Shown: one piece after another, positions 1 through 64,000 of the stretch
Numbering within the stretch: the first letter of the stretch is position 1
How the letters are laid out: each line of letters opens with the position of its first letter
From: Aurantimonas sp. Leaf443
GTDB lineage: Bacteria > Pseudomonadota > Alphaproteobacteria > Rhizobiales > Rhizobiaceae
Assembly: GCF_001425575.1 (NCBI RefSeq)
Contig: NZ_LMRD01000009.1
Span: forward strand, 1 to 64,000
Direction: 5' to 3'
DNA length: 64,000 nucleotides
Notes under the pieces: generated by a model
Seen by the model: only the letters and a program-made list of their open reading frames with translations
Told to the model about the DNA's origin: nothing
The model's database searches: none
Position numbers and translations under genes: made by a program

Positions 1-95
<95 letters not shown>

Positions 96-188
96 CGACG
101 GTCGCACCTCTGTGATCTGCAATCGGCGGCGGGCGCTGTGCGCCCGCCGCCGATCGTCGTTTCAGGCTCCTTTCGAGGGACGAGGCCG

Positions 189-1418
189 GTGAAGATCGCT
201 TTCGACGTGAAGCTGCCGGTCGATCGGCTCGCCGGGGTGGAGAAGCAGTTCGCGAATTTTCTCGTGGCGACCCGCAACGATCCGCGCATCGAGACCCATC
301 TGTTCGACCGTGCCCTCGAGGCGCGGCACCAGCTCGTGGTCGATGCGCTGGACAGTCTGGCCGCGCCGCCCTTCGACGCCCGTCGGCTCGGAAAACTGGT
401 GGTGCCCAAGCCGCTGCGCATCGGCCGGCAGGCCCGCTACGCCCGCCGCATGGGCCTCGACGTCATCGTCAACATCAACCGCTTTCCCAGCATCAACATG
501 GCTCGCATCGCGGCCAAGAGCGGAACGCGCTCGGTCTACTGGGAGCGGGGCGCCTCCTGGTTCCCGCAGGAGAAGGCCATCCGGAACGGCTTCGCCTCGG
601 CCTACGACGTCTATCTCGCGAACTCGCATGCCGCCCGCGCCATGCTGCAGACGCTCTGGCACGTGTCCAAGCCGATCGAGATCCTGGCGCCGGCGGTCTG
701 GGAGATCGACGCGCTGCCGCCGATGGCGCCGCGCGTGCTGGACGCATCCCGCCCGCTGCGCCTGGGCTTCGCCGGCCGGCTGCGCGCCTTCAAGGGCGGC
801 GTCCTCGCCGTTCACACGATGTCCGACCTGCGGCGCAAGGGAATCGAGACCGAACTCGTCGTGGCCGGCACCGGAGACGATGTCGGCCCGATGCGCGCAC
901 AGGCCGAAGCCCTCGGGATCGCCGACGCCGTGCGTTTCCTCGGCTCGATCACCGACATGGCCGGCTTCTACGAGGGGATCGACATCCTCCTCCACCCGGC
1001 GCTGCGCGAGCCCTACGGCAACGTGATCGCCGAGGCGCAGAGCTTCGGCGTGCCGGCGGTCGTCTCGCGCATCGACGGCATGCCGGACGTGATCGAGGAG
1101 GGCCGCACCGGTCATTCCGTGCCCGCCAATGCTCCGATCGACGCTTTCGTGACGTTCGGCGCCAACGGTCTCGACGTCTACCCTCAGGTCTTCCATCCCG
1201 AGGACCGCGCGCCCGGCGCCTCGGCGCCCGGCCTTGTCGGGCCGCCCCGCTTTCCCTGGCCGGGCGACCTCGCCGATGCCGTGGCGAGCCTCGTGGCGTC
1301 GCCGGAGGCGTATCGGGGCTTCAGCGAGCGGGCGATGCGCCACGCGCGGGCAAGTTTCAGCCCGGCGGTGCATATCGACACGTTCATCGCCCACATGAGG
1401 AAGGCGGCTGCGGTCTGA
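189..1418 (+). CDS. Glycosyltransferase, GT4 family (group 1)
   Basis: A 409-residue retaining glycosyltransferase with the GT-B fold, probably cytoplasmic and acting on a cell-surface glycan. The C-terminal Rossmann half carries a glycine-rich nucleotide-sugar loop (LGFAGRLRAFKGG, about residue 195) and the EPYGNVIAEAQSFG signature near residue 273, matching the family E-x7-E motif. An in-frame GTG at 138 would add 17 residues of low-complexity sequence; the GTG at 189 is preferred because GAGGGACGAGG lies just before it and the protein then begins VKIAFDVKLPV, a natural first beta strand. Acceptor and donor cannot be told. It starts 93 bases after tuf and converges on the next gene. Confidence 0.85.
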   Translation: MKIAFDVKLPVDRLAGVEKQFANFLVATRNDPRIETHLFDRALEARHQLVVDALDSLAAPPFDARRLGKLVVPKPLRIGRQARYARRMGLDVIVNINRFPSINMARIAAKSGTRSVYWERGASWFPQEKAIRNGFASAYDVYLANSHAARAMLQTLWHVSKPIEILAPAVWEIDALPPMAPRVLDASRPLRLGFAGRLRAFKGGVLAVHTMSDLRRKGIETELVVAGTGDDVGPMRAQAEALGIADAVRFLGSITDMAGFYEGIDILLHPALREPYGNVIAEAQSFGVPAVVSRIDGMPDVIEEGRTGHSVPANAPIDAFVTFGANGLDVYPQVFHPEDRAPGASAPGLVGPPRFPWPGDLADAVASLVASPEAYRGFSERAMRHARASFSPAVHIDTFIAHMRKAAAV

Positions 1419-1436
1419 AGCTCGTGCCGAACCGCC

Positions 1437-2507
1437 TCACGGGCGGGCGGGCCCGCGGATGTCCTCGATGAAGCCCTGGCGCACGAACGCTTCGGATCCG
1501 GCAAAGCGCTCGCTGCCGGCAAAGCGGAAATCCGTGTCCTCGCCGAACTCGGCATGGTCCACGATCTGCCGGTAGAAGAGCGAGCCGCCGAAATGCGTGC
1601 CGTCCGCCGCGATCTCCTGGAACTGCGCGACGGCCCCCTTCGGAAACTTGAAATGCAGGAGGACGGCGCGCACCGGCGCGAAGTTGCGGCCGAGCGGCAG
1701 GGGCGCGTGATGCGAGCCGCTGGCGAACCGCGTCCGCGCGTCGACGAAGAGAAGCGGGAATTTCGTCAGCCGCATGCTCGCGCCGAAGCGGCGCAGGCGA
1801 GGGCCGCCCCGGATGCCCGTGCACAGCTTGTCGTCGGCGATCGTGTAGCCCGAGCCGTCGTAGAGCGGGCAGACCTGCGTCGGCGCGGTGAACGCCGCCG
1901 TCTCTCCACCGCCGCCGCCGATGGGGCCGTCCGGATAGAGATCGATCATCGCCGCGAGCGCGCGCTTGGCGCCGCGGCGCTCCAGATCGGCGACGAAGGC
2001 GTGGACCGACCGCTCCTCGCATCCGGGGAAGACGAGATATTCGTCGGAATCGATCGAGAGATACCAGCGGTCGCGGCCGTAGAGGTCGGCGAGTTCGTCC
2101 CGCCATTCCAGCCCGCCGTCGCTCTGGCGGAAGGTGAGGGGCGACGTGTAGAGATCGACGTCGTCCTGCGCCGCGAGATAGGCGCCCGTCCCGTCCTGCG
2201 ACCGGTCGTCGACGAAGGCGAAGCGCTGGATCCCGAGGGCGCGGTAATGCGCGAGAAGCGACGGCAGGTAGCCCATGGCGTTGCGCATCACGCAGAGGAG
2301 AACGATCTCGCCGTCTGCCGGCGGTGCGCCCGAACCCGCCACGTGCCGAAGAGACGGCGCCTTGGCCCCGCCGTGACGGCGGGCGAGACGCCAGTCGCGA
2401 AGGGCAAGCTTCAGACGGTCTAGGGTCGACAGACGGCCGATCCGGCACCAGTCGGCGGCGGTGCGGACGGGGTAGGGCGTGGCGTTCGGCACGATCTCGG
2501 TTTCCAT
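1437..2507 (-). CDS. Glycosyltransferase family 2-like protein (Glyco_tranf_2_4 type)
   Basis: A 356-residue protein of the GT-A-like family that Pfam calls Glyco_tranf_2_4. The pattern is clear: CVMRNAMGYLPSLLAHYRALG (cut here after 'LAHYRAL' for the family core), FAFVDDRSQDGT for the nucleotide-sugar strand, and a DSDEY metal-binding motif followed by LVFPGCEE. The start is the ATG at 2507 (METEIV); a longer in-frame reading continues upstream to 3638 but runs antisense through the next gene. The substrate is unknown. It is convergent with the GT4 gene (18-base gap) and divergent from the gene at 2751, so the 243 bases at 2508-2750 should hold promoters for both. Confidence 0.82.
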   Translation of the reverse strand: METEIVPNATPYPVRTAADWCRIGRLSTLDRLKLALRDWRLARRHGGAKAPSLRHVAGSGAPPADGEIVLLCVMRNAMGYLPSLLAHYRALGIQRFAFVDDRSQDGTGAYLAAQDDVDLYTSPLTFRQSDGGLEWRDELADLYGRDRWYLSIDSDEYLVFPGCEERSVHAFVADLERRGAKRALAAMIDLYPDGPIGGGGGETAAFTAPTQVCPLYDGSGYTIADDKLCTGIRGGPRLRRFGASMRLTKFPLLFVDARTRFASGSHHAPLPLGRNFAPVRAVLLHFKFPKGAVAQFQEIAADGTHFGGSLFYRQIVDHAEFGEDTDFRFAGSERFAGSEAFVRQGFIEDIRGPARP

Positions 2508-2750
2508 GCCACCGGGGCCTAGCCTTGCGGCGGCCTGTCCGCAAGTCGCCTGCAGAGCGAGAGCGCCGGCTTTCCGCGCGCCGCGACGCGCGGGAGACCG
2601 CGTGACGCTTGCCATCGCGGGTGCGCGGATCTCCCTGTATGGATCGCGCGAACTCTCCCGTGCCATCCGGGACAAGCGTGGCGCCCTGCCGACCCTCCCG
2701 CCGGGTCGCGCGCCACGCCCGTGTCTTCGACCCATCTTGCGAGTGCGATC

Positions 2751-3608
2751 ATGACCGCCGAACCGACCAGCCCGGCCACCGCCGCTCTGCCCGAAGACCA
2801 TGCCGGCTGGCGCGCGCTCCTCGCGCGCTATCGCACCATCGTCCTCGTCGCCAACAGCGACGACGTCGATATCGCGGCCCTTTCGGCGGGCCATGGCGCG
2901 GACACGCTCTTCGTCTTCTTCAACAAGGTCTACAAGGTGCTGGACGCGCCCTTCGAGAGGCCGGCGCTTCTCCTGGCCCGCAGCAGCGCGGCAGGGGCGA
3001 ACATCGTCTATCGGCGCGAGGTGGACGCGGTGCTCGGCTATTTCGGTGGCGAGGCCTTCCTCGGGCTGGTGAACCTGCGCGTTGCCTCCGGCGAGAGCTT
3101 CAGCCCGCGCGGCGACTTCGGGCCCCGGCCCGTCGGGTATCTCGATCTCGCCGGTTATTTCGACGGGTTCTACGATCCCGCCTTCGTGCCCTCCAGCGGC
3201 TTCGCGCTCGCCGTCTGGCTGGTGGAGCAGCTCCCCGATGCGACGATCGTGCTCGCCGGCTTCACCGGCCAGCGCGGCGCGAAATGGAAGATCTTCCGCG
3301 ACCACGACTGGACCTTCGAGCAGATCGTTCAGCGCCTCCTGGCGAAGGAGGGACGGCTGAGCGAGGCGCGGAAAGGAGCGGGCCAGACGGCCGCGATCGA
3401 GCGCATCGCCCGGCGCTTTCCGCAGGTGGAGCCGGTCGCGCTCGTCTCCGTCGCGTCGGACGTGCTGGCGCAGCGTCTCGATCAGAGCGACGGCGCGATG
3501 GACGAGCTGATCGTGCTGACACGCCCGCAACGCCGCCTGCGGGGGCTGCTCGCGCGGCTGAAGCCGCGGACGCGCAAGCAGCGCCTTGCCGCCAGGGGCG
3601 AGGCGTAA
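2751..3608 (+). CDS. Putative GT29-like (sialyltransferase-fold) protein
   Basis: A 285-residue soluble protein without signal peptide. Three elements resemble the sialylmotifs of GT29 enzymes: VANSDDVD near residue 34 (like the GNS of motif L), PSSGFALAVWL near 147 (like the PSTG of motif S), and HDWTFE near 184, which has the H-x4-E spacing of motif VS. I infer a GT29-like glycan-modifying enzyme; the resemblance is by motif only. The C-terminus is rich in Arg and Lys, possibly for peripheral membrane contact. The ATG at 2751 is chosen; a GTG at 2721 would add ten residues. Neighbouring glycosyltransferases support a role in capsule or LPS decoration. Confidence 0.5.
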   Translation: MTAEPTSPATAALPEDHAGWRALLARYRTIVLVANSDDVDIAALSAGHGADTLFVFFNKVYKVLDAPFERPALLLARSSAAGANIVYRREVDAVLGYFGGEAFLGLVNLRVASGESFSPRGDFGPRPVGYLDLAGYFDGFYDPAFVPSSGFALAVWLVEQLPDATIVLAGFTGQRGAKWKIFRDHDWTFEQIVQRLLAKEGRLSEARKGAGQTAAIERIARRFPQVEPVALVSVASDVLAQRLDQSDGAMDELIVLTRPQRRLRGLLARLKPRTRKQRLAARGEA

Positions 3609-3645
3609 GGTCCACGGCACCCGTGCGGCACCCCGCATTCCCCAC

Positions 3646-3673
3646 TTGCCAAGCGGCGCCTCTGCGATTAATC
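3646..3673 (+). promoter_or_regulatory. Candidate promoter of tRNA-Trp / secE operon
   Basis: TTGCCA at 3646-3651 and TTAATC at 3668-3673 are separated by 16 bases and would place the transcript start about a dozen bases before the tRNA. The -35 has the TTG favoured by alphaproteobacterial housekeeping sigma factor; the -10 is weak. This is pattern reading only. Confidence 0.35.
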
Positions 3674-3692
3674 GGTGTCTCGCGAGTGACGA

Positions 3693-3768
3693 AGGGGTAT
3701 AGCTCAGCTGGTAGAGCGGCGGTCTCCAAAACCGCAGGTCGTAGGTTCGAGCCCTACTGCCCCTGCCA
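3693..3768 (+). tRNA. trpT: tRNA-Trp (anticodon CCA)
   Basis: A 76-base cloverleaf with encoded 3' CCA. Acceptor AGGGGTA pairs with TGCCCCT (one G-U); the D arm begins GCTCAGCTGGTAGAGC; the anticodon loop reads CTCCAAA with CCA; the T arm is GTAGG-TTCGAGC-CCTAC. Placement just ahead of secE-nusG is the ancestral proteobacterial arrangement. Confidence 0.97.
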
Positions 3769-3874
3769 TCGCACCACGTTCACAAAGCCGCAATATTTCT
3801 CCATCGGCCCTTGCGGGGCTTGTGAATCATTCATCGCAGCGCTAAACACGGCCCGACAGACACGTGGCGCGTGG

Positions 3875-3893
3875 GGCTGGTAGCCAGCCTTTT
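3875..3893 (+). terminator. Short hairpin with T-run between tRNA-Trp and secE
   Basis: GGCTGG-TAG-CCAGCC followed by TTTT. A six-pair stem with a three-base loop is small for a full terminator, so it may only partly stop tRNA transcripts and let the rest continue into secE, or help release the tRNA 3' end for processing. Confidence 0.4.
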
Positions 3894-3918
3894 ACGCGCC
3901 TTGAGCCGTGAGCGCTGT

Positions 3919-4116
3919 ATGGCCAAGACGAACCCTTTCACGTTTCTCCAGCAGGTGCGCCAGGAAACCGCGAAGGTTTCGTGGCCGACCCGCAAGGAGA
4001 CGGTGATCTCGACGATCATGGTGTTCGTGATGGTCGCGTTCGCCGCCATCTTCTTCTTCGTGGCCGACCTCGTGCTGCAGTCCGCCGTCGGATTCATCAT
4101 GAATGGCGGCCTCTGA
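3919..4116 (+). CDS. secE: Preprotein translocase subunit SecE
   Basis: A 65-residue single-spanning inner-membrane subunit of the SecYEG channel. The conserved cytoplasmic amphipathic helix is followed by the family signature VRQETAKVSWPTRKET and one membrane segment (about residues 37-58, VFVMVAFAAIFFFVADLVL). This is the short one-helix form usual outside the gammaproteobacteria. The ATG at 3919 gives MAKTNPF; an in-frame GTG at 3871 would add 16 residues crossing the short hairpin and is rejected. nusG follows 31 bases downstream, as in nearly all bacteria. Confidence 0.95.
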   Translation: MAKTNPFTFLQQVRQETAKVSWPTRKETVISTIMVFVMVAFAAIFFFVADLVLQSAVGFIMNGGL

Positions 4117-4147
4117 GGCGGACGTCGCAGGAGACATTGTAATTCCC

Positions 4148-4678
4148 ATGGCAGCACGCTGGTACATCGTCCACGCATATTCGAACTTCGAGAAGAAGGT
4201 GGCCGAGTCGATCGAGGAGCAGGCGCGTCAGAAGGGCCTGTCCGAGAAGTTCGAGAAGATCCTGGTGCCGACCGAGAAGGTCGTCGAGGTTCGTCGCGGC
4301 CGCAAGGTCGACGCCGAGCGCAAGTTCTTCCCGGGCTACGTGCTCGTCAAGGCCGAGCTGACGGACCAGGTCTTCTCGCTCATCAAGAACACGCCGAAGG
4401 TGACCGGGTTCCTCGGGCCGGACAACCGCCCGGTGCCGATCTCCGAGAGCGAGGCGCAGCACATCCTGAACCAGGTTCAGGACGGCGTCGAGCGGCCCAA
4501 GCCGATGATGTCTTTCGACATCGGCGAGCAGGTCCGCGTCTCCGACGGTCCGTTCGCCTCGTTCAACGGCATCGTGCAGGAAGTCGACCAGGAGCGTGCG
4601 CGCCTCAAGGTCGAGGTGTCGATCTTCGGGCGTGCGACGCCGGTGGATCTCGAATTCGGTCAGGTCGAGAAGGTCTGA
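4148..4678 (+). CDS. nusG: Transcription termination/antitermination factor NusG
   Basis: A 176-residue NusG, the usual length. The NGN domain starts with WYIVHAYSNFEKKVAE and holds FFPGYVLVKAEL; the C-terminal KOW domain begins around residue 124 with VRVSDGPFASFNGIVQEVD. NusG binds the RNA polymerase clamp, suppresses pausing and links polymerase to Rho or to ribosomal S10. The ATG at 4148 (MAARWYIV) is chosen over 4103 because AGGAG lies at 4129-4133 and the longer form would overlap secE. It is cotranscribed with secE. Confidence 0.97.
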   Translation: MAARWYIVHAYSNFEKKVAESIEEQARQKGLSEKFEKILVPTEKVVEVRRGRKVDAERKFFPGYVLVKAELTDQVFSLIKNTPKVTGFLGPDNRPVPISESEAQHILNQVQDGVERPKPMMSFDIGEQVRVSDGPFASFNGIVQEVDQERARLKVEVSIFGRATPVDLEFGQVEKV

Positions 4679-4825
4679 CCGCAGTCCGGGCCACGGCCCG
4701 GGAAGCGCGCGGGAGAGGGACCGGCACAAGCCGGCCGGGAGCCTCGCACCGCGCAACTTGCAAGGATCGCTCCGCGCGGTCCGCCCCGCCGGCTCCGTCC
4801 GGCGCAACGATGAAGGCAGGTATCA

Positions 4826-5254
4826 ATGGCTAAGAAAGTCATGGGCCAGCTGAAGCTTCAGGTTTCGGCAGGCTCCGCAACTCCGTCTCCGCCGATCGGC
4901 CCCGCGCTCGGTCAGCGCGGCATCAACATCATGGAATTCTGCAAGGCGTTCAACGCCCAGACGCAGGATCAGGAGAAGGGCTCCCCGATCCCGGTGGTCA
5001 TCACGTACTACCAGGACAAGTCCTTCACCTTCCAGATGAAGACCCCGCCGGTCAGCTTCTTCCTCAAGAAGGCGGCCAACCTGAAGAGCGGCTCCAAGAC
5101 GCCCGGCAAGGACGTCGCCGGTCAGGTGACGCGCGAGCAGGTTCGCGAGATCGCCGAGAAGAAGATGAAGGACCTCAACGCGAACGACGTGGACGCCGCC
5201 ATGACCATGGTCGAAGGCTCCGCCCGTTCCATGGGCCTGGAAGTGGTGGGCTGA
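4826..5254 (+). CDS. rplK: 50S ribosomal protein L11
   Basis: A 142-residue L11, full length. It binds the GTPase-associated centre of 23S rRNA. The proline-rich hinge [21 protein letters not shown] is recognisable near residue 18 (here quoted as [18 protein letters not shown]), and the C-terminal rRNA-binding domain ends [15 protein letters not shown]. The 147-base gap after nusG contains the dyad CCGGGC-CACG-GCCCGG at 4686-4701 and is where an L1-binding translational operator would be expected in other bacteria; I could not identify the operator itself. rplA follows four bases after the stop, so translation is probably coupled. Confidence 0.97.
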
Positions 5255-5258
5255 GACG

Positions 5259-5963
<705 letters not shown>

Positions 5964-5974
5964 CCCTTAACATC

Positions 5975-6006
5975 GGCGAGGGGCGTCCCTATATCCGCCC
6001 CTCGCC
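5975..6006 (+). other. Perfect 11-bp hairpin between rplA and rplJ
   Basis: GGCGAGGGGCG (5975-5985) pairs perfectly with CGCCCCTCGCC (5996-6006) around a ten-base loop, with no T-run after it. It may act as an attenuator, a processing site or an mRNA 3'-end stabiliser separating the rplKA and rplJL messages. Confidence 0.6.
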
Positions 6007-6338
6007 GAACGAAATGCGCTGAAGCGAAGGCTTTGGCGCGTGGGGGCCTCAGGGCCTCCTGACTGCCTGTCCGAGATTGTGGGCGAGGTTCGGTTCCGGC
6101 CGGACGTCTTAATCACGAAAGCCCGCATGAGACGGGGTTGCCGGATTTTCCGGGTGCTCGCACCCGAAGCTTCGGTTCGAACCTCCGAATGCCTTTGGCC
6201 GCCGTTCGGTTCCGCGAGGAGCCGATGCGGGATCGCCCGAGGGGACAGGATTCCCGAGCGTCGTTCGGGGACTCCCGAGCGGCAAAAGGCAACCCGGCCG
6301 AAGGATCGAAAGGTTCTTTGGCCTACTGGAGAGAGGCA
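6007..6338 (+). promoter_or_regulatory. Non-coding leader of rplJ-rplL (probable L10 control region)
   Basis: A 332-base stretch with no convincing gene ahead of rplJ. In other bacteria this position carries the mRNA target of the L10(L12)4 complex, which represses translation of rplJL. Small dyads are visible, for example CCCGA/TCGGG at 6253-6269 and CGAAGCTTCG near 6166. The open frame that runs from 6138 into rplJ has no family similarity before 6339 and is treated as leader. A fold resembling the known L10 kink-turn could not be confirmed by eye. Confidence 0.5.
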
Positions 6339-6857
6339 GTGGACAGAGCGGAAAAACGCGAATTCGTCACTGACCTTCACGAGACCTTCGCGGGCTCGGG
6401 AACGGTCGTCGTGGCCCACTATGCCGGTCTCACGGTCGCGCAGATGAACGATCTTCGTTCGAAGATGCGCGTCGCCGGAGGCACCGTCAAAGTCGCGAAG
6501 AACCGTCTGGCCAAGATCGCTCTTCAAGGCACTGACGCAGCAGGCATCTCGACCTTGTTCGAGGGCCAGACCCTGATCGCCTATTCGCGTGATGCGGTTG
6601 CTGCAGCAAAGGTCGCCAACGATTTCGCCAAGGGGAACGACAAGCTCGTCATCCTCGGCGGAGCGATGGGAAAGACGACACTGGACGCCGACGGCGTGAA
6701 GGCTCTGGCCTCCATGCCTTCGCTGGACGAACTGCGCGGCAAGCTGGTCGGTATGATCCAGACGCCCGCAACCCGCATCGCCGGGGTTGTCCAGGCGCCC
6801 GCCGCGCAGCTCGCGCGGGTGTTCTCGGCCTACGCCAAGAAGGACGAAGCGGCCTGA
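6339..6857 (+). CDS. rplJ: 50S ribosomal protein L10
   Basis: A 172-residue L10, the base of the L7/L12 stalk on the large subunit. The N-terminal rRNA-binding domain shows [29 protein letters not shown] and [11 protein letters not shown]; the C-terminal helix (about residues 138-172) binds L12 dimers. The start is GTG at 6339, directly preceded by GGAGAGAGG, which gives the family's normal length; in-frame starts from 6138 are too long. Expression is expected to be under autogenous control by the L10-L12 complex through the upstream leader. Confidence 0.96.
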
Positions 6858-6908
6858 GGACGGTTCCTCGCTGCTCAACTCGAAGTTCGAACCTGAAGGA
6901 AGACTACA

Positions 6909-7286
<378 letters not shown>

Positions 7287-7618
7287 TCGAAGGGTCATCC
7301 CTACGGTTGCGACCGGAATGACGGGGCGGGACGGCTTTCAGCCGTTCCGCCTTCCGTGCTCCGGCCAAGAACATGGGGCGGCCCCGGCCGCCTCGTGACG
7401 GGCCCGCCGCCGGCGGGTCGAGGCATGCGGCTCCGGATCGGGCCGTGCGCGCCTTCGGAAGGCCCGGCTTCGGGCCCTGCGGAGACGCGGGCGGAGGATT
7501 TCGCGGGCCGAGGACGACGAGGCCTTGCGCGGGACCAGCGCGAGACCGGCCCTTCCGGCGGGTAGGGACAATGGTTCGAGCCCTTCGGTCAAGGGCGCTG
7601 TTACGAGAAGGAGCGGCG
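7287..7618 (+). other. rplL-rpoB intergenic region
   Basis: A 332-base gap without a gene. It holds the attenuator-like hairpin described separately (7325-7351) and then about 265 bases of GC-rich sequence up to rpoB. An open frame crosses it in phase with rpoB, but it has no similarity to the RNA polymerase beta subunit and no good ribosome-binding site. I see no clear internal promoter. Confidence 0.6.
7325..7351 (+). terminator. Attenuator-like hairpin between rplL and rpoB
   Basis: GGCGGGACGGCT (7325-7336) pairs with AGCCGTTCCGCC (7340-7351) over 12 positions, one a G-U, with a three-base loop and only TT after it. In E. coli a partial terminator at the same place lowers rpoBC expression relative to the ribosomal protein genes; the position suggests the same role here. 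Confidence 0.6.
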
Positions 7619-11758
<4,140 letters not shown>

Positions 11759-11795
11759 ACAGAGCCGAAACGGTTCGCAGCCTTCGCGCTGCCCC

Positions 11796-11825
11796 GGACC
11801 GGCGCCCGAAAACGGGTGCCGGTCC
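11796..11825 (+). other. 13-bp hairpin between rpoB and rpoC
   Basis: GGACCGGCGCCCG (11796-11808) and CGGGTGCCGGTCC (11813-11825) pair over 13 positions around an AAAA loop. No T-run follows, so it is more likely a processing or stability element than a terminator; rpoB and rpoC must be made in equal amounts. Confidence 0.55.
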
Positions 11826-11900
11826 TTCGCGCTTCGAGGAATTCAGCGGTCGGCTCTGCCACCGCGGTGAGGGGCCCGGTGCCCCAAGAGGAGAAAGCCC

Positions 11901-16103
<4,203 letters not shown>

Positions 16104-16130
16104 TTTCGGACCGACATGACGGCATAGGCG

Positions 16131-16160
16131 AAGGGCGACCGAGAGGTCGCCCTTTTCTTT
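16131..16160 (+). terminator. Intrinsic terminator of the rpoBC operon
   Basis: AAGGGCGACC-GAGA-GGTCGCCCTT followed by a T-rich tail TTTTCTTT. A ten-pair stem with a four-base loop; among the best terminators in the window. Confidence 0.93.
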
Positions 16161-16234
16161 GGCCCCTGGCTTGGATCGGATCGCCGGCTGCGGCGACCGA
16201 GGCGAGCCCGTGCACGGCAGGGCCGATACGAAAG

Positions 16235-16264
16235 AACCCCCGGCTCGTGTCCGAGCCGGGGGTT
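16235..16264 (-). terminator. Intrinsic terminator of the SOUL-protein gene
   Basis: A perfect 13-pair stem (AACCCCCGGCTCG with CGAGCCGGGGGTT) and a four-base loop. On the minus strand it is followed by CTTTCG. It sits 52 bases after the stop of the gene at 16317-17333. Confidence 0.8.
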
Positions 16265-16316
16265 CCGGGGTGTTCGACCATCCAACTCCGCCGGGGGCGG
16301 AGAGACCGTCAGGCGA

Positions 16317-17333
16317 TCAGCGCTCGATCTCGATCAGGATCTCGTTGCGGCGCATGAAGCCCGGGGTCCAGGGCGGGTTGTAGAAGGCGTATTCCGGATC
16401 GCCCTTCTGCTTCAGATTGTTGTCGGCGAGATAGTTGTAGAGCGTCATCAGCTGCTTGCTGGCGAGCGAGGCCGAGAAGTTGCCGGGGAAGCGGATGGCG
16501 GCGACGCGGCGGGCGGGAACGTCCTTCAGCGACACGTCGGCGGAGCCGGGCTCGGGCAGGCTGGCGCGGGTGAACTTCTTCGGCATGACGAAGCGAACCG
16601 CCCAGCCCTTGGTGCGGCCGTCGCCGTTGGCGAGCTGCTGCAGGACCGGCGTCGTCATCTTGATCTTCTTGCCGGCGCGGTTCTTGGCGAAGATGTAGTT
16701 GGCGAGCGTTTCGAAGCCGAGGCGACGCGCCTTCTCGTGGTAGCCGCTCTTCACCGTCTCGGCCACGACCATCGCGTCGTAGTCGCGGATCTCGATCGAG
16801 CCGTCGTCACGCACGGCCTCGTAGTCCGGCTCCTCGGAATGATCCTGAACCTTCTTCGTGACGTAGTAGGCGACGCCGATCGCGGCCACCGCGCCGCCGA
16901 CGACGAGAAGGCCGGTCAGTTCCGGCCGGTCGCGCAGCTTGTCCACCGCACCGCGGGTCTGGTAGCCGCGGCGAAAGCTCGTCGAGCGCGGCAGGCGCAG
17001 GCTCGGCAGGTAGTCGCCGGCCTGGGAGAGATAGCCGCGAGCGTCGTCGAGCCGCTCGCCGGCGTCGTCGCGCAGGGTCGCGATCTGACGGCGGGCCTCG
17101 CTGGAGGAGGGCACCGACCAGCCGGTCAGGAAATCGGGCATGTAGCGCGAGAGGCCGTGGCTCTCGGTGTGGAAGGGCAGGTTGCGCGAGACGGCGCGGC
17201 GCAGGCGTTCGGCGCGCGAAGGACGCGGGTCGAACCGCTCGACGAGCCGCTCCTCGAGGTCGCCGATCCGCTCGCCGATATCGCCCAAGGCGTCGCCGAG
17301 GCGCTCGTAGACGGTTCGCTTGTCGCCAAACAT
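16317..17333 (-). CDS. Membrane-anchored SOUL family haem-binding-type protein
   Basis: A 338-residue protein. The C-terminal half (about residues 168-338) is a SOUL/HBP domain: YEAVRDDGSIEIRDYDAMVVAE, NKAG-like NRAGKKIKMTTPVLQQ (key part KKIKMTTPVLQQ), AVRFVMPKKF and NPPWTPGFMRRNEILIEI. SOUL proteins bind haem or tetrapyrroles in animals; the bacterial role is not settled. The N-terminal 135 residues are charged and helical (GDIGERIGDLEERLVERF), followed by one membrane segment near 138-158, so the SOUL domain is probably tethered to the inner membrane. The start ATG at 17333 has CAGGAG seven bases upstream. Confidence 0.85.
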   Translation of the reverse strand: MFGDKRTVYERLGDALGDIGERIGDLEERLVERFDPRPSRAERLRRAVSRNLPFHTESHGLSRYMPDFLTGWSVPSSSEARRQIATLRDDAGERLDDARGYLSQAGDYLPSLRLPRSTSFRRGYQTRGAVDKLRDRPELTGLLVVGGAVAAIGVAYYVTKKVQDHSEEPDYEAVRDDGSIEIRDYDAMVVAETVKSGYHEKARRLGFETLANYIFAKNRAGKKIKMTTPVLQQLANGDGRTKGWAVRFVMPKKFTRASLPEPGSADVSLKDVPARRVAAIRFPGNFSASLASKQLMTLYNYLADNNLKQKGDPEYAFYNPPWTPGFMRRNEILIEIER

Positions 17334-17579
17334 TGAAAACTCCTGGATTCGAACAATCGACGCACCGTCACCGGGACGGACGCCGCAACGAGAATGCGAA
17401 GCGCGAAAACCGGCGCTTCACGATCGCTGCCATAACGCCGCATGCCGGGGTTGGTTGCCTGTTCCGCTTCGCGCTGCGGACGATCCGGCCCGGCGGCTCA
17501 GGGTGTCGGGGACGTGGATCGGACGAAGGAGCGGGCCGGACGTGCCGCTTCCGCCGGGACGTTCAAGCAACCGAAACGA

Positions 17580-17660
17580 TCGGCGTGCATTATGCGGACA
17601 TCGGGTTTCGACCTGATACTCCAGCCAAAACCTTGGGCGGCCTCGAGCCGCCCTTTTTTT
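17580..17660 (+). ncRNA. Candidate small RNA ending at an orphan terminator
   Basis: The roughly 80 bases before the plus-strand terminator are less GC-rich than their surroundings and contain the unpaired-looking run GATACTCCAGCCAAAACC before the stem. Both flanking genes are on the minus strand, so this terminator must serve an unannotated plus-strand transcript. The 5' end is a guess. A coincidental reading frame (MRTSGFDLILQPKPW) crosses it and is not thought to be a gene. Confidence 0.3.
17635..17660 (+). terminator. Strong intrinsic terminator with no upstream plus-strand gene
   Basis: GGGCGGC-CTCGA-GCCGCCC followed by seven T. On the minus strand the downstream side reads AAGGTTTTGG, so it works best for plus-strand transcription. 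Confidence 0.85.
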
Positions 17661-17674
17661 GTCCGCGGTCCGGG

Positions 17675-18454
17675 TCAGCCGAACGCGTCGAGAACGGTGC
17701 CGAGGCCGCGGTCGAGACGCACCGGCTCGATGGGCTCGACGCCGCGACGGGTGGCGGCGACGAAGCGCAGGCGGCGGCCGTCCTCTTCGATGACGACGGC
17801 GCTGAGGATGCCGGAGAAGAAGGCCCCCGTATCCATCGAGAGGCGGTTCTCCGTGGCCGTCGGACGGCGCGCCTTCTGCGGCGTGTGTCCGTGGATCACC
17901 ACATGCGACAGACGCCCGACATGCTTCATGAAGGGCGCGCGGATCCAGATGCAGTCGTGCGGGTCCTGCGCCTGCAGCGGACGGGATGGATCGACGCCGG
18001 CATGGACGAAGGCGAAGCGCTCGGTGAGGACGATCGGCGCCGCCTCCGCCAAGAGCTGGAGATGGGCCGGGTGGAGGGTCAGGATCGCCTGGCGGGCCGC
18101 CTCCAGATCGAACGATCCCCGGCCATAGGAGGCGAGGGTCTCGCGTCCGCCCTGGTCGAGCCAGGTTTCAGCCTCCTCGAAACCGGGTTCGCTCAGGAAG
18201 CGCCGGAACCACTCGTCGTGATTGCCGAGGAGAAGGCGGGAGGCCGGGCGTGCCTCCCGTGTCTCGATCACGAGATCGATGACGCCGGCACTGTCGGGCC
18301 CGCGATCCACGAGGTCGCCGAGAAAATAGACGGCCGCGGCCGCGCCGGCTTCGTCTTCCAGACGGGGCAGGGCACCGAGAAGGCGGCGCAGAAGGTCCGA
18401 CTGCCCGTGCACGTCGCCGATGGCGACGACGAGCGGTGGCGTCTCGACGATCAC
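17675..18454 (-). CDS. PPP-family metallophosphoesterase (ApaH / serine-threonine phosphatase-like)
   Basis: A 259-residue phosphoesterase with all PPP signatures in order: GDVHGQ (residues about 13-18), GDLVDRG (about 46-52), GNHDEW (about 76-81), FVHAGVDP and HGHTP. These place two metal ions for hydrolysis of phosphomonoesters or diadenosine polyphosphates. It is closer to the bacterial protein-phosphatase-like group than to E. coli ApaH, so the substrate is open. Its start overlaps the stop of the rhodanese gene by four bases (ATGA), so the two are translationally coupled. Confidence 0.87.
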   Translation of the reverse strand: MIVETPPLVVAIGDVHGQSDLLRRLLGALPRLEDEAGAAAAVYFLGDLVDRGPDSAGVIDLVIETREARPASRLLLGNHDEWFRRFLSEPGFEEAETWLDQGGRETLASYGRGSFDLEAARQAILTLHPAHLQLLAEAAPIVLTERFAFVHAGVDPSRPLQAQDPHDCIWIRAPFMKHVGRLSHVVIHGHTPQKARRPTATENRLSMDTGAFFSGILSAVVIEEDGRRLRFVAATRRGVEPIEPVRLDRGLGTVLDAFG

Positions 18455-18807
18455 ACCGGCTCGCTGGCGCCGCCCGTCCGGCGCCAGGCGCCGAAGCCCC
18501 CGGCGATATGGGAGACGTCCGAAACGCCGTTCGCGACGGCGAGATCGGCGGCCTTGGCCGAACGCCCGCCGGCCGCGCAGTAGAAGAGGAGGGGCGTGCC
18601 GTCCGTCAGCCGCGGCTCGTGTTGCGGGTCGGCGGGGTCTAGGGCCACGGCGAGTTGGCCGAGCGGGATGTTGACGGCGCCCGGAATCTTGCCGCTCGCG
18701 GCAAGCTCGTTCGGCTCGCGCACGTCGACCACGACATGGCCGCCGTCGGCGATGGCCCTTGCGGCCTCCTCGGTGTCGAGCGTCGCGAAGCCGGGCGTCT
18801 TGTCCAT
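18451..18807 (-). CDS. Single-domain rhodanese-like sulfurtransferase
   Basis: A 118-residue rhodanese domain. The active-site loop is FYCAAGGRSAKA with the catalytic Cys near residue 78, and the CH2-like motif VVDVREPNELAASGKIPGAVNIPL is clear (key part VVDVREPNE). Such proteins carry persulfide sulfur for thiol metabolism or cyanide detoxification. It lies between lsrB and the phosphatase in one minus-strand run, which fits a thiol and redox theme with trxB. Confidence 0.9.
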   Translation of the reverse strand: MDKTPGFATLDTEEAARAIADGGHVVVDVREPNELAASGKIPGAVNIPLGQLAVALDPADPQHEPRLTDGTPLLFYCAAGGRSAKAADLAVANGVSDVSHIAGGFGAWRRTGGASEPV

Positions 18808-18836
18808 CGGTCGGGGGCCTTGTCGAGAACGGGAGG

Positions 18837-19733
18837 CTAGAAGGACCAGGTGCGGGCCTTCGAGATCAGGAAGTCGCGGAACACCTTCAGCTTGGCGGCC
18901 GAGCGCATCTGCTCGGGATAGCAGAGATAGGTGTCGAAGGTCGGCAGGTCGAGATCGGGCAGGAGCTGCACGAGCTTCGCCCGCTTGTCGATCATGTAGT
19001 CCGGCAGGAGCGCGAGCCCGATACCGCTCTCGATCGCCGAGCGGATCGCCATGAGATTGTTGATCTGCAGGATCGGGCTGCGGCTCTGCCCCTCGGGCAG
19101 GCCGATCGTCTCCAGGGTGTTGAGGTTGCGCAGGTAGTTGGGCGCGGGCTCGCCGAAGGTGATGAGCCGGTGGTGGCCGAGATCGTCGACGGTCTCGGGC
19201 GTGCCGAAGCGCTGGATATAGGCGGGCGCCGCATAGACGTGGAGATGCACGGTGAAAAGGCGACGCTGGATGAGATCGGGCTGCTGCGGCTGGCGCAGGC
19301 GGATCGCCGCGTCCGCCTTGCGCATCGTCAGGTCGATCTCCTCGTTGTCGAAGACGAGCTGCAGTTCGAGTTCGGGATAGAGTTCGAGGAACTCCTTGGC
19401 GCGATCCGTCAGCCAGCCGGAGCCGAGGCCGACCGTCGTGGTGACGCGCAGCTTGCCGGTCGGCTTCTCCCGCGTCTCGGTGAGCTGCATGCGCACGTTC
19501 TCGAGGCGCTTCAACACCTCGTTCGCAGTCTGGAAGAGAAGTTCGCCCTGCTCGGAGAGCATCAGGCCGCGCGCATGCCGGTGGAAGAGCGGCACGCCGA
19601 TCTCCTGCTCCAGCGCGGCGACCTGCCGGCTGATCGCCGACTGGCTGAGATTGAGCGCGTCCGCGGCATGGGTGAAGGACCCCGCCTCCGCAGCCGCGTG
19701 GAAGATCCGGAGCTTATCCCAGTCGAGAGCCAT
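18837..19733 (-). CDS. lsrB: LysR-type regulator LsrB/VtlR
   Basis: A 298-residue LysR regulator starting MALDWDKLRIFHAAAEAGSF, the conserved beginning of LsrB (Sinorhizobium, Agrobacterium) and VtlR (Brucella). The winged HTH covers residues 5-63 (LNLSQSAISRQVAALEQE), and the ligand-binding domain about 93-295. In relatives it controls redox balance, LPS and membrane genes, and small RNAs of the AbcR group. The location next to trxB and close to LPS glycosyltransferases matches those genomes. The protein has just one cysteine (about residue 271). It lies 48 bases after trxB with the small dyad GAAGGCG-TCA-CGCCTTC between. Confidence 0.85.
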   Translation of the reverse strand: MALDWDKLRIFHAAAEAGSFTHAADALNLSQSAISRQVAALEQEIGVPLFHRHARGLMLSEQGELLFQTANEVLKRLENVRMQLTETREKPTGKLRVTTTVGLGSGWLTDRAKEFLELYPELELQLVFDNEEIDLTMRKADAAIRLRQPQQPDLIQRRLFTVHLHVYAAPAYIQRFGTPETVDDLGHHRLITFGEPAPNYLRNLNTLETIGLPEGQSRSPILQINNLMAIRSAIESGIGLALLPDYMIDKRAKLVQLLPDLDLPTFDTYLCYPEQMRSAAKLKVFRDFLISKARTWSF

Positions 19734-19781
19734 AGGTCGTCATCCCCGAACGGCCAACAGCAGAAGGCGTCACGCCTTCGG

Positions 19782-20753
19782 CTACTCCGCTGCCTGCCGT
19801 TCCTGGTCCGCCTCGCGGGCGGCCAGCCATTTCTCCGCCTCCAGCGCCGCCATGCAGCCCATGCCGGCCGCGGTCACGGCCTGCCGGTACACGTCGTCGG
19901 CGACGTCGCCGGCCGCGAAGACGCCGGGAACGGAGGTGCGCGTCGAGCCGGGCTCCACCCAGAGATAGCCCGAGCCCTTCTGCTTCAGCTTGCCCTGGAA
20001 GAGCTCCACCGCCGGCGCATGGCCGATGGCCACGAAGACGCCATGGGTCTCGATCTCGCGCGTCTCGCCGGTGAGGCGATCGCGCAGCCGCACGCCGGTG
20101 ACGGACTTCATCGGAGTCGAGACCCCGAGGATCTCGTCGACCTCGGCGTTCCAGATCACCTCGACATTGTCCTTGGCGAAGAGACGCTCGCGCAGGATGC
20201 GCTCGGCGCGGAACTCGTCGCGGCGGTGCACGACCGTCACGGACTTGGCGATATGCGAGAGGTAGAGGGCTTCCTCCACCGCCGTGTTGCCGCCGCCGAC
20301 GACCACGACGTCCTTGCCGCGATAGAAGAAACCGTCGCAGGTGGCGCAGGCCGAGACGCCGAAGCCCTGGAAATGGTCCTCGCTCGGCAGGCCGAGCCAC
20401 TTGGCCTGCGCGCCGGTCGCCACGATGAGCGTGTCGCAGGTATAGACTGTGCCGCTGTCACCCGTCAGGCGGAAGGGGCGCCGGTCGAGCTCGGCGGAGA
20501 CGATCAGGTCGCCCACCAGCTCCGTGCCGACATTGACGGCCTGCGCGCGCATCTGCTCCATCATCCACGGGCCCTGGACGGGCTCGGCATAGCCGGGATA
20601 GTTCTCGACGTCGGTGGTGATGGTCAGCTGCCCGCCTTCCTGCAATCCGGAGATCAGGACAGGCTTGAGCATGGCGCGGGCTGCATAGATCGCCGCGGTG
20701 TAGCCGGCAGGTCCCGAACCGAGGATCAGGACTTGGGTATGGCGCTCGGTCAT
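19782..20753 (-). CDS. trxB: Thioredoxin-disulfide reductase
   Basis: A 323-residue flavoprotein that passes electrons from NADPH to thioredoxin. The FAD-binding GSGPAG is at residues 12-17, the redox-active CATC at 136-139, the NADPH-binding VVVGGGNTAVEEA near 152, and the C-terminal FAD motif FAAGDVADDVYRQ near 282. The start MTERHTQ at 20753 fits the family; an in-frame ATG at 20765 would add four residues. lsrB follows in the same direction, and the regulator may control this gene. Confidence 0.95.
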   Translation of the reverse strand: MTERHTQVLILGSGPAGYTAAIYAARAMLKPVLISGLQEGGQLTITTDVENYPGYAEPVQGPWMMEQMRAQAVNVGTELVGDLIVSAELDRRPFRLTGDSGTVYTCDTLIVATGAQAKWLGLPSEDHFQGFGVSACATCDGFFYRGKDVVVVGGGNTAVEEALYLSHIAKSVTVVHRRDEFRAERILRERLFAKDNVEVIWNAEVDEILGVSTPMKSVTGVRLRDRLTGETREIETHGVFVAIGHAPAVELFQGKLKQKGSGYLWVEPGSTRTSVPGVFAAGDVADDVYRQAVTAAGMGCMAALEAEKWLAAREADQERQAAE

Positions 20754-20876
20754 GGCGGGCCTCATGGAAACGACATACGCCAGATGGCGTCCGGCTTCTC
20801 GTCGTTCAATAGACGAGGGGTTGCCCGGCTGCAACGGCGAGCCGTGCAAAGAGCGCATGGCATGAGGGAGATCCCG

Positions 20877-21740
20877 GTGGAACGGCAGCGCGCGGGCGAG
20901 CGGCGGAGCATCCCCGTCGCCTATATCAATCTCGATCGCGCCGGCGAGCGCCGCGCCTTCATGGAAGCCCAGGGGCGCCGCCTCGGGCTGGATCTCGAAC
21001 GCCTGCCGGCCGTTTCCGCCGCCGACGTCTCCGACGCGCAATACGAGACGCTCTCGACGCGCTGGGAGCGGCGGCTGACGCGCATCGAGCTGGCGCTGCT
21101 CCTGTCGCACCGCGCGCTTTGGATCCGCGCCCGCGACGAGCCCTCGGGCCTCGTCATCCTGGAGGACGACGCCGTGCTTTCGAACCGGTTGCCGGCGTTC
21201 CTGGAGGCCGGGGCGCCGCCCTACGACCTCGTCAATCTGGAATATTTCGGCCGCGCGAAGTTCTTCCGCGGCGCGTCGGCGAACCATGACGGCTTTCGCC
21301 TGTCGCCGGTCGTCCGCGACAAGTCGGGTTCGGCGGCCTATTTCGTCTCGCCGGACGGCGCGCGCAAGCTGCTGCGGGCCGTCGAGGCCCACGCGGCCCC
21401 GTCCGACGCATTCCTTTTCCGGTCGGGCCGCGTTCGCATGGCGCAGGCCGAGCCGGCGCTCGCCGTCCAGGCGCATGTCCTCGCCGGTCTCGGCGTCGAA
21501 CCGGGCATCGCGACGGTCACGCAGATCCACGAGCCGCGCCCGCGCATGGCGGGGGAGCGCCTGAAGCCGGCTTACTTCGGGCGCCGGCTCGCGACGCAAC
21601 TCGGGCTCCTGCCGCTGCACCTGCGCCGCGCGCTCGACGTGACGTTCCGCAAGCCGGCGATCGACGTGGCCGATTTCGACGGCGCCGTCGCCGATCAGGT
21701 CGCGCCGCCCGCGTCGTCCATCGCGAAGAGCCGGGCATAG
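20877..21740 (+). CDS. Glycosyltransferase family 25 (LPS biosynthesis)
   Basis: A 287-residue GT25 protein. The family pattern is seen in PVAYINLDRAGERRAFM near the start, LALLLSHRALW, LVILEDDAVL with the DxD-like EDD, and SAAYFVSPDGARKLL. GT25 enzymes usually add galactose to LPS or lipooligosaccharide. GTG at 20877 is chosen because AGGGAG lies seven bases before it; ATG at 20862 in the same frame would add five residues but has a poorer ribosome-binding site. It is divergent from trxB, and its last 46 bases overlap the end of the next gene on the other strand. Confidence 0.82.
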   Translation: MERQRAGERRSIPVAYINLDRAGERRAFMEAQGRRLGLDLERLPAVSAADVSDAQYETLSTRWERRLTRIELALLLSHRALWIRARDEPSGLVILEDDAVLSNRLPAFLEAGAPPYDLVNLEYFGRAKFFRGASANHDGFRLSPVVRDKSGSAAYFVSPDGARKLLRAVEAHAAPSDAFLFRSGRVRMAQAEPALAVQAHVLAGLGVEPGIATVTQIHEPRPRMAGERLKPAYFGRRLATQLGLLPLHLRRALDVTFRKPAIDVADFDGAVADQVAPPASSIAKSRA

Positions 21741-22777
21741 ACGGCGGCGAGTTCGTCGGCCTCGCGCCGGAGCGGGAACCGCTCGCGCACATGCGCCAGC
21801 GCCGCGGCGCCGGCCGTGCGGCGCAGGGCGTCGTCGGCGAGATAGGGCTCGATGGCGGCGGTGAGCGCCTTGGCGTCCCCGGCCGCGACGACGGCGCCGG
21901 TCACGCCTTCGCGAATGAGCTCCCGGAAGGCGCCGGCATCGCTGGCCACGACGGGCACGCCGCTCGCCATGGCCTCCAGCGGCGTCAGGCCGAAACCTTC
22001 GTTGCGCGGCGGCGCCACATAGAGGTCGAAGCGGCGGAACCAGGCGGCGATGTCGTCCACCTCGCCGACGAAGACGATGCGGTCGGACAGGCCCGCGTCG
22101 GCGATCCTGGCCTTCAGCGCCGCTTCGAAGGCGGCGTGCTCGGCCGTGGTGCGTCCGGTGACGACGGCCGTCCAGCCGACATGGCGCGGCAGGAGCGCGA
22201 TCATCGCCTCGACGAAGAGGTCGGTGCCCTTCTGGTGCCGGATGCGGCCGGAACAGCCGACGATCCGGCGCCCGGCAAGAGCCTCGACCACCGGGCCCGC
22301 CGGCGGCGGACCGTCCGGCGTGAAGGCCGTGAGGTCGATGCCGTGCATCACGACCGTCGCGGGCCGTTCGAGGAAGGCGGCGCTGCGCCCGCTCGTGGCG
22401 ACGACCGCGTCCATCCGTCCGATGAGGAAGCGTGTCCAGGCCGTGTGGCGACGCTGGGCGGCGGAGGTGAAGAGGAGGCGCAGCGGCATGCGCAGGAGAT
22501 CGCGCAGGACGAGGCCGAGCAGCATTTCGGTGTTGCGCCGCGCGTGCCAGATGCGGCGGGCGCGCCCGGCTGGCCGGCGCCAGAGCCCGGCAAGCGCGCG
22601 GTAGGGCAGGCGCGGCACCGAAGGGGGAAGGACGTCCGGGCCGAAGGAGGCGATGGCGTGCCGGTGCGCCTGCAGCGGCAGGAGCTGGACGATGGTGGAG
22701 GTGACGCCCGAAAGGCGCCGCTTGAGGTTCGGCGCCACGATCTCCACGTCCCGCGCCCGCATCCGCCCAGCCCGCAT
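21695..22777 (-). CDS. lpcC: LPS core mannosyltransferase LpcC/LpsB (GT4)
   Basis: A 360-residue GT4 enzyme that resembles rhizobial LpcC/LpsB, which adds a core mannose to Kdo-lipid A. The characteristic blocks are VEIVAPNLKRRLSGVTST, RRIWHARRNTEMLLGLVLRD (20 residues), LLFTSAAQRRHTAWTRFLI, VVMHGIDL, and the family signature NEGFGLTPLEAMASGVPVV. The start at ATG 22777 is preferred; a TTG frame start at 22816 would lie inside the greA terminator, and ATG 22762 is an alternative. The 3' end overlaps the GT25 gene by 46 bases tail to tail. Confidence 0.83.
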   Translation of the reverse strand: MRAGRMRARDVEIVAPNLKRRLSGVTSTIVQLLPLQAHRHAIASFGPDVLPPSVPRLPYRALAGLWRRPAGRARRIWHARRNTEMLLGLVLRDLLRMPLRLLFTSAAQRRHTAWTRFLIGRMDAVVATSGRSAAFLERPATVVMHGIDLTAFTPDGPPPAGPVVEALAGRRIVGCSGRIRHQKGTDLFVEAMIALLPRHVGWTAVVTGRTTAEHAAFEAALKARIADAGLSDRIVFVGEVDDIAAWFRRFDLYVAPPRNEGFGLTPLEAMASGVPVVASDAGAFRELIREGVTGAVVAAGDAKALTAAIEPYLADDALRRTAGAAALAHVRERFPLRREADELAAVYARLFAMDDAGGAT

Positions 22778-22809
22778 GCCCTGTCCGTTCGCCCGCAGGC
22801 GCCCTCTCG

Positions 22810-22841
22810 CAAGCAAAAGGCCGGGCGTTCCGCGCCCGGCC
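22810..22841 (-). terminator. Intrinsic terminator of greA
   Basis: On the minus strand GGCCGGGCG-CGGAA-CGCCCGGCC followed by TTTTGCTTG. It lies 64 bases after the greA stop and just before lpcC, so the two genes are separate transcripts. Confidence 0.88.
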
Positions 22842-22905
22842 TCGAAGATCGTCCCGGAATGCGAAGGAAGCGGTGCCGCGGAGGCCCGCGCCGCCTCCGG
22901 AGCGC

Positions 22906-23379
22906 TCAGACCCAGCGCACTTCCAGGACTTCGTAGGAGCGCGAGCCGCCGGGCGCGGAAACCTCGACCGTGTCGCCCTCGGTCTTGCCGATGAGCGCGC
23001 GGGCGATGGGGGAGGTGATGGAGACGCGGCCGGACTTCACGTCGGCCTCCTGCTCGCCCACGATCTGGTAGACCTTCTCCTCGTCGGTATCCTCGTCGAC
23101 GAGCTTCACCGTGGCGCCGAACTTGATGCGCTCGCCCGAGAGCTTGGAGACGTCGATGACCTCGGCCCGGGCCGTGAGGTCCTCGAGCTCGGAGATGCGG
23201 CCCTCGTTGAGGCTCTGCGACTCCTTGGCGGCGTGATATTCGGCGTTTTCCGAAAGGTCACCATGGGCGCGGGCTTCCGAGATCGCCGCGATGATGCGCG
23301 GGCGTTCCTCCTGCTGGCGACGACGCAGCTCCTCGCGGAGCGTGTCGAATCCGCGGACCGTCATCGGGACCTTTTCCAT
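22906..23379 (-). CDS. greA: Transcription elongation factor GreA
   Basis: A 157-residue GreA, which enters the polymerase secondary channel and rescues backtracked complexes by stimulating RNA cleavage. The N-terminal coiled coil carries [20 protein letters not shown] with the two acidic tip residues (Asp and Glu of GDLSENAEY), and the C-terminal domain ends with [21 protein letters not shown] 23379 ([10 protein letters not shown]) is preceded by AAAGGTGAG. The longer in-frame reading to 23418 is rejected. carB lies upstream on the same strand, 248 bases away. Confidence 0.96.
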
Positions 23380-23627
23380 GGTCTCACCTTTCGCTGTCCG
23401 GCCCATCGGCCGAAACAATTTCCTTCAGCCCGATCCGGCGGATGGCCGATCGGGAATCATCACACGTCGAACGGAGGACGCCGGCCGTCCCGAACGGGGG
23501 CCGGTGATGACATCGGCAATCCGTCGTCTCGCACCGGGGCCCCGATGCGAGGTCCCGGCGAAACGGTGCCGTCTTCGATCACGCGGTCCGGTCTGAGAGG
23601 GGAGCCATCTCGACCGAACGGATCAGG

Positions 23628-27140
<3,513 letters not shown>

Positions 27141-27210
27141 CGGGCTCTGTCCGGTCGGCTCGCTCGCGCGCGGACGCCCCGCCGGGAGGGCAGGGTCGCA
27201 CGGTCGAGGG

Positions 27211-27239
27211 ATATAAGGTCAAGCGCGGCTTATAGGCAA
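27211..27239 (-). promoter_or_regulatory. Candidate carB promoter
   Basis: On the minus strand TTGCCT (27239-27234) and TTATAT (27216-27211) are separated by exactly 17 bases. The transcript would start near 27204, leaving a leader of about 60 bases before carB. This would allow carB to be expressed independently of carA. Confidence 0.45.
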
Positions 27240-27279
27240 AGCGGGCGCGCGGCGAAAGGCCCGATCACGCCCGAGCGTG

Positions 27280-27519
27280 TCAGGGCGCGGCGATCTCGGC
27301 CGCGCTGGAGGGCAGGCGGCGCCCGTCGTAGCGCTCGTAGCCGAGCGAGACGGCGAGGCAGGCGAGCTCGACCGTCCTCGGGATCTCGACCGATTTCCCG
27401 TCCCGGTCGCCCTTCTCGTAATACTGGATGACGCGCTTCTTCAGCCCGAGCTTGTCGGCCGCATCCTTCTGCTTGAGCCCGAGGCTCTTGCGCCAGGCCT
27501 TGAAGGCATCGGCATCCAT
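27280..27519 (-). CDS. Small XRE-family helix-turn-helix regulator
   Basis: A 79-residue protein that is almost entirely one Cro/C1-type HTH domain: FKAWRKSLGLKQKDAADKLG is helices 1-2, and LGLKKRVIQYYEKGDRDG is the recognition part. The rest (PRTVELACLAVSLGYERYDG) is a short helix typical of these mini-regulators. It lies between carA and carB on the same strand and divergent from a 44-codon ORF. Paired inverted repeats in the 267-base gap are likely operators, so autoregulation is plausible. Whether it has anything to do with carAB is unknown. Confidence 0.8.
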   Translation of the reverse strand: MDADAFKAWRKSLGLKQKDAADKLGLKKRVIQYYEKGDRDGKSVEIPRTVELACLAVSLGYERYDGRRLPSSAAEIAAP

Positions 27520-27644
27520 CGCGCGTCTCTCCGTTCGAGTTCCGGTGTCAGGTGGGGGCGAAGCCCGCAGAACGGCCTTGCCGGACAGGCTGGGCCGCCT
27601 GCCGGCTCGTTAGCGGCATGAATCGCGAACCGCAAAGAGAAAAT

Positions 27645-27691
27645 GCACGATGTGCGCGTTTTGCCATCTTGTAATGGCGCACGAAGTGCGC
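27645..27691. promoter_or_regulatory. Paired inverted repeats, probable operator of the XRE regulator
   Basis: Two related dyads: GCAC-GAT-GTGC (27645-27655) and GCGCAC-GAA-GTGCGC (27677-27691). Their centres are 34 bases apart, about three helical turns, on the same face of DNA. The second dyad lies between TTGTAA (27669) and TTATCT (27695), a possible promoter for the plus-strand small ORF, though the spacing of 20 is long. A third dyad GCCAT/ATGGC overlaps at 27664-27678. Confidence 0.6.
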
Positions 27692-27786
27692 ATCTTATCT
27701 GCAGTGGACGATCACCGACAGTGAGGACGAGGGTCGTAAGGCCGCACGGACACACGGGAAAACAACGCCAGCGAAGGAGCGCAGCC

Positions 27787-27921
27787 ATGCTTGCAGACAT
27801 CATCATCGGACGGTCGGCCTTCGGCGGGGACCGAGAGCGCGACGACCTTCACCGCCATGCCACCTTCAGCTGCGGGGTGCGCAGCTGGGTGAAGCGCATG
27901 GTCGCTCGCCTGTCCGCCTGA
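27787..27921 (+). CDS. Hypothetical 44-residue protein divergent from the XRE gene
   Basis: A short ORF, ATG at 27787, with AAGGAG eight bases upstream. The product begins MLADIIIGRSAFGG and ends with a basic helix RSWVKRMVARLSA; it has one Cys and no signal peptide or membrane segment. The good ribosome-binding site, a preceding dyad region and a hairpin 28 bases after the stop support a real gene. I do not recognise the family. It could be a small effector, antitoxin-like partner, or leader product of the XRE locus. Confidence 0.5.
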   Translation: MLADIIIGRSAFGGDRERDDLHRHATFSCGVRSWVKRMVARLSA

Positions 27922-27948
27922 CGCCGTTTCGCGCGATCTTCACATACG

Positions 27949-27980
27949 AACGCCGCCGGAGCTGATGCTCCGGCGGCGTT
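27949..27980. terminator. 14-bp hairpin between small ORF and carA
   Basis: AACGCCGCCGGAGC (27949-27962) pairs perfectly with GCTCCGGCGGCGTT (27967-27980) around TGAT. It lies between converging genes and could end both, but neither side has a proper T-run. Confidence 0.6.
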
Positions 27981-28007
27981 GCTGCATGCCGAATTGGACG
28001 TCCGCGC

Positions 28008-29192
28008 TCAGGCGGCGGCTTTCGCCTTGTGCTCGTCGATCAGCCGGAAGAAGCGGTCGAAGAGATAATGCGAGTCCTGCGGGCCCGGCGAGGCCTCGGG
28101 ATGGTGCTGCACGGAGAAGACGGGCTTGTCGGAGAGGCGCAGGCCGCAGTTGGAGCCGTCGAAGAGCGAGCGATGGGTCTCCTCCACGCCCTGCGGCAGC
28201 GAGCCGGCGGCGACGGCGAAGCCGTGATTCATCGAGACGATCTCCACCTTGCCGGTGGTGAAGTCCTTGACCGGGTGATTGGCGCCGTGATGGCCCTGAT
28301 GCATCTTCTCGGTCGTGGCGCCGAGCGCCAGCGCCAGAAGCTGGTGCCCGAGGCAGATGCCGAAGATCGGCACGTCCTTCTCCACCAGTTCGCGGATCAC
28401 CGGCACCGCATACGCGCCCGTCGCCGCCGGATCGCCGGGACCGTTGGAGAGGAACACGCCGTCCGGCTTGTGCGCCATGATTTCCTCGGCCGTCGCCGTG
28501 GCGGGCATCAGCACGACCTTGGCGCCCTGGCCGGCCATGAGGCGCAGGATATTGCGCTTGGTGCCGTAGTCGATGGCCACCACGGTGTAGCGCGGCTCGG
28601 CGTCGGTGCTGTAGCCGACGTTCCAGGCCCAGGGGCCCTCCTGCCAGGTCGCGGTCTGCTGCGTGCCGACGTCCTTGGCGAGATCGAGGCCGACGAGGCC
28701 GCTCCACGAAGCCGCGCGCGCCTTCAGCGCCTCGACGTCGAAGACCCCGTCCGGCGCATGGGCGATCACGGCGTTCACGGCGCCCTTCTCGCGGATGAGG
28801 GCGGTGAGGGCGCGCGTGTCGATGCCCGAAAGCGCGACGACGCCGCGTGCCGTCAGCCAGGCGTCGAGATCGCCGGCGGAGCGGTAGTTGGAGGGTCCGG
28901 AGACCTCGGCGCGGAAGATGGCGCCGACCGCGCCCCGGCCGTTCATCGGCACGAGGTCCTCGTGGTCCTCGTCATTGGTGCCGACATTGCCGATATGGGG
29001 GAAGGTGAAGGTGACGATCTGCCCGGCATAGGAGGGGTCGGTCAGGATCTCCTGGTAGCCGGTGAGCGCCGTGTTGAAGCAGACCTCGCCTTCCACCGCG
29101 CCCGGCGCGCCGAGGCCGGTTCCCTCAATCACGGTGCCGTCGGCGAGGACGAGAAGGGCGGTCGGCTTGGTCTTGGTCCAGCCTTCGGTCAT
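28008..29192 (-). CDS. carA: Carbamoyl-phosphate synthase small chain
   Basis: A 394-residue glutaminase subunit that feeds ammonia to CarB. The N-terminal small-chain domain shows EGEVCFNTALTGYQEILTDP (20 residues); the C-terminal class I amidotransferase has the nucleophile in FGICLGHQLLALALG and the catalytic His in HHPEASPGP. ATG at 29192 (MTEGWTKT) gives the family's length. It is divergent from the YqeY-like gene and separated from carB by the XRE locus, unlike the tightly joined carAB of enteric bacteria. Confidence 0.96.
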   Translation of the reverse strand: MTEGWTKTKPTALLVLADGTVIEGTGLGAPGAVEGEVCFNTALTGYQEILTDPSYAGQIVTFTFPHIGNVGTNDEDHEDLVPMNGRGAVGAIFRAEVSGPSNYRSAGDLDAWLTARGVVALSGIDTRALTALIREKGAVNAVIAHAPDGVFDVEALKARAASWSGLVGLDLAKDVGTQQTATWQEGPWAWNVGYSTDAEPRYTVVAIDYGTKRNILRLMAGQGAKVVLMPATATAEEIMAHKPDGVFLSNGPGDPAATGAYAVPVIRELVEKDVPIFGICLGHQLLALALGATTEKMHQGHHGANHPVKDFTTGKVEIVSMNHGFAVAAGSLPQGVEETHRSLFDGSNCGLRLSDKPVFSVQHHPEASPGPQDSHYLFDRFFRLIDEHKAKAAA

Positions 29193-29289
29193 GGCGTGCC
29201 TCGCGCAAAGGGTTCGTGGCGGCGCGCGACCGGGCGGCATGGGGCCATGCCGGGGGTCACGCGCGATGCGGACTGTCGAAATCCGATTG

Positions 29290-29318
29290 CATATCGCCGT
29301 CCTGTCGCCCATGTGCAA
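29290..29318 (-). promoter_or_regulatory. Candidate carA promoter
   Basis: On the minus strand TTGCAC (29318-29313) and GATATG (29295-29290) are 17 bases apart, about 100 bases ahead of carA. The same DNA read on the plus strand gives a weaker TTGCAT/CATGTG pair toward the YqeY-like gene. Confidence 0.4.
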
Positions 29319-29366
29319 GGCCCTCGCGAGCGGCCGAGCCCTGCGGGGACCGTGGAAGGACCGGAT

Positions 29367-29834
29367 ATGACCATGCGCCAGACCATCACCGACGCCATGA
29401 AGCAGGCCATGCGCGACCAGGACAAGCGCCGCACCGGCACCCTGCGCCTCGTCCAGGCCGCCGTGAAGGACCGCGACATCGCCAACCGCACCGCCGGCAA
29501 GCCGGAGGCGAGCGACGACGAGATCCTGGCGCTCCTGTCCAAGATGATCAAGCAGCGCGAGGAATCGGCGGGGATCTACGAGACGAACGGCCGGCCCGAA
29601 CTCGCGAGCCAAGAGCGCGAGGAGATCGCGATCCTGAAGGCCTACCTGCCCGCGCAGATGGACGAGGCCGGGATCGACGACGCCGTCGGCGCGGCGATCG
29701 CCGAGACGGGCGCTACGGGCCCCGCCGACATGGGCCGCGTCATGGCCGTCCTGAAGGCGAAGCATGCGGGCGGGATGGACTTCTCCAAGGCGAGCGCCTC
29801 GGTGAAGCGCCTGCTCGCGGCCGCCAAGGCCTGA
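29367..29834 (+). CDS. GatB/YqeY domain protein
   Basis: A 155-residue stand-alone YqeY protein, homologous to the C-terminal tRNA-binding tail of GatB. It has the helical pattern MKQAMRDQDKRRTGTLRLVQ, LLSKMIKQREESAGIYETNG (20 residues) and the small second domain GPADMGRVMAVLKAKHAGGMD. The molecular role is not established; an effect on aminoacyl-tRNA metabolism is inferred from GatB. GGAAGGA precedes the ATG. dnaG starts 79 bases downstream on the same strand, and this trio with carA is a common Hyphomicrobiales arrangement. Confidence 0.9.
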   Translation: MTMRQTITDAMKQAMRDQDKRRTGTLRLVQAAVKDRDIANRTAGKPEASDDEILALLSKMIKQREESAGIYETNGRPELASQEREEIAILKAYLPAQMDEAGIDDAVGAAIAETGATGPADMGRVMAVLKAKHAGGMDFSKASASVKRLLAAAKA

Positions 29835-29913
29835 AACCTCCCCGCCGGGCGGCCGGTCTGCTAGTCTGGCGGATCGCCACCGCCGGACCCGTCGCGACGA
29901 GCCCAAGGACCCC

Positions 29914-31869
29914 ATGCGCTTTCCGCCGAGCTTCCTGGAAGAGATCCGCGCCCGGATCCCGATCTCCGAGATCGTCGGCCGGCGCGTGGTCTTCGACCGG
30001 CGCAAGTCCCAGCCGGCCAAGGGCGATCACTGGGCCTGCTGCCCGTTCCACGGCGAGAAGTCGCCGAGCTTCCACTGCGAGGACCAGAAGGGCCGCTACC
30101 ATTGCTTCGGCTGCGGCGTCTCGGGCGATCACTTCCGCTTCCTGACAGAGCTCGACGGCCTCTCCTTTCCCGAGGCAGTGGAGCGCCTCGCGGCCGAGGC
30201 GGGACTGGCGATGCCCGACCGCGACCCGGAGGCGGAGCGGCGCGAGGCGGCGCGGGCGACCATCCTCGATGCCATGAAGATCGCCGCCGCCTTCTTCCAG
30301 GCGAGCCTCCAGGAGGCCGACGGCGCCAAGGCGCGGGCCTATCTGCGCGACCGCGGCATGAACCTGCAGACGCAGGCGAGCTTCGGCCTCGGCTACGCGC
30401 CCGATTCGCGCAACCGCCTGAAGGAGCACCTGGCCGCCAAGGGCGTCGCGCGCTCCGAGATCGAGGGGGCCGGCCTCGTCGTGCACGAGAACACCGCCGT
30501 CTCCTACGACCGCTTCCGCGACCGGCTGATGTTCCCGATCCTCGACATTTCCAGCCGGCCCATCGCCTTCGGCGGCCGGGCGCTCTCTGCGAATGTCTCG
30601 GCCAAGTATCTGAACTCGCCGGAGACCGAGGTCTTCCACAAGGGCGACGTGCTCTTCAACCTCGCACGGGCCCGCAAGGCGCTGAAGAGCGCGGGGACCG
30701 TGATCGTCGTCGAAGGCTACATGGACGCGATCATGCTGGCGCAGGCCGGCTTCGAGAACGCCGTCGCCCCGCTCGGCACCGCCCTGACCGAGCGCCAGCT
30801 CGACCTCCTCTGGCGCTCCGCGCAGGAGCCGATCCTGTGTTTCGACGGCGACGCGGCCGGACAGAAGGCGGCCTGGCGCGCGGCGGAACTGGCATTGCCC
30901 GGCTTGAAGCCCGGCCGCTCGCTGCGCTTTGCCATGCTGCCCGAGGGCAAGGATCCCGACGACCTCGTGCGCGACGGCGGGGCGGAGGCCTTTCGCGGGG
31001 TGCTCGACGCCGCGCGTCCGCTCGCCGATCTCGTCTGGATGCGCGAGACGGCGGGGGGCGTGTTCGACACGCCGGAGCGGCGGGCCGATCTGGAGCAGCG
31101 GCTGAAGGCGGCCGTCAAGCGCATCGGCGACGAGAGCGTGCGCCGCCACTACCTGCGCGATGCCGACGAGCGCCTCGCCGCCTTCTTCGGACCGGCGCGC
31201 CAGGGCGCCGGACGGGGCGCGCCGCGCGAGCGCCAGGGCGGAGCGCGCGAGGCGCGCGGGCAGGGCGGCGAGGGGCGGCGCACGGCGGCGGCCGGCACGC
31301 GCCGCTCGCCCATCTCCGACCGGCTGTCGCGCTCCAGCCTCACCCGCCCGGCCGGCGGCGGACAGGCCTCCTCGCTGCGCGAGATCGCCATCGTTCTGGG
31401 CTTCGTCAATCATCCGCTCCTCATCGAGGAGGCGTTCGACTATTTCGCCGCGCTCGATCTCGCCGAGGGCGATCTCGACCGGCTGCGCTCCGTCGTGCTC
31501 GACATCCATGCGGAGAAGGCGACGAACGATCGGAGCGAACTCCTCGCCGAGATCGAACGGCGCGGCGCGGGCGATCTCTTTCGTCTGTTCGAGGCGAGGG
31601 CGCGCATGGTGCGGCTCTGGCCTGTCCTTGCGGAAGCGGCGCCGGAGGACGCACGGGAAGCGGTGCGGCAGGCGCTCCACTTGCATCACCGGTCCCGATC
31701 CCTACATACGGAACTTCGTATCGCCGAAGAAGCGCTGATGCGCGATCAGAGCGACGAGGCCTACGCCCATATGCTGGAGGTGAAGCGGGAGATCGAGAGC
31801 GTCGAGGGGACGGAAGCCCTCATCGAAGGCTTCGGCACGCTTTCGGGGCGAGCCGTGAAGACCTTCTGA
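29914..31869 (+). CDS. dnaG: DNA primase
   Basis: A 651-residue primase that makes RNA primers at the replication fork. The N-terminal CHC2 zinc finger is CCPFHGEKSPSFHCEDQKG..YHCFGCG near residues 41-70; the TOPRIM core shows VVEGYMDAIMLAQAG and FDGDAAGQKAA with the acidic metal ligands; the C-terminal helicase-binding domain covers roughly 490-645. Between them (about 425-480) lies an Arg/Gly/Gln-rich linker (APRERQGGAREARGQGGEG) likely to be disordered. rpoD follows after a 342-base promoter region. Confidence 0.97.
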   Translation: MRFPPSFLEEIRARIPISEIVGRRVVFDRRKSQPAKGDHWACCPFHGEKSPSFHCEDQKGRYHCFGCGVSGDHFRFLTELDGLSFPEAVERLAAEAGLAMPDRDPEAERREAARATILDAMKIAAAFFQASLQEADGAKARAYLRDRGMNLQTQASFGLGYAPDSRNRLKEHLAAKGVARSEIEGAGLVVHENTAVSYDRFRDRLMFPILDISSRPIAFGGRALSANVSAKYLNSPETEVFHKGDVLFNLARARKALKSAGTVIVVEGYMDAIMLAQAGFENAVAPLGTALTERQLDLLWRSAQEPILCFDGDAAGQKAAWRAAELALPGLKPGRSLRFAMLPEGKDPDDLVRDGGAEAFRGVLDAARPLADLVWMRETAGGVFDTPERRADLEQRLKAAVKRIGDESVRRHYLRDADERLAAFFGPARQGAGRGAPRERQGGAREARGQGGEGRRTAAAGTRRSPISDRLSRSSLTRPAGGGQASSLREIAIVLGFVNHPLLIEEAFDYFAALDLAEGDLDRLRSVVLDIHAEKATNDRSELLAEIERRGAGDLFRLFEARARMVRLWPVLAEAAPEDAREAVRQALHLHHRSRSLHTELRIAEEALMRDQSDEAYAHMLEVKREIESVEGTEALIEGFGTLSGRAVKTF

Positions 31870-32002
31870 TCGAAGAGCCGAAGGCACGCCGAACGCGCTG
31901 CCGCCGGCGGTCGACAGGCGCTCGAACCGCAGAATCCGAACCGTCTTGCGGGGTTGACAGGGCTTGACGCTTCGGTGACACGACGTGCAACGGCGTCGTG
32001 GC

Positions 32003-32030
32003 CTTGAAATTTATGGGAAACATCCATTTT
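32003..32030 (+). promoter_or_regulatory. Possible RpoH (heat-shock) promoter of rpoD
   Basis: CTTGAAA followed, 17 bases after CTTG, by CCATTTT. Alphaproteobacterial sigma-32 promoters have CTTG, about 17 bases, then CYTATNT or CCAT-like sequence. In E. coli rpoD has a heat-shock promoter, so a similar design is plausible; the -10 match is partial. Confidence 0.35.
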
Positions 32031-32081
32031 TAGGCCGCGGTCGAGCGGGCGTTACGACGTCAAGCGGCAGGCCGCGTATGG

Positions 32082-32096
32082 TTAACCGGGCGTTTA
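32082..32096 (+). promoter_or_regulatory. Possible CtrA-binding site upstream of rpoD
   Basis: TTAA-CCGGGCG-TTTA matches the full CtrA consensus TTAA-N7-TTAA at seven of eight fixed positions and lies 116 bases before the rpoD start. Such sites occur by chance at modest frequency, so this is a suggestion only. Confidence 0.25.
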
Positions 32097-32211
32097 CCGG
32101 TCGCGTGGCAGGAACGAACTCCGGTTCGCCTTCGTGCCGAGCGGCCAGAATCTCTCGAGATGACCCCGTGGCAGGCCGGATCGGCGACGCGCGAACTGGA
32201 GAATGACACGC

Positions 32212-34188
32212 ATGGCGACAAAGGCCAACGAGAGCGAAGCCCCGGTCGAGGAGCGCAACGACTCTGCCCCCGACGGCCCCTTGCTCGACCTTTCGGATGA
32301 CGCCGTCAAGAAGATGATCAAGGCCGCCAAGAAGCGCGGCTTCGTGACGATGGACCAGCTCAACTCGATGCTCTCGGCGGACGACGTCACGTCCGAGCAG
32401 ATCGAGGACACGATGGCCATGCTGAACGACATGGGCATCAACGTCGTCGAGGACGACGAGGAAGGCGGCGAGGAAGAGCAGCCCGCCGAGGAAAGCGAGA
32501 GCACCGAGGTCGCCGAGGCCGGCTCGACCCAGGTCGCCGCCGCGCCCAAGCGCGAGGCCGGCGAGCGCACCGACGATCCCGTGCGCATGTATCTGCGCGA
32601 GATGGGCTCGGTCGAGCTTCTCTCCCGCGAGGGCGAGATCGCCATCGCCAAGCGCATCGAGGCCGGGCGCGAGACGATGATCGCCGGGCTCTGCGAGAGC
32701 CCGCTGACCTTCCAGGCCATCATCATCTGGCGCGACGAGCTCAACGACGGCAACATCATGCTGCGCGAGATCGTCGATCTCGAGGCGACCTATGCCGGAC
32801 CCGAGGCCAAGGCCCCGATGGGCAACGGCGACGGAACGCCCGCGCCCGCCACCGAGCCGCCCTCCGCCCGCCTTCCCGGCGAGGAGGAGGAGGACGACGA
32901 GGACGATCTGGAGAACTCCCTGTCGCTCGCCGCGATGGAGGCCGAGATCCGTCCGCAGGTCATGGCGACCTTCGACGTCATCGCCGACAGCTACAAGCGC
33001 CTGCGCAAGCTGCAGGACCAGCAGGTCGAGAACCGGCTCGCCGCTCAGGGCACGCTATCGCCGAGCCAGGAGCGGTCCTACAAGAAGCTGAAGGACGACC
33101 TCATCACCGCGGTGAAGAGCCTTTCGCTGAACCAGAACCGCATCGACGCGCTCGTCGCCCAGCTCTACGACATCAACAAGCGCCTCGTGACGAACGAGGG
33201 GCGCCTCCTGCGTCTGGCCGAGAGCCATGGCGTGCGCCGCGACGAGTTCCTGCGCGAGTACCAGGGGTCGGAACTCGACCCGAACTGGACGCGGCACGTC
33301 GCCAACCTTTCCGGCAAGGGCTGGCTGAAATTCGTCCAGAACGAGAAGGAGGGCGTTCGCGCCCTTCGGCAGGAGATCCAGAATCTGGCCACCGAGACGG
33401 GGCTCGAGATCATCGAGTTCCGCCGCATCGTCAACATGGTCAAGAAGGGCGAGTCCGAGGCCCGGCAGGCCAAGAAGGAGATGGTCGAGGCGAATCTTCG
33501 TCTCGTGATCTCGATCGCCAAGAAATACACGAACCGCGGTCTGCAGTTCCTGGACCTCATCCAGGAGGGCAATATCGGCCTGATGAAGGCGGTGGACAAG
33601 TTCGAGTACCGCCGCGGCTACAAGTTCTCGACCTACGCCACGTGGTGGATCCGGCAGGCGATCACCCGTTCGATCGCCGACCAGGCCCGCACGATCCGCA
33701 TTCCCGTGCATATGATCGAGACGATCAACAAGATCGTGCGCACGAGCCGCCAGATGCTGCACGAGATCGGCCGCGAGCCGACGCCGGAGGAACTGGCCGA
33801 GAAACTGGCCATGCCGCTGGAGAAGGTGCGCAAGGTCCTGAAGATCGCCAAGGAGCCGATCTCCCTCGAGACGCCGGTGGGCGACGAGGAGGATTCGCAT
33901 CTCGGCGACTTCATCGAGGACAAGAACGCCATCCTGCCGATCGACGCCGCGATCCAGGCCAATCTGCGCGAGACGACCACACGCGTGCTCGCCTCGCTGA
34001 CGCCGCGCGAGGAGCGCGTGCTGCGCATGCGCTTCGGCATCGGCATGAACACCGACCACACGCTGGAAGAGGTCGGCCAGCAGTTCTCGGTGACGCGCGA
34101 GCGCATTCGCCAGATCGAGGCCAAGGCCCTGCGCAAGCTCAAGCATCCGAGCCGCTCGCGCAAGCTGCGGTCCTTTCTCGACAGCTGA
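32212..34188 (+). CDS. rpoD: RNA polymerase primary sigma factor RpoD
   Basis: A 658-residue housekeeping sigma factor. Region 1.1 is about residues 25-80; an acidic linker follows ([10 protein letters not shown]); region 1.2 starts near 122 ([20 protein letters not shown]); a long non-conserved region spans 1.2 to 2; region 2 near 415-505 contains [20 protein letters not shown] and the melting motif [15 protein letters not shown]; region 4 carries [20 protein letters not shown] 32212 (MATKANES) has GGAG ten bases upstream and matches relatives; an ATG at 32203 would sit too close to that site. Confidence 0.97.
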
Positions 34189-34222
34189 ACCGGGGCGGCC
34201 CGACCGCCGCATTCGCACAGAC

Positions 34223-34259
34223 ACGAAAGCCGCTCCGGCAACCCCGGGGCGGCTTTCGT
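34223..34259 (+). terminator. Terminator downstream of rpoD
   Basis: ACGAAAGCCGCTCCGG and CCGGGGCGGCTTTCGT pair over 16 positions with one wobble around a five-base loop, followed by the weak tail CGTTCT. It lies 34 bases after the rpoD stop. Confidence 0.75.
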
Positions 34260-34432
34260 CGTTCTAGGGGCTCGGAGTTCGTCGAACGCCCGGTCCCGCC
34301 ACGCCAGATCCCAGCACGCCACGATGTCCAGACCGCCGCATGAACGGCAGGTGAACATGCCCTTCCGGCGGCGTTCAGCCGGCGCGCTCTAATCTCGGTC
34401 CCAAGATCAATCGAACCACCCCGGAGGACATC

Positions 34433-34792
34433 ATGGTCACGACCTTCATCCGCAACGCCTGCCTTGCCGTCGCGATCGCCGCTACGGGCCTCGTCGGAAC
34501 CGTCCTGCCGGCCGCCGCGCAGGACGTGCGCTTCGGGATCACCATCGGCGACGGGCGGCCCGACTATCACCGCGGCTACGACCGTCACGACCGCCGCTCG
34601 CACTACCGCCCGGCGCCCGTCTGCGGCCCGCAGCAGGCCGAGAACAAGGCGGACCGCATGGGTCTTCGCCGCACCCGCGTCGTCGATGTCAGCCGCCGCA
34701 GCATCGTGGTCCAGGGCCGCTCGCGCGGCGACCGCGCCACGGTGCGCTTCGCCCGCGCGCCCGGCTGCCCGGTGATCAGCTTCCGCAACTGA
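34433..34792 (+). CDS. Hypothetical exported protein, His/Arg-rich
   Basis: A 119-residue protein with a standard Sec signal peptide (cleavage after AAA, near residue 29). The mature part starts QDVRFGITIGDGRPDYHRGY, then has a His/Arg/Asp-rich stretch (YDRHDRRSHYRP), and a compact C-terminal half with two Cys (near 64 and 112) that could form a disulfide. No enzyme motif is seen. GGAGG precedes the ATG. Similar small periplasmic proteins occur in rhizobia without known role. It has its own terminator. Confidence 0.75.
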   Translation: MVTTFIRNACLAVAIAATGLVGTVLPAAAQDVRFGITIGDGRPDYHRGYDRHDRRSHYRPAPVCGPQQAENKADRMGLRRTRVVDVSRRSIVVQGRSRGDRATVRFARAPGCPVISFRN

Positions 34793-34814
34793 GGCGGCCT
34801 TACCGGAAACGACG

Positions 34815-34851
34815 AAAGGCGGGTGGTGCTCGAGGCACCGCCCGCCTTTTT
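34815..34851. terminator. Bidirectional intrinsic terminator
   Basis: AAAGGCGGGTGGTGC and GCACCGCCCGCCTTT pair over 15 positions (one G-U) around TCGAG, with TT more on the plus strand. It lies between two convergent genes and the stem itself supplies T-rich ends both ways. Confidence 0.9.
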
Positions 34852-34877
34852 CCATGCTCCGCGATGATTTCCCGCCG

Positions 34878-35612
34878 CTACGGCGCGATGTCGAACTCCA
34901 TCCGCACGGTTGCGCGAACGGTCGATTCGCCGGTCTCCACCGGCACCGCGGGCGCGGGTGCCGCGTCCATGCGCTTCATCGACTGCAGCATCGGCATCGG
35001 CGGCATCTCGTCCGTCCCGACCTCGATATGGCGCACCGCGCCGAGCGTCACGCCGGCCGCCTCGGCGAGCACCGCCGCCGTCGCCCGCGCATCCGCCACC
35101 GCGTCGCGCCGCGCCGCCTCGCGCAAGGCCGCCGGATCGTCGAAGGCGAAGGTCAGCGATCCGCCCTGGTTCACCCCGAGCGTCACCGCCTTGTCGAGGA
35201 TCTCGCCGAGCTTTGCGAGATCGCGAACGCGCACCGAAAGCGTGTTGCGCACCTCGTAGCCGACGATCGCCGGCGGGTTCTGGGGCGGCGTGTCGTCGTT
35301 GTCGTAGCGATATTGCGGCGAGACGGCGAAGTCCGAGGTCTGCAGGTCGCGCGCCTCGATGCCGAACTCCTTCATCGCCGTGGACACGCGCGCCATGGTC
35401 TCGTTCGTGCGGTCGAGCGCGGCGCGGGCCGTCTCTTCCACGGACAGGACCGTGAAGCTCGCAAGCGCGAGGTCCGGCGTGCCGCTGGCCTCGCCGGTGC
35501 CGGTGACGTCGATGCGCGGCCGGTCGGGCGCCGCATCCTGCGCGAGGGCGGCGGGCGCGTCGGCGAGGGCGGTGGCTCCCAGAAGAGCGGCGGCCAGGAT
35601 GACAGGTCTCAC
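34878..35612 (-). CDS. SIMPL domain (DUF541) periplasmic protein
   Basis: A 244-residue exported protein. The signal peptide ends after ALA near residue 24. The SIMPL domain follows: IDVTGTGEASGTPDLALASF, a central repeat with TSDFAVSPQYRYDND, IVGYEVRNTLSVRVRDLAKL (20 residues), and ARATAAVLAEAAGVTLGAV. SIMPL/DUF541 proteins (for example YggE of E. coli) are linked to oxidative stress tolerance and may form ring-like oligomers in the periplasm, but their activity is unknown. It shares its terminator with the gene on the other side. Confidence 0.88.
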   Translation of the reverse strand: MRPVILAAALLGATALADAPAALAQDAAPDRPRIDVTGTGEASGTPDLALASFTVLSVEETARAALDRTNETMARVSTAMKEFGIEARDLQTSDFAVSPQYRYDNDDTPPQNPPAIVGYEVRNTLSVRVRDLAKLGEILDKAVTLGVNQGGSLTFAFDDPAALREAARRDAVADARATAAVLAEAAGVTLGAVRHIEVGTDEMPPMPMLQSMKRMDAAPAPAVPVETGESTVRATVRMEFDIAP

Positions 35613-35887
35613 GAGAGGCGATCTCCGATTCGGGAAGGGTAGCGTTCTCTGTATCGCTCCATTGCGGCACGATCTCGAAGGGCTCGGCGCCGCCCTGCCG
35701 CGCGGGTCGCGATGGGGGCGCCGACCGCATCGACGAAGGCCGGCTTGGCCGCATCCTCGGCCGGGGATAGGCTTGACCTTCGGGCGGCAATCGCCGAACG
35801 CGAAGACCGACCCCGCTCATGCAACGACAAGGGTCTCAGCCGCGGACGGACATCGTCCGAAGGCCGGGCAGATCACCGGGAGAGACG

Positions 35888-38167
35888 ATGCCATTCGACG
35901 AGGCGAAGAAGGCGGCCGATCGCCAGGCCGCGCTGGACTATCACGAGTTCCCCAAGCCCGGGAAACTCGAGATCCGCGCCACCAAGCCCATGGCGACGGG
36001 GCGCGACCTCAGCCGCGCCTATTCGCCGGGCGTCGCCGAAGCCTGCCTCGAGATCGAGAAGAATCCCGCCGACGCGCGCCGCTACACGGCCAAGGGCAAT
36101 CTCGTGGCCGTCATCTCCAACGGCACGGCCGTCCTTGGCCTCGGCAATATCGGGGCGCAGGCCTCCAAGCCGGTAATGGAGGGCAAGGCCGTCCTCTTCA
36201 AGAAATTCGCCGGCATCGACTGTTTCGACATCGAGGTGAACGAGCCCGATCCCGAACGGCTGGCCGATCTCGTCTGCCGGCTGGAGCCGACCTTCGGCGC
36301 GATCAACCTGGAGGACATCAAGGCGCCCGACTGCTTCCTCGTGGAGAAGATCTGCCGCGAGCGCATGAACATTCCCGTCTTCCACGACGACCAGCACGGC
36401 ACGGCCATCGTCGCGGCCGCCGCGGCGACGAACGCCGTGCGCGTGGCCGGCAAGCGCTTCGAGGATCTGAAGGTCGTGGCGCTCGGGGCCGGCGCCGCCG
36501 GCATCGCCTGCCTGAAGATGTTCCTGGTGATGGGCGTGAAGCGCGAGAACATCACCATGCTGGATTCCAAGGGCGTGGTGCACGACCGGCGCAACGACCT
36601 GACGCCTGAGAAGAGCGAATTCGCCATCCGCACCGACAAGCGGACGACGCTGGAGGCGATGGAAGGCGCCGATCTGTTCCTCGGCGTCTCCGGGCCCGGC
36701 CTGCTGACGCAGGAAATGGTCTCGAAGATGGCGCCGGCTCCCATCATCTTCGCGCTCGCCAACCCGACGCCGGAGATCATGCCCGAACTCGTGCGCGAGG
36801 TCTCGCCCGACGCGCTCATCGCCACCGGGCGCTCGGACTATCCCAATCAGGTCAACAACGTCCTGTGCTTCCCCTTCATCTTCCGCGGCGCCCTTGATGT
36901 CGGCGCGACGGAGATCAACGACGCGATGAAGGTCGCCTGCGTCGAGGCGCTCGCCGATCTCGCGCGCGCCACCACCTCCGCCGAGGTCGGGCTCGCCTAC
37001 CAGGGCGAACGGCTCACCTTCGGGCCGGACTACCTCATCCCCAAGCCCTTCGATCCCCGTCTCCTGTCGACGATCGCTCCGGCGGTCGCCAAGGCCGCGA
37101 TGGAGAGCGGCGTCGCCACGCGCCCCGTCGATCTCGTCGCCTACAAGGAAAAGCTGCAGGGGCAGGTCTACAAGTCCGCGCTCGTCATGCGCCCGGCCTT
37201 CGAGGCCGCCCGGCGCGGCGGCCGGCGCGTCGTCTTCGCCGAGGGCGAGGAGCCGCGCGTCCTGCGCGCCGCGCAGGCGATGAGCGAGGAGGGGATGGGC
37301 ACGCCCATCCTCATCGGGCGGCCGGAGGTGATCGAGGCGCGTATCGAGCGTGACGGCCTCAACCTCGTGCCCGGCCGTCATGTCGAGCTCGTCAACCCCG
37401 AGAACGACAGCCGTTTCCGCGACTACTGGACTCACTATCACCAGCTGATGAAGCGCAACGGCGTGACGCCCGATCTCGCCAAGACGATCATCCGCACCAA
37501 CACCACCGCCATCGCGGCGGTCATGGTGCATCGCGGCGAGGCCGACGCCATGATCTGCGGGACGATCGGCGAGTATTTCCGCCATCTCAATGACATCCGG
37601 CAGATCCTTTCGAGCGCGACGCTGCATCCCGTCGGCGCCCTGTCGCTCATCCTCATGGATCGTGGGCCGCTCTTCGTGTGCGACACCCATGTCCATATCG
37701 AGCCGACGGCCGCGCAGATCGCCGAGACCATGGTCGCGGCCGCCCGCCACGTGCGGCGCTTCGGCATCGAGCCCAAGGTGGCCCTGTGCTCGTCCTCGCA
37801 GTTCGGCAATTTCGACAGCCGGTCCGGGCGCCTCGCCCGCGAGGCGCTGGCGATCCTCGACGCGCGTGCGCCGGACTTCGCCTACGAGGGCGAGATGCAC
37901 ACGGATGCCGCCCTCGACCCCGAACTGCGCGAGCGCCTCTTCCCGGACGGGCGTCTGGAGGGGGCCGCCAATGTCCTCGTCTACACCAACGCGGATGCGG
38001 CGGGCGCGGCGCGCAACATCCTGCGCTCGGTCGCCGACGGCCTGGAAGTCGGCCCGATCCTGATGGGCATGGGCAATTGCGCCCACATCGTCACCGCGGG
38101 CGTCTCCGTCCGCGGCCTCCTCAACATCGCCGCTCTCGCCGGCACGCCCGTCTCGAGCTACGGCTGA
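35888..38167 (+). CDS. maeB: NADP-dependent malic enzyme with phosphotransacetylase-like domain
   Basis: A 759-residue fusion. Residues 1 to about 430 form malic enzyme: YSPGVAEACLEIEKNP, the catalytic region INLEDIKAPDCFLVE, DDQHGTAIVAAAA and the dinucleotide-binding VVALGAGAAGIACLKMF. Residues about 430-759 resemble phosphate acetyltransferase (RRVVFAEGEEPRVLRAAQAM), which in this family regulates the enzyme by acetyl-CoA and lacks transferase activity. It converts malate to pyruvate with NADPH. AGAGACG precedes the ATG 35888 weakly. A GC hairpin follows the stop. Confidence 0.95.
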   Translation: MPFDEAKKAADRQAALDYHEFPKPGKLEIRATKPMATGRDLSRAYSPGVAEACLEIEKNPADARRYTAKGNLVAVISNGTAVLGLGNIGAQASKPVMEGKAVLFKKFAGIDCFDIEVNEPDPERLADLVCRLEPTFGAINLEDIKAPDCFLVEKICRERMNIPVFHDDQHGTAIVAAAAATNAVRVAGKRFEDLKVVALGAGAAGIACLKMFLVMGVKRENITMLDSKGVVHDRRNDLTPEKSEFAIRTDKRTTLEAMEGADLFLGVSGPGLLTQEMVSKMAPAPIIFALANPTPEIMPELVREVSPDALIATGRSDYPNQVNNVLCFPFIFRGALDVGATEINDAMKVACVEALADLARATTSAEVGLAYQGERLTFGPDYLIPKPFDPRLLSTIAPAVAKAAMESGVATRPVDLVAYKEKLQGQVYKSALVMRPAFEAARRGGRRVVFAEGEEPRVLRAAQAMSEEGMGTPILIGRPEVIEARIERDGLNLVPGRHVELVNPENDSRFRDYWTHYHQLMKRNGVTPDLAKTIIRTNTTAIAAVMVHRGEADAMICGTIGEYFRHLNDIRQILSSATLHPVGALSLILMDRGPLFVCDTHVHIEPTAAQIAETMVAAARHVRRFGIEPKVALCSSSQFGNFDSRSGRLAREALAILDARAPDFAYEGEMHTDAALDPELRERLFPDGRLEGAANVLVYTNADAAGAARNILRSVADGLEVGPILMGMGNCAHIVTAGVSVRGLLNIAALAGTPVSSYG

Positions 38168-38175
38168 CGCGAGGC

Positions 38176-38201
38176 GGCCCGGGGCACGGCGTCCCCGGGC
38201 C
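38176..38201 (+). other. GC hairpin after maeB
   Basis: GGCCCGGGG (38176-38184) pairs with CCCCGGGCC (38193-38201) around an eight-base loop, without a T-run. It probably defines the maeB mRNA end and insulates it from the opposed tRNA gene. Confidence 0.55.
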
Positions 38202-38278
38202 CCCAGCTATAAGGGCGCGAGCGGTGGAGGCCGTGGCGCCCGCGCCAGATGAGATCGGGGCTGTGGAGGGGGATCGAC

Positions 38279-38354
38279 TGGTGGGCCCGGCAGGACTCGA
38301 ACCTGCAACCAAGCGGTTATGAGCCGCCGGCTCTAACCATTGAGCTACAGGCCC
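38279..38354 (-). tRNA. ileX: tRNA-Ile2 (anticodon CAU, lysidine-type)
   Basis: A 76-base tRNA with encoded CCA. Acceptor GGGCCTG pairs with CGGGCCC, the D arm begins GCTCAATGGTTAGAGC, the anticodon loop reads CTCATAA with CAT, and the T arm is GCAGG-TTCGAGT-CCTGC. The D-arm and anticodon-stem pattern (GGCGGCTCATAACCGC and CTTGGTTGC) closely resembles E. coli tRNA-Ile2 rather than elongator or initiator Met tRNA, so the C34 should be converted to lysidine by TilS to read AUA. Confidence 0.88.
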
Positions 38355-38566
38355 CACCCGCTTCGCCTAGCGCAAACCGGCGGGGGGCTCAAGCGGCGGG
38401 TTGCGGCGCGGCGGGATTTGCGGGACCTCGGCAAGGGAATCGCAGGGCGAGTGCTCAATGTCTGGCTGAATCGTTTGCTGCGCCGCAAACAACCGGCAGG
38501 CCCCTGGGGAACCATTCGAAGGCTGGAAGCTTGTCTAGCGTCGATCCCCACTGCCGGAGCGCCCAC

Positions 38567-40867
38567 TTGACGATCCACATCACGCCGAACACCGCGTCGC
38601 TCTACCTGAACAAGCCGGGACTGCGCAGATCCCGCATCCAGGAGGGACGTCCTTATCCGCGTGGCGCGACCTGGGACGGGCTCGGCGTGAACTTCGCCGT
38701 CTTCTCCGCCAACGCGACGAAGGTCGAGCTCTGCATCTTCGACCAGAAGGGCGAGGTCGAGCTGGAGCGGATCGAACTGCCGGAATACACGAACGAGATC
38801 TTCCACGGCTACCTGCCTGCAGCCCGCCCCGGCATGGTCTACGGCTACCGCGTTCACGGGCCCTACGAGCCGGATGCCGGTCACCGCTTCAACCCGAACA
38901 AGCTGCTCGTCGATCCCTATGCCCGCCAATATGTGGGCGAGCTCAAATGGGACCACGCGCTGTTCGGCTACACGATCGGTCACGAGGACGAGGACCTCTC
39001 CTTCGACGAGCGGGACAGCGCGAGCTTCGTGCCCAAGTGCCAGGTCGTCGATCAGGCCTTCACCTGGGGCGACGAGCGCAAGCCGAACATCCCGTGGGAG
39101 CGCACCATCTTCTACGAGACCCACGTCAAGGGTTTCACCCAGCGCCATCCTTCGGTCGGTGAGGCGGAGCGCGGCAAGTTCGCCGGGCTGATGAACCCGG
39201 ACGTCCTCGCCTACATCAAGAGCCTCGGCGTCACCTCGGTGGAGCTTCTGCCGATCCACGCCTTTGTGGACGACAGCTATCTCGTCGAGAAGGGCCTGCG
39301 GAACTATTGGGGCTACAACACGATCGGCTTCTTCGCGCCCGATCCGCGCTATCTCGCCAGCCCCTTCGTGAATGAATTCAAGGAGATGGTCTCCGCCTTC
39401 CACCATGCCGGCCTCGAGGTCATCCTTGACGTCGTCTACAACCACACGGCCGAAGGCAACGAGAAGGGGCCGACGATCTCCTTCAAGGGCATCGACAACG
39501 CGACCTACTACCGTCTGCTGCCGGACAACAAGCGCTACTACATCAACGACACTGGCACCGGAAACACCGTCAACACCAGCCACCCGCGCGTGATGCAGCT
39601 GGTGACGGACAGCCTGCGCTACTGGGCGAGCGACATGCGGGTCGACGGCTTCCGCTTCGACCTCGCCACGATCCTCGCCCGAGAGCCCACCGGCTTCTCG
39701 GAGGAGTCGTCCTTCCTTCACGCCTGCCAGCAGGACCCGATCCTGAGCCAGACCAAGCTCATCGCCGAGCCCTGGGACTGCGGTCCCGGCGGCTATCAGG
39801 TCGGTCGCTTCCCGCCGGGCTGGGCCGAATGGAACGACGGCTACCGCGATACCGTGCGCAGCTTCTGGCGCGGCGACGAGGGCAAGATCCCGGCCGTCGC
39901 GTCCAAGTTCTCGGCGTCGGCCGACCTCTTCGACAATCGCGGCCGCAAGCCCTGGGCGTCGGTGAACTTCATCACCGCCCATGACGGTTTCACGCTGCAC
40001 GACCTCGTCTGCTACAACGAGAAGCACAACGAGGCGAACGGCGAGGACAATCGCGACGGTCACTCGCACAATCTCTCGAACAATTACGGCGTCGAGGGTC
40101 TGACGGACGATCCGGAGATCAACGAGGTCCGTTTCCGTCAGCTGCGCAACCTGTTCGCGACGCTGCTCTTCTCGCGCGGCACGCCGATGATCCTGGCCGG
40201 CGACGAATTCGCCCGCACGCAGGGCGGCAACAACAACGCCTATGCGCAGGACAACGAGATCGGCTGGATCGACTGGAACGTGACGGAAGAGGGCCAGGAC
40301 CTCGCCGAGTTCGTCCAGAAGCTCATCATGCTGCGGCAGTCCCTGCCGATGCTCCGGCGCGGCAAGTTCCTGCACGGGACGTTCGACGAGGAACTGGGCG
40401 TCAAGGACGTGGCGTGGATCACGCCGTCGGGCACCGAGTTCGACTCCGACCATTGGTCGGATCAGGGCGCGCGCTGCTTCGGCGTGCTGCTCGATGGCCG
40501 CGCGCAGTCGACGGGCATCCGGCGCCCGGGAACGGACGCCACGATGCTCATCGTCATGAACGCCCATTACGACGTGGTGAACTTCAAGCTGCCGGAGGCG
40601 CGGGGCGGCAAGCGCTGGCGCTGCGTGATCGACACGAACCTGCCGAACCGCGAGGAACTCGTGCCCTTCGAGTTCGGCTCGGACTACATGGTGACGGGCC
40701 GGGCCTTCCTCGTCTTCCTGCTGGAGCCGTCCGAGGACGACGGGACGCAGGGCGAGGCGATGCGCGCCTTCGCCCATGTCTCCGAAGCCTTCGCGCGCGC
40801 GGCCGTCGACCGCGTCCATTTCGTCGAGCCGGGCGAAGTCGAGACCGGGACGCCCGACGGGATCTGA
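38567..40867 (+). CDS. glgX: Glycogen debranching enzyme GlgX
   Basis: A 766-residue isoamylase-type GH13 enzyme that cleaves alpha-1,6 branches of phosphorylase-trimmed glycogen. An N-terminal CBM48 starts GRPYPRGATWDGLGVNFAVF; the GH13 motifs are DVVYNHTAEG, VDGFRFDLATIL with the Asp nucleophile, IAEPWDCGPGG with the acid Glu, and FITAHDGF. The start is TTG 38567 (TIHITPNTASLYLN follows), preceded by CGGAG; upstream in-frame codons cross a tRNA. The other glycogen genes (glgB, glgC, glgA, glgP) are not nearby. Confidence 0.93.
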   Translation: MTIHITPNTASLYLNKPGLRRSRIQEGRPYPRGATWDGLGVNFAVFSANATKVELCIFDQKGEVELERIELPEYTNEIFHGYLPAARPGMVYGYRVHGPYEPDAGHRFNPNKLLVDPYARQYVGELKWDHALFGYTIGHEDEDLSFDERDSASFVPKCQVVDQAFTWGDERKPNIPWERTIFYETHVKGFTQRHPSVGEAERGKFAGLMNPDVLAYIKSLGVTSVELLPIHAFVDDSYLVEKGLRNYWGYNTIGFFAPDPRYLASPFVNEFKEMVSAFHHAGLEVILDVVYNHTAEGNEKGPTISFKGIDNATYYRLLPDNKRYYINDTGTGNTVNTSHPRVMQLVTDSLRYWASDMRVDGFRFDLATILAREPTGFSEESSFLHACQQDPILSQTKLIAEPWDCGPGGYQVGRFPPGWAEWNDGYRDTVRSFWRGDEGKIPAVASKFSASADLFDNRGRKPWASVNFITAHDGFTLHDLVCYNEKHNEANGEDNRDGHSHNLSNNYGVEGLTDDPEINEVRFRQLRNLFATLLFSRGTPMILAGDEFARTQGGNNNAYAQDNEIGWIDWNVTEEGQDLAEFVQKLIMLRQSLPMLRRGKFLHGTFDEELGVKDVAWITPSGTEFDSDHWSDQGARCFGVLLDGRAQSTGIRRPGTDATMLIVMNAHYDVVNFKLPEARGGKRWRCVIDTNLPNREELVPFEFGSDYMVTGRAFLVFLLEPSEDDGTQGEAMRAFAHVSEAFARAAVDRVHFVEPGEVETGTPDGI

Positions 40868-40898
40868 CACCGTCCGGGCTTCGGCCCGATCGCAAACG

Positions 40899-40932
40899 AA
40901 AAGGCCTCCGCGTCATCACGCGGGGGCCTTTT
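40899..40932. terminator. Bidirectional terminator between glgX and the GntR gene
   Basis: AAAAGGCCTCCGCG and CGCGGGGGCCTTTT pair over 14 positions (one wobble) around TCATCA. The A- and T-rich stem ends make it suitable for both convergent genes. Confidence 0.9.
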
Positions 40933-40978
40933 GCTGTTGCGCTTGGCAGGATCGGTCGGCGACGAGGGCGGAGCCTGC

Positions 40979-41746
40979 TCAGCCGCGCATGGGTTCCCCG
41001 CGAAGGAGCGCGAGCGCCATGCGGTCGGCACGCAGGCGATGCGCGCGATGCAACGCCTCCGCGGTCGCCGCGTCCTGCGCCAGGATCGCCGCGACGATGG
41101 CGCGGTGCTCGCAATCGGAGGTCCTGGGGCTCGGGCGAAGCGGCACGATGGCCATGCGCGCCCGATATTGCTGGTCCCAGTAGAGGCGCAACGTCGCCTG
41201 CAGGCGACGATTTCCGCAGGCCGCGACGATGGCGGCATGGAAGCGGTCGTCGAGGGTCGACCAGCGCTCGATGGCGCCTTCTTGCGTGGCCGCCTCCATC
41301 GCGGCCATCAGCTCTTCGAGGTCCCGCCGCTCGGCCTCCGAGAGGCCCCGTTCGGCCGCGAGGCGCGCGGCCGCGACCTCGAGCGCGGAGAAGACCTCGT
41401 AGATTTCCTGCAGGTCGTCCGGAGACTGATGGCGGATGGTGACGCCGTGGCGCGGGCGGATCGCGACGAGTTCCTCCTCCTCGAGCCGGATCAGCGCCTC
41501 GCGGATCGGCGTGCGGCTCATCGAGAGGAGGGCGGCGACCTCGGATTCGAGAAGCGTCGTGCCCGGCGGCAATTCGCCCTCGAGGATGCGGAACTTCAGC
41601 TTGCGATAGGCCCGCTCGCGGGCGGAGACCTTGCCGAGCCCGGCAAGGCTCGGCCGGGGCCTCGAACCCGGCTCGGCGGGCGCCGGCCGGGCCGCGTATG
41701 CGGGGTCCGGCGCGAGTTCGTCCAGGGATACCGGGTCCTCGCTCAC
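40979..41746 (-). CDS. GntR-family regulator, FadR/FCD subfamily
   Basis: A 255-residue regulator. The winged HTH (about residues 44-105) reads AYRKLKFRILEGELPPG, ESEVAALLSMSRTPIREALI and LIRLEEEELVAIRPRHG; the C-terminal all-helical FCD domain (about 110-245) has the metal-binding His candidates DDRFHAAIVAACGNRRL and CEHRAIVAAI. FCD regulators bind small organic or sugar acids. It begins 15 bases after the dehydratase, so the two share a transcript, and a GntR-type operator lies upstream of that gene. It probably represses the operon until the sugar acid is present. Confidence 0.88.
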   Translation of the reverse strand: MSEDPVSLDELAPDPAYAARPAPAEPGSRPRPSLAGLGKVSARERAYRKLKFRILEGELPPGTTLLESEVAALLSMSRTPIREALIRLEEEELVAIRPRHGVTIRHQSPDDLQEIYEVFSALEVAAARLAAERGLSEAERRDLEELMAAMEAATQEGAIERWSTLDDRFHAAIVAACGNRRLQATLRLYWDQQYRARMAIVPLRPSPRTSDCEHRAIVAAILAQDAATAEALHRAHRLRADRMALALLRGEPMRG

Positions 41747-41761
41747 GCCGGGCGCCCCCGT

Positions 41762-43579
41762 CTAGTGGTTGTCGCGCGGCACGCGCATTCCGGTGCCGTC
41801 GATGCCGCCTTGCGCGATCCGCTGGTAGCGCACGGCCGACTCGAGCACCGCCCCCGTGGAGAGCTGGCCGACGAGATCGCGCTGGATCTCCTGCCAGGGC
41901 GTCTGGTGCTGCGGATAGTGATAGCCGCCGTCGGCCGCGAGAGCGGCGCGACGGGATTCGAGCTCGGCCTCCTCGAGCAGGATGTCCGCCGTGCCGCGGC
42001 CGATGTCGATGCGCACGCGGTCGCCGGTGCGCAGCAGCGCCAGACCGCCGCCGGCGGCCGCTTCCGGGGAGGCGTTCAGGATCGAGGGCGAGCCGGACGT
42101 GCCGGACTGGCGCCCGTCGCCGATGCAGGCGAGCGAGGAGATGCCGCGCTTGATGAGATAGTCGGGCGCCCGCATGTTCACGACCTCGGCCGCGCCGGGA
42201 TAGCCGATGGGGCCGGCGCCGCGCATGAAGAGGACGCAGCTCTCGTCGATGTCGAGGGCCGGATCGTCGATCCGCGCATGGTAGTCCTCGGGCCCGTCGA
42301 AGACGATCGCCCGGCCCTCGAAGGCCTGCGGATCCTCGGGGTTGGCGAGGTAGCGCGCCCGGAACTCCTCGGAGATGACCGAGAGTTTCATGATGGCCGA
42401 ATCGAAGAGATTGCCCTTCAGGACGCGGAAGCCCGCATGGGTCTTCAGCGGCTGGTCGAAGGGCCGGATGACGTTCTTGTCCTCGATGATCGCGCCGCGG
42501 CAATTGTCGCCGAGCGAGCGGCCGTTGACCGTCAGCGCATCCTCGGCGATGAGGCCGGCGCCCATCAGCTGGTTCACCACGGCCGGAACGCCGCCGGCAT
42601 GGTAGTAGTCCTCGCCGAGATATTCGCCGGCGGGCTGGAGGTTCACGAGAAGCGGGATCTCCTCGCCATAGGTCTGCCAGTCCTGGATCGTCAGCTCGAC
42701 GCCGACATGGCGGGCGAGGGCGTTGAGGTGGATCGGCGCGTTGGTCGAGCCGCCGATGGCGGTGTTGACGCGAATGGCGTTCAGGAAGGCGTCGCGCGTG
42801 AGGATGTCGGAGGGCTTCAGGTCCTCGGCGACCATCTCGACGATCCGCTTGCCCGTGAGATAGGAGACCTCCTGCCGGTCGCGATAGGGCGCGGGGATCG
42901 CCGCCGAGCCCGGCAGCTGCATGCCCAGCGCTTCGGCGAGCGAGTTCATCGTCGTCGCCGTGCCCATCGTGTTGCAGTAGCCCGTGGAAGGCGCGGACGA
43001 GGCGACGAGCTTCACGAAGCCCTGATAGTCGATCTCGCCGGCCGCCATCATCTCGCGGGCCTTCCAGACGATCGTGCCCGACCCCGTGCGCTCGCCCCGG
43101 AACCAGCCGTTGAGCATGGGGCCGACGGAGAGGGCGATGGCCGGAATGTTGACGGTCGCCGCCGCCATGAGGCAGGCGGGCGTGGTCTTGTCGCAGCCGA
43201 TCGTCAGGACGACGCCGTCGAGCGGATAGCCGTAGAGAATCTCGACGAGGCCGAGATAGGCGAGATTGCGGTCGAGGCCCGCCGTCGGGCGCTTGCCGGT
43301 TTCCTGGATCGGATGGACGGGGAACTCGATGGCGATGCCGCCGGCCTCGCGGATGCCCTCGCGCACGCGCTTGGCCAGTTCCAGATGATGCCGGTTGCAG
43401 GGGGAGAGGTCGGAGCCGGTCTGCGCGATGCCGATGATCGGCTTGCCCGACTGGAGCTCCTCCTGGCTGAGGCCGAAGTTCAGATACCGTTCGAGATAGA
43501 GGGCGGTCATGTCGGGATTGTGCGGATTGTCGAACCAGGCGCGCGACCGCAGCTGACGATCCGTCTTCACGATGCTCAT
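41762..43579 (-). CDS. IlvD/Edd family sugar-acid dehydratase
   Basis: A 605-residue dehydratase with an iron-sulfur cluster. Candidate cluster cysteines appear in [28 protein letters not shown] and [30 protein letters not shown] is the usual family block. Length and sequence fit the L-arabinonate or D-xylonate dehydratase branch rather than valine biosynthesis IlvD or phosphogluconate dehydratase. It would remove water from a sugar acid to give a 2-keto-3-deoxy acid. The next pathway genes are absent here. Its partner is the GntR regulator just downstream. Confidence 0.85.
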
Positions 43580-43632
43580 TGTGTATTCCCCGACCTGTCG
43601 ATGCGGGTGCCGACGCGGCGCCCCTTGCGATC

Positions 43633-43644
43633 AATGTATACGTT
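43633..43644. promoter_or_regulatory. Probable GntR/FCD operator
   Basis: AATGTATACGTT is a near-perfect palindrome centred on GTATAC (one pair of mismatched positions). FCD regulators commonly bind 8-12 base dyads with a GTATAC or GTNNNAC core. It lies 54 bases upstream of the dehydratase start. Confidence 0.6.
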
Positions 43645-43709
43645 GTCGGCGCACGTGGCAATTTCATGTCGGGGGGCAGGATGTCGCCGACGGAGGGTCC
43701 GACAAGAAA

Positions 43710-43740
43710 AAGGCCCGGCGCCTTTCGGCGGCCGGGCCTT
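43710..43740 (-). terminator. Terminator of the 221-aa lipoprotein gene
   Basis: On the minus strand AAGGCCCGGC and GCCGGGCCTT pair over ten positions around an 11-base loop that can pair further, followed by TTTCTT. It sits 25 bases after the stop at 43765. Confidence 0.88.
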
Positions 43741-43764
43741 CGTCGAAGCGATGAGGCTTCGAGA

Positions 43765-44430
43765 TCAGGTGTTCATGCTCTTCAGCGTGTTGATGTAGTT
43801 CTTGGGGAAGAGCATCGGGTTGGGGGCCTTGAAGCCCATGTGCTTGGCGATGTCGCCCACGAAGGCGCTGCAATTGTAGAGGACGGCGTGCCAGACCGGC
43901 GAGCTGCCCTGCAGGCCGCGGATATAGGCGACGACGTCGCGATACTGGGCCTCGGTGAGATCGACGCGCCAGCGCGCCGTGATGTAGGCGTCCTCCGAGT
44001 CGCCGTCGCTGGCGCCCGTCTCGGACGGAACCGGGATGACGTGGCCGAGCGTGTAGGGGATCGAGCTCGTGGAGGCCGGATGCAGGCCGGCGACTTCGGT
44101 CATGCCCGGCACGAGGACGCCGTTGGCGTCGACCGGCACGAGACCGCGGGCGTCGCGGCGGCCGAACACGACGAATGTGTGCCCGTAGCTCTCGGCGGAG
44201 CGGGCGCGGAATTCGATGAAGTAGGGCTTCTGCAGCTGCTCGGCGGCCGTGACGGCGCCGGGTGCATAGGCGACGGTGGTGGCCGTGGCGTTCAGCGCGG
44301 GCGCGAAAGCCGAGGCGGTGGAGATCGGAGCGCCGACCATCGCGGTCGATTCGGACGAAGCCGTGCTGCAGCCGGAAATGCCGAGGCAGAGAAGGCCGAC
44401 GGCGAGGAGCTTCATGAGAGGGGAAGACAT
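43765..44430 (-). CDS. Hypothetical lipoprotein with a His/Cys pattern like permuted NlpC/P60 folds
   Basis: A 221-residue lipoprotein. The signal peptide ends in the lipobox ISGC with the lipidated Cys at residue 21, followed by a low-complexity Ser/Thr/Ala tether to about 60. The folded part has SAESYGHTFVVFGRR (His 84) and HAVLYNCSAFVGDIAKHMG (Cys 187). A His-first, Cys-later order with a hydrophobic strand after the His is what circularly permuted papain-like domains show, so I suggest, weakly, a hydrolase or acyl-transfer fold. AAGGA precedes the ATG. It is monocistronic. Confidence 0.7.
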   Translation of the reverse strand: MSSPLMKLLAVGLLCLGISGCSTASSESTAMVGAPISTASAFAPALNATATTVAYAPGAVTAAEQLQKPYFIEFRARSAESYGHTFVVFGRRDARGLVPVDANGVLVPGMTEVAGLHPASTSSIPYTLGHVIPVPSETGASDGDSEDAYITARWRVDLTEAQYRDVVAYIRGLQGSSPVWHAVLYNCSAFVGDIAKHMGFKAPNPMLFPKNYINTLKSMNT

Positions 44431-44544
44431 GGCTTCATCCTTGAAAGATCATGACCAATACCTTCCGGCGGAACAACGCAAAGCCGGCCTGCCGGGCGGA
44501 GGATACAACCCATGCAAACCGAACGTATGAACCGGGGGGAGGAG

Positions 44545-44580
44545 TTCGGGGGGCACCGATGAACTCGTGCACCCCCCGAA
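44545..44580 (-). other. G/C-run hairpin after the 48-aa lipoprotein gene
   Basis: TTCGGGGGG (44545-44553) pairs with CCCCCCGAA (44572-44580), with CAC/GTG extending the stem past a two-base bulge. It lies 13 bases beyond the stop of the small gene at 44593 and is likely its transcript end, though no T-run follows. Confidence 0.5.
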
Positions 44581-44592
44581 GAGTTCCGGGGA

Positions 44593-44739
44593 TTAGCCCT
44601 TGGTGACGTAGGTCTGTTCCTGGACCATCGGCTCGGCAACCGGAGCCTTGCCCTTGCCCTTGCCGACGCCCTTGCCCATGCAACCAGCGAAGGAAGCCAG
44701 AGCGACGCACGCGACCGTTGCGATGACGATTTTCTTCAT
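44593..44739 (-). CDS. Small lipoprotein, 48 residues, Gly/Lys repeat
   Basis: A short gene, ATG at 44739 and TAA stop. The product begins MKKIVIATVACVALASFAGC, a complete lipoprotein signal with the lipidated Cys at position 20. Right after it is a Gly-Lys run (MGKGVGKGKGKAP) and an acidic-to-neutral tail ending QTYVTKG. The size resembles entericidin-like and other tiny lipoproteins, but the Gly-Lys repeat is not one I recognise; the positive charge next to the lipid anchor could contact phospholipid head groups or peptidoglycan. A downstream hairpin supports a real transcript. Confidence 0.75.
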   Translation of the reverse strand: MKKIVIATVACVALASFAGCMGKGVGKGKGKAPVAEPMVQEQTYVTKG

Positions 44740-45151
44740 GACGATATACCTATCAGTGCCTGACGGTTGATGCCGCAGTTTAAGATCCCGACGCTATTGC
44801 GGCCGGTGCGTCGGCAACCTGTTGCTTTTGGGCGATAGCGGCAAGTGCGCAAAAGCCACACCGTCCGCCCAAGATATGATCCCGTTACCCTCAAGCTAAA
44901 CAAGAGCTTGCGCGGAAACTGCGAAGGCCATTCAACCCACTGGTTTGCCTGACTTTCGAAGCGTTCCGCTGCCTTCTCGTGAGCCGATCACACCTTGACC
45001 GTGAAATCGCTCAACCTTCGTTAATTCTTGCAACCTTCCGCGAGGATGGAAGAGCCTTTCGCCGTTTCGATGCCGAATGCCCACAGGCCGTTGCCGCAAT
45101 GCAACAATCCGGGCCGACTCGGGTCTGCGTTCGGCGGGAGTGAGTCGCCCC
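44740..45151. other. 412-base non-coding gap
   Basis: No gene is supported. The sequence is noticeably richer in A+T than its neighbours. It should hold the promoter of the 48-aa lipoprotein gene at its left end. CAAGCT-AAACAAG-AGCTTG is a short dyad near 44894-44910, and TTGACC at 44995 is followed 20 bases later by TTAATT, too far for a standard promoter. A small RNA cannot be excluded. Confidence 0.45.
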
Positions 45152-45703
45152 TTATTGCGGTGCGAGAGCGGGGTCGCCGGCGGCGTAGTTCGGTCCGCGG
45201 GCCACGGCGCGGCCCTCGCGGATCGCTTCCACGTTCTGTGCGATGACGATCGCGCGCTCGCCCTGGGTGAAGGTCACGCTGTTCGCCCCCGTCCAGGCCG
45301 AGATGTCCTGCTGCAGCTGCTCACGCGTGGCGCTGCATTTGTCGTAGGCGCCGACCGCAAGGATATCCTCCGCATCCGGCTGGATGGAGAGTTTCACGCT
45401 CTCGTCGTAGTTGCAGAACGCGTCGTTGCGCAGCGAGCGATCGACGTCTTCCGGAACCTGCCCGTGGGTCGGGGCTGCCGCTCGGGCGATGGTCGCCTTC
45501 CGGGAGGCGTAGGACTGGAGATAGGTCTTGCGCATCGCGAGGCGGCACTGGACGTAGACGAGATCGCCTGGCTTCATGAGGAGGCTCTTGCAATGCGCGT
45601 CGTCGTCGTAGCCGTCGTCGACGGACATCAGGGCCTGCGGCCCGTCCGAGGGGACGCATCCGGCCAGGGCCAAGCATAGGGCTGTGATGGCGGCGATGCG
45701 CAT
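45152..45703 (-). CDS. Hypothetical lipoprotein, 183 residues
   Basis: The product begins MRIAAITALCLALAGC; LAGC is a lipobox with the lipidated Cys at 16. The mature part has four more Cys (in DAHCKS, VQCRL, FCNYDE and DKCSA), so two disulfides are possible, which fits the periplasm. The motif FCNYDESVKLSIQPD and a C-terminal tail rich in Ala and Pro are seen, but no known domain. The ATG at 45703 is chosen because the signal begins there; upstream in-frame sequence is antisense-like and basic. Confidence 0.72.
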   Translation of the reverse strand: MRIAAITALCLALAGCVPSDGPQALMSVDDGYDDDAHCKSLLMKPGDLVYVQCRLAMRKTYLQSYASRKATIARAAAPTHGQVPEDVDRSLRNDAFCNYDESVKLSIQPDAEDILAVGAYDKCSATREQLQQDISAWTGANSVTFTQGERAIVIAQNVEAIREGRAVARGPNYAAGDPALAPQ

Positions 45704-46062
45704 CCTGTTGCCTCTTCCACGCAGGCGCTCGAAACGCCGCTCGATTCGGCGCCGACCATCGGCGCCCGGAACGATGCCGGTCGACCCGGCGATGAGATGT
45801 CTGTGGCGTCGCTCGGAAGACCTGCCTCCCGCACGTGCGGCCGCGCTTCCAACGGCCACAAAAGGGGCGATCCTGTGGCAGCGCCACCGATCGCACCCGA
45901 TTTCCCAATCGGCATAGGATGATACAGGGCAGGGGGCAACGGGGCGCACGCCCGGCGGCAAGGCTCGGACAAGCCGGGAACGGAGCCTGTCCCGGGGGAC
46001 GGCGCCTCTTCCGTGAGGCGGCCCGAACGGCCTGCGGCCGGCGCGCTCCCCGATGCCCGCCC
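45704..46062. other. 359-base non-coding gap
   Basis: No gene is supported on either strand. Its left end should hold the promoter of the 183-aa lipoprotein and its right end the transcript end of the gene at 46063. CGGCCGCGCTTCCAACGGCCAC and other GC-rich dyads occur, without a clear terminator (key part CGGCCG..CGGCC at 45837-45858). Confidence 0.4.
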
Positions 46063-46437
46063 TTACTCGGGCGCGCGCAGGTTCCGGCCGACGGCTTCGC
46101 GCAGTTCGGGCGTCGCGGACTTGGCGGCGCAGGTGCGTGTGGCGCTGACGACCTTCTGCTGTTCGAGATCGTCGCGCCCGAGGGGGCAGACGCGGGCGGC
46201 GATCTCGGGCGAGACCGACACCGTCATCGGCAGGGCCGAGGTCTTCACGCCGAGTTCGGACGCGAGGCCCGTCTTCACCGACCAGTCGCCGATGGAGACG
46301 CGAACGAGGTTTCCCGGATTGCCGGGATCGACCACCTCGGACGGCACGGTCGTCGGTGCGGTCTGCGTCTGGGCGAAGGCCGGGCCGGCTGCGAGAAGGC
46401 CGAGAAGGGCGGCCGAGACGCGGATGGAGGTTCTCAT
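46063..46437 (-). CDS. Hypothetical exported protein, 124 residues
   Basis: A Sec-exported protein: signal peptide ending AFA near residue 22 and mature start QTQTAPTTVPSEVV. The middle, VRVSIGDWSVKTGLASELGV, looks like a beta-rich unit; two Cys (in RVCPLG and RTCAAK) may pair. No recognised domain. It belongs to a run of small exported unknown proteins at 43.7-47.1 kb. Confidence 0.65.
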   Translation of the reverse strand: MRTSIRVSAALLGLLAAGPAFAQTQTAPTTVPSEVVDPGNPGNLVRVSIGDWSVKTGLASELGVKTSALPMTVSVSPEIAARVCPLGRDDLEQQKVVSATRTCAAKSATPELREAVGRNLRAPE

Positions 46438-46791
46438 GCGTCGCAGTCTCCAAGGAAGGCTGATGGCGCGCGCGCCCCGCCGGCGGATTGTCCGCGATAT
46501 GCTCTAGCGGCTTGCGGCCCCGATGTCGCGCCTGCGAAGAGATCGAGGGCCGACCGAGGCCTCACTTAACGAGCCGCGACGCGATTTCAACGCTGCCCGG
46601 CCGGCGTCCCGATGCGTCGTCCGGGCGATGGTGCGCCGCGATGATCTCCCGAAACTACAATCGAGACTTTCGATGCTTCGATTAATCTTAACCGCGCGTG
46701 CATTTTTGCACGCCTGCCATGTCGTTGTGCGCTGCAGCATAAGCCGTTAGCGTCCGTCCTCGAAAGCCGTGAAGCCAAGAGGAAGTCCCCC
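46438..46791. other. 354-base divergent non-coding region
   Basis: The gap lies between two divergent exported-protein genes and should hold both promoters. It contains GCGTGCA-TTTT-TGCACGC, a perfect seven-pair dyad at 46696-46713, and three TCGA elements at 46661, 46670 and 46678, spaced 8-9 bases. These may be regulator-binding sites. No ORF here looks coding. Confidence 0.5.
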
Positions 46792-47136
46792 ATGAAGTCG
46801 TTCATCGCCGCAGCAGCGCTCACCCTTCTCTCCACCGCAGCCCTCGCCGACGAACTGAAGCCCATGGCCGGCACGGTCGTCGATCTGGGCGCCGTCTCCG
46901 GCGCCGCCTACTACACGGTGGAGGCCGACGGCTTCCATCTCGTCACCACGCTGAAGTCCGGCGAAGAGGGCGGGGCGATCCGCTTCTCCACCGTCCTCAA
47001 CGACGGCCAGACCGCGATCGTCTCGGTTCCCGGCGAGTCCGGCACCGCGGCCAAGGACCTGCACATCACCCGCCGCGGCGACAAGGTCGAGGTGATGCGC
47101 ACGCCCGATCTGCGCGCCGAAGTCGTCGCGAACTGA
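46792..47136 (+). CDS. Hypothetical exported protein, 114 residues
   Basis: A periplasmic protein with a short signal peptide (MKSFIAAAALTLLSTAALA, cleavage near residue 19). The mature protein is beta-rich (TVVDLGAVSGAAYYTVEADG, LHITRRGDKVEVMRTPD) with no Cys. Similar small proteins with a VDLG..G..YYTVE pattern occur in rhizobia without known role. AAGAGGAAG precedes the ATG. It ends at a strong terminator, so it is monocistronic. Confidence 0.75.
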   Translation: MKSFIAAAALTLLSTAALADELKPMAGTVVDLGAVSGAAYYTVEADGFHLVTTLKSGEEGGAIRFSTVLNDGQTAIVSVPGESGTAAKDLHITRRGDKVEVMRTPDLRAEVVAN

Positions 47137-47184
47137 GCCAGTCCGTCGACGCGCCGCGGCAGACGCGGCCGAGCACGACGATGC

Positions 47185-47217
47185 AAGGCCGCCGGACACC
47201 CGTCCGGCGGCCTTTTT
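47185..47217 (+). terminator. Intrinsic terminator
   Basis: AAGGCCGCCGGAC-ACCC-GTCCGGCGGCCTT followed by TTT. A 13-pair perfect stem, 48 bases after the preceding stop. Confidence 0.92.
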
Positions 47218-47292
47218 CGTGCGCGGCAGGCGTGGTGCGCGACGAGGCCGGCGCCTCTTCCGTCCGTTCCCGCGCGATGGCATTGTCCTCTC

Positions 47293-47913
47293 ATGCCGAT
47301 CACACCCGCCTCACCGCAGGACGCCCTCGTCATCGTCGACGTCCAGAACGATTTCTGCCCCGGTGGCGCGCTCGCCGTCGCCGAAGGCGATGCGGTCGTG
47401 CCCCTCGTCAACGCCCTGTCGCCTCGCTTCGGCATCGTCGTCGCGACGCAGGACTGGCACACGCCGGGGCATGTCTCCTTCGCCTCCAGCCATGGTCGCG
47501 CGCCCTTCGAGACGATCGACCTTTCCTACGGGGCGCAGGTTCTCTGGCCCGACCATTGCATCATGGGCCAGCCGGGTGCGGACCTTCATGCCGGGCTCGA
47601 CCTCGCGCCCGTCCAGCTCGTCCTGCGCAAGGGCTTCCATCCCGAGATCGACAGCTATTCGGCCTTCCGGGAAGCCGACCGCGAGACGGACACGGGCCTT
47701 GCCGGCTACCTGCGCGAGCGCGGCGCCGCGCATGTCTATTTGGCAGGCCTTGCCACCGACTTCTGCGTCGCCTGGACGGCGCTGGATGCGCGCGCGGCCG
47801 GGTTCGAGGTGACGGTCGTCGAGAGCGCCAGCCGCGCGATCGACCTGAACGGTTCCCTCGACGCGGCCCGCCGCGCGATGCGCGAGGCCGGCATCGCGCT
47901 CGTTTCGGACTGA
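47293..47913 (+). CDS. pncA: Nicotinamidase / pyrazinamidase
   Basis: A 206-residue isochorismatase-fold amidase that converts nicotinamide to nicotinate for NAD salvage. The catalytic triad is visible: Asp in VIVDVQNDFCPGG, Lys in VLRKGFHPEIDSYSAF, and Cys in AGLATDFCVAWTALDA. The metal-binding Asp-His-His pattern is QDWHTPGHVSFA. The family motif GSxGAELHP is replaced by MGQPGADLHAGL, still close. The ATG at 47293 gives MPITPAS, close to the family's usual start; no second gene follows closely. Confidence 0.93.
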   Translation: MPITPASPQDALVIVDVQNDFCPGGALAVAEGDAVVPLVNALSPRFGIVVATQDWHTPGHVSFASSHGRAPFETIDLSYGAQVLWPDHCIMGQPGADLHAGLDLAPVQLVLRKGFHPEIDSYSAFREADRETDTGLAGYLRERGAAHVYLAGLATDFCVAWTALDARAAGFEVTVVESASRAIDLNGSLDAARRAMREAGIALVSD

Positions 47914-48091
47914 GCCGGATGCCGCGCCAAGCCGCGAACGCGCCCTGTCACGGTCTCGCGACGTCGGCACCGGCAGTCGGCCGCGACCCTGACCCGTCGC
48001 GCCGCGATGCCTATATGCAGTCCATCATGCGAGGGCTGACGGGACGCGCAGCGGCGCCGTCGCCCCGCGAGAGAGGCGAAGGAACGACACG

Positions 48092-48499
48092 ATGGACCAT
48101 GCCACTTTTCCCGTCACCCGCAGCGACGCCGAATGGCGCGAGCGCCTGACGCCCGAGCAGTATCACGTCATGCGCGGCCACGGCACGGAGCGGCCGGGCA
48201 GCTGTGCGCTCCTCGCCGAGAAGCGCCCCGGCACTTTCACCTGCGCCGGCTGCGACCAGGCGCTCTTCGAGACGCACAAGAAGTTCGAGAGCGGCACCGG
48301 ATGGCCGAGCTTCGACACGCCCGTCGAGGGAGCGGTGGAGGAGACGATCGACCGCAGCCACGGCATGGTCCGCACCGAGGTGCATTGCAGCCGGTGCGGC
48401 AGCCATCTCGGGCATGTCTTCCCGGACGGTCCGCCGCCGACCGGCCTGCGCTACTGCATCAACGGCGTGGCGATGTATTTCGAGCCCGCCTCGGCGTGA
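48092..48499 (+). CDS. msrB: Peptide methionine-(R)-sulfoxide reductase
   Basis: A 135-residue MsrB, which repairs the R form of oxidised methionine. Both zinc pairs are present, CAGCDQ and [12 protein letters not shown], as are the substrate block [11 protein letters not shown] and the catalytic Cys in [11 protein letters not shown] near residue 124. Its position between pncA and an FMN reductase is loosely consistent with redox metabolism. The ATG 48092 follows GAGAGAGGCGAAGG. Confidence 0.96.
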
Positions 48500-48690
48500 T
48501 CGTCGGTGCCAGCCGTCGCATCATGGCGCCGGCTGGCCGATCATGTGTCCGGTACCGACCCGCCGATGGACTGCCCCTTCGGGTCACGTCACGCGGTGCC
48601 GGAAGACGCTCAATCGCCAAACGGGCTGCCGCCGCGCGAAGCCGGCCAAGACGGGTCGTTTCAAACGCGCGGCGGTCTGACGCCCGATCC

Positions 48691-49272
48691 TCAGCTGCGC
48701 GTCGCGTCGGGCTGCTCGGCCGGCCGCGGCTGCGCGGTGCGGGCGACGAAGGCGGCGAAGGCGTCGACGAAGTGGTTCAGGATCGTCCGGGCACCGGGCT
48801 CGACGACATCGGCCCCCTCGAAGGCCTCCGGCTTGAACTGGAAATAGACTTCCGGCTGGCCCATCACGATCAGCCCGACGACCGTGAGGATGTTGCGCAG
48901 CTCGTTCTGCGCCACCGCCGCGCCGAGGGAGCCGGGGCTGGTTCCGACGACGGCCGCCGGCTTGCCCGCCCAGGAGCTCCTGCCATAGGGCCGTGAGGCC
49001 CAGTCGATGGCGTTCTTCAGGACGGCCGGATAGGAGCGATTGTATTCCGGGGTCACGAAGAGCACCGCGTCGGCCGCCTCGATCGCGGCCTTCATGCGCG
49101 TGACGCCCGCCGGCGTCTCGGCCCAGAGATCGTCGTTGTACATCGGCACGTCGGAGAGATCGACGATGTCGAAGCGCAGGCGGTCGCCCGCCAGCGCGGC
49201 GATGCTTTCGGCGAAGCGGCGGTTGAGCGACTCGCGGCGAAGCGAGCCGACGAAGACGGCGACGGTGGGCAT
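48691..49272 (-). CDS. NADPH-dependent FMN reductase family protein
   Basis: A 193-residue flavodoxin-like reductase. The FMN phosphate loop is VGSLRRESLNRRFA near residue 8, and the second flavin contact FVTPEYNRSYPAVLKNAIDW is typical of the ChrR/azoreductase group (20 residues), with SPGSLGAA following. Such enzymes reduce quinones, chromate, azo dyes or free FMN. It may protect against quinone stress. It is transcribed convergently with msrB. Confidence 0.9.
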   Translation of the reverse strand: MPTVAVFVGSLRRESLNRRFAESIAALAGDRLRFDIVDLSDVPMYNDDLWAETPAGVTRMKAAIEAADAVLFVTPEYNRSYPAVLKNAIDWASRPYGRSSWAGKPAAVVGTSPGSLGAAVAQNELRNILTVVGLIVMGQPEVYFQFKPEAFEGADVVEPGARTILNHFVDAFAAFVARTAQPRPAEQPDATRS

Positions 49273-49305
49273 GGTCGGCTCCTGAAGAAGGGTTGCCGGC
49301 GCGCC

Positions 49306-50358
49306 TCAGCGGCGAGCGGCGAGGAAGGCGGAGAGGAAGGCGGGCGCGGCCTCGGCGACGGCGGCCAGCGAGTAGCCTCCCTCCTGAACGATGACGGTCG
49401 GCAGGTTCAGGGCGCCGATAATGGTTCCGAGGCGCGGATAGGCGGCGCTCGTCACGTCGAGCTTCGACAGAGGATCGTCGCGATGCGCATCCCATCCCGC
49501 CGAGACGACGAGAGCCTCCGCCCCGAAGCCGGCGATCGCCGCGGCGAGCGTCTCGACAGCGGCGACATAGGCCGCGTCGTCCGAGCCGAAGGCGAGCGGC
49601 AGGTTCAGGTTGGCGTTCAGGCCCGCGCCCGCGCCCGTCTCGTCGCCATAGCCGAGGTAATGGGGATAGTAGGCCGTCGGATCCGTGTGAACCGAGCCGA
49701 CGAAGACGTCGCCGCGTTCGTAGAAGATCGTCTGCGTGCCGTCGCCGTGATGGGTGTCGAAGTCGAGGATCGCCACCTTTGCGAACCGCTCGCGCAGGCG
49801 CTCGGCGGCGAGCGCCGCGTTGTTGAGGAAGCAGAAGCCCGAGGCTCGGTCGGCATAGGCATGGTGGCCGGGCGGGCGGCAGAGCGCGAAGGCCGCATCT
49901 TCGCCCCCGGCGACGGCCGAAGCCGCCGAGACGGCGCTGCCGGCCGAGGCCAGCGCGGCCTGATAGGTGAGGGCGGTCATCGCGCAGGAGAGGTCGCCGA
50001 CATACCAGCCGGCCTGCCCGAGAATCCCTTGCGTGCGCGGCTTCGGACGGGCGCCCAGCGCGCCGGTCCCGGCGAAATAGGGGTGCACGTTCGGCAGGAC
50101 TTCCGGTCCCGCATTGGGCAGCGCCTGGAACCTTTCATGGGCGGTCTCGAGGAAGGCGATGTAATGATCGGCGTGAACGCGTTCGAGCAGCGCGCGCGCG
50201 GGCGCCTCCGGCTCGCTGCGATCGAGGCCGAGGGACCGGAGGGAGGCGATCAGCGTCTCGCCGCGCTCGGGATTCTCCAGCGGCCGCACGAGGCGGCCGT
50301 GCACGCCGTATTGCGTGGGGCGGTGGTCCAGCTGGCGGTCGGAGACGTAGAAGCGCAT
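49306..50358 (-). CDS. Histone deacetylase / acetylpolyamine amidohydrolase family protein
   Basis: A 350-residue zinc amidohydrolase of the arginase-deacetylase fold. The active site is clear: CRPPGHHAYADRASGFCFLN, DFDTHHGDGTQTIFY with the Asp and His zinc ligands, and SAGWDAHRDDPL with the third ligand. Bacterial members act on acetylated polyamines or related amides. ATG 50358 (MRFYVSDRQLDHRP) matches the family start; a longer frame to 50424 adds 22 poor residues. It lies 33 bases upstream of the FMN reductase on the same strand and may be cotranscribed. Confidence 0.88.
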   Translation of the reverse strand: MRFYVSDRQLDHRPTQYGVHGRLVRPLENPERGETLIASLRSLGLDRSEPEAPARALLERVHADHYIAFLETAHERFQALPNAGPEVLPNVHPYFAGTGALGARPKPRTQGILGQAGWYVGDLSCAMTALTYQAALASAGSAVSAASAVAGGEDAAFALCRPPGHHAYADRASGFCFLNNAALAAERLRERFAKVAILDFDTHHGDGTQTIFYERGDVFVGSVHTDPTAYYPHYLGYGDETGAGAGLNANLNLPLAFGSDDAAYVAAVETLAAAIAGFGAEALVVSAGWDAHRDDPLSKLDVTSAAYPRLGTIIGALNLPTVIVQEGGYSLAAVAEAAPAFLSAFLAARR

Positions 50359-50452
50359 CGCACATTGGCTCGCTGCGGCGCCGGCCTGAAGGACCGACGA
50401 CGGGATTCGGACAAGGCGACGCACACCGGCCTCGCCCGGGCGGAGGATGGCG

Positions 50453-53098
50453 TCAGGCCGGCGCCTTCACGGGGTCCGCGAGCACGGCTTCGATCGCCCG
50501 CTCGAGGCCCGTCCCGTCATAGGGCTTGTTGAGGATGCTCGCGCGCCGTCCGAAGGCCTCGATGCCCGAAACCGTACGGTCGCCCGTCGCGAAGACCACG
50601 CCGATGGCGGCGTGCAGCCGGCGGGCTTCCTTCGCCAGCTGCGGCCCGGACTGGCCGGGCAGGTTCACGTCCGTCACCAGGACGTCGATCTCCATCGTCT
50701 GGAGCGCGGCCATGGCCTCCTCGGCGCTGCCCGCTTCCACCACGACATGGCCGAGATCCTGGATGAGCTCGGCCGTGTTCATGCGGATGAGCCCGTCATC
50801 CTCCACCAGAAGCACGCAGACGGGCTTGTCCGCCGCGGGGGCGGCCTCGTCCGCCGGGACGAGCGAGGGCGCGGATGCGGCCTGACGAACGGCCTCGCCG
50901 GGCACTTCGACCGAACCGAGCGCGTCGGCCGAGCCCTGTGCGGCCGCCGCGTTGCGCTGCTGCTGGTTGGCGAGAACGTGCCGGATCTTCCGCGCCAGCG
51001 CCTCGCGGCTGTAGGGCTTGGAGAGAAGGTTCACGCCGGCATCGAGCCGCCCGCCATGGACGATCGAGTTCTCGGTATAGCCGGAGGTGAAGAGCACGGC
51101 GATGCCGGGAATGCGCTCGCGCGCCATCCGGGCGAGTTCGGGGCTGCGCAGCGGGCCGGGCATGACGACGTCGGTGAAGAGAAGGTCGATCGGCACGCCG
51201 CTCTCCACGACGCTCAGCGCCGCCTGGGCCTGCGGCGCCTTGAGCACGCGGTAGCCGAGCTCGGTGAGGAGATCGACGACGGTCGCGCGCACGTCCTCGT
51301 CGTCCTCCACCACGAGGATCGTCTCGGTGCCGCCGGCGATCGGGCCCGTGACGGGGGCGATCTCGATATCCTCGGCCTGGGTGGCGCGCGGCAGGTAGAG
51401 GCGCACGGTCGTCCCGTGCCCGATCTCGGAATAGATCTTCACGTGGCCGCCGGACTGCTTCACGAAACCGTAGACCATCGAGAGGCCGAGGCCGGAGCCC
51501 TTGCCCTCCGCCTTGGTGGAGAAGAAGGGCTCGAACACCTTCTCGATGATCTCCGGGCTCATGCCGCTGCCGGTGTCGCTGACCGCCAGCATCACGTACT
51601 GGCCGGCGCGGACCTCCTCGTGGCTCCGGGCGTAGTCGTCGTCGAGGCTGGCATTGCCGAGCTCGATCGTCAGGCGTCCCAGACCGTCCATCGCGTCGCG
51701 GGCGTTGATGGCGAGGTTCAGGAGCGCGTTCTCGACCTGCGTCGGGTCGATGAACGTGTTCCACAGGCCCGCGGTCGCCACGATCTCGACCTCGATGCCG
51801 CCGCCGAGCGCCCGGCTCAGCATGTCGTCCATGCCGCGCACGAAGCGCGTGAGGTTCACGACCTTGGGCTCCAGCGCCTGGCGACGGCCGAAGGCGAGGA
51901 GATGGCTGGCGAGCTTGGCGCCGCGCGAGACGCCGGCGAGCGCGTTGGCGACGCGCGTCTCGGCGCGAAGGTTTCCCGCCACGTCGCGCGACAGGAGCTG
52001 CAGATTGCCGGAGATCACCTGAAGCAGGTTGTTGAAGTCGTGCGCGACGCCGCCGGTGAGCTTGCCGATCGTCTCCATCTTCTGGGACTGGGCGAGCGCC
52101 TTCTCCGCCTCGCGCCGCTCGGCGATCGCCTCGGCGATGCGCGTCTCCAGCGTGTCGTTCATCTGCCGCAGCTGGTCCTCGGCGCGGCGCCGATGGGCGA
52201 TCTGGCGCTCCAGAAGCGCGGCATGTTCGAGGATCTTGGCCTCGGCGGCGCGCTGCTCGGTGATGTCGGTGTGAACGCCGACCCATTGCGCGGCGGTGCC
52301 GCGCCCGTCGAGGATCGGGAGCGCGCGGATCGCGAAGCTGCCCCAGCTGCCGTCGCGCCGGCGCACCCGGTGCTCGTGCACGAAGGGGGTCGTGGTTTCC
52401 ACCGCCTTGAGCCAGGCGACCTGCGTGGCCGTCACGTCGTCCGGGTGAACGGCCTTCGCCCAGCCGAAGCCGGAATATTCGGCCTCGCTCTGGCCCGTCA
52501 GCGCGCTCCAGCCCGGCTGTTCGCCGATCATCCGGCCGTCGGCGGAATTGGTCCACAACACGCCGTGGACGGCCTCCATGGCGGCGCGGAAGCGCTCGTT
52601 GCTCTCGTGGAGCCGATGCCGGTCGAGAACGCGGTTGGTGTTCTCCGACACCGTGCAGAGCACGCCGCCGACGCGCTCGTCGGTCTCGTAGATCGGCGTG
52701 TAGTAGAGGTCGAAATAGACGTCCTCCGGCCGGCCATTGCGATTGAGGACGAGATGACGGTCGAGATAGGACTGCACCTCGCCCCGGAAACCCGCGGCGA
52801 GTATGGCGCGGTTGAAGTCCCAGATCTCCGGCCAGACCTCGTCGACGCAGGCGCCGAAGGCGCGCGGATGATTGGCCCCGGCGACGACCGAATAGGCGTC
52901 GTTGTAGATCATCCGGTGGTCCGGACCCCACATCAGCACCTTCGCCACGGGCGAATCGACGATCATGTCGGCAATGGCGCGAAGGGCCGGCGACCAGCTT
53001 TCGATCGGCCCGAGGCTGGTGCGGGACCAGTCGGTCGAGAGAAGCAGGCGGCGGCACTGGCCGCCGCGCGTCGTGCGTTCGAGAGTCTGTGCGGACAA
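50453..53098 (-). CDS. Orphan hybrid sensor histidine kinase (PAS-PAS-HisKA-HATPase-REC-REC)
   Basis: An 881-residue cytosolic kinase without membrane segments. Two PAS domains (about residues 30-160 and 165-285) lead through a coiled coil ([20 protein letters not shown]) to a HisKA with phospho-acceptor [11 protein letters not shown] near 352, a HATPase with [18 protein letters not shown] and [18 protein letters not shown], and two receiver domains with acceptor Asp in FTDVVMPGP (near 643) and VTDVNLPGQ (near 807). The start is TTG 53098, preceded by CGGAGG; an in-frame TTG at 53119 lies before that site. No separate response regulator is adjacent. Confidence 0.9.
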
Positions 53099-53220
53099 GG
53101 AGCGCGACCTCCGGAGCAATCAAACCGCGCTTATCGGCCAGAATGTCGCCTACGGCAATCGTGTTTTCCCGCTTGGACCGTCCGGCGCGCAAGAGTGATG
53201 TCGATGGACCCTCGACGCTG

Positions 53221-54351
53221 TCAGGGCAGGAGCGAGACGCGCCCGCCCGCGTGGCGTTCGAGGCGGCCGGCGAGATCGAGTTCGAGAAGGACGAGCTGCA
53301 CGGCGCCGGGCGTCGATCCCGTATGGTGGATGAGATCGTCGACATCGACTGGCGTCGGCCCCAGCGCCTCGAGGATGCGCTCGCGCTCGCCCTCGGCGGG
53401 TTCGTCGAAAGGTCCTACCATCTCGCGTTCCTCCAGGCCGGCATCGAAGGGGGCGGCGCGGTCGTCGAGCGGGCGCAGGGCCTCGATCACGTCGCCGGGC
53501 TCCGTGGCGATGATCGCGCCGTCCTTGAGCAGGCGGTTCGTGCCGCCGGAGCGCGGATCGAGCGGCGAGCCGGGCACGGCGAAGACGAGGCGCCCCATCT
53601 CGCCGGCGAGCCTCGCCGAGATGAGCGAGCCCGACCGCAGCGCCGCCTCCACCACGAGAAGCCCGAGCGAAAGGCCGGCGACGACCCGGTTGCGGCGGGG
53701 AAAGTCCACCGCGCGCGGCTCCCAGCCGAAGGGCATCTCGGAAACGAGGCAACCGCCGCCGTCGGCGATCCTGCGCATCAGCGGCCGGTTCTCCTTGGGA
53801 TAGGGCTTGTCGAGCCCGCCCGCGAAGACGCCGATCGTGCCGCCGGAAAGGCTCGCCTCGTGGGCTGCGGCATCGATGCCGCGCGCAAGGCCAGAGACCG
53901 TGACATAGCCGGCGGCCGAAAGGTCGAGCGCGAACTGGCGCGTCAGCTTGATGCCGGCGAGCGAGGCGTTGCGCGCGCCCACGATGCCGATACAGGGACG
54001 GTTCAGGACGGAAAGGTCGCCCATCACAGCGAGGACCGGCGGGGCCTGATCCTCGCGGCGCAGGAGACGGGGATAGTCGCTCTCGCCGAGGCACAGGAAA
54101 CGCGCCCCCAGCCGTTCGGCCTGCCGCAGCTCCCGTTCGGCGGCCTCGGCCGGGGCGACGCGGATCTTGCGCCCGCCGCGCGCGGCGAGATCGGGCAGCG
54201 CATCCAGGGCGGCCTGCGCGCCGCCGAACCGGTTGACGAGGGCGCGGAACGTCGCCGGGCCGACATTCTCGCTGCGGATGAGGCGGAGCCAGGCGAGAAG
54301 CGTCTCCGGCGGCAGGCGAAGGGGACGTCGCGCCGGGCCCGCTTCGCTCAC
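53221..54351 (-). CDS. dprA: DNA-processing protein DprA
   Basis: A 376-residue DprA/Smf protein, which protects incoming single-stranded DNA and loads RecA during transformation. An N-terminal SAM-like helical region precedes the Rossmann fold core: [40 protein letters not shown] (20 residues), [16 protein letters not shown], and SRSG-like [18 protein letters not shown]-terminal winged helix (about 310-376) follows. The GTG start at 54351 overlaps the plsY stop by four bases. It is the last gene of the pyrB operon. Confidence 0.93.
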
Positions 54352-54947
54352 CCCTTGGCTCCGATCCGCCCTTCCGTGCCGGCGAGGAGCCGCGAGATGT
54401 TCGCCCGGTGCTTGATCCAGACGAGCACGGAGAGAAGGGCCATCAGTGCCGCGGGAACGGTCAGCCCGAGCGCGGCATAGGCGATCGGCACGACGAGCGT
54501 GGCGGCTAGGGCCGCGAGCGAGGAGTAGCGGAAGAACCAGGCGAGCGAGAGCCAGACGGCGGCGAAGATCAGGACGCCGACCGGCGCGATGCCCAGGAGG
54601 ATGCCGAGATAGGTGGCGACGCCCTTGCCGCCCTTGAAGCCGAGCCAGACCGGGAAGAGATGGCCGAGAAAGGCGCCGAGCCCCGCGATTGCCGCCGCCT
54701 CCACGCCCCATCGCCAGGCGATGAGGACCGGGATCGTGCCCTTCAGCACGTCGCCGAGAAGCGTCAGCGCCGCCATGGTCTTGTTGCCGGTGCGCAGCGC
54801 GTTGGTGGCGCCGATATTGCCCGAGCCGATCTTGCGGATGTCGCCGAGGCCGAAAAGCCGCGCGAAGATCAGCCCCGAGGGGATCGATCCGCAGAGATAG
54901 CCGCCGGCCAATGCCAGAGCGAAGACGAGCCCCAACCCCTCAACCAC
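54348..54947 (-). CDS. plsY: Glycerol-3-phosphate acyltransferase PlsY
   Basis: A 199-residue inner-membrane enzyme that transfers acyl groups from acyl-phosphate to glycerol-3-phosphate, the first step of phospholipid synthesis. The three conserved loops are [29 protein letters not shown] and [14 protein letters not shown]. About five membrane segments are seen. It is three bases from the upstream DHOase stop and overlaps dprA by four bases, so all are cotranscribed. Confidence 0.95.
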
Positions 54948-54950
54948 GTC

Positions 54951-56282
54951 TCACGCTCCCCCGGCCGTGCCGTCGCCGCCCGATCTGTCCTCGAAGACTG
55001 TGCGGCCCGCGACCACCGTGCGCAAGACACGGCCCTGGAAGCGGGCATTCTCGAAGGCCGTGTTCTTCGAGCGGGACCGGATGCGGTCCTTGGTGAAGAG
55101 GAACGGCGCGTCGAGATCGACCAGCGCGAAATCGGCGACGCTGCCCGGCCGAAGCGTGCCGCGGTCGAGCCCGAGCAGCTTCGCCGGCGCCGACGTCATC
55201 GCCTCGACGAGGCGCATGAGCGGCGCCGCGCCGCTATGGTGGAGGCGCAGCGCCGCCGGCAGCAGCGTCTCCAGCCCGATCGCGCCGGTGCGCGCCTCCG
55301 CGAAGGGGCGGCGCTTGCCGTCGGCATCCTGCGGATCGTGCGAGGAGACGATGATGTCGAGCGTGCCGTCGGCCAGCGCCTCGATCGTCGCCTGCCGGTC
55401 CTCCTCGCGGCGCAGCGGCGGCGAGAGACGGAAGAAGGTGCGGTACTCGCCGATGTCGTTCTCGTTCAGCGAGAGATGGGCGATGGAGACGCCCGCCGTC
55501 GCGCGGACGCCGCGTTCCTTGGCGCGGCGCATGACGGCGGCCGACTCGCCGAGCGAGATCATCGCCGCGTGATATCGGCAGCCGGTGAGGGCGGCGAGGC
55601 GCAGGTCGCGCTCGAGCGGGATGATCTCGGCCTCGGCCGGCGCGCCCGGCAGGCCGAGCCAGGAGGCGAGCAGCCCTTCGTTCATGACGCCGGCGCCGGT
55701 CAGGCCTTCGTCCTGCGTCTCGTGCATGAGCAGAGCGTCGAAATCGCGCCCGTAGGTCATGATGCGGCGGAAGAGGGCGGCGTCGGAGAGCGTGTGGCGC
55801 CCCTCGGTGAAGGCCTTGACGCCGGCGTCGGTCAGGAGACCGATCTCGGTCATCTCCCGGCCCTTCAGGCCGCGCGTCATGGCCGCGGCGGGGAAGACGT
55901 TGATGCAGGCCGTCTCGCGCGCGGTGCGCATCACGAACTCGGCGATGGCCACGTCGTCCACCACGGGATCGGTGTCGGGCATGGTGAGGATGGAGGTGAC
56001 GCCGCCGGCCGCGGCCGCGGCGGAGGCCGAGGCGATCGTCTCCAGATGCTCGCGACCGGGCTCGCCGATGAAGACGCGCGCGTCGACGAGGCCGGGCAGG
56101 AGGCAGAGCCCGCGTCCGTCGACGATCTCGGCTCCCTCGGGCCTGCCCTGGTTGAGGGCGTCGGGGCCTGCGGCGACGATCCGCCCGTCGGCGACGACCA
56201 GCGAGCCGACCGCGTCGAGCCCGCGCGACGGGTCGAGGATGCGGGCGCCTTCGACGACGAGACCGGGCATGGTGGCGCTCAC
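54951..56282 (-). CDS. pyrX: Dihydroorotase-like protein, probably non-catalytic PyrC' (PyrX)
   Basis: A 443-residue protein of the dihydroorotase fold, but the metal-binding motif of active type I enzymes (DxHxHxREPG) is here [15 protein letters not shown], where both His and the Arg are replaced. The usual catalytic Asp of the TDHAPH block is also altered (SSHDPQD). AHLS and other structural blocks remain. In other bacteria such inactive DHOases bind aspartate transcarbamoylase and keep it active, and pyrB lies directly upstream with a four-base overlap. I infer a structural role; another dihydroorotase gene should exist elsewhere. Confidence 0.85.
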
Positions 56283-57232
56283 GAGGCGGCCTCCGCGTTG
56301 GCGATCAGCGTCTCGATCACCGCCATGCGGACGGCCACGCCCATCTCGACCTGTTCCTCGATGACGCTCTGGGGTCCGTCGGCGATCTCGGACGCGATCT
56401 CGACGCCCCGGTTCATCGGGCCGGGATGCATGACCAGGGCGTCCGGCCTGGCGAGCGCGAGCTTCTGTGCGTCGAGGCCGAAATAGCGGAAATACTCGCG
56501 CACGGACGGCACGAAGGAGCCCTCCATGCGCTCGCGCTGCAGGCGCAGCATCATCACGACGTCGGCGCCGGCCAGCCCGTCCGCCATGCGCCGATGGACG
56601 GTGACGCCCATCTCCTCGATGCCGCGCGGCAGGAGCGTCGAGGGCGCCACGACGCGCACATTCGCGCCGAGCGCGTTGAGGAGGAGAATGTTCGAGCGCG
56701 CGACGCGGCTGTGCAGGACGTCGCCGCAGATGGCGACGTTCAGCCCGGCGATGCGGCCCTTGCGGCGGCGGATCGTCAGCGCGTCGAGCAGCGCCTGAGT
56801 CGGATGCTCGTGCGCCCCGTCGCCGGCATTGACGACGCAGCAGCCGACCTTCTGCGCGAGCAGCGCGACGGCACCGGCGGCGTGATGGCGCACGACGAGA
56901 ATGTCCGGCCGCATGGCGTTCAGCGTCATCGCCGTGTCGATGAGCGTTTCGCCCTTCTTCACCGAGGAATTGGCGACCGCCATGTTCATGACGTCGGCGC
57001 CGAGCCGCTTGCCGGCGAGCTCGAAGGAGGCCTGGGTGCGCGTCGAGGCCTCGAAGAAGAGGTTGATCTGGGTGCGCCCCTTCAGCACCGCCTTCTTCTT
57101 GTCGATGCGCCGGCCGACCTCCACCGCCGCTTCCGCGAGCGTCAGGAGATGGTCGATCTCGAACGGCTGCAGCCGCGCGATCCCCAGGAGATGGCGATGG
57201 GTGAAGGCAAGCCGGGTAGAAGCGTCGGTCAT
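56279..57232 (-). CDS. pyrB: Aspartate carbamoyltransferase catalytic chain
   Basis: A 317-residue ATCase that joins carbamoyl phosphate and aspartate, the committed step of pyrimidine synthesis. Conserved blocks are [20 protein letters not shown] (20 residues, carbamoyl-phosphate site), [45 protein letters not shown] and MLRLQRERM. No regulatory chain pyrI is nearby, consistent with a PyrB-PyrC' complex. The start 57232 is 89 bases from the divergent aidB. Confidence 0.95.
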
Positions 57233-57321
57233 CGAAGGAGCGCTATAGGCAATCGCGCCGATAGCGGCAAGGATCGCGCGGACGCGACGGCGCGATCGCG
57301 GGGGGCGAGAAGGAGACGGTC

Positions 57322-58980
57322 ATGGCCGAGACGAAGCTTTCGACGCACGAGGTCGTGAACCAGTCCTCCGACAGGTCCGGGTTCAACGCCTTCGCCGCCG
57401 ATCCGCTGCTGCGGCGCCTCGTGTCCGACCTCTCGCCCGAGACCATCGATTCGCTCGAACGCCACGGCCGGTTCTGCGGCTCGCCGGAGGCGATGGATCT
57501 GGCGCGTCTGGCCAATGTCCACGCGCCGAGCCTGCGCCGATTCGACGAGAAGGGACGGCGGATCGACCTCGTCGACTATCACCCGGCCTATCACGCCCTG
57601 ATGCGCCGCTCGATCGCCGACGGGCTGCACGCGTCCGCCTGGAGCGGGCCGGCGGCCGAGGGCGGGCACCGCCATCTCGCCCGCGCCGCGCGCCTCTACA
57701 TGACGGCCGGCGTCGAGAGCGGCCATCTCTGCCCGCTGACCATGACGAGCGCCTCCGTCGCCGCGCTCGCCGTCGCGCCGGACCTCCTCTCGGCCTGGAT
57801 GCCGCGCCTGACGGCGCGCCAGTACGACCCGGGCGTCAAGCCGGCCTCGGTCAAGACCGGGGTCACCATCGGCATGGGGATGACCGAGAAGCAGGGCGGC
57901 ACCGACCTTCGCGCCAACACGACGCGCGCCGCGCGCTCGGCGGACGGGACCTACCGCCTCGACGGGCACAAGTGGTTCCTCTCCGCGCCGATGTCGGACG
58001 CCTTCCTCCTTCTGGCGCAGACGGGCGAGGGGCCGAGCTGCTTCCTCGTGCCGCGGGTGCTCGAGGACGGGCGGCTCAACGGGCTCCATCTCCAGCGGCT
58101 GAAGGACAAGCTCGGGAACCGTTCCAACGCCTCGGCCGAATTGGAACTCGTCGAGGCCTCCGGCACGCTCGTCGGCGAGCCCGGTCGGGGCATCCGAACG
58201 CTCATCGAGATGGTCTCGCTGGCCCGGCTCGACTGCGCGCTCGCCTCCAGCGGCCTGATGTTCGCCGCGCTCGGCGAGGCCGTTCACCATTGCCGCGAGC
58301 GCAAGGCCTTCGGCCGTTTCCTGATCGACCAGCCCGCGATGCTGCGCGTCCTCGGCGACATGGCGCTGGATGTCGCGGCCGCGACCGCGCTCTCGATGCG
58401 GCTCGCCGATAGTCTGGACCGGACGGGCGAGGGCGGCGCCAACGCCTCCGAGGCTTCCGCCTTCGTGCGCGTGATGACGCCGGTGACGAAATACTGGGTC
58501 TGCAAGATGGCCCCGGCTCTCGTCGCCGAGGCGATGGAATGCCTTGGGGGCAACGGCTACGTGGAGGACGGCCGGCTCGCGCGCGCCTATCGGGAGGCGC
58601 CCGTCAACGCGATCTGGGAGGGGCCGGGCAATGTCATGGCGCTCGATCTCCTGCGGGTCGTCGAGCGCCACCCGGAAGCGGTGGATGCCATGATCGAAGG
58701 GATCGCGCGCGATCTCGGCCGCCGGGCGGGCCGCACGCCCGACGTGCTGCGCGCGGCCGTCGCGGTCGCCAAGGCCGACGAGGGATCGGCGCGCCTCCTC
58801 GCCGAACAGTTCGCGCTGGCCGCCGCCGCCGCGTCGCTCGCCCGTCTCGGCCACGAGAGCCTGTGCGACGCCTTCCTCGAGACGCGCCTCGGCGGCGTCT
58901 GGCGCCACAGCTACGGCATGCTCGATCTTCGCACGGACGCGCGATCGCTCGTCGACGAGCTCCACCCGCCCCTGCGCTGA
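57322..58980 (+). CDS. aidB: AidB-like acyl-CoA dehydrogenase family protein
   Basis: A 552-residue flavoprotein close to AidB, an adaptive-response protein that binds DNA and is thought to protect it from alkylation. Shared blocks include GRLANVNPP-like LARLANVHAPSLRRFD, SLCPLTMT-like GHLCPLTMTSASVA, IGMGMTEKQGGTDLRANTTR (20 residues), LDGHKWFLSAPMSDAFLL, LKDKLGNRSNASAELEL, AMECLGGNGYVED and NAIWEGPGNVMALDLLR. The ada and alkB genes are not nearby. GAGAAGGAG precedes the ATG. Confidence 0.92.
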   Translation: MAETKLSTHEVVNQSSDRSGFNAFAADPLLRRLVSDLSPETIDSLERHGRFCGSPEAMDLARLANVHAPSLRRFDEKGRRIDLVDYHPAYHALMRRSIADGLHASAWSGPAAEGGHRHLARAARLYMTAGVESGHLCPLTMTSASVAALAVAPDLLSAWMPRLTARQYDPGVKPASVKTGVTIGMGMTEKQGGTDLRANTTRAARSADGTYRLDGHKWFLSAPMSDAFLLLAQTGEGPSCFLVPRVLEDGRLNGLHLQRLKDKLGNRSNASAELELVEASGTLVGEPGRGIRTLIEMVSLARLDCALASSGLMFAALGEAVHHCRERKAFGRFLIDQPAMLRVLGDMALDVAAATALSMRLADSLDRTGEGGANASEASAFVRVMTPVTKYWVCKMAPALVAEAMECLGGNGYVEDGRLARAYREAPVNAIWEGPGNVMALDLLRVVERHPEAVDAMIEGIARDLGRRAGRTPDVLRAAVAVAKADEGSARLLAEQFALAAAAASLARLGHESLCDAFLETRLGGVWRHSYGMLDLRTDARSLVDELHPPLR

Positions 58981-59089
58981 CGGGAGGCCCGGCCATTAAG
59001 GTTAACGGGAGGTATCGATTGCGGCGGTGAACCGCGAGGGGAATGGTGGCGTTTACGAACCGCTAACCATTTCGCCTCGGGAGCGCCTC

Positions 59090-59620
59090 ATGCGGCAGAC
59101 TGCAACGACGTGTGCTCTCGGGGCGTGGATGGGGTTTTCCGGCACTTCCGGCGCCATCCTCTTCGCCGCGAGCTTCGATCCCGTCGCCTTCGACCATTTC
59201 GCGACGCTGGCGGGCTCGCTCGGCATGGAGGGCGGGTTTCCCGTCCTGTCCGCGTCCGAAGCGCTCTGTTTCTCGGCGCTTCTCTTCGGCGTGGCGGCGT
59301 CGCTTTTCATGGCGATCTCGTCCTTCCAGATCGGCACCCGCGCCGCGGACCGTTCGGCCGAGTCGCTGGCCTGTGCCGCGCTCGTGGCGCTCGGCGTCTT
59401 CGCCGGCTTCGCCTGGCTCGCGGAGGCGCCGGTCGCCTCGCTCTTCGGGTCCGGCACGGGGTTCGTGACCGCGATCCTCGCGAGTTTCGCCGCGATCGGC
59501 TTCGACCGTCTGACGGCGGTCTACGACGAGAACGACGACGAGGCCTTCGAGGCGGCGCTGCGCTCCGTGCGGGCGAGCTACGCCGAGGAAGACGAGCGCC
59601 GCGGGAGCGCCGAGCGATGA
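59090..59620 (+). CDS. Hypothetical membrane protein, 176 residues
   Basis: A probable inner-membrane protein with about four membrane segments (near residues 15-32, 60-82, 95-118 and 128-146) and a charged cytoplasmic tail (AVYDENDDEAFEAALRSVRA). ATG 59090 has GGGAG seven bases upstream; an in-frame GTG at 59027 is less likely. It overlaps the next gene by four bases (ATGA), so the two are coupled and perhaps form one complex. No known domain is recognised. Confidence 0.75.
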   Translation: MRQTATTCALGAWMGFSGTSGAILFAASFDPVAFDHFATLAGSLGMEGGFPVLSASEALCFSALLFGVAASLFMAISSFQIGTRAADRSAESLACAALVALGVFAGFAWLAEAPVASLFGSGTGFVTAILASFAAIGFDRLTAVYDENDDEAFEAALRSVRASYAEEDERRGSAER

Positions 59621-59949
59621 TCCGCGGCCTCCTTCTGCTCTGGGCCCTCCCGGTCGGCTTGTTCTGGGGCTGGTACTTCCTGTCGCTGAACGACGTGAGC
59701 TTCGGCACGCAATTCTTCTCGCGCGCCATGCACGACCAGGTCTTCGAGATCTACGGCGCGATCCTCGGCATCGACCCCGCCGCGATTCCCCTGCTGGCTG
59801 CCCGCGCGATCGCCGTCGATTCGCTGTTCGTCCTCGCCCTCGTCGCCTTCCGCCGCCGCCGCGCCATCCGGGCCTGGTGGGTCGCCCGCCGCGAGCGGGC
59901 GCAGCGCGCGGACTTCGCCGGCCCGGCGGCCGTTTCGGCCGTCGACTGA
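59617..59949 (+). CDS. Small membrane protein (resembles DUF6105 family)
   Basis: A 110-residue protein with two predicted membrane segments (near residues 2-24 and 57-78) joined by a conserved-looking loop, FLSLNDVSFGTQFFSRAMHD. This pattern (LWALP..FFWGWY.LSLND..FG..FFSR) recalls a rhizobial family I know as DUF6105, with no assigned role. The C-terminal tail is basic (RRRRAIRAWWVARRERAQRA). ATG 59617 overlaps the previous stop, implying translational coupling. It converges on ruvX, seven bases apart. Confidence 0.72.
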   Translation: MIRGLLLLWALPVGLFWGWYFLSLNDVSFGTQFFSRAMHDQVFEIYGAILGIDPAAIPLLAARAIAVDSLFVLALVAFRRRRAIRAWWVARRERAQRADFAGPAAVSAVD

Positions 59950-59956
59950 GACGCCG

Positions 59957-60457
59957 TCAGCCCGGCCTTTCGTCGGGCTCCGCCTCGTCGTCGCCGAAGA
60001 GGCTCAGCCGATCGATCGCCCCCTGCAGGATGAAGGCCGCCGCCGCCGAATCGATGCGCTCGGCGCGCTTGCGGCGCGAGACGTCCGCCTCGAGCAGGCC
60101 GCGCTCGGCCGCCACCGTCGAAAGACGCTCGTCCCACAGAAGGATCGGCCAGTCGCGCAGGCGCAGGAGGTTGCGCGCGAAGGCCCGTGTCGACTGGGCG
60201 CGCACGCCCTCCGTGCCGTCCATATTGCGGGGCAGGCCGAGAACGAGCCCGGCGACCTTGTCGCGCTCCAGAATCGCCTCCATCGCCACCACGTCCAGCG
60301 TGAACTTCGTGCGCGCCACCACCGCGCGCGGCGTGGCGAAGCGGTGGCCGAGGTCGCAGACGGCGATGCCGATCGTCTTCGTGCCGAGGTCGAGCCCCGC
60401 GATCGTGCGCCCCGGCGGCACGGCTTTGGCGAACGCGTCGATTTCCAAGAGCGGCAT
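59957..60457 (-). CDS. ruvX: Putative pre-16S rRNA nuclease YqgF (RuvX)
   Basis: A 166-residue RNase H-fold nuclease. The catalytic pattern is [16 protein letters not shown] (first Asp), [12 protein letters not shown] (Glu) and a C-terminal [17 protein letters not shown] (Asp), with [11 protein letters not shown] in between. In E. coli the homologue matures 16S rRNA 5' ends; in other bacteria a Holliday-junction role was proposed. It is divergent from the UPF0173 gene. Confidence 0.93.
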
Positions 60458-60561
60458 CGCATCTCCTTGACCCCTCGGGCGGACCGCTCAAGTAGCACGC
60501 GACGGCGGGCCGCGTGAGAGCGCGGCCGCCACGCGCGAACCGCACGGAAGAGATCCTGTCG

Positions 60562-61266
60562 ATGAAGATCACCTATTTCGGCCATTCGGCCTTCCGCATC
60601 GAGACCGGCGCCTCGGTCATCCTCGTGGACCCGTTCCTCTCGGGCAATCCGCATTTCAAGGCGGCCGATATCGAGGCGGCGGCGCACGGGGTCACGCATA
60701 TCGTGCTCAGCCACGGCCATTCCGACCATGTCGGCGACACGGTCCAGCTCGCCAAGGCGCATGGCTGCAAGGTCGTCGGCACCTACGAGCTGGTCAGCTG
60801 GCTGTCCAAGAAGGGCGTCGAGACCATCGAGCCCGGCAATACCGGCGGCACGATCGTCTTCGACGACTTCTCCGTGACGCTGACGCAGGCCTTCCATTCG
60901 TCCGGCGAGATGGAGGCGGACGGCACGGTCACCTATCTCGGCATGCCGAACGGCCTCGTCTTCCATTTCGGCGACGGTCCCACCGTCTACCACATGGGCG
61001 ATACCGACATTTTCGGCGACATGGCGCTGATCGAGGAGCTGCACGCGCCCAAGATCGCCATGGTGCCGATCGGCGACCGGCTGACGATGGGCGCGGCCGT
61101 CGCGGCACTCGCCTGCCGGCGCTACTTCAACTTCGACACTATCATCCCGATCCACTGGGGCACGATGCCCATTCTCGATCCGAACCCGCAGAAGTTCATC
61201 GAGAGCATGGAGGGCGACGCCCACAAGGTGAAGGTGCCCGAGGTCGGCGTTCCCTTCGAGGTCTGA
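60562..61266 (+). CDS. UPF0173 metal-dependent hydrolase (metallo-beta-lactamase fold)
   Basis: A 234-residue protein of the UPF0173 family. It starts MKITYFGHSAFRIETG and has the binuclear metal motif LSHGHSDHVGDTV near residue 50, plus FHSSGEMEADG, YHMGDTDIFGDM and IPIHWGTMPIL. The fold is that of metallo-beta-lactamases and RNase Z; the natural substrate is unknown. AGAGATCC precedes the ATG. A very stable hairpin follows the stop by four bases. Confidence 0.93.
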   Translation: MKITYFGHSAFRIETGASVILVDPFLSGNPHFKAADIEAAAHGVTHIVLSHGHSDHVGDTVQLAKAHGCKVVGTYELVSWLSKKGVETIEPGNTGGTIVFDDFSVTLTQAFHSSGEMEADGTVTYLGMPNGLVFHFGDGPTVYHMGDTDIFGDMALIEELHAPKIAMVPIGDRLTMGAAVAALACRRYFNFDTIIPIHWGTMPILDPNPQKFIESMEGDAHKVKVPEVGVPFEV

Positions 61267-61270
61267 GCCT

Positions 61271-61313
61271 CGCCGATGCCGGGGCGCTCGCTCTACGCGC
61301 CCCGGCATCGGCG
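61271..61313 (+). other. Perfect 17-bp hairpin after the UPF0173 gene
   Basis: CGCCGATGCCGGGGCGC (61271-61287) pairs at every position with GCGCCCCGGCATCGGCG (61297-61313) around a nine-base loop. It starts four bases after the stop codon and has no T-run. It may block 3' exonucleases or act with Rho as a transcript end before gatC. Confidence 0.7.
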
Positions 61314-61388
61314 CCCGCGCGGCGTTGCCTGTGGCCGGAGCCCTCGCTATAGCTCGGCCTCCTTCCAAGATCCGGCACGGGGACCGCA

Positions 61389-61676
61389 ATGTCCGTCGAC
61401 GCAGAGACAGTCCGCAGGGTGGCCAAGCTCGCCCGCATCGCGCTGAAGCCCGAGGAGGTGGAAGCCATGCAAGGGGAGCTGAACACCATTCTGGGCTTCG
61501 TCGAGCAGCTCGGTCAGGTGGATGTCTCCGGCGTGGAGCCGATGACGTCGGTCATCCCGATGGAGATGCGCAAGCGCCAGGACGTCGTCACCGACGGCGG
61601 CAAGGCCGACGACATCGTCGCCAACGCGCCGGCGAGCGACGACCATTATTTCATGGTGCCGAAGGTCGTCGAATAG
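61389..61676 (+). CDS. gatC: Asp-tRNA(Asn)/Glu-tRNA(Gln) amidotransferase subunit C
   Basis: A 95-residue GatC, the belt-like subunit that wraps around GatA in the GatCAB amidotransferase. Family features are [39 protein letters not shown] (20 residues), and the C-terminal [16 protein letters not shown]. gatA follows 54 bases downstream. Confidence 0.95.
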
Positions 61677-61730
61677 CGGACGTCACGTCCCGCCCGTCCT
61701 CAGAACCGACAGATCGACGAATTGAGCCCG

Positions 61731-63212
61731 ATGACCGAACTGACCGCCCTGACGATCGCAGAGGCCCGCGATGCCCTGAAGGCGAAGACCTTCACGGCCG
61801 CGGAGCTGACCGACGCCTATCTTTCCGCCATCGATGCGGCCAACGACGCGCTGAACGCCTATGTGAAGGTGACGCCCGACAAGGCGCGCGCCATGGCGGC
61901 GGCCTCCGACGAGAAGCTCGCCCGGGGCGAGGGCGGCGCGCTCGAGGGCATTCCGCTCGGCATCAAGGACCTCTTCGCGACCGAGGGCGTGCACACACAG
62001 GCCTGCAGCCACATTCTCGACGGGTTCGAGCCGCGCTACGAATCGACGGTGACGGCCAATCTCTTCGCCGACGGCGCGGTGATGCTCGGCAAGCTGAACA
62101 TGGACGAGTTCGCCATGGGCTCGTCCAACGAATCCTCCTATTACGGCCCGGTCAGGAACCCGTGGCGGGCCGAAGGATCCGACGCCGATCTCGTGCCCGG
62201 CGGCTCCTCCGGCGGATCGGCGGCGGCGGTCGCGGCGCATCTGTGCGCGGGCGCGACGGCGACCGACACGGGCGGCTCCATCCGCCAGCCGGCGGCCTTC
62301 ACCGGCACCGTCGGCATCAAGCCCACCTACGGGCGCTGCTCGCGCTGGGGCATCGTCGCCTTCGCCTCCTCGCTCGATCAGGCCGGCCCGATCGCCCGCG
62401 ACGTGCGGGACGCGGCCATCCTCCTGAAGTCGATGGCCTCGCTCGACCCGAAGGACACGACATCGGTCGACCGTCCGGTGCCCGACTACGAGGCCTCGGT
62501 CGGCGCCTCGGTGAAGGGCCTTCGCATCGGCGTGCCGAAGGAATACCGCGTCGAGGGCATGCCGGCCGAGATCGAGGCGCTCTGGAGCCAGGGCATCGCC
62601 TATCTCAGGGACGCCGGCGCCGAGATCGTCGACGTCTCGCTGCCGCATACGAAATACGCGCTGCCCGCCTATTACATCGTGGCCCCGGCCGAAGCCTCGT
62701 CGAATCTGGCGCGCTACGACGGCGTGCGCTACGGCCTGCGCGTGCCCGGCCGCGACATCGCGGAAATGTACGAGAACACCCGCGCCGAGGGCTTCGGCCG
62801 CGAGGTGAAGCGCCGCATCATGATCGGCACCTACGTGCTCTCCGCCGGCTACTACGACGCCTACTACCTGCAGGCGCAGAAGGTGCGCACGCTCATCAAG
62901 CGCGACTTCGAGACCGTCTTCGCCGACGGCGTCGACGCGCTGCTGGCGCCCGCCACGCCCACCGCCGCCTTCGGCATCGCCGACCGGGAGATGAACGCCG
63001 ACCCGGTGAAGATGTATCTCAACGACGTGTTCACCGTGACGGTGAACATGGCCGGTCTTCCCGGTCTCGCGGTGCCCGCCGGCCTTTCCGATAAGGGGCT
63101 GCCGCTCGGGCTTCAGCTCATCGGCCGCCCGTTCGAGGAGGAGACGCTCTTCGCGCTCGGCGCCGCCATCGAGTCCGCCGCCGGCCGCTTCACGCCGCGC
63201 AAGTGGTGGTGA
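61731..63212 (+). CDS. gatA: Asp-tRNA(Asn)/Glu-tRNA(Gln) amidotransferase subunit A
   Basis: A 493-residue amidase-signature glutaminase that releases ammonia for GatB. The Ser-cisSer-Lys triad is present: Lys in [14 protein letters not shown] (near 78), and both Ser in [14 protein letters not shown] and [14 protein letters not shown], with the nucleophile in the second. The ATG at 61731 ([14 protein letters not shown]) is taken rather than the in-frame TTG at 61722. A chorismate mutase follows after 31 bases. Confidence 0.95.
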
Positions 63213-63243
63213 GCGTGGCGCAGGGCGCAGGGCGGACGCCTCG

Positions 63244-63561
63244 ATGACGACGCGCGCCGCACCCGCCGCCTGCGCCGACATGACGGCGCTGCGCGCCTCG
63301 ATCGACGATCTGGACCGCGAACTCCTCGATCTCTTCGCCGAACGGATGGCCTTCATCCATCGCGCGGCAGAGCTGAAGCGCGGCGCGGGCATCCCGGCCG
63401 AGGTGCCCGAGCGGGTGGCGGAAGTGATCGACAATGCCCGCCGGCTCGCCGCCGAGCGTGGCCTCGATCCAGACCTCTACGCGCGCTTCTGGGCCGAGAT
63501 CGTGGCGGCGGCGATCGCCGAGGAGGAACGGCGGCTTCGTCCGCCTCAGGCGGCCCGGTGA
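63244..63561 (+). CDS. Chorismate mutase, AroQ type
   Basis: A 105-residue all-helical chorismate mutase that turns chorismate into prephenate for Phe and Tyr. The AroQ pattern is LRASIDDLDRELLDLFAERM followed by IHRAAELKRG, giving the Arg-Arg-Lys active-site series, and helix 3 begins RFWAEIVAAAIAEEE. It is the short single-domain form without prephenate dehydratase. It sits between gatA and gatB, an arrangement I know from rhizobial relatives, and overlaps the next ORF by four bases. Confidence 0.9.
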   Translation: MTTRAAPAACADMTALRASIDDLDRELLDLFAERMAFIHRAAELKRGAGIPAEVPERVAEVIDNARRLAAERGLDPDLYARFWAEIVAAAIAEEERRLRPPQAAR

Positions 63562-63797
63562 GCGACCGCGAGCTCATCGTCCGGGCGCTCGACCGTCTGG
63601 CGGCCGGCGACTGGGAGGGCGCCCACGATCTGGCGCAACGCTTGTCATCCGCCGAGGCCGCCTGGCTCCATGCGCATCTCCACCGCGTCGAGGGCGATCC
63701 TGCCAACGCGGCCTACTGGTATCGCCGCGCCGGGCGCCCGATCGAGAGCGGTGATCTCGAGGCCGAGCGTCGCGCGCTGCTCGAAGCGCTCAGGTGA
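63558..63797 (+). CDS. Hypothetical 79-residue protein, TPR-like helices
   Basis: A small protein read from GTG at 63558, overlapping the chorismate mutase stop (GTGA). The sequence LAAGDWEGAHDLAQRLSS followed by AAWLHAHLHRVEGDPANAAYW and YRRAGRPIESGDLEAERRAL is a helix-turn-helix series like one or two TPR or Sel1 repeats (quoted core: HLHRVEGDPANAAYWYRRAG). Small proteins of this sort recur at this place between gatA and gatB in Hyphomicrobiales. Function unknown; tight coupling hints at a link with chorismate mutase or GatCAB. Confidence 0.75.
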   Translation: MSDRELIVRALDRLAAGDWEGAHDLAQRLSSAEAAWLHAHLHRVEGDPANAAYWYRRAGRPIESGDLEAERRALLEALR

Positions 63798-63909
63798 CCT
63801 CTCGGCCGGTCGTCGCCGCCGAGACGGCGGCCGGCCGCCGAGCCTTGATCCGACCCTTCGCTTCCACTAGCCCTTTTTCATCATCCAGCCTCATACGCGG
63901 ATTGCCCCT

Positions 63910-64000
63910 ATGACCCTCGTCGATACCCGCACGCCCGATCCGAAGAAGTTCATCTCCGGCGCCACCGGCGACTGGGAGATCGTCGTCGGCATGGAAGTGC
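63910..64000 (+). CDS. gatB: Asp-tRNA(Asn)/Glu-tRNA(Gln) amidotransferase subunit B, 5' end (partial)
   Basis: The last 91 bases of the window begin a gene at ATG 63910 with [20 protein letters not shown] followed by [10 protein letters not shown]. The [10 protein letters not shown] block is the start of the GatB cradle domain, which phosphorylates and amidates the misacylated tRNA end. The rest lies beyond the window. Confidence 0.92.

Follow-up and report, generated by a model that had tools for sequence, protein, structure and literature searches.

An unannotated small-protein gene and an Aca-like regulator gene between carA and carB of Aurantimonas sp. Leaf443: a probable chromosomal two-gene switch

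What is a small XRE regulator gene, accompanied by two matching dyads and a divergent ORF of only 44 codons, doing between carA and carB in Aurantimonas sp. Leaf443, and is the short ORF a gene at all? Within the window (i.e. the whole stretch of DNA that was analysed, 64,000 nucleotides at positions 1 to 64,000 of contig NZ_LMRD01000009.1), carB starts at 27140 and carA stops at 28008, both on the minus strand, with ~ 0.87 kb separating the two; these coordinates confirm that the locus splits carA from carB, as a preliminary description of this DNA had claimed. The components named in that description (a mini HTH protein, dyads with centres 34 bp apart, a divergent ORF with a ribosome-binding site, and a hairpin) were each found at the locus, with both dyads located between the starts of the XRE gene and the small ORF, the latter being divergent from the XRE gene and convergent with carA. 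The nearest row to the window on a carB tree is Aureimonas sp. Leaf427. The features are as follows:

27280..27519, minus strand: XRE/HTH_3 gene, predicted to encode an Aca-like, single-domain repressor of 79 aa (Pfam HTH_3 4.1e-8; AF2 pLDDT 93.5)
27607..27635, minus strand: weak candidate XRE promoter as read from the sequence (TTGCGG and TAACGA boxes separated by 17 bp), located beyond dyad 2 on the side of the XRE gene
27643..27657, unstranded: dyad 2 (ATGCACGATGTGCGC), a predicted operator between both promoters, imperfect beyond the GCAC/GTGC core
27669..27698, plus strand: proposed small-ORF promoter (TTGTAA and TCTTAT boxes separated by 18 bp, this spacer containing dyad 1), predicted from aligned relatives and missed by a strict scan
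27677..27691, unstranded: dyad 1 (GCGCACGAAGTGCGC), a perfect dyad and predicted operator within the small-ORF promoter
27775..27780, plus strand: ribosome-binding site of the small ORF as read from the sequence (AAGGAG, 7 nt ahead of the ATG), with a Shine-Dalgarno-like word in relatives
27788..27922, plus strand: small protein gene S1 (44 aa, new family), with 85 distinct homologues and a median Ka/Ks of 0.14
27949..27980, unstranded: hairpin with a 14-bp perfect stem and a 4-nt loop, a likely terminator, situated where the small ORF and carA converge, between their stops

Comparison with relatives indicates that the 44-codon ORF is a real, unannotated gene under clear purifying selection. 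Its family, labelled S1 in the analysis, consists of homologues of 35–60 residues (38–51 residues in 83 of the 85), which start with ATG in 84 cases and with GTG in one, and 82 of which are preceded by a Shine-Dalgarno-like word. Among 54 S1 pairs that are more than 80% identical, Ka/Ks was computable for 52 and was below 1 in all 52, although these pairs share sequences and hence are not independent. The most strongly conserved residues are A25 (85/85), D20 (84/85), R9 and C29 (both 78/85), H22 (76/85) and H24 (60/85), and the conserved motif reads D-x-H-x-H-A-x-F-x-C. The proteins have a net charge of + 1 to + 8 (median + 5; + 3 for the window's protein), and the hydrophobic moment of their last 18 residues is higher than the mean of their own shuffles in 80 of the 85 homologues. 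AlphaFold2 gives the window's S1 two helices (residues 2–11 and 21–43) in a weak model of low confidence (pLDDT 69).

When the 44 residues were searched against 121 relatives with tblastn at a loose limit, many matches were at chance level, while in ten genomes (G040, G020, G022, G120, G004, G084, G093, G099, G085 and G001; E 6e-21 to 0.03) the S1 match adjoins the XRE match of the same genome, on the opposite strand. With a profile of 15 members, S1 was found at E 1e-6 or better in at least 53 of the 397 genomes of the order Hyphomicrobiales, in 51 of which the XRE gene is adjacent and divergent (with a gap of 179–439 bp between the matches), the XRE gene not being found in the other two. Two genomes, G131 (L206, 3095–4076) and G167 (L207, 3213–4177), have three tandem S1 paralogues, the second copy being preceded by three dyads of its own. 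S1 had no family match in Pfam, NCBIfam or PADLOC, and searches of PHROG and of solved chains gave weak matches only (best 0.07 and 0.08), none of them convincing. No credible plasmid or phage homologue was found with the G040 homologue as query, the sole plasmid match having an E of 0.6, for which reason S1 as plasmid or phage cargo was rejected. An RNA family was rejected as well, Rfam being without a match in 27100–28100.

The XRE product consists of a single HTH_3 domain (Pfam, 4.1e-8), and relatives at E 1e-12 are present in 106 of the 397 genomes of the order. NCBIfam and PADLOC gave weak matches only, with RstR, HipB and MqsA below the cut-off, HTH_VI at 1e-4 and capH at 1e-3. Among solved sequences, the nearest to the family profile were NE0471 (2e-5) and Aca1 (5e-4), Aca1 being matched at 5e-3 by the single sequence. 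The fold neighbours of the AlphaFold2 model (pLDDT 93.5) were NE0471 (Z 9.8), Aca10 (8.8), SO3848 (8.6), Aca2 (8.5) and HigA2 (8.5), while Aca1 aligned with a Z of 7.0 over 62 residues at 2.7 A, a Z below 8 being common according to the tool. Foldseek placed NE0471, Aca1 and HipB at the top, none of them at E 0.001 or better, and the model also resembles the SinR and ImmR domains, among others. Since the HTH fold is widespread among XRE groups, the fold alone would not name the XRE protein, and it is the matching core of the published Aca1 operator that gives added weight to the Aca likeness. Overall, the protein appears to be Aca-like, with a modest likeness in sequence and with NE0471 equally near. 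An XRE relative of 44% identity was also encountered in phage MW202613 (L313, 1501–1704), where the record annotates an opposite-strand CDS; no dyads were found near this homologue, nor a clear small partner.

The dyads of the locus are of the GCGCACNNNGTGCGC type, with the core GCAC-N3-GTGC. Single dyads with at most two mismatches are not commoner than chance in the window, which is GC-rich (23 versus 20.8 in shuffles); genome-wide, a loose version of the pattern shows no enrichment either (15 matches versus 25 for a reversed control), the exact 15-mer GCGCACN3GTGCGC being, among the loose-pattern matches, present at this locus only. The close pair GCACN3GTGC-N15-25-GCACN3GTGC also has a single occurrence in the 3.9-Mb genome, again at this locus, and a pair that is unique in the genome suggests that XRE acts as a local regulator.

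The dyads are closely tied to S1. Dyads were counted over 700 bp upstream of XRE in the best 80 of 163 named loci that encode an XRE relative. A divergent S1 lies no more than 800 bp away in 49 of these loci, all of which carry at least two dyads, whereas none of the 31 loci without S1 does, so that S1 presence and at least two dyads are concordant in 80 of these 80. The preliminary description had let its reading depend on whether relatives that keep the XRE gene also conserve the ORF and the dyads; both have thus been kept in 49 of the 80 loci, the remaining 31 having neither the ORF nor the dyad pair. That XRE is retained in these 31 would mean that it has another use, or that its decay is slow. 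Fourteen of the 31 were inspected, among which L161, L172, L177, L184 and L185 have kept a single dyad immediately ahead of a TTGACA that is oriented toward XRE; four of them (L161, L172, L184 and L185) are Stappiaceae without S1, where the single dyad looks as if autoregulation alone persisted. On the carB tree (built on the 70 of 81 rows whose sequence sufficed), S1 requires 11 changes, and on supported branches the dyads follow S1 in six out of six independent pairs (p 0.031), the number of independent pairs rising to 11 if unsupported branches are admitted.

The link is not a strict one. In G228 and G110 an S1 homologue adjoins carA or carB, but a search at E 1e-8 found no XRE in either genome, and the homologue has no convincing dyads near it, which is evidence against a strict association of S1 with XRE. 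In the same way, a strict association of dyads with S1 is contradicted by 40 further loci of the order with XRE and without an S1 match, nine of which have at least two dyads within 900 bp (own count, under a loose rule); an S1-like divergent ORF start is present in four of these nine (G170, G276, G253 and G190), and none was recognised in the other five. G055 has its XRE gene on another contig (L217, C23) without dyads, while its S1 ORF is on C46 (L216) with two dyads, 62 bp apart, upstream of S1 and between S1 and carB; this arrangement would reflect either a mixed bin or an XRE that acts in trans.

The position of the dyads relative to the S1 promoter suggests what they are for. At least two dyads lie within 400 bp upstream of S1 in 78 of the 85 homologues (one in four, none in three), the commonest spacing of neighbouring dyads in relatives being 30–34 bp. 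Of the 77 loci with at least two dyads in 320 bp, 67 have a dyad centred in the spacer of the best sigma-70-like S1 promoter, compared to ~ 5 by chance as derived from the share of positions, and many aligned relatives read TTGAC-dyad-CATATT or TTGAC-dyad-CATCTT. The window's own boxes (TTGTAA, 18 bp, TCTTAT) are a poor match, and a strict sigma-70 scan of the focal region listed no promoter. A scan flagged dyad 1 as terminator-like, a reading that was rejected because a -10-like sequence follows the dyad in relatives; it is for this reason that dyad 1 is read as an operator. Past the S1 gene, a perfect stem of at least 8 occurs within 80 nt in 44 of the 85 homologues, versus 0.3 in single-base shuffles. 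As predicted from these comparisons, the S1 layout is that of a repressible, self-terminated small gene, and, with a dyad in the spacer of its predicted promoter, XRE most likely represses the S1 ORF and regulates its own expression.

What probably exists here, in our judgement, is a chromosomal two-gene switch with an Aca-type repressor, from which S1 is released on a fall of free repressor. XRE would be a single-domain repressor of the Aca type, acting as a dimer on each GCAC-N3-GTGC dyad. Bound to dyad 1, it would lie in the spacer that separates the -35 and -10 boxes of S1, thereby blocking RNA polymerase, and on dyad 2, beside its own promoter, it would set its own level. The small gene would normally be low, to be released by a signal once free repressor drops. 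Its basic product of ~ 44 residues, with two predicted helices (low confidence) of which the second would be amphipathic, may then inhibit or modulate a partner (i.e. a protein, a nucleic acid or a membrane surface) by binding to it. The repression, the induction and the action of the small protein are what we infer; the reality of the gene, its conservation, the linkage between dyads and S1, the promoter geometry and the Aca-like fold are supported by comparison. The suggestion of a self-contained switch with a predicted translated small protein has in this respect held up, the ORF, dyads and hairpin all recurring in relatives. Points against the switch are the poor focal -35 and -10 boxes with the negative strict scan, the weak S1 model (pLDDT 69), the modest Aca sequence likeness, and the weak matches to HipB, MqsA, RstR and capH.

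The regulator half of the locus has much in common with Aca repressors. It shares the single-domain HTH fold and a similar recognition region with Aca1 above all, and also with Aca2 and Aca10, a fold that is not Aca-specific. The Aca1 probe given in the figure 3 legend of PMC9410881 contains the repeats GGCACACTGTGCC and GGCACAATGTGCC, whose core is likewise GCAC-N3-GTGC; by our own count on that probe these are 25 bp apart, in contrast to the mostly 30–34 bp of the locus type. According to PMC9410906, Aca repeats lie inside core promoters, several families have another repeat besides, the tested Aca proteins act as repressors, and most aca-like genes occur without acr genes ('solo'). The locus type has a similar geometry, one repeat falling within the predicted core promoter (67 of 77 loci; by inference in the window itself) and another nearby.

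As in acr-aca systems, a small-protein gene is under predicted control. Unlike in acr-aca operons, where aca is downstream in the acr operon, S1 is divergent (in 51 of the 53 S1 genomes), and S1 and XRE are chromosomal, whereas acr is usually on a mobile element. S1 furthermore belongs to no known family and was no anti-CRISPR according to any library searched. A strict-sense anti-CRISPR role for S1 is unlikely and was rejected, since cas1 is present in 20 of the 58 genomes with an S1 homologue and absent from 38, including the window's genome.

The preliminary description knew of no described system of this form. For the locus as a whole this stands within the open-licence literature, which was the scope of the search (subscription papers being outside it) and which held no account of the XRE/S1 pair, the S1 motif or the operator; for the regulator half it does not, given the resemblance to Aca repressors. 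The regulator belongs to a type already known; the small family, the divergent chromosomal layout and the exchange of cargo next to one regulator/operator type appear to be new.

This change of cargo becomes visible beyond the order. In a class sample of 385 genomes, S1 was found, among the at most 19 candidates scored per genome, in the window's own genome only, while XRE was found in 30 genomes, own included. Of the 31 other XRE loci, which lie outside the order, 30 (in 29 genomes) were examined; under a stricter rule, and by our own count, one or more dyads occur in the 1 kb ahead of XRE in 20 of these 30. A divergent short ORF of two other groups is present in 16 of the 30, i.e. S2 (~ 80 residues, 7 loci) and S3–S6 (~ 40–57 residues, 9 loci); these groups were assembled from the listing, and their profile matches are mostly self-matches, L246 being the sole independent match (1e-22). 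Profile comparison found no detectable likeness between S1 and the small ORFs of other orders (probability of at most 4, compared to 29 over 18 columns for a diverged S1b group), and hence no sign of a common origin. Neither carA nor carB was found in the stretch examined at any of these 30 loci. At one locus outside the order (L245, G609), two divergent ORFs of the S3 group lie in series beside XRE and two dyads.

A toxin-antitoxin-like pair had also been considered, in which the small basic protein would be toxic and XRE would protect by repression, and perhaps also by binding. The fold of XRE does resemble those of the HigA2, MqsA and HipB antitoxins, the HTH domains of NE0471 (2auw) and of HigA2/MqsA-type antitoxins being the closest or near-closest to its own (in NE0471, a chain of 170 aa, the second half alone matches). 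The S1 products are small, basic and mostly amphipathic, the predicted operator lies inside the promoter, and XRE loci without the small gene are common, as would be expected if that gene were harmful. However, antitoxins of type II sit in one operon with their toxin, whereas S1 and XRE are divergent and form no single operon; S1 matches no toxin family, has no credible plasmid or phage copy (G040 homologue as query), occupies one chromosomal neighbourhood across many genera, and is retained without XRE in G228 and G110. The pair thus fares poorly on its divergent genes, its fixed neighbourhood in many genera and the two genomes with S1 alone, and we consider it rather unlikely.

Alternatively, S1 could be an antirepressor comparable to SinI, which would bind XRE and lift its repression in a feedback switch that needs no other effector. 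The XRE model is without a ligand domain and has a likeness to the SinR and ImmR domains (among others), S1 presence nearly always comes with XRE, and, as in SinR/SinI and other XRE switches, an XRE domain adjoins a gene for a short protein. Unlike SinR, XRE has no second domain, and SinI was not listed among the solved chains by the S1 profile. Moreover, the same XRE lies beside small ORFs without detectable S1 likeness in other orders, two genomes have S1 without XRE, and many have XRE without S1, which makes this a doubtful explanation.

The preliminary description further thought of a regulator of carbamoyl phosphate supply, with XRE or S1 acting on carA or carB, and indeed 70 of the 80 named loci have carB on the strand of XRE and downstream of it (mostly 0.4–0.6 kb off), while S1 stays beside carA or carB without XRE in G228 and G110. 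Yet carA and carB are found in none of the 30 XRE loci outside the order, the window is without a dyad between XRE and carB, and both car genes persist where the ORF and the dyad pair have been lost. The XRE of other orders, with similar dyads, adjoins other small ORFs away from carAB, which leaves a role in carbamoyl phosphate supply unsupported, and the position beside carAB is accounted for by shared ancestry; regulation of carAB was rejected as very improbable. Finally, that the ORF is untranslated, the dyads and hairpin serving an RNA or the autoregulation of XRE alone, is scarcely credible and was rejected on the set of 85 homologues and Ka/Ks: the terminator-like flag on dyad 1 and the negative strict promoter scan would fit it, against which stand Ka/Ks values below 1 in 52 of 52 (non-independent) pairs, the conserved start, length and ribosome-binding site, and the absence of an Rfam match.

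A chromosomal two-gene switch would add an unannotated small-protein family with a ready-made regulatory handle, and would place predicted Aca-like control sites on ordinary chromosomes, away from known anti-CRISPR genes. It is conceivable, albeit speculative, that it represents an old alphaproteobacterial class of Aca-type switch, in which one repressor and operator control interchangeable, unrelated small proteins (S1 in Hyphomicrobiales, other families outside that order) as host-owned inhibitors of a cellular or anti-phage machine, and to which phage aca1 and its operator are related or from which they were recruited. Because other orders have differing small ORFs next to one type of repressor and operator, the latter may be used to find small proteins that annotation pipelines have missed, and may offer a route to asking where the Aca repressors of phages came from.
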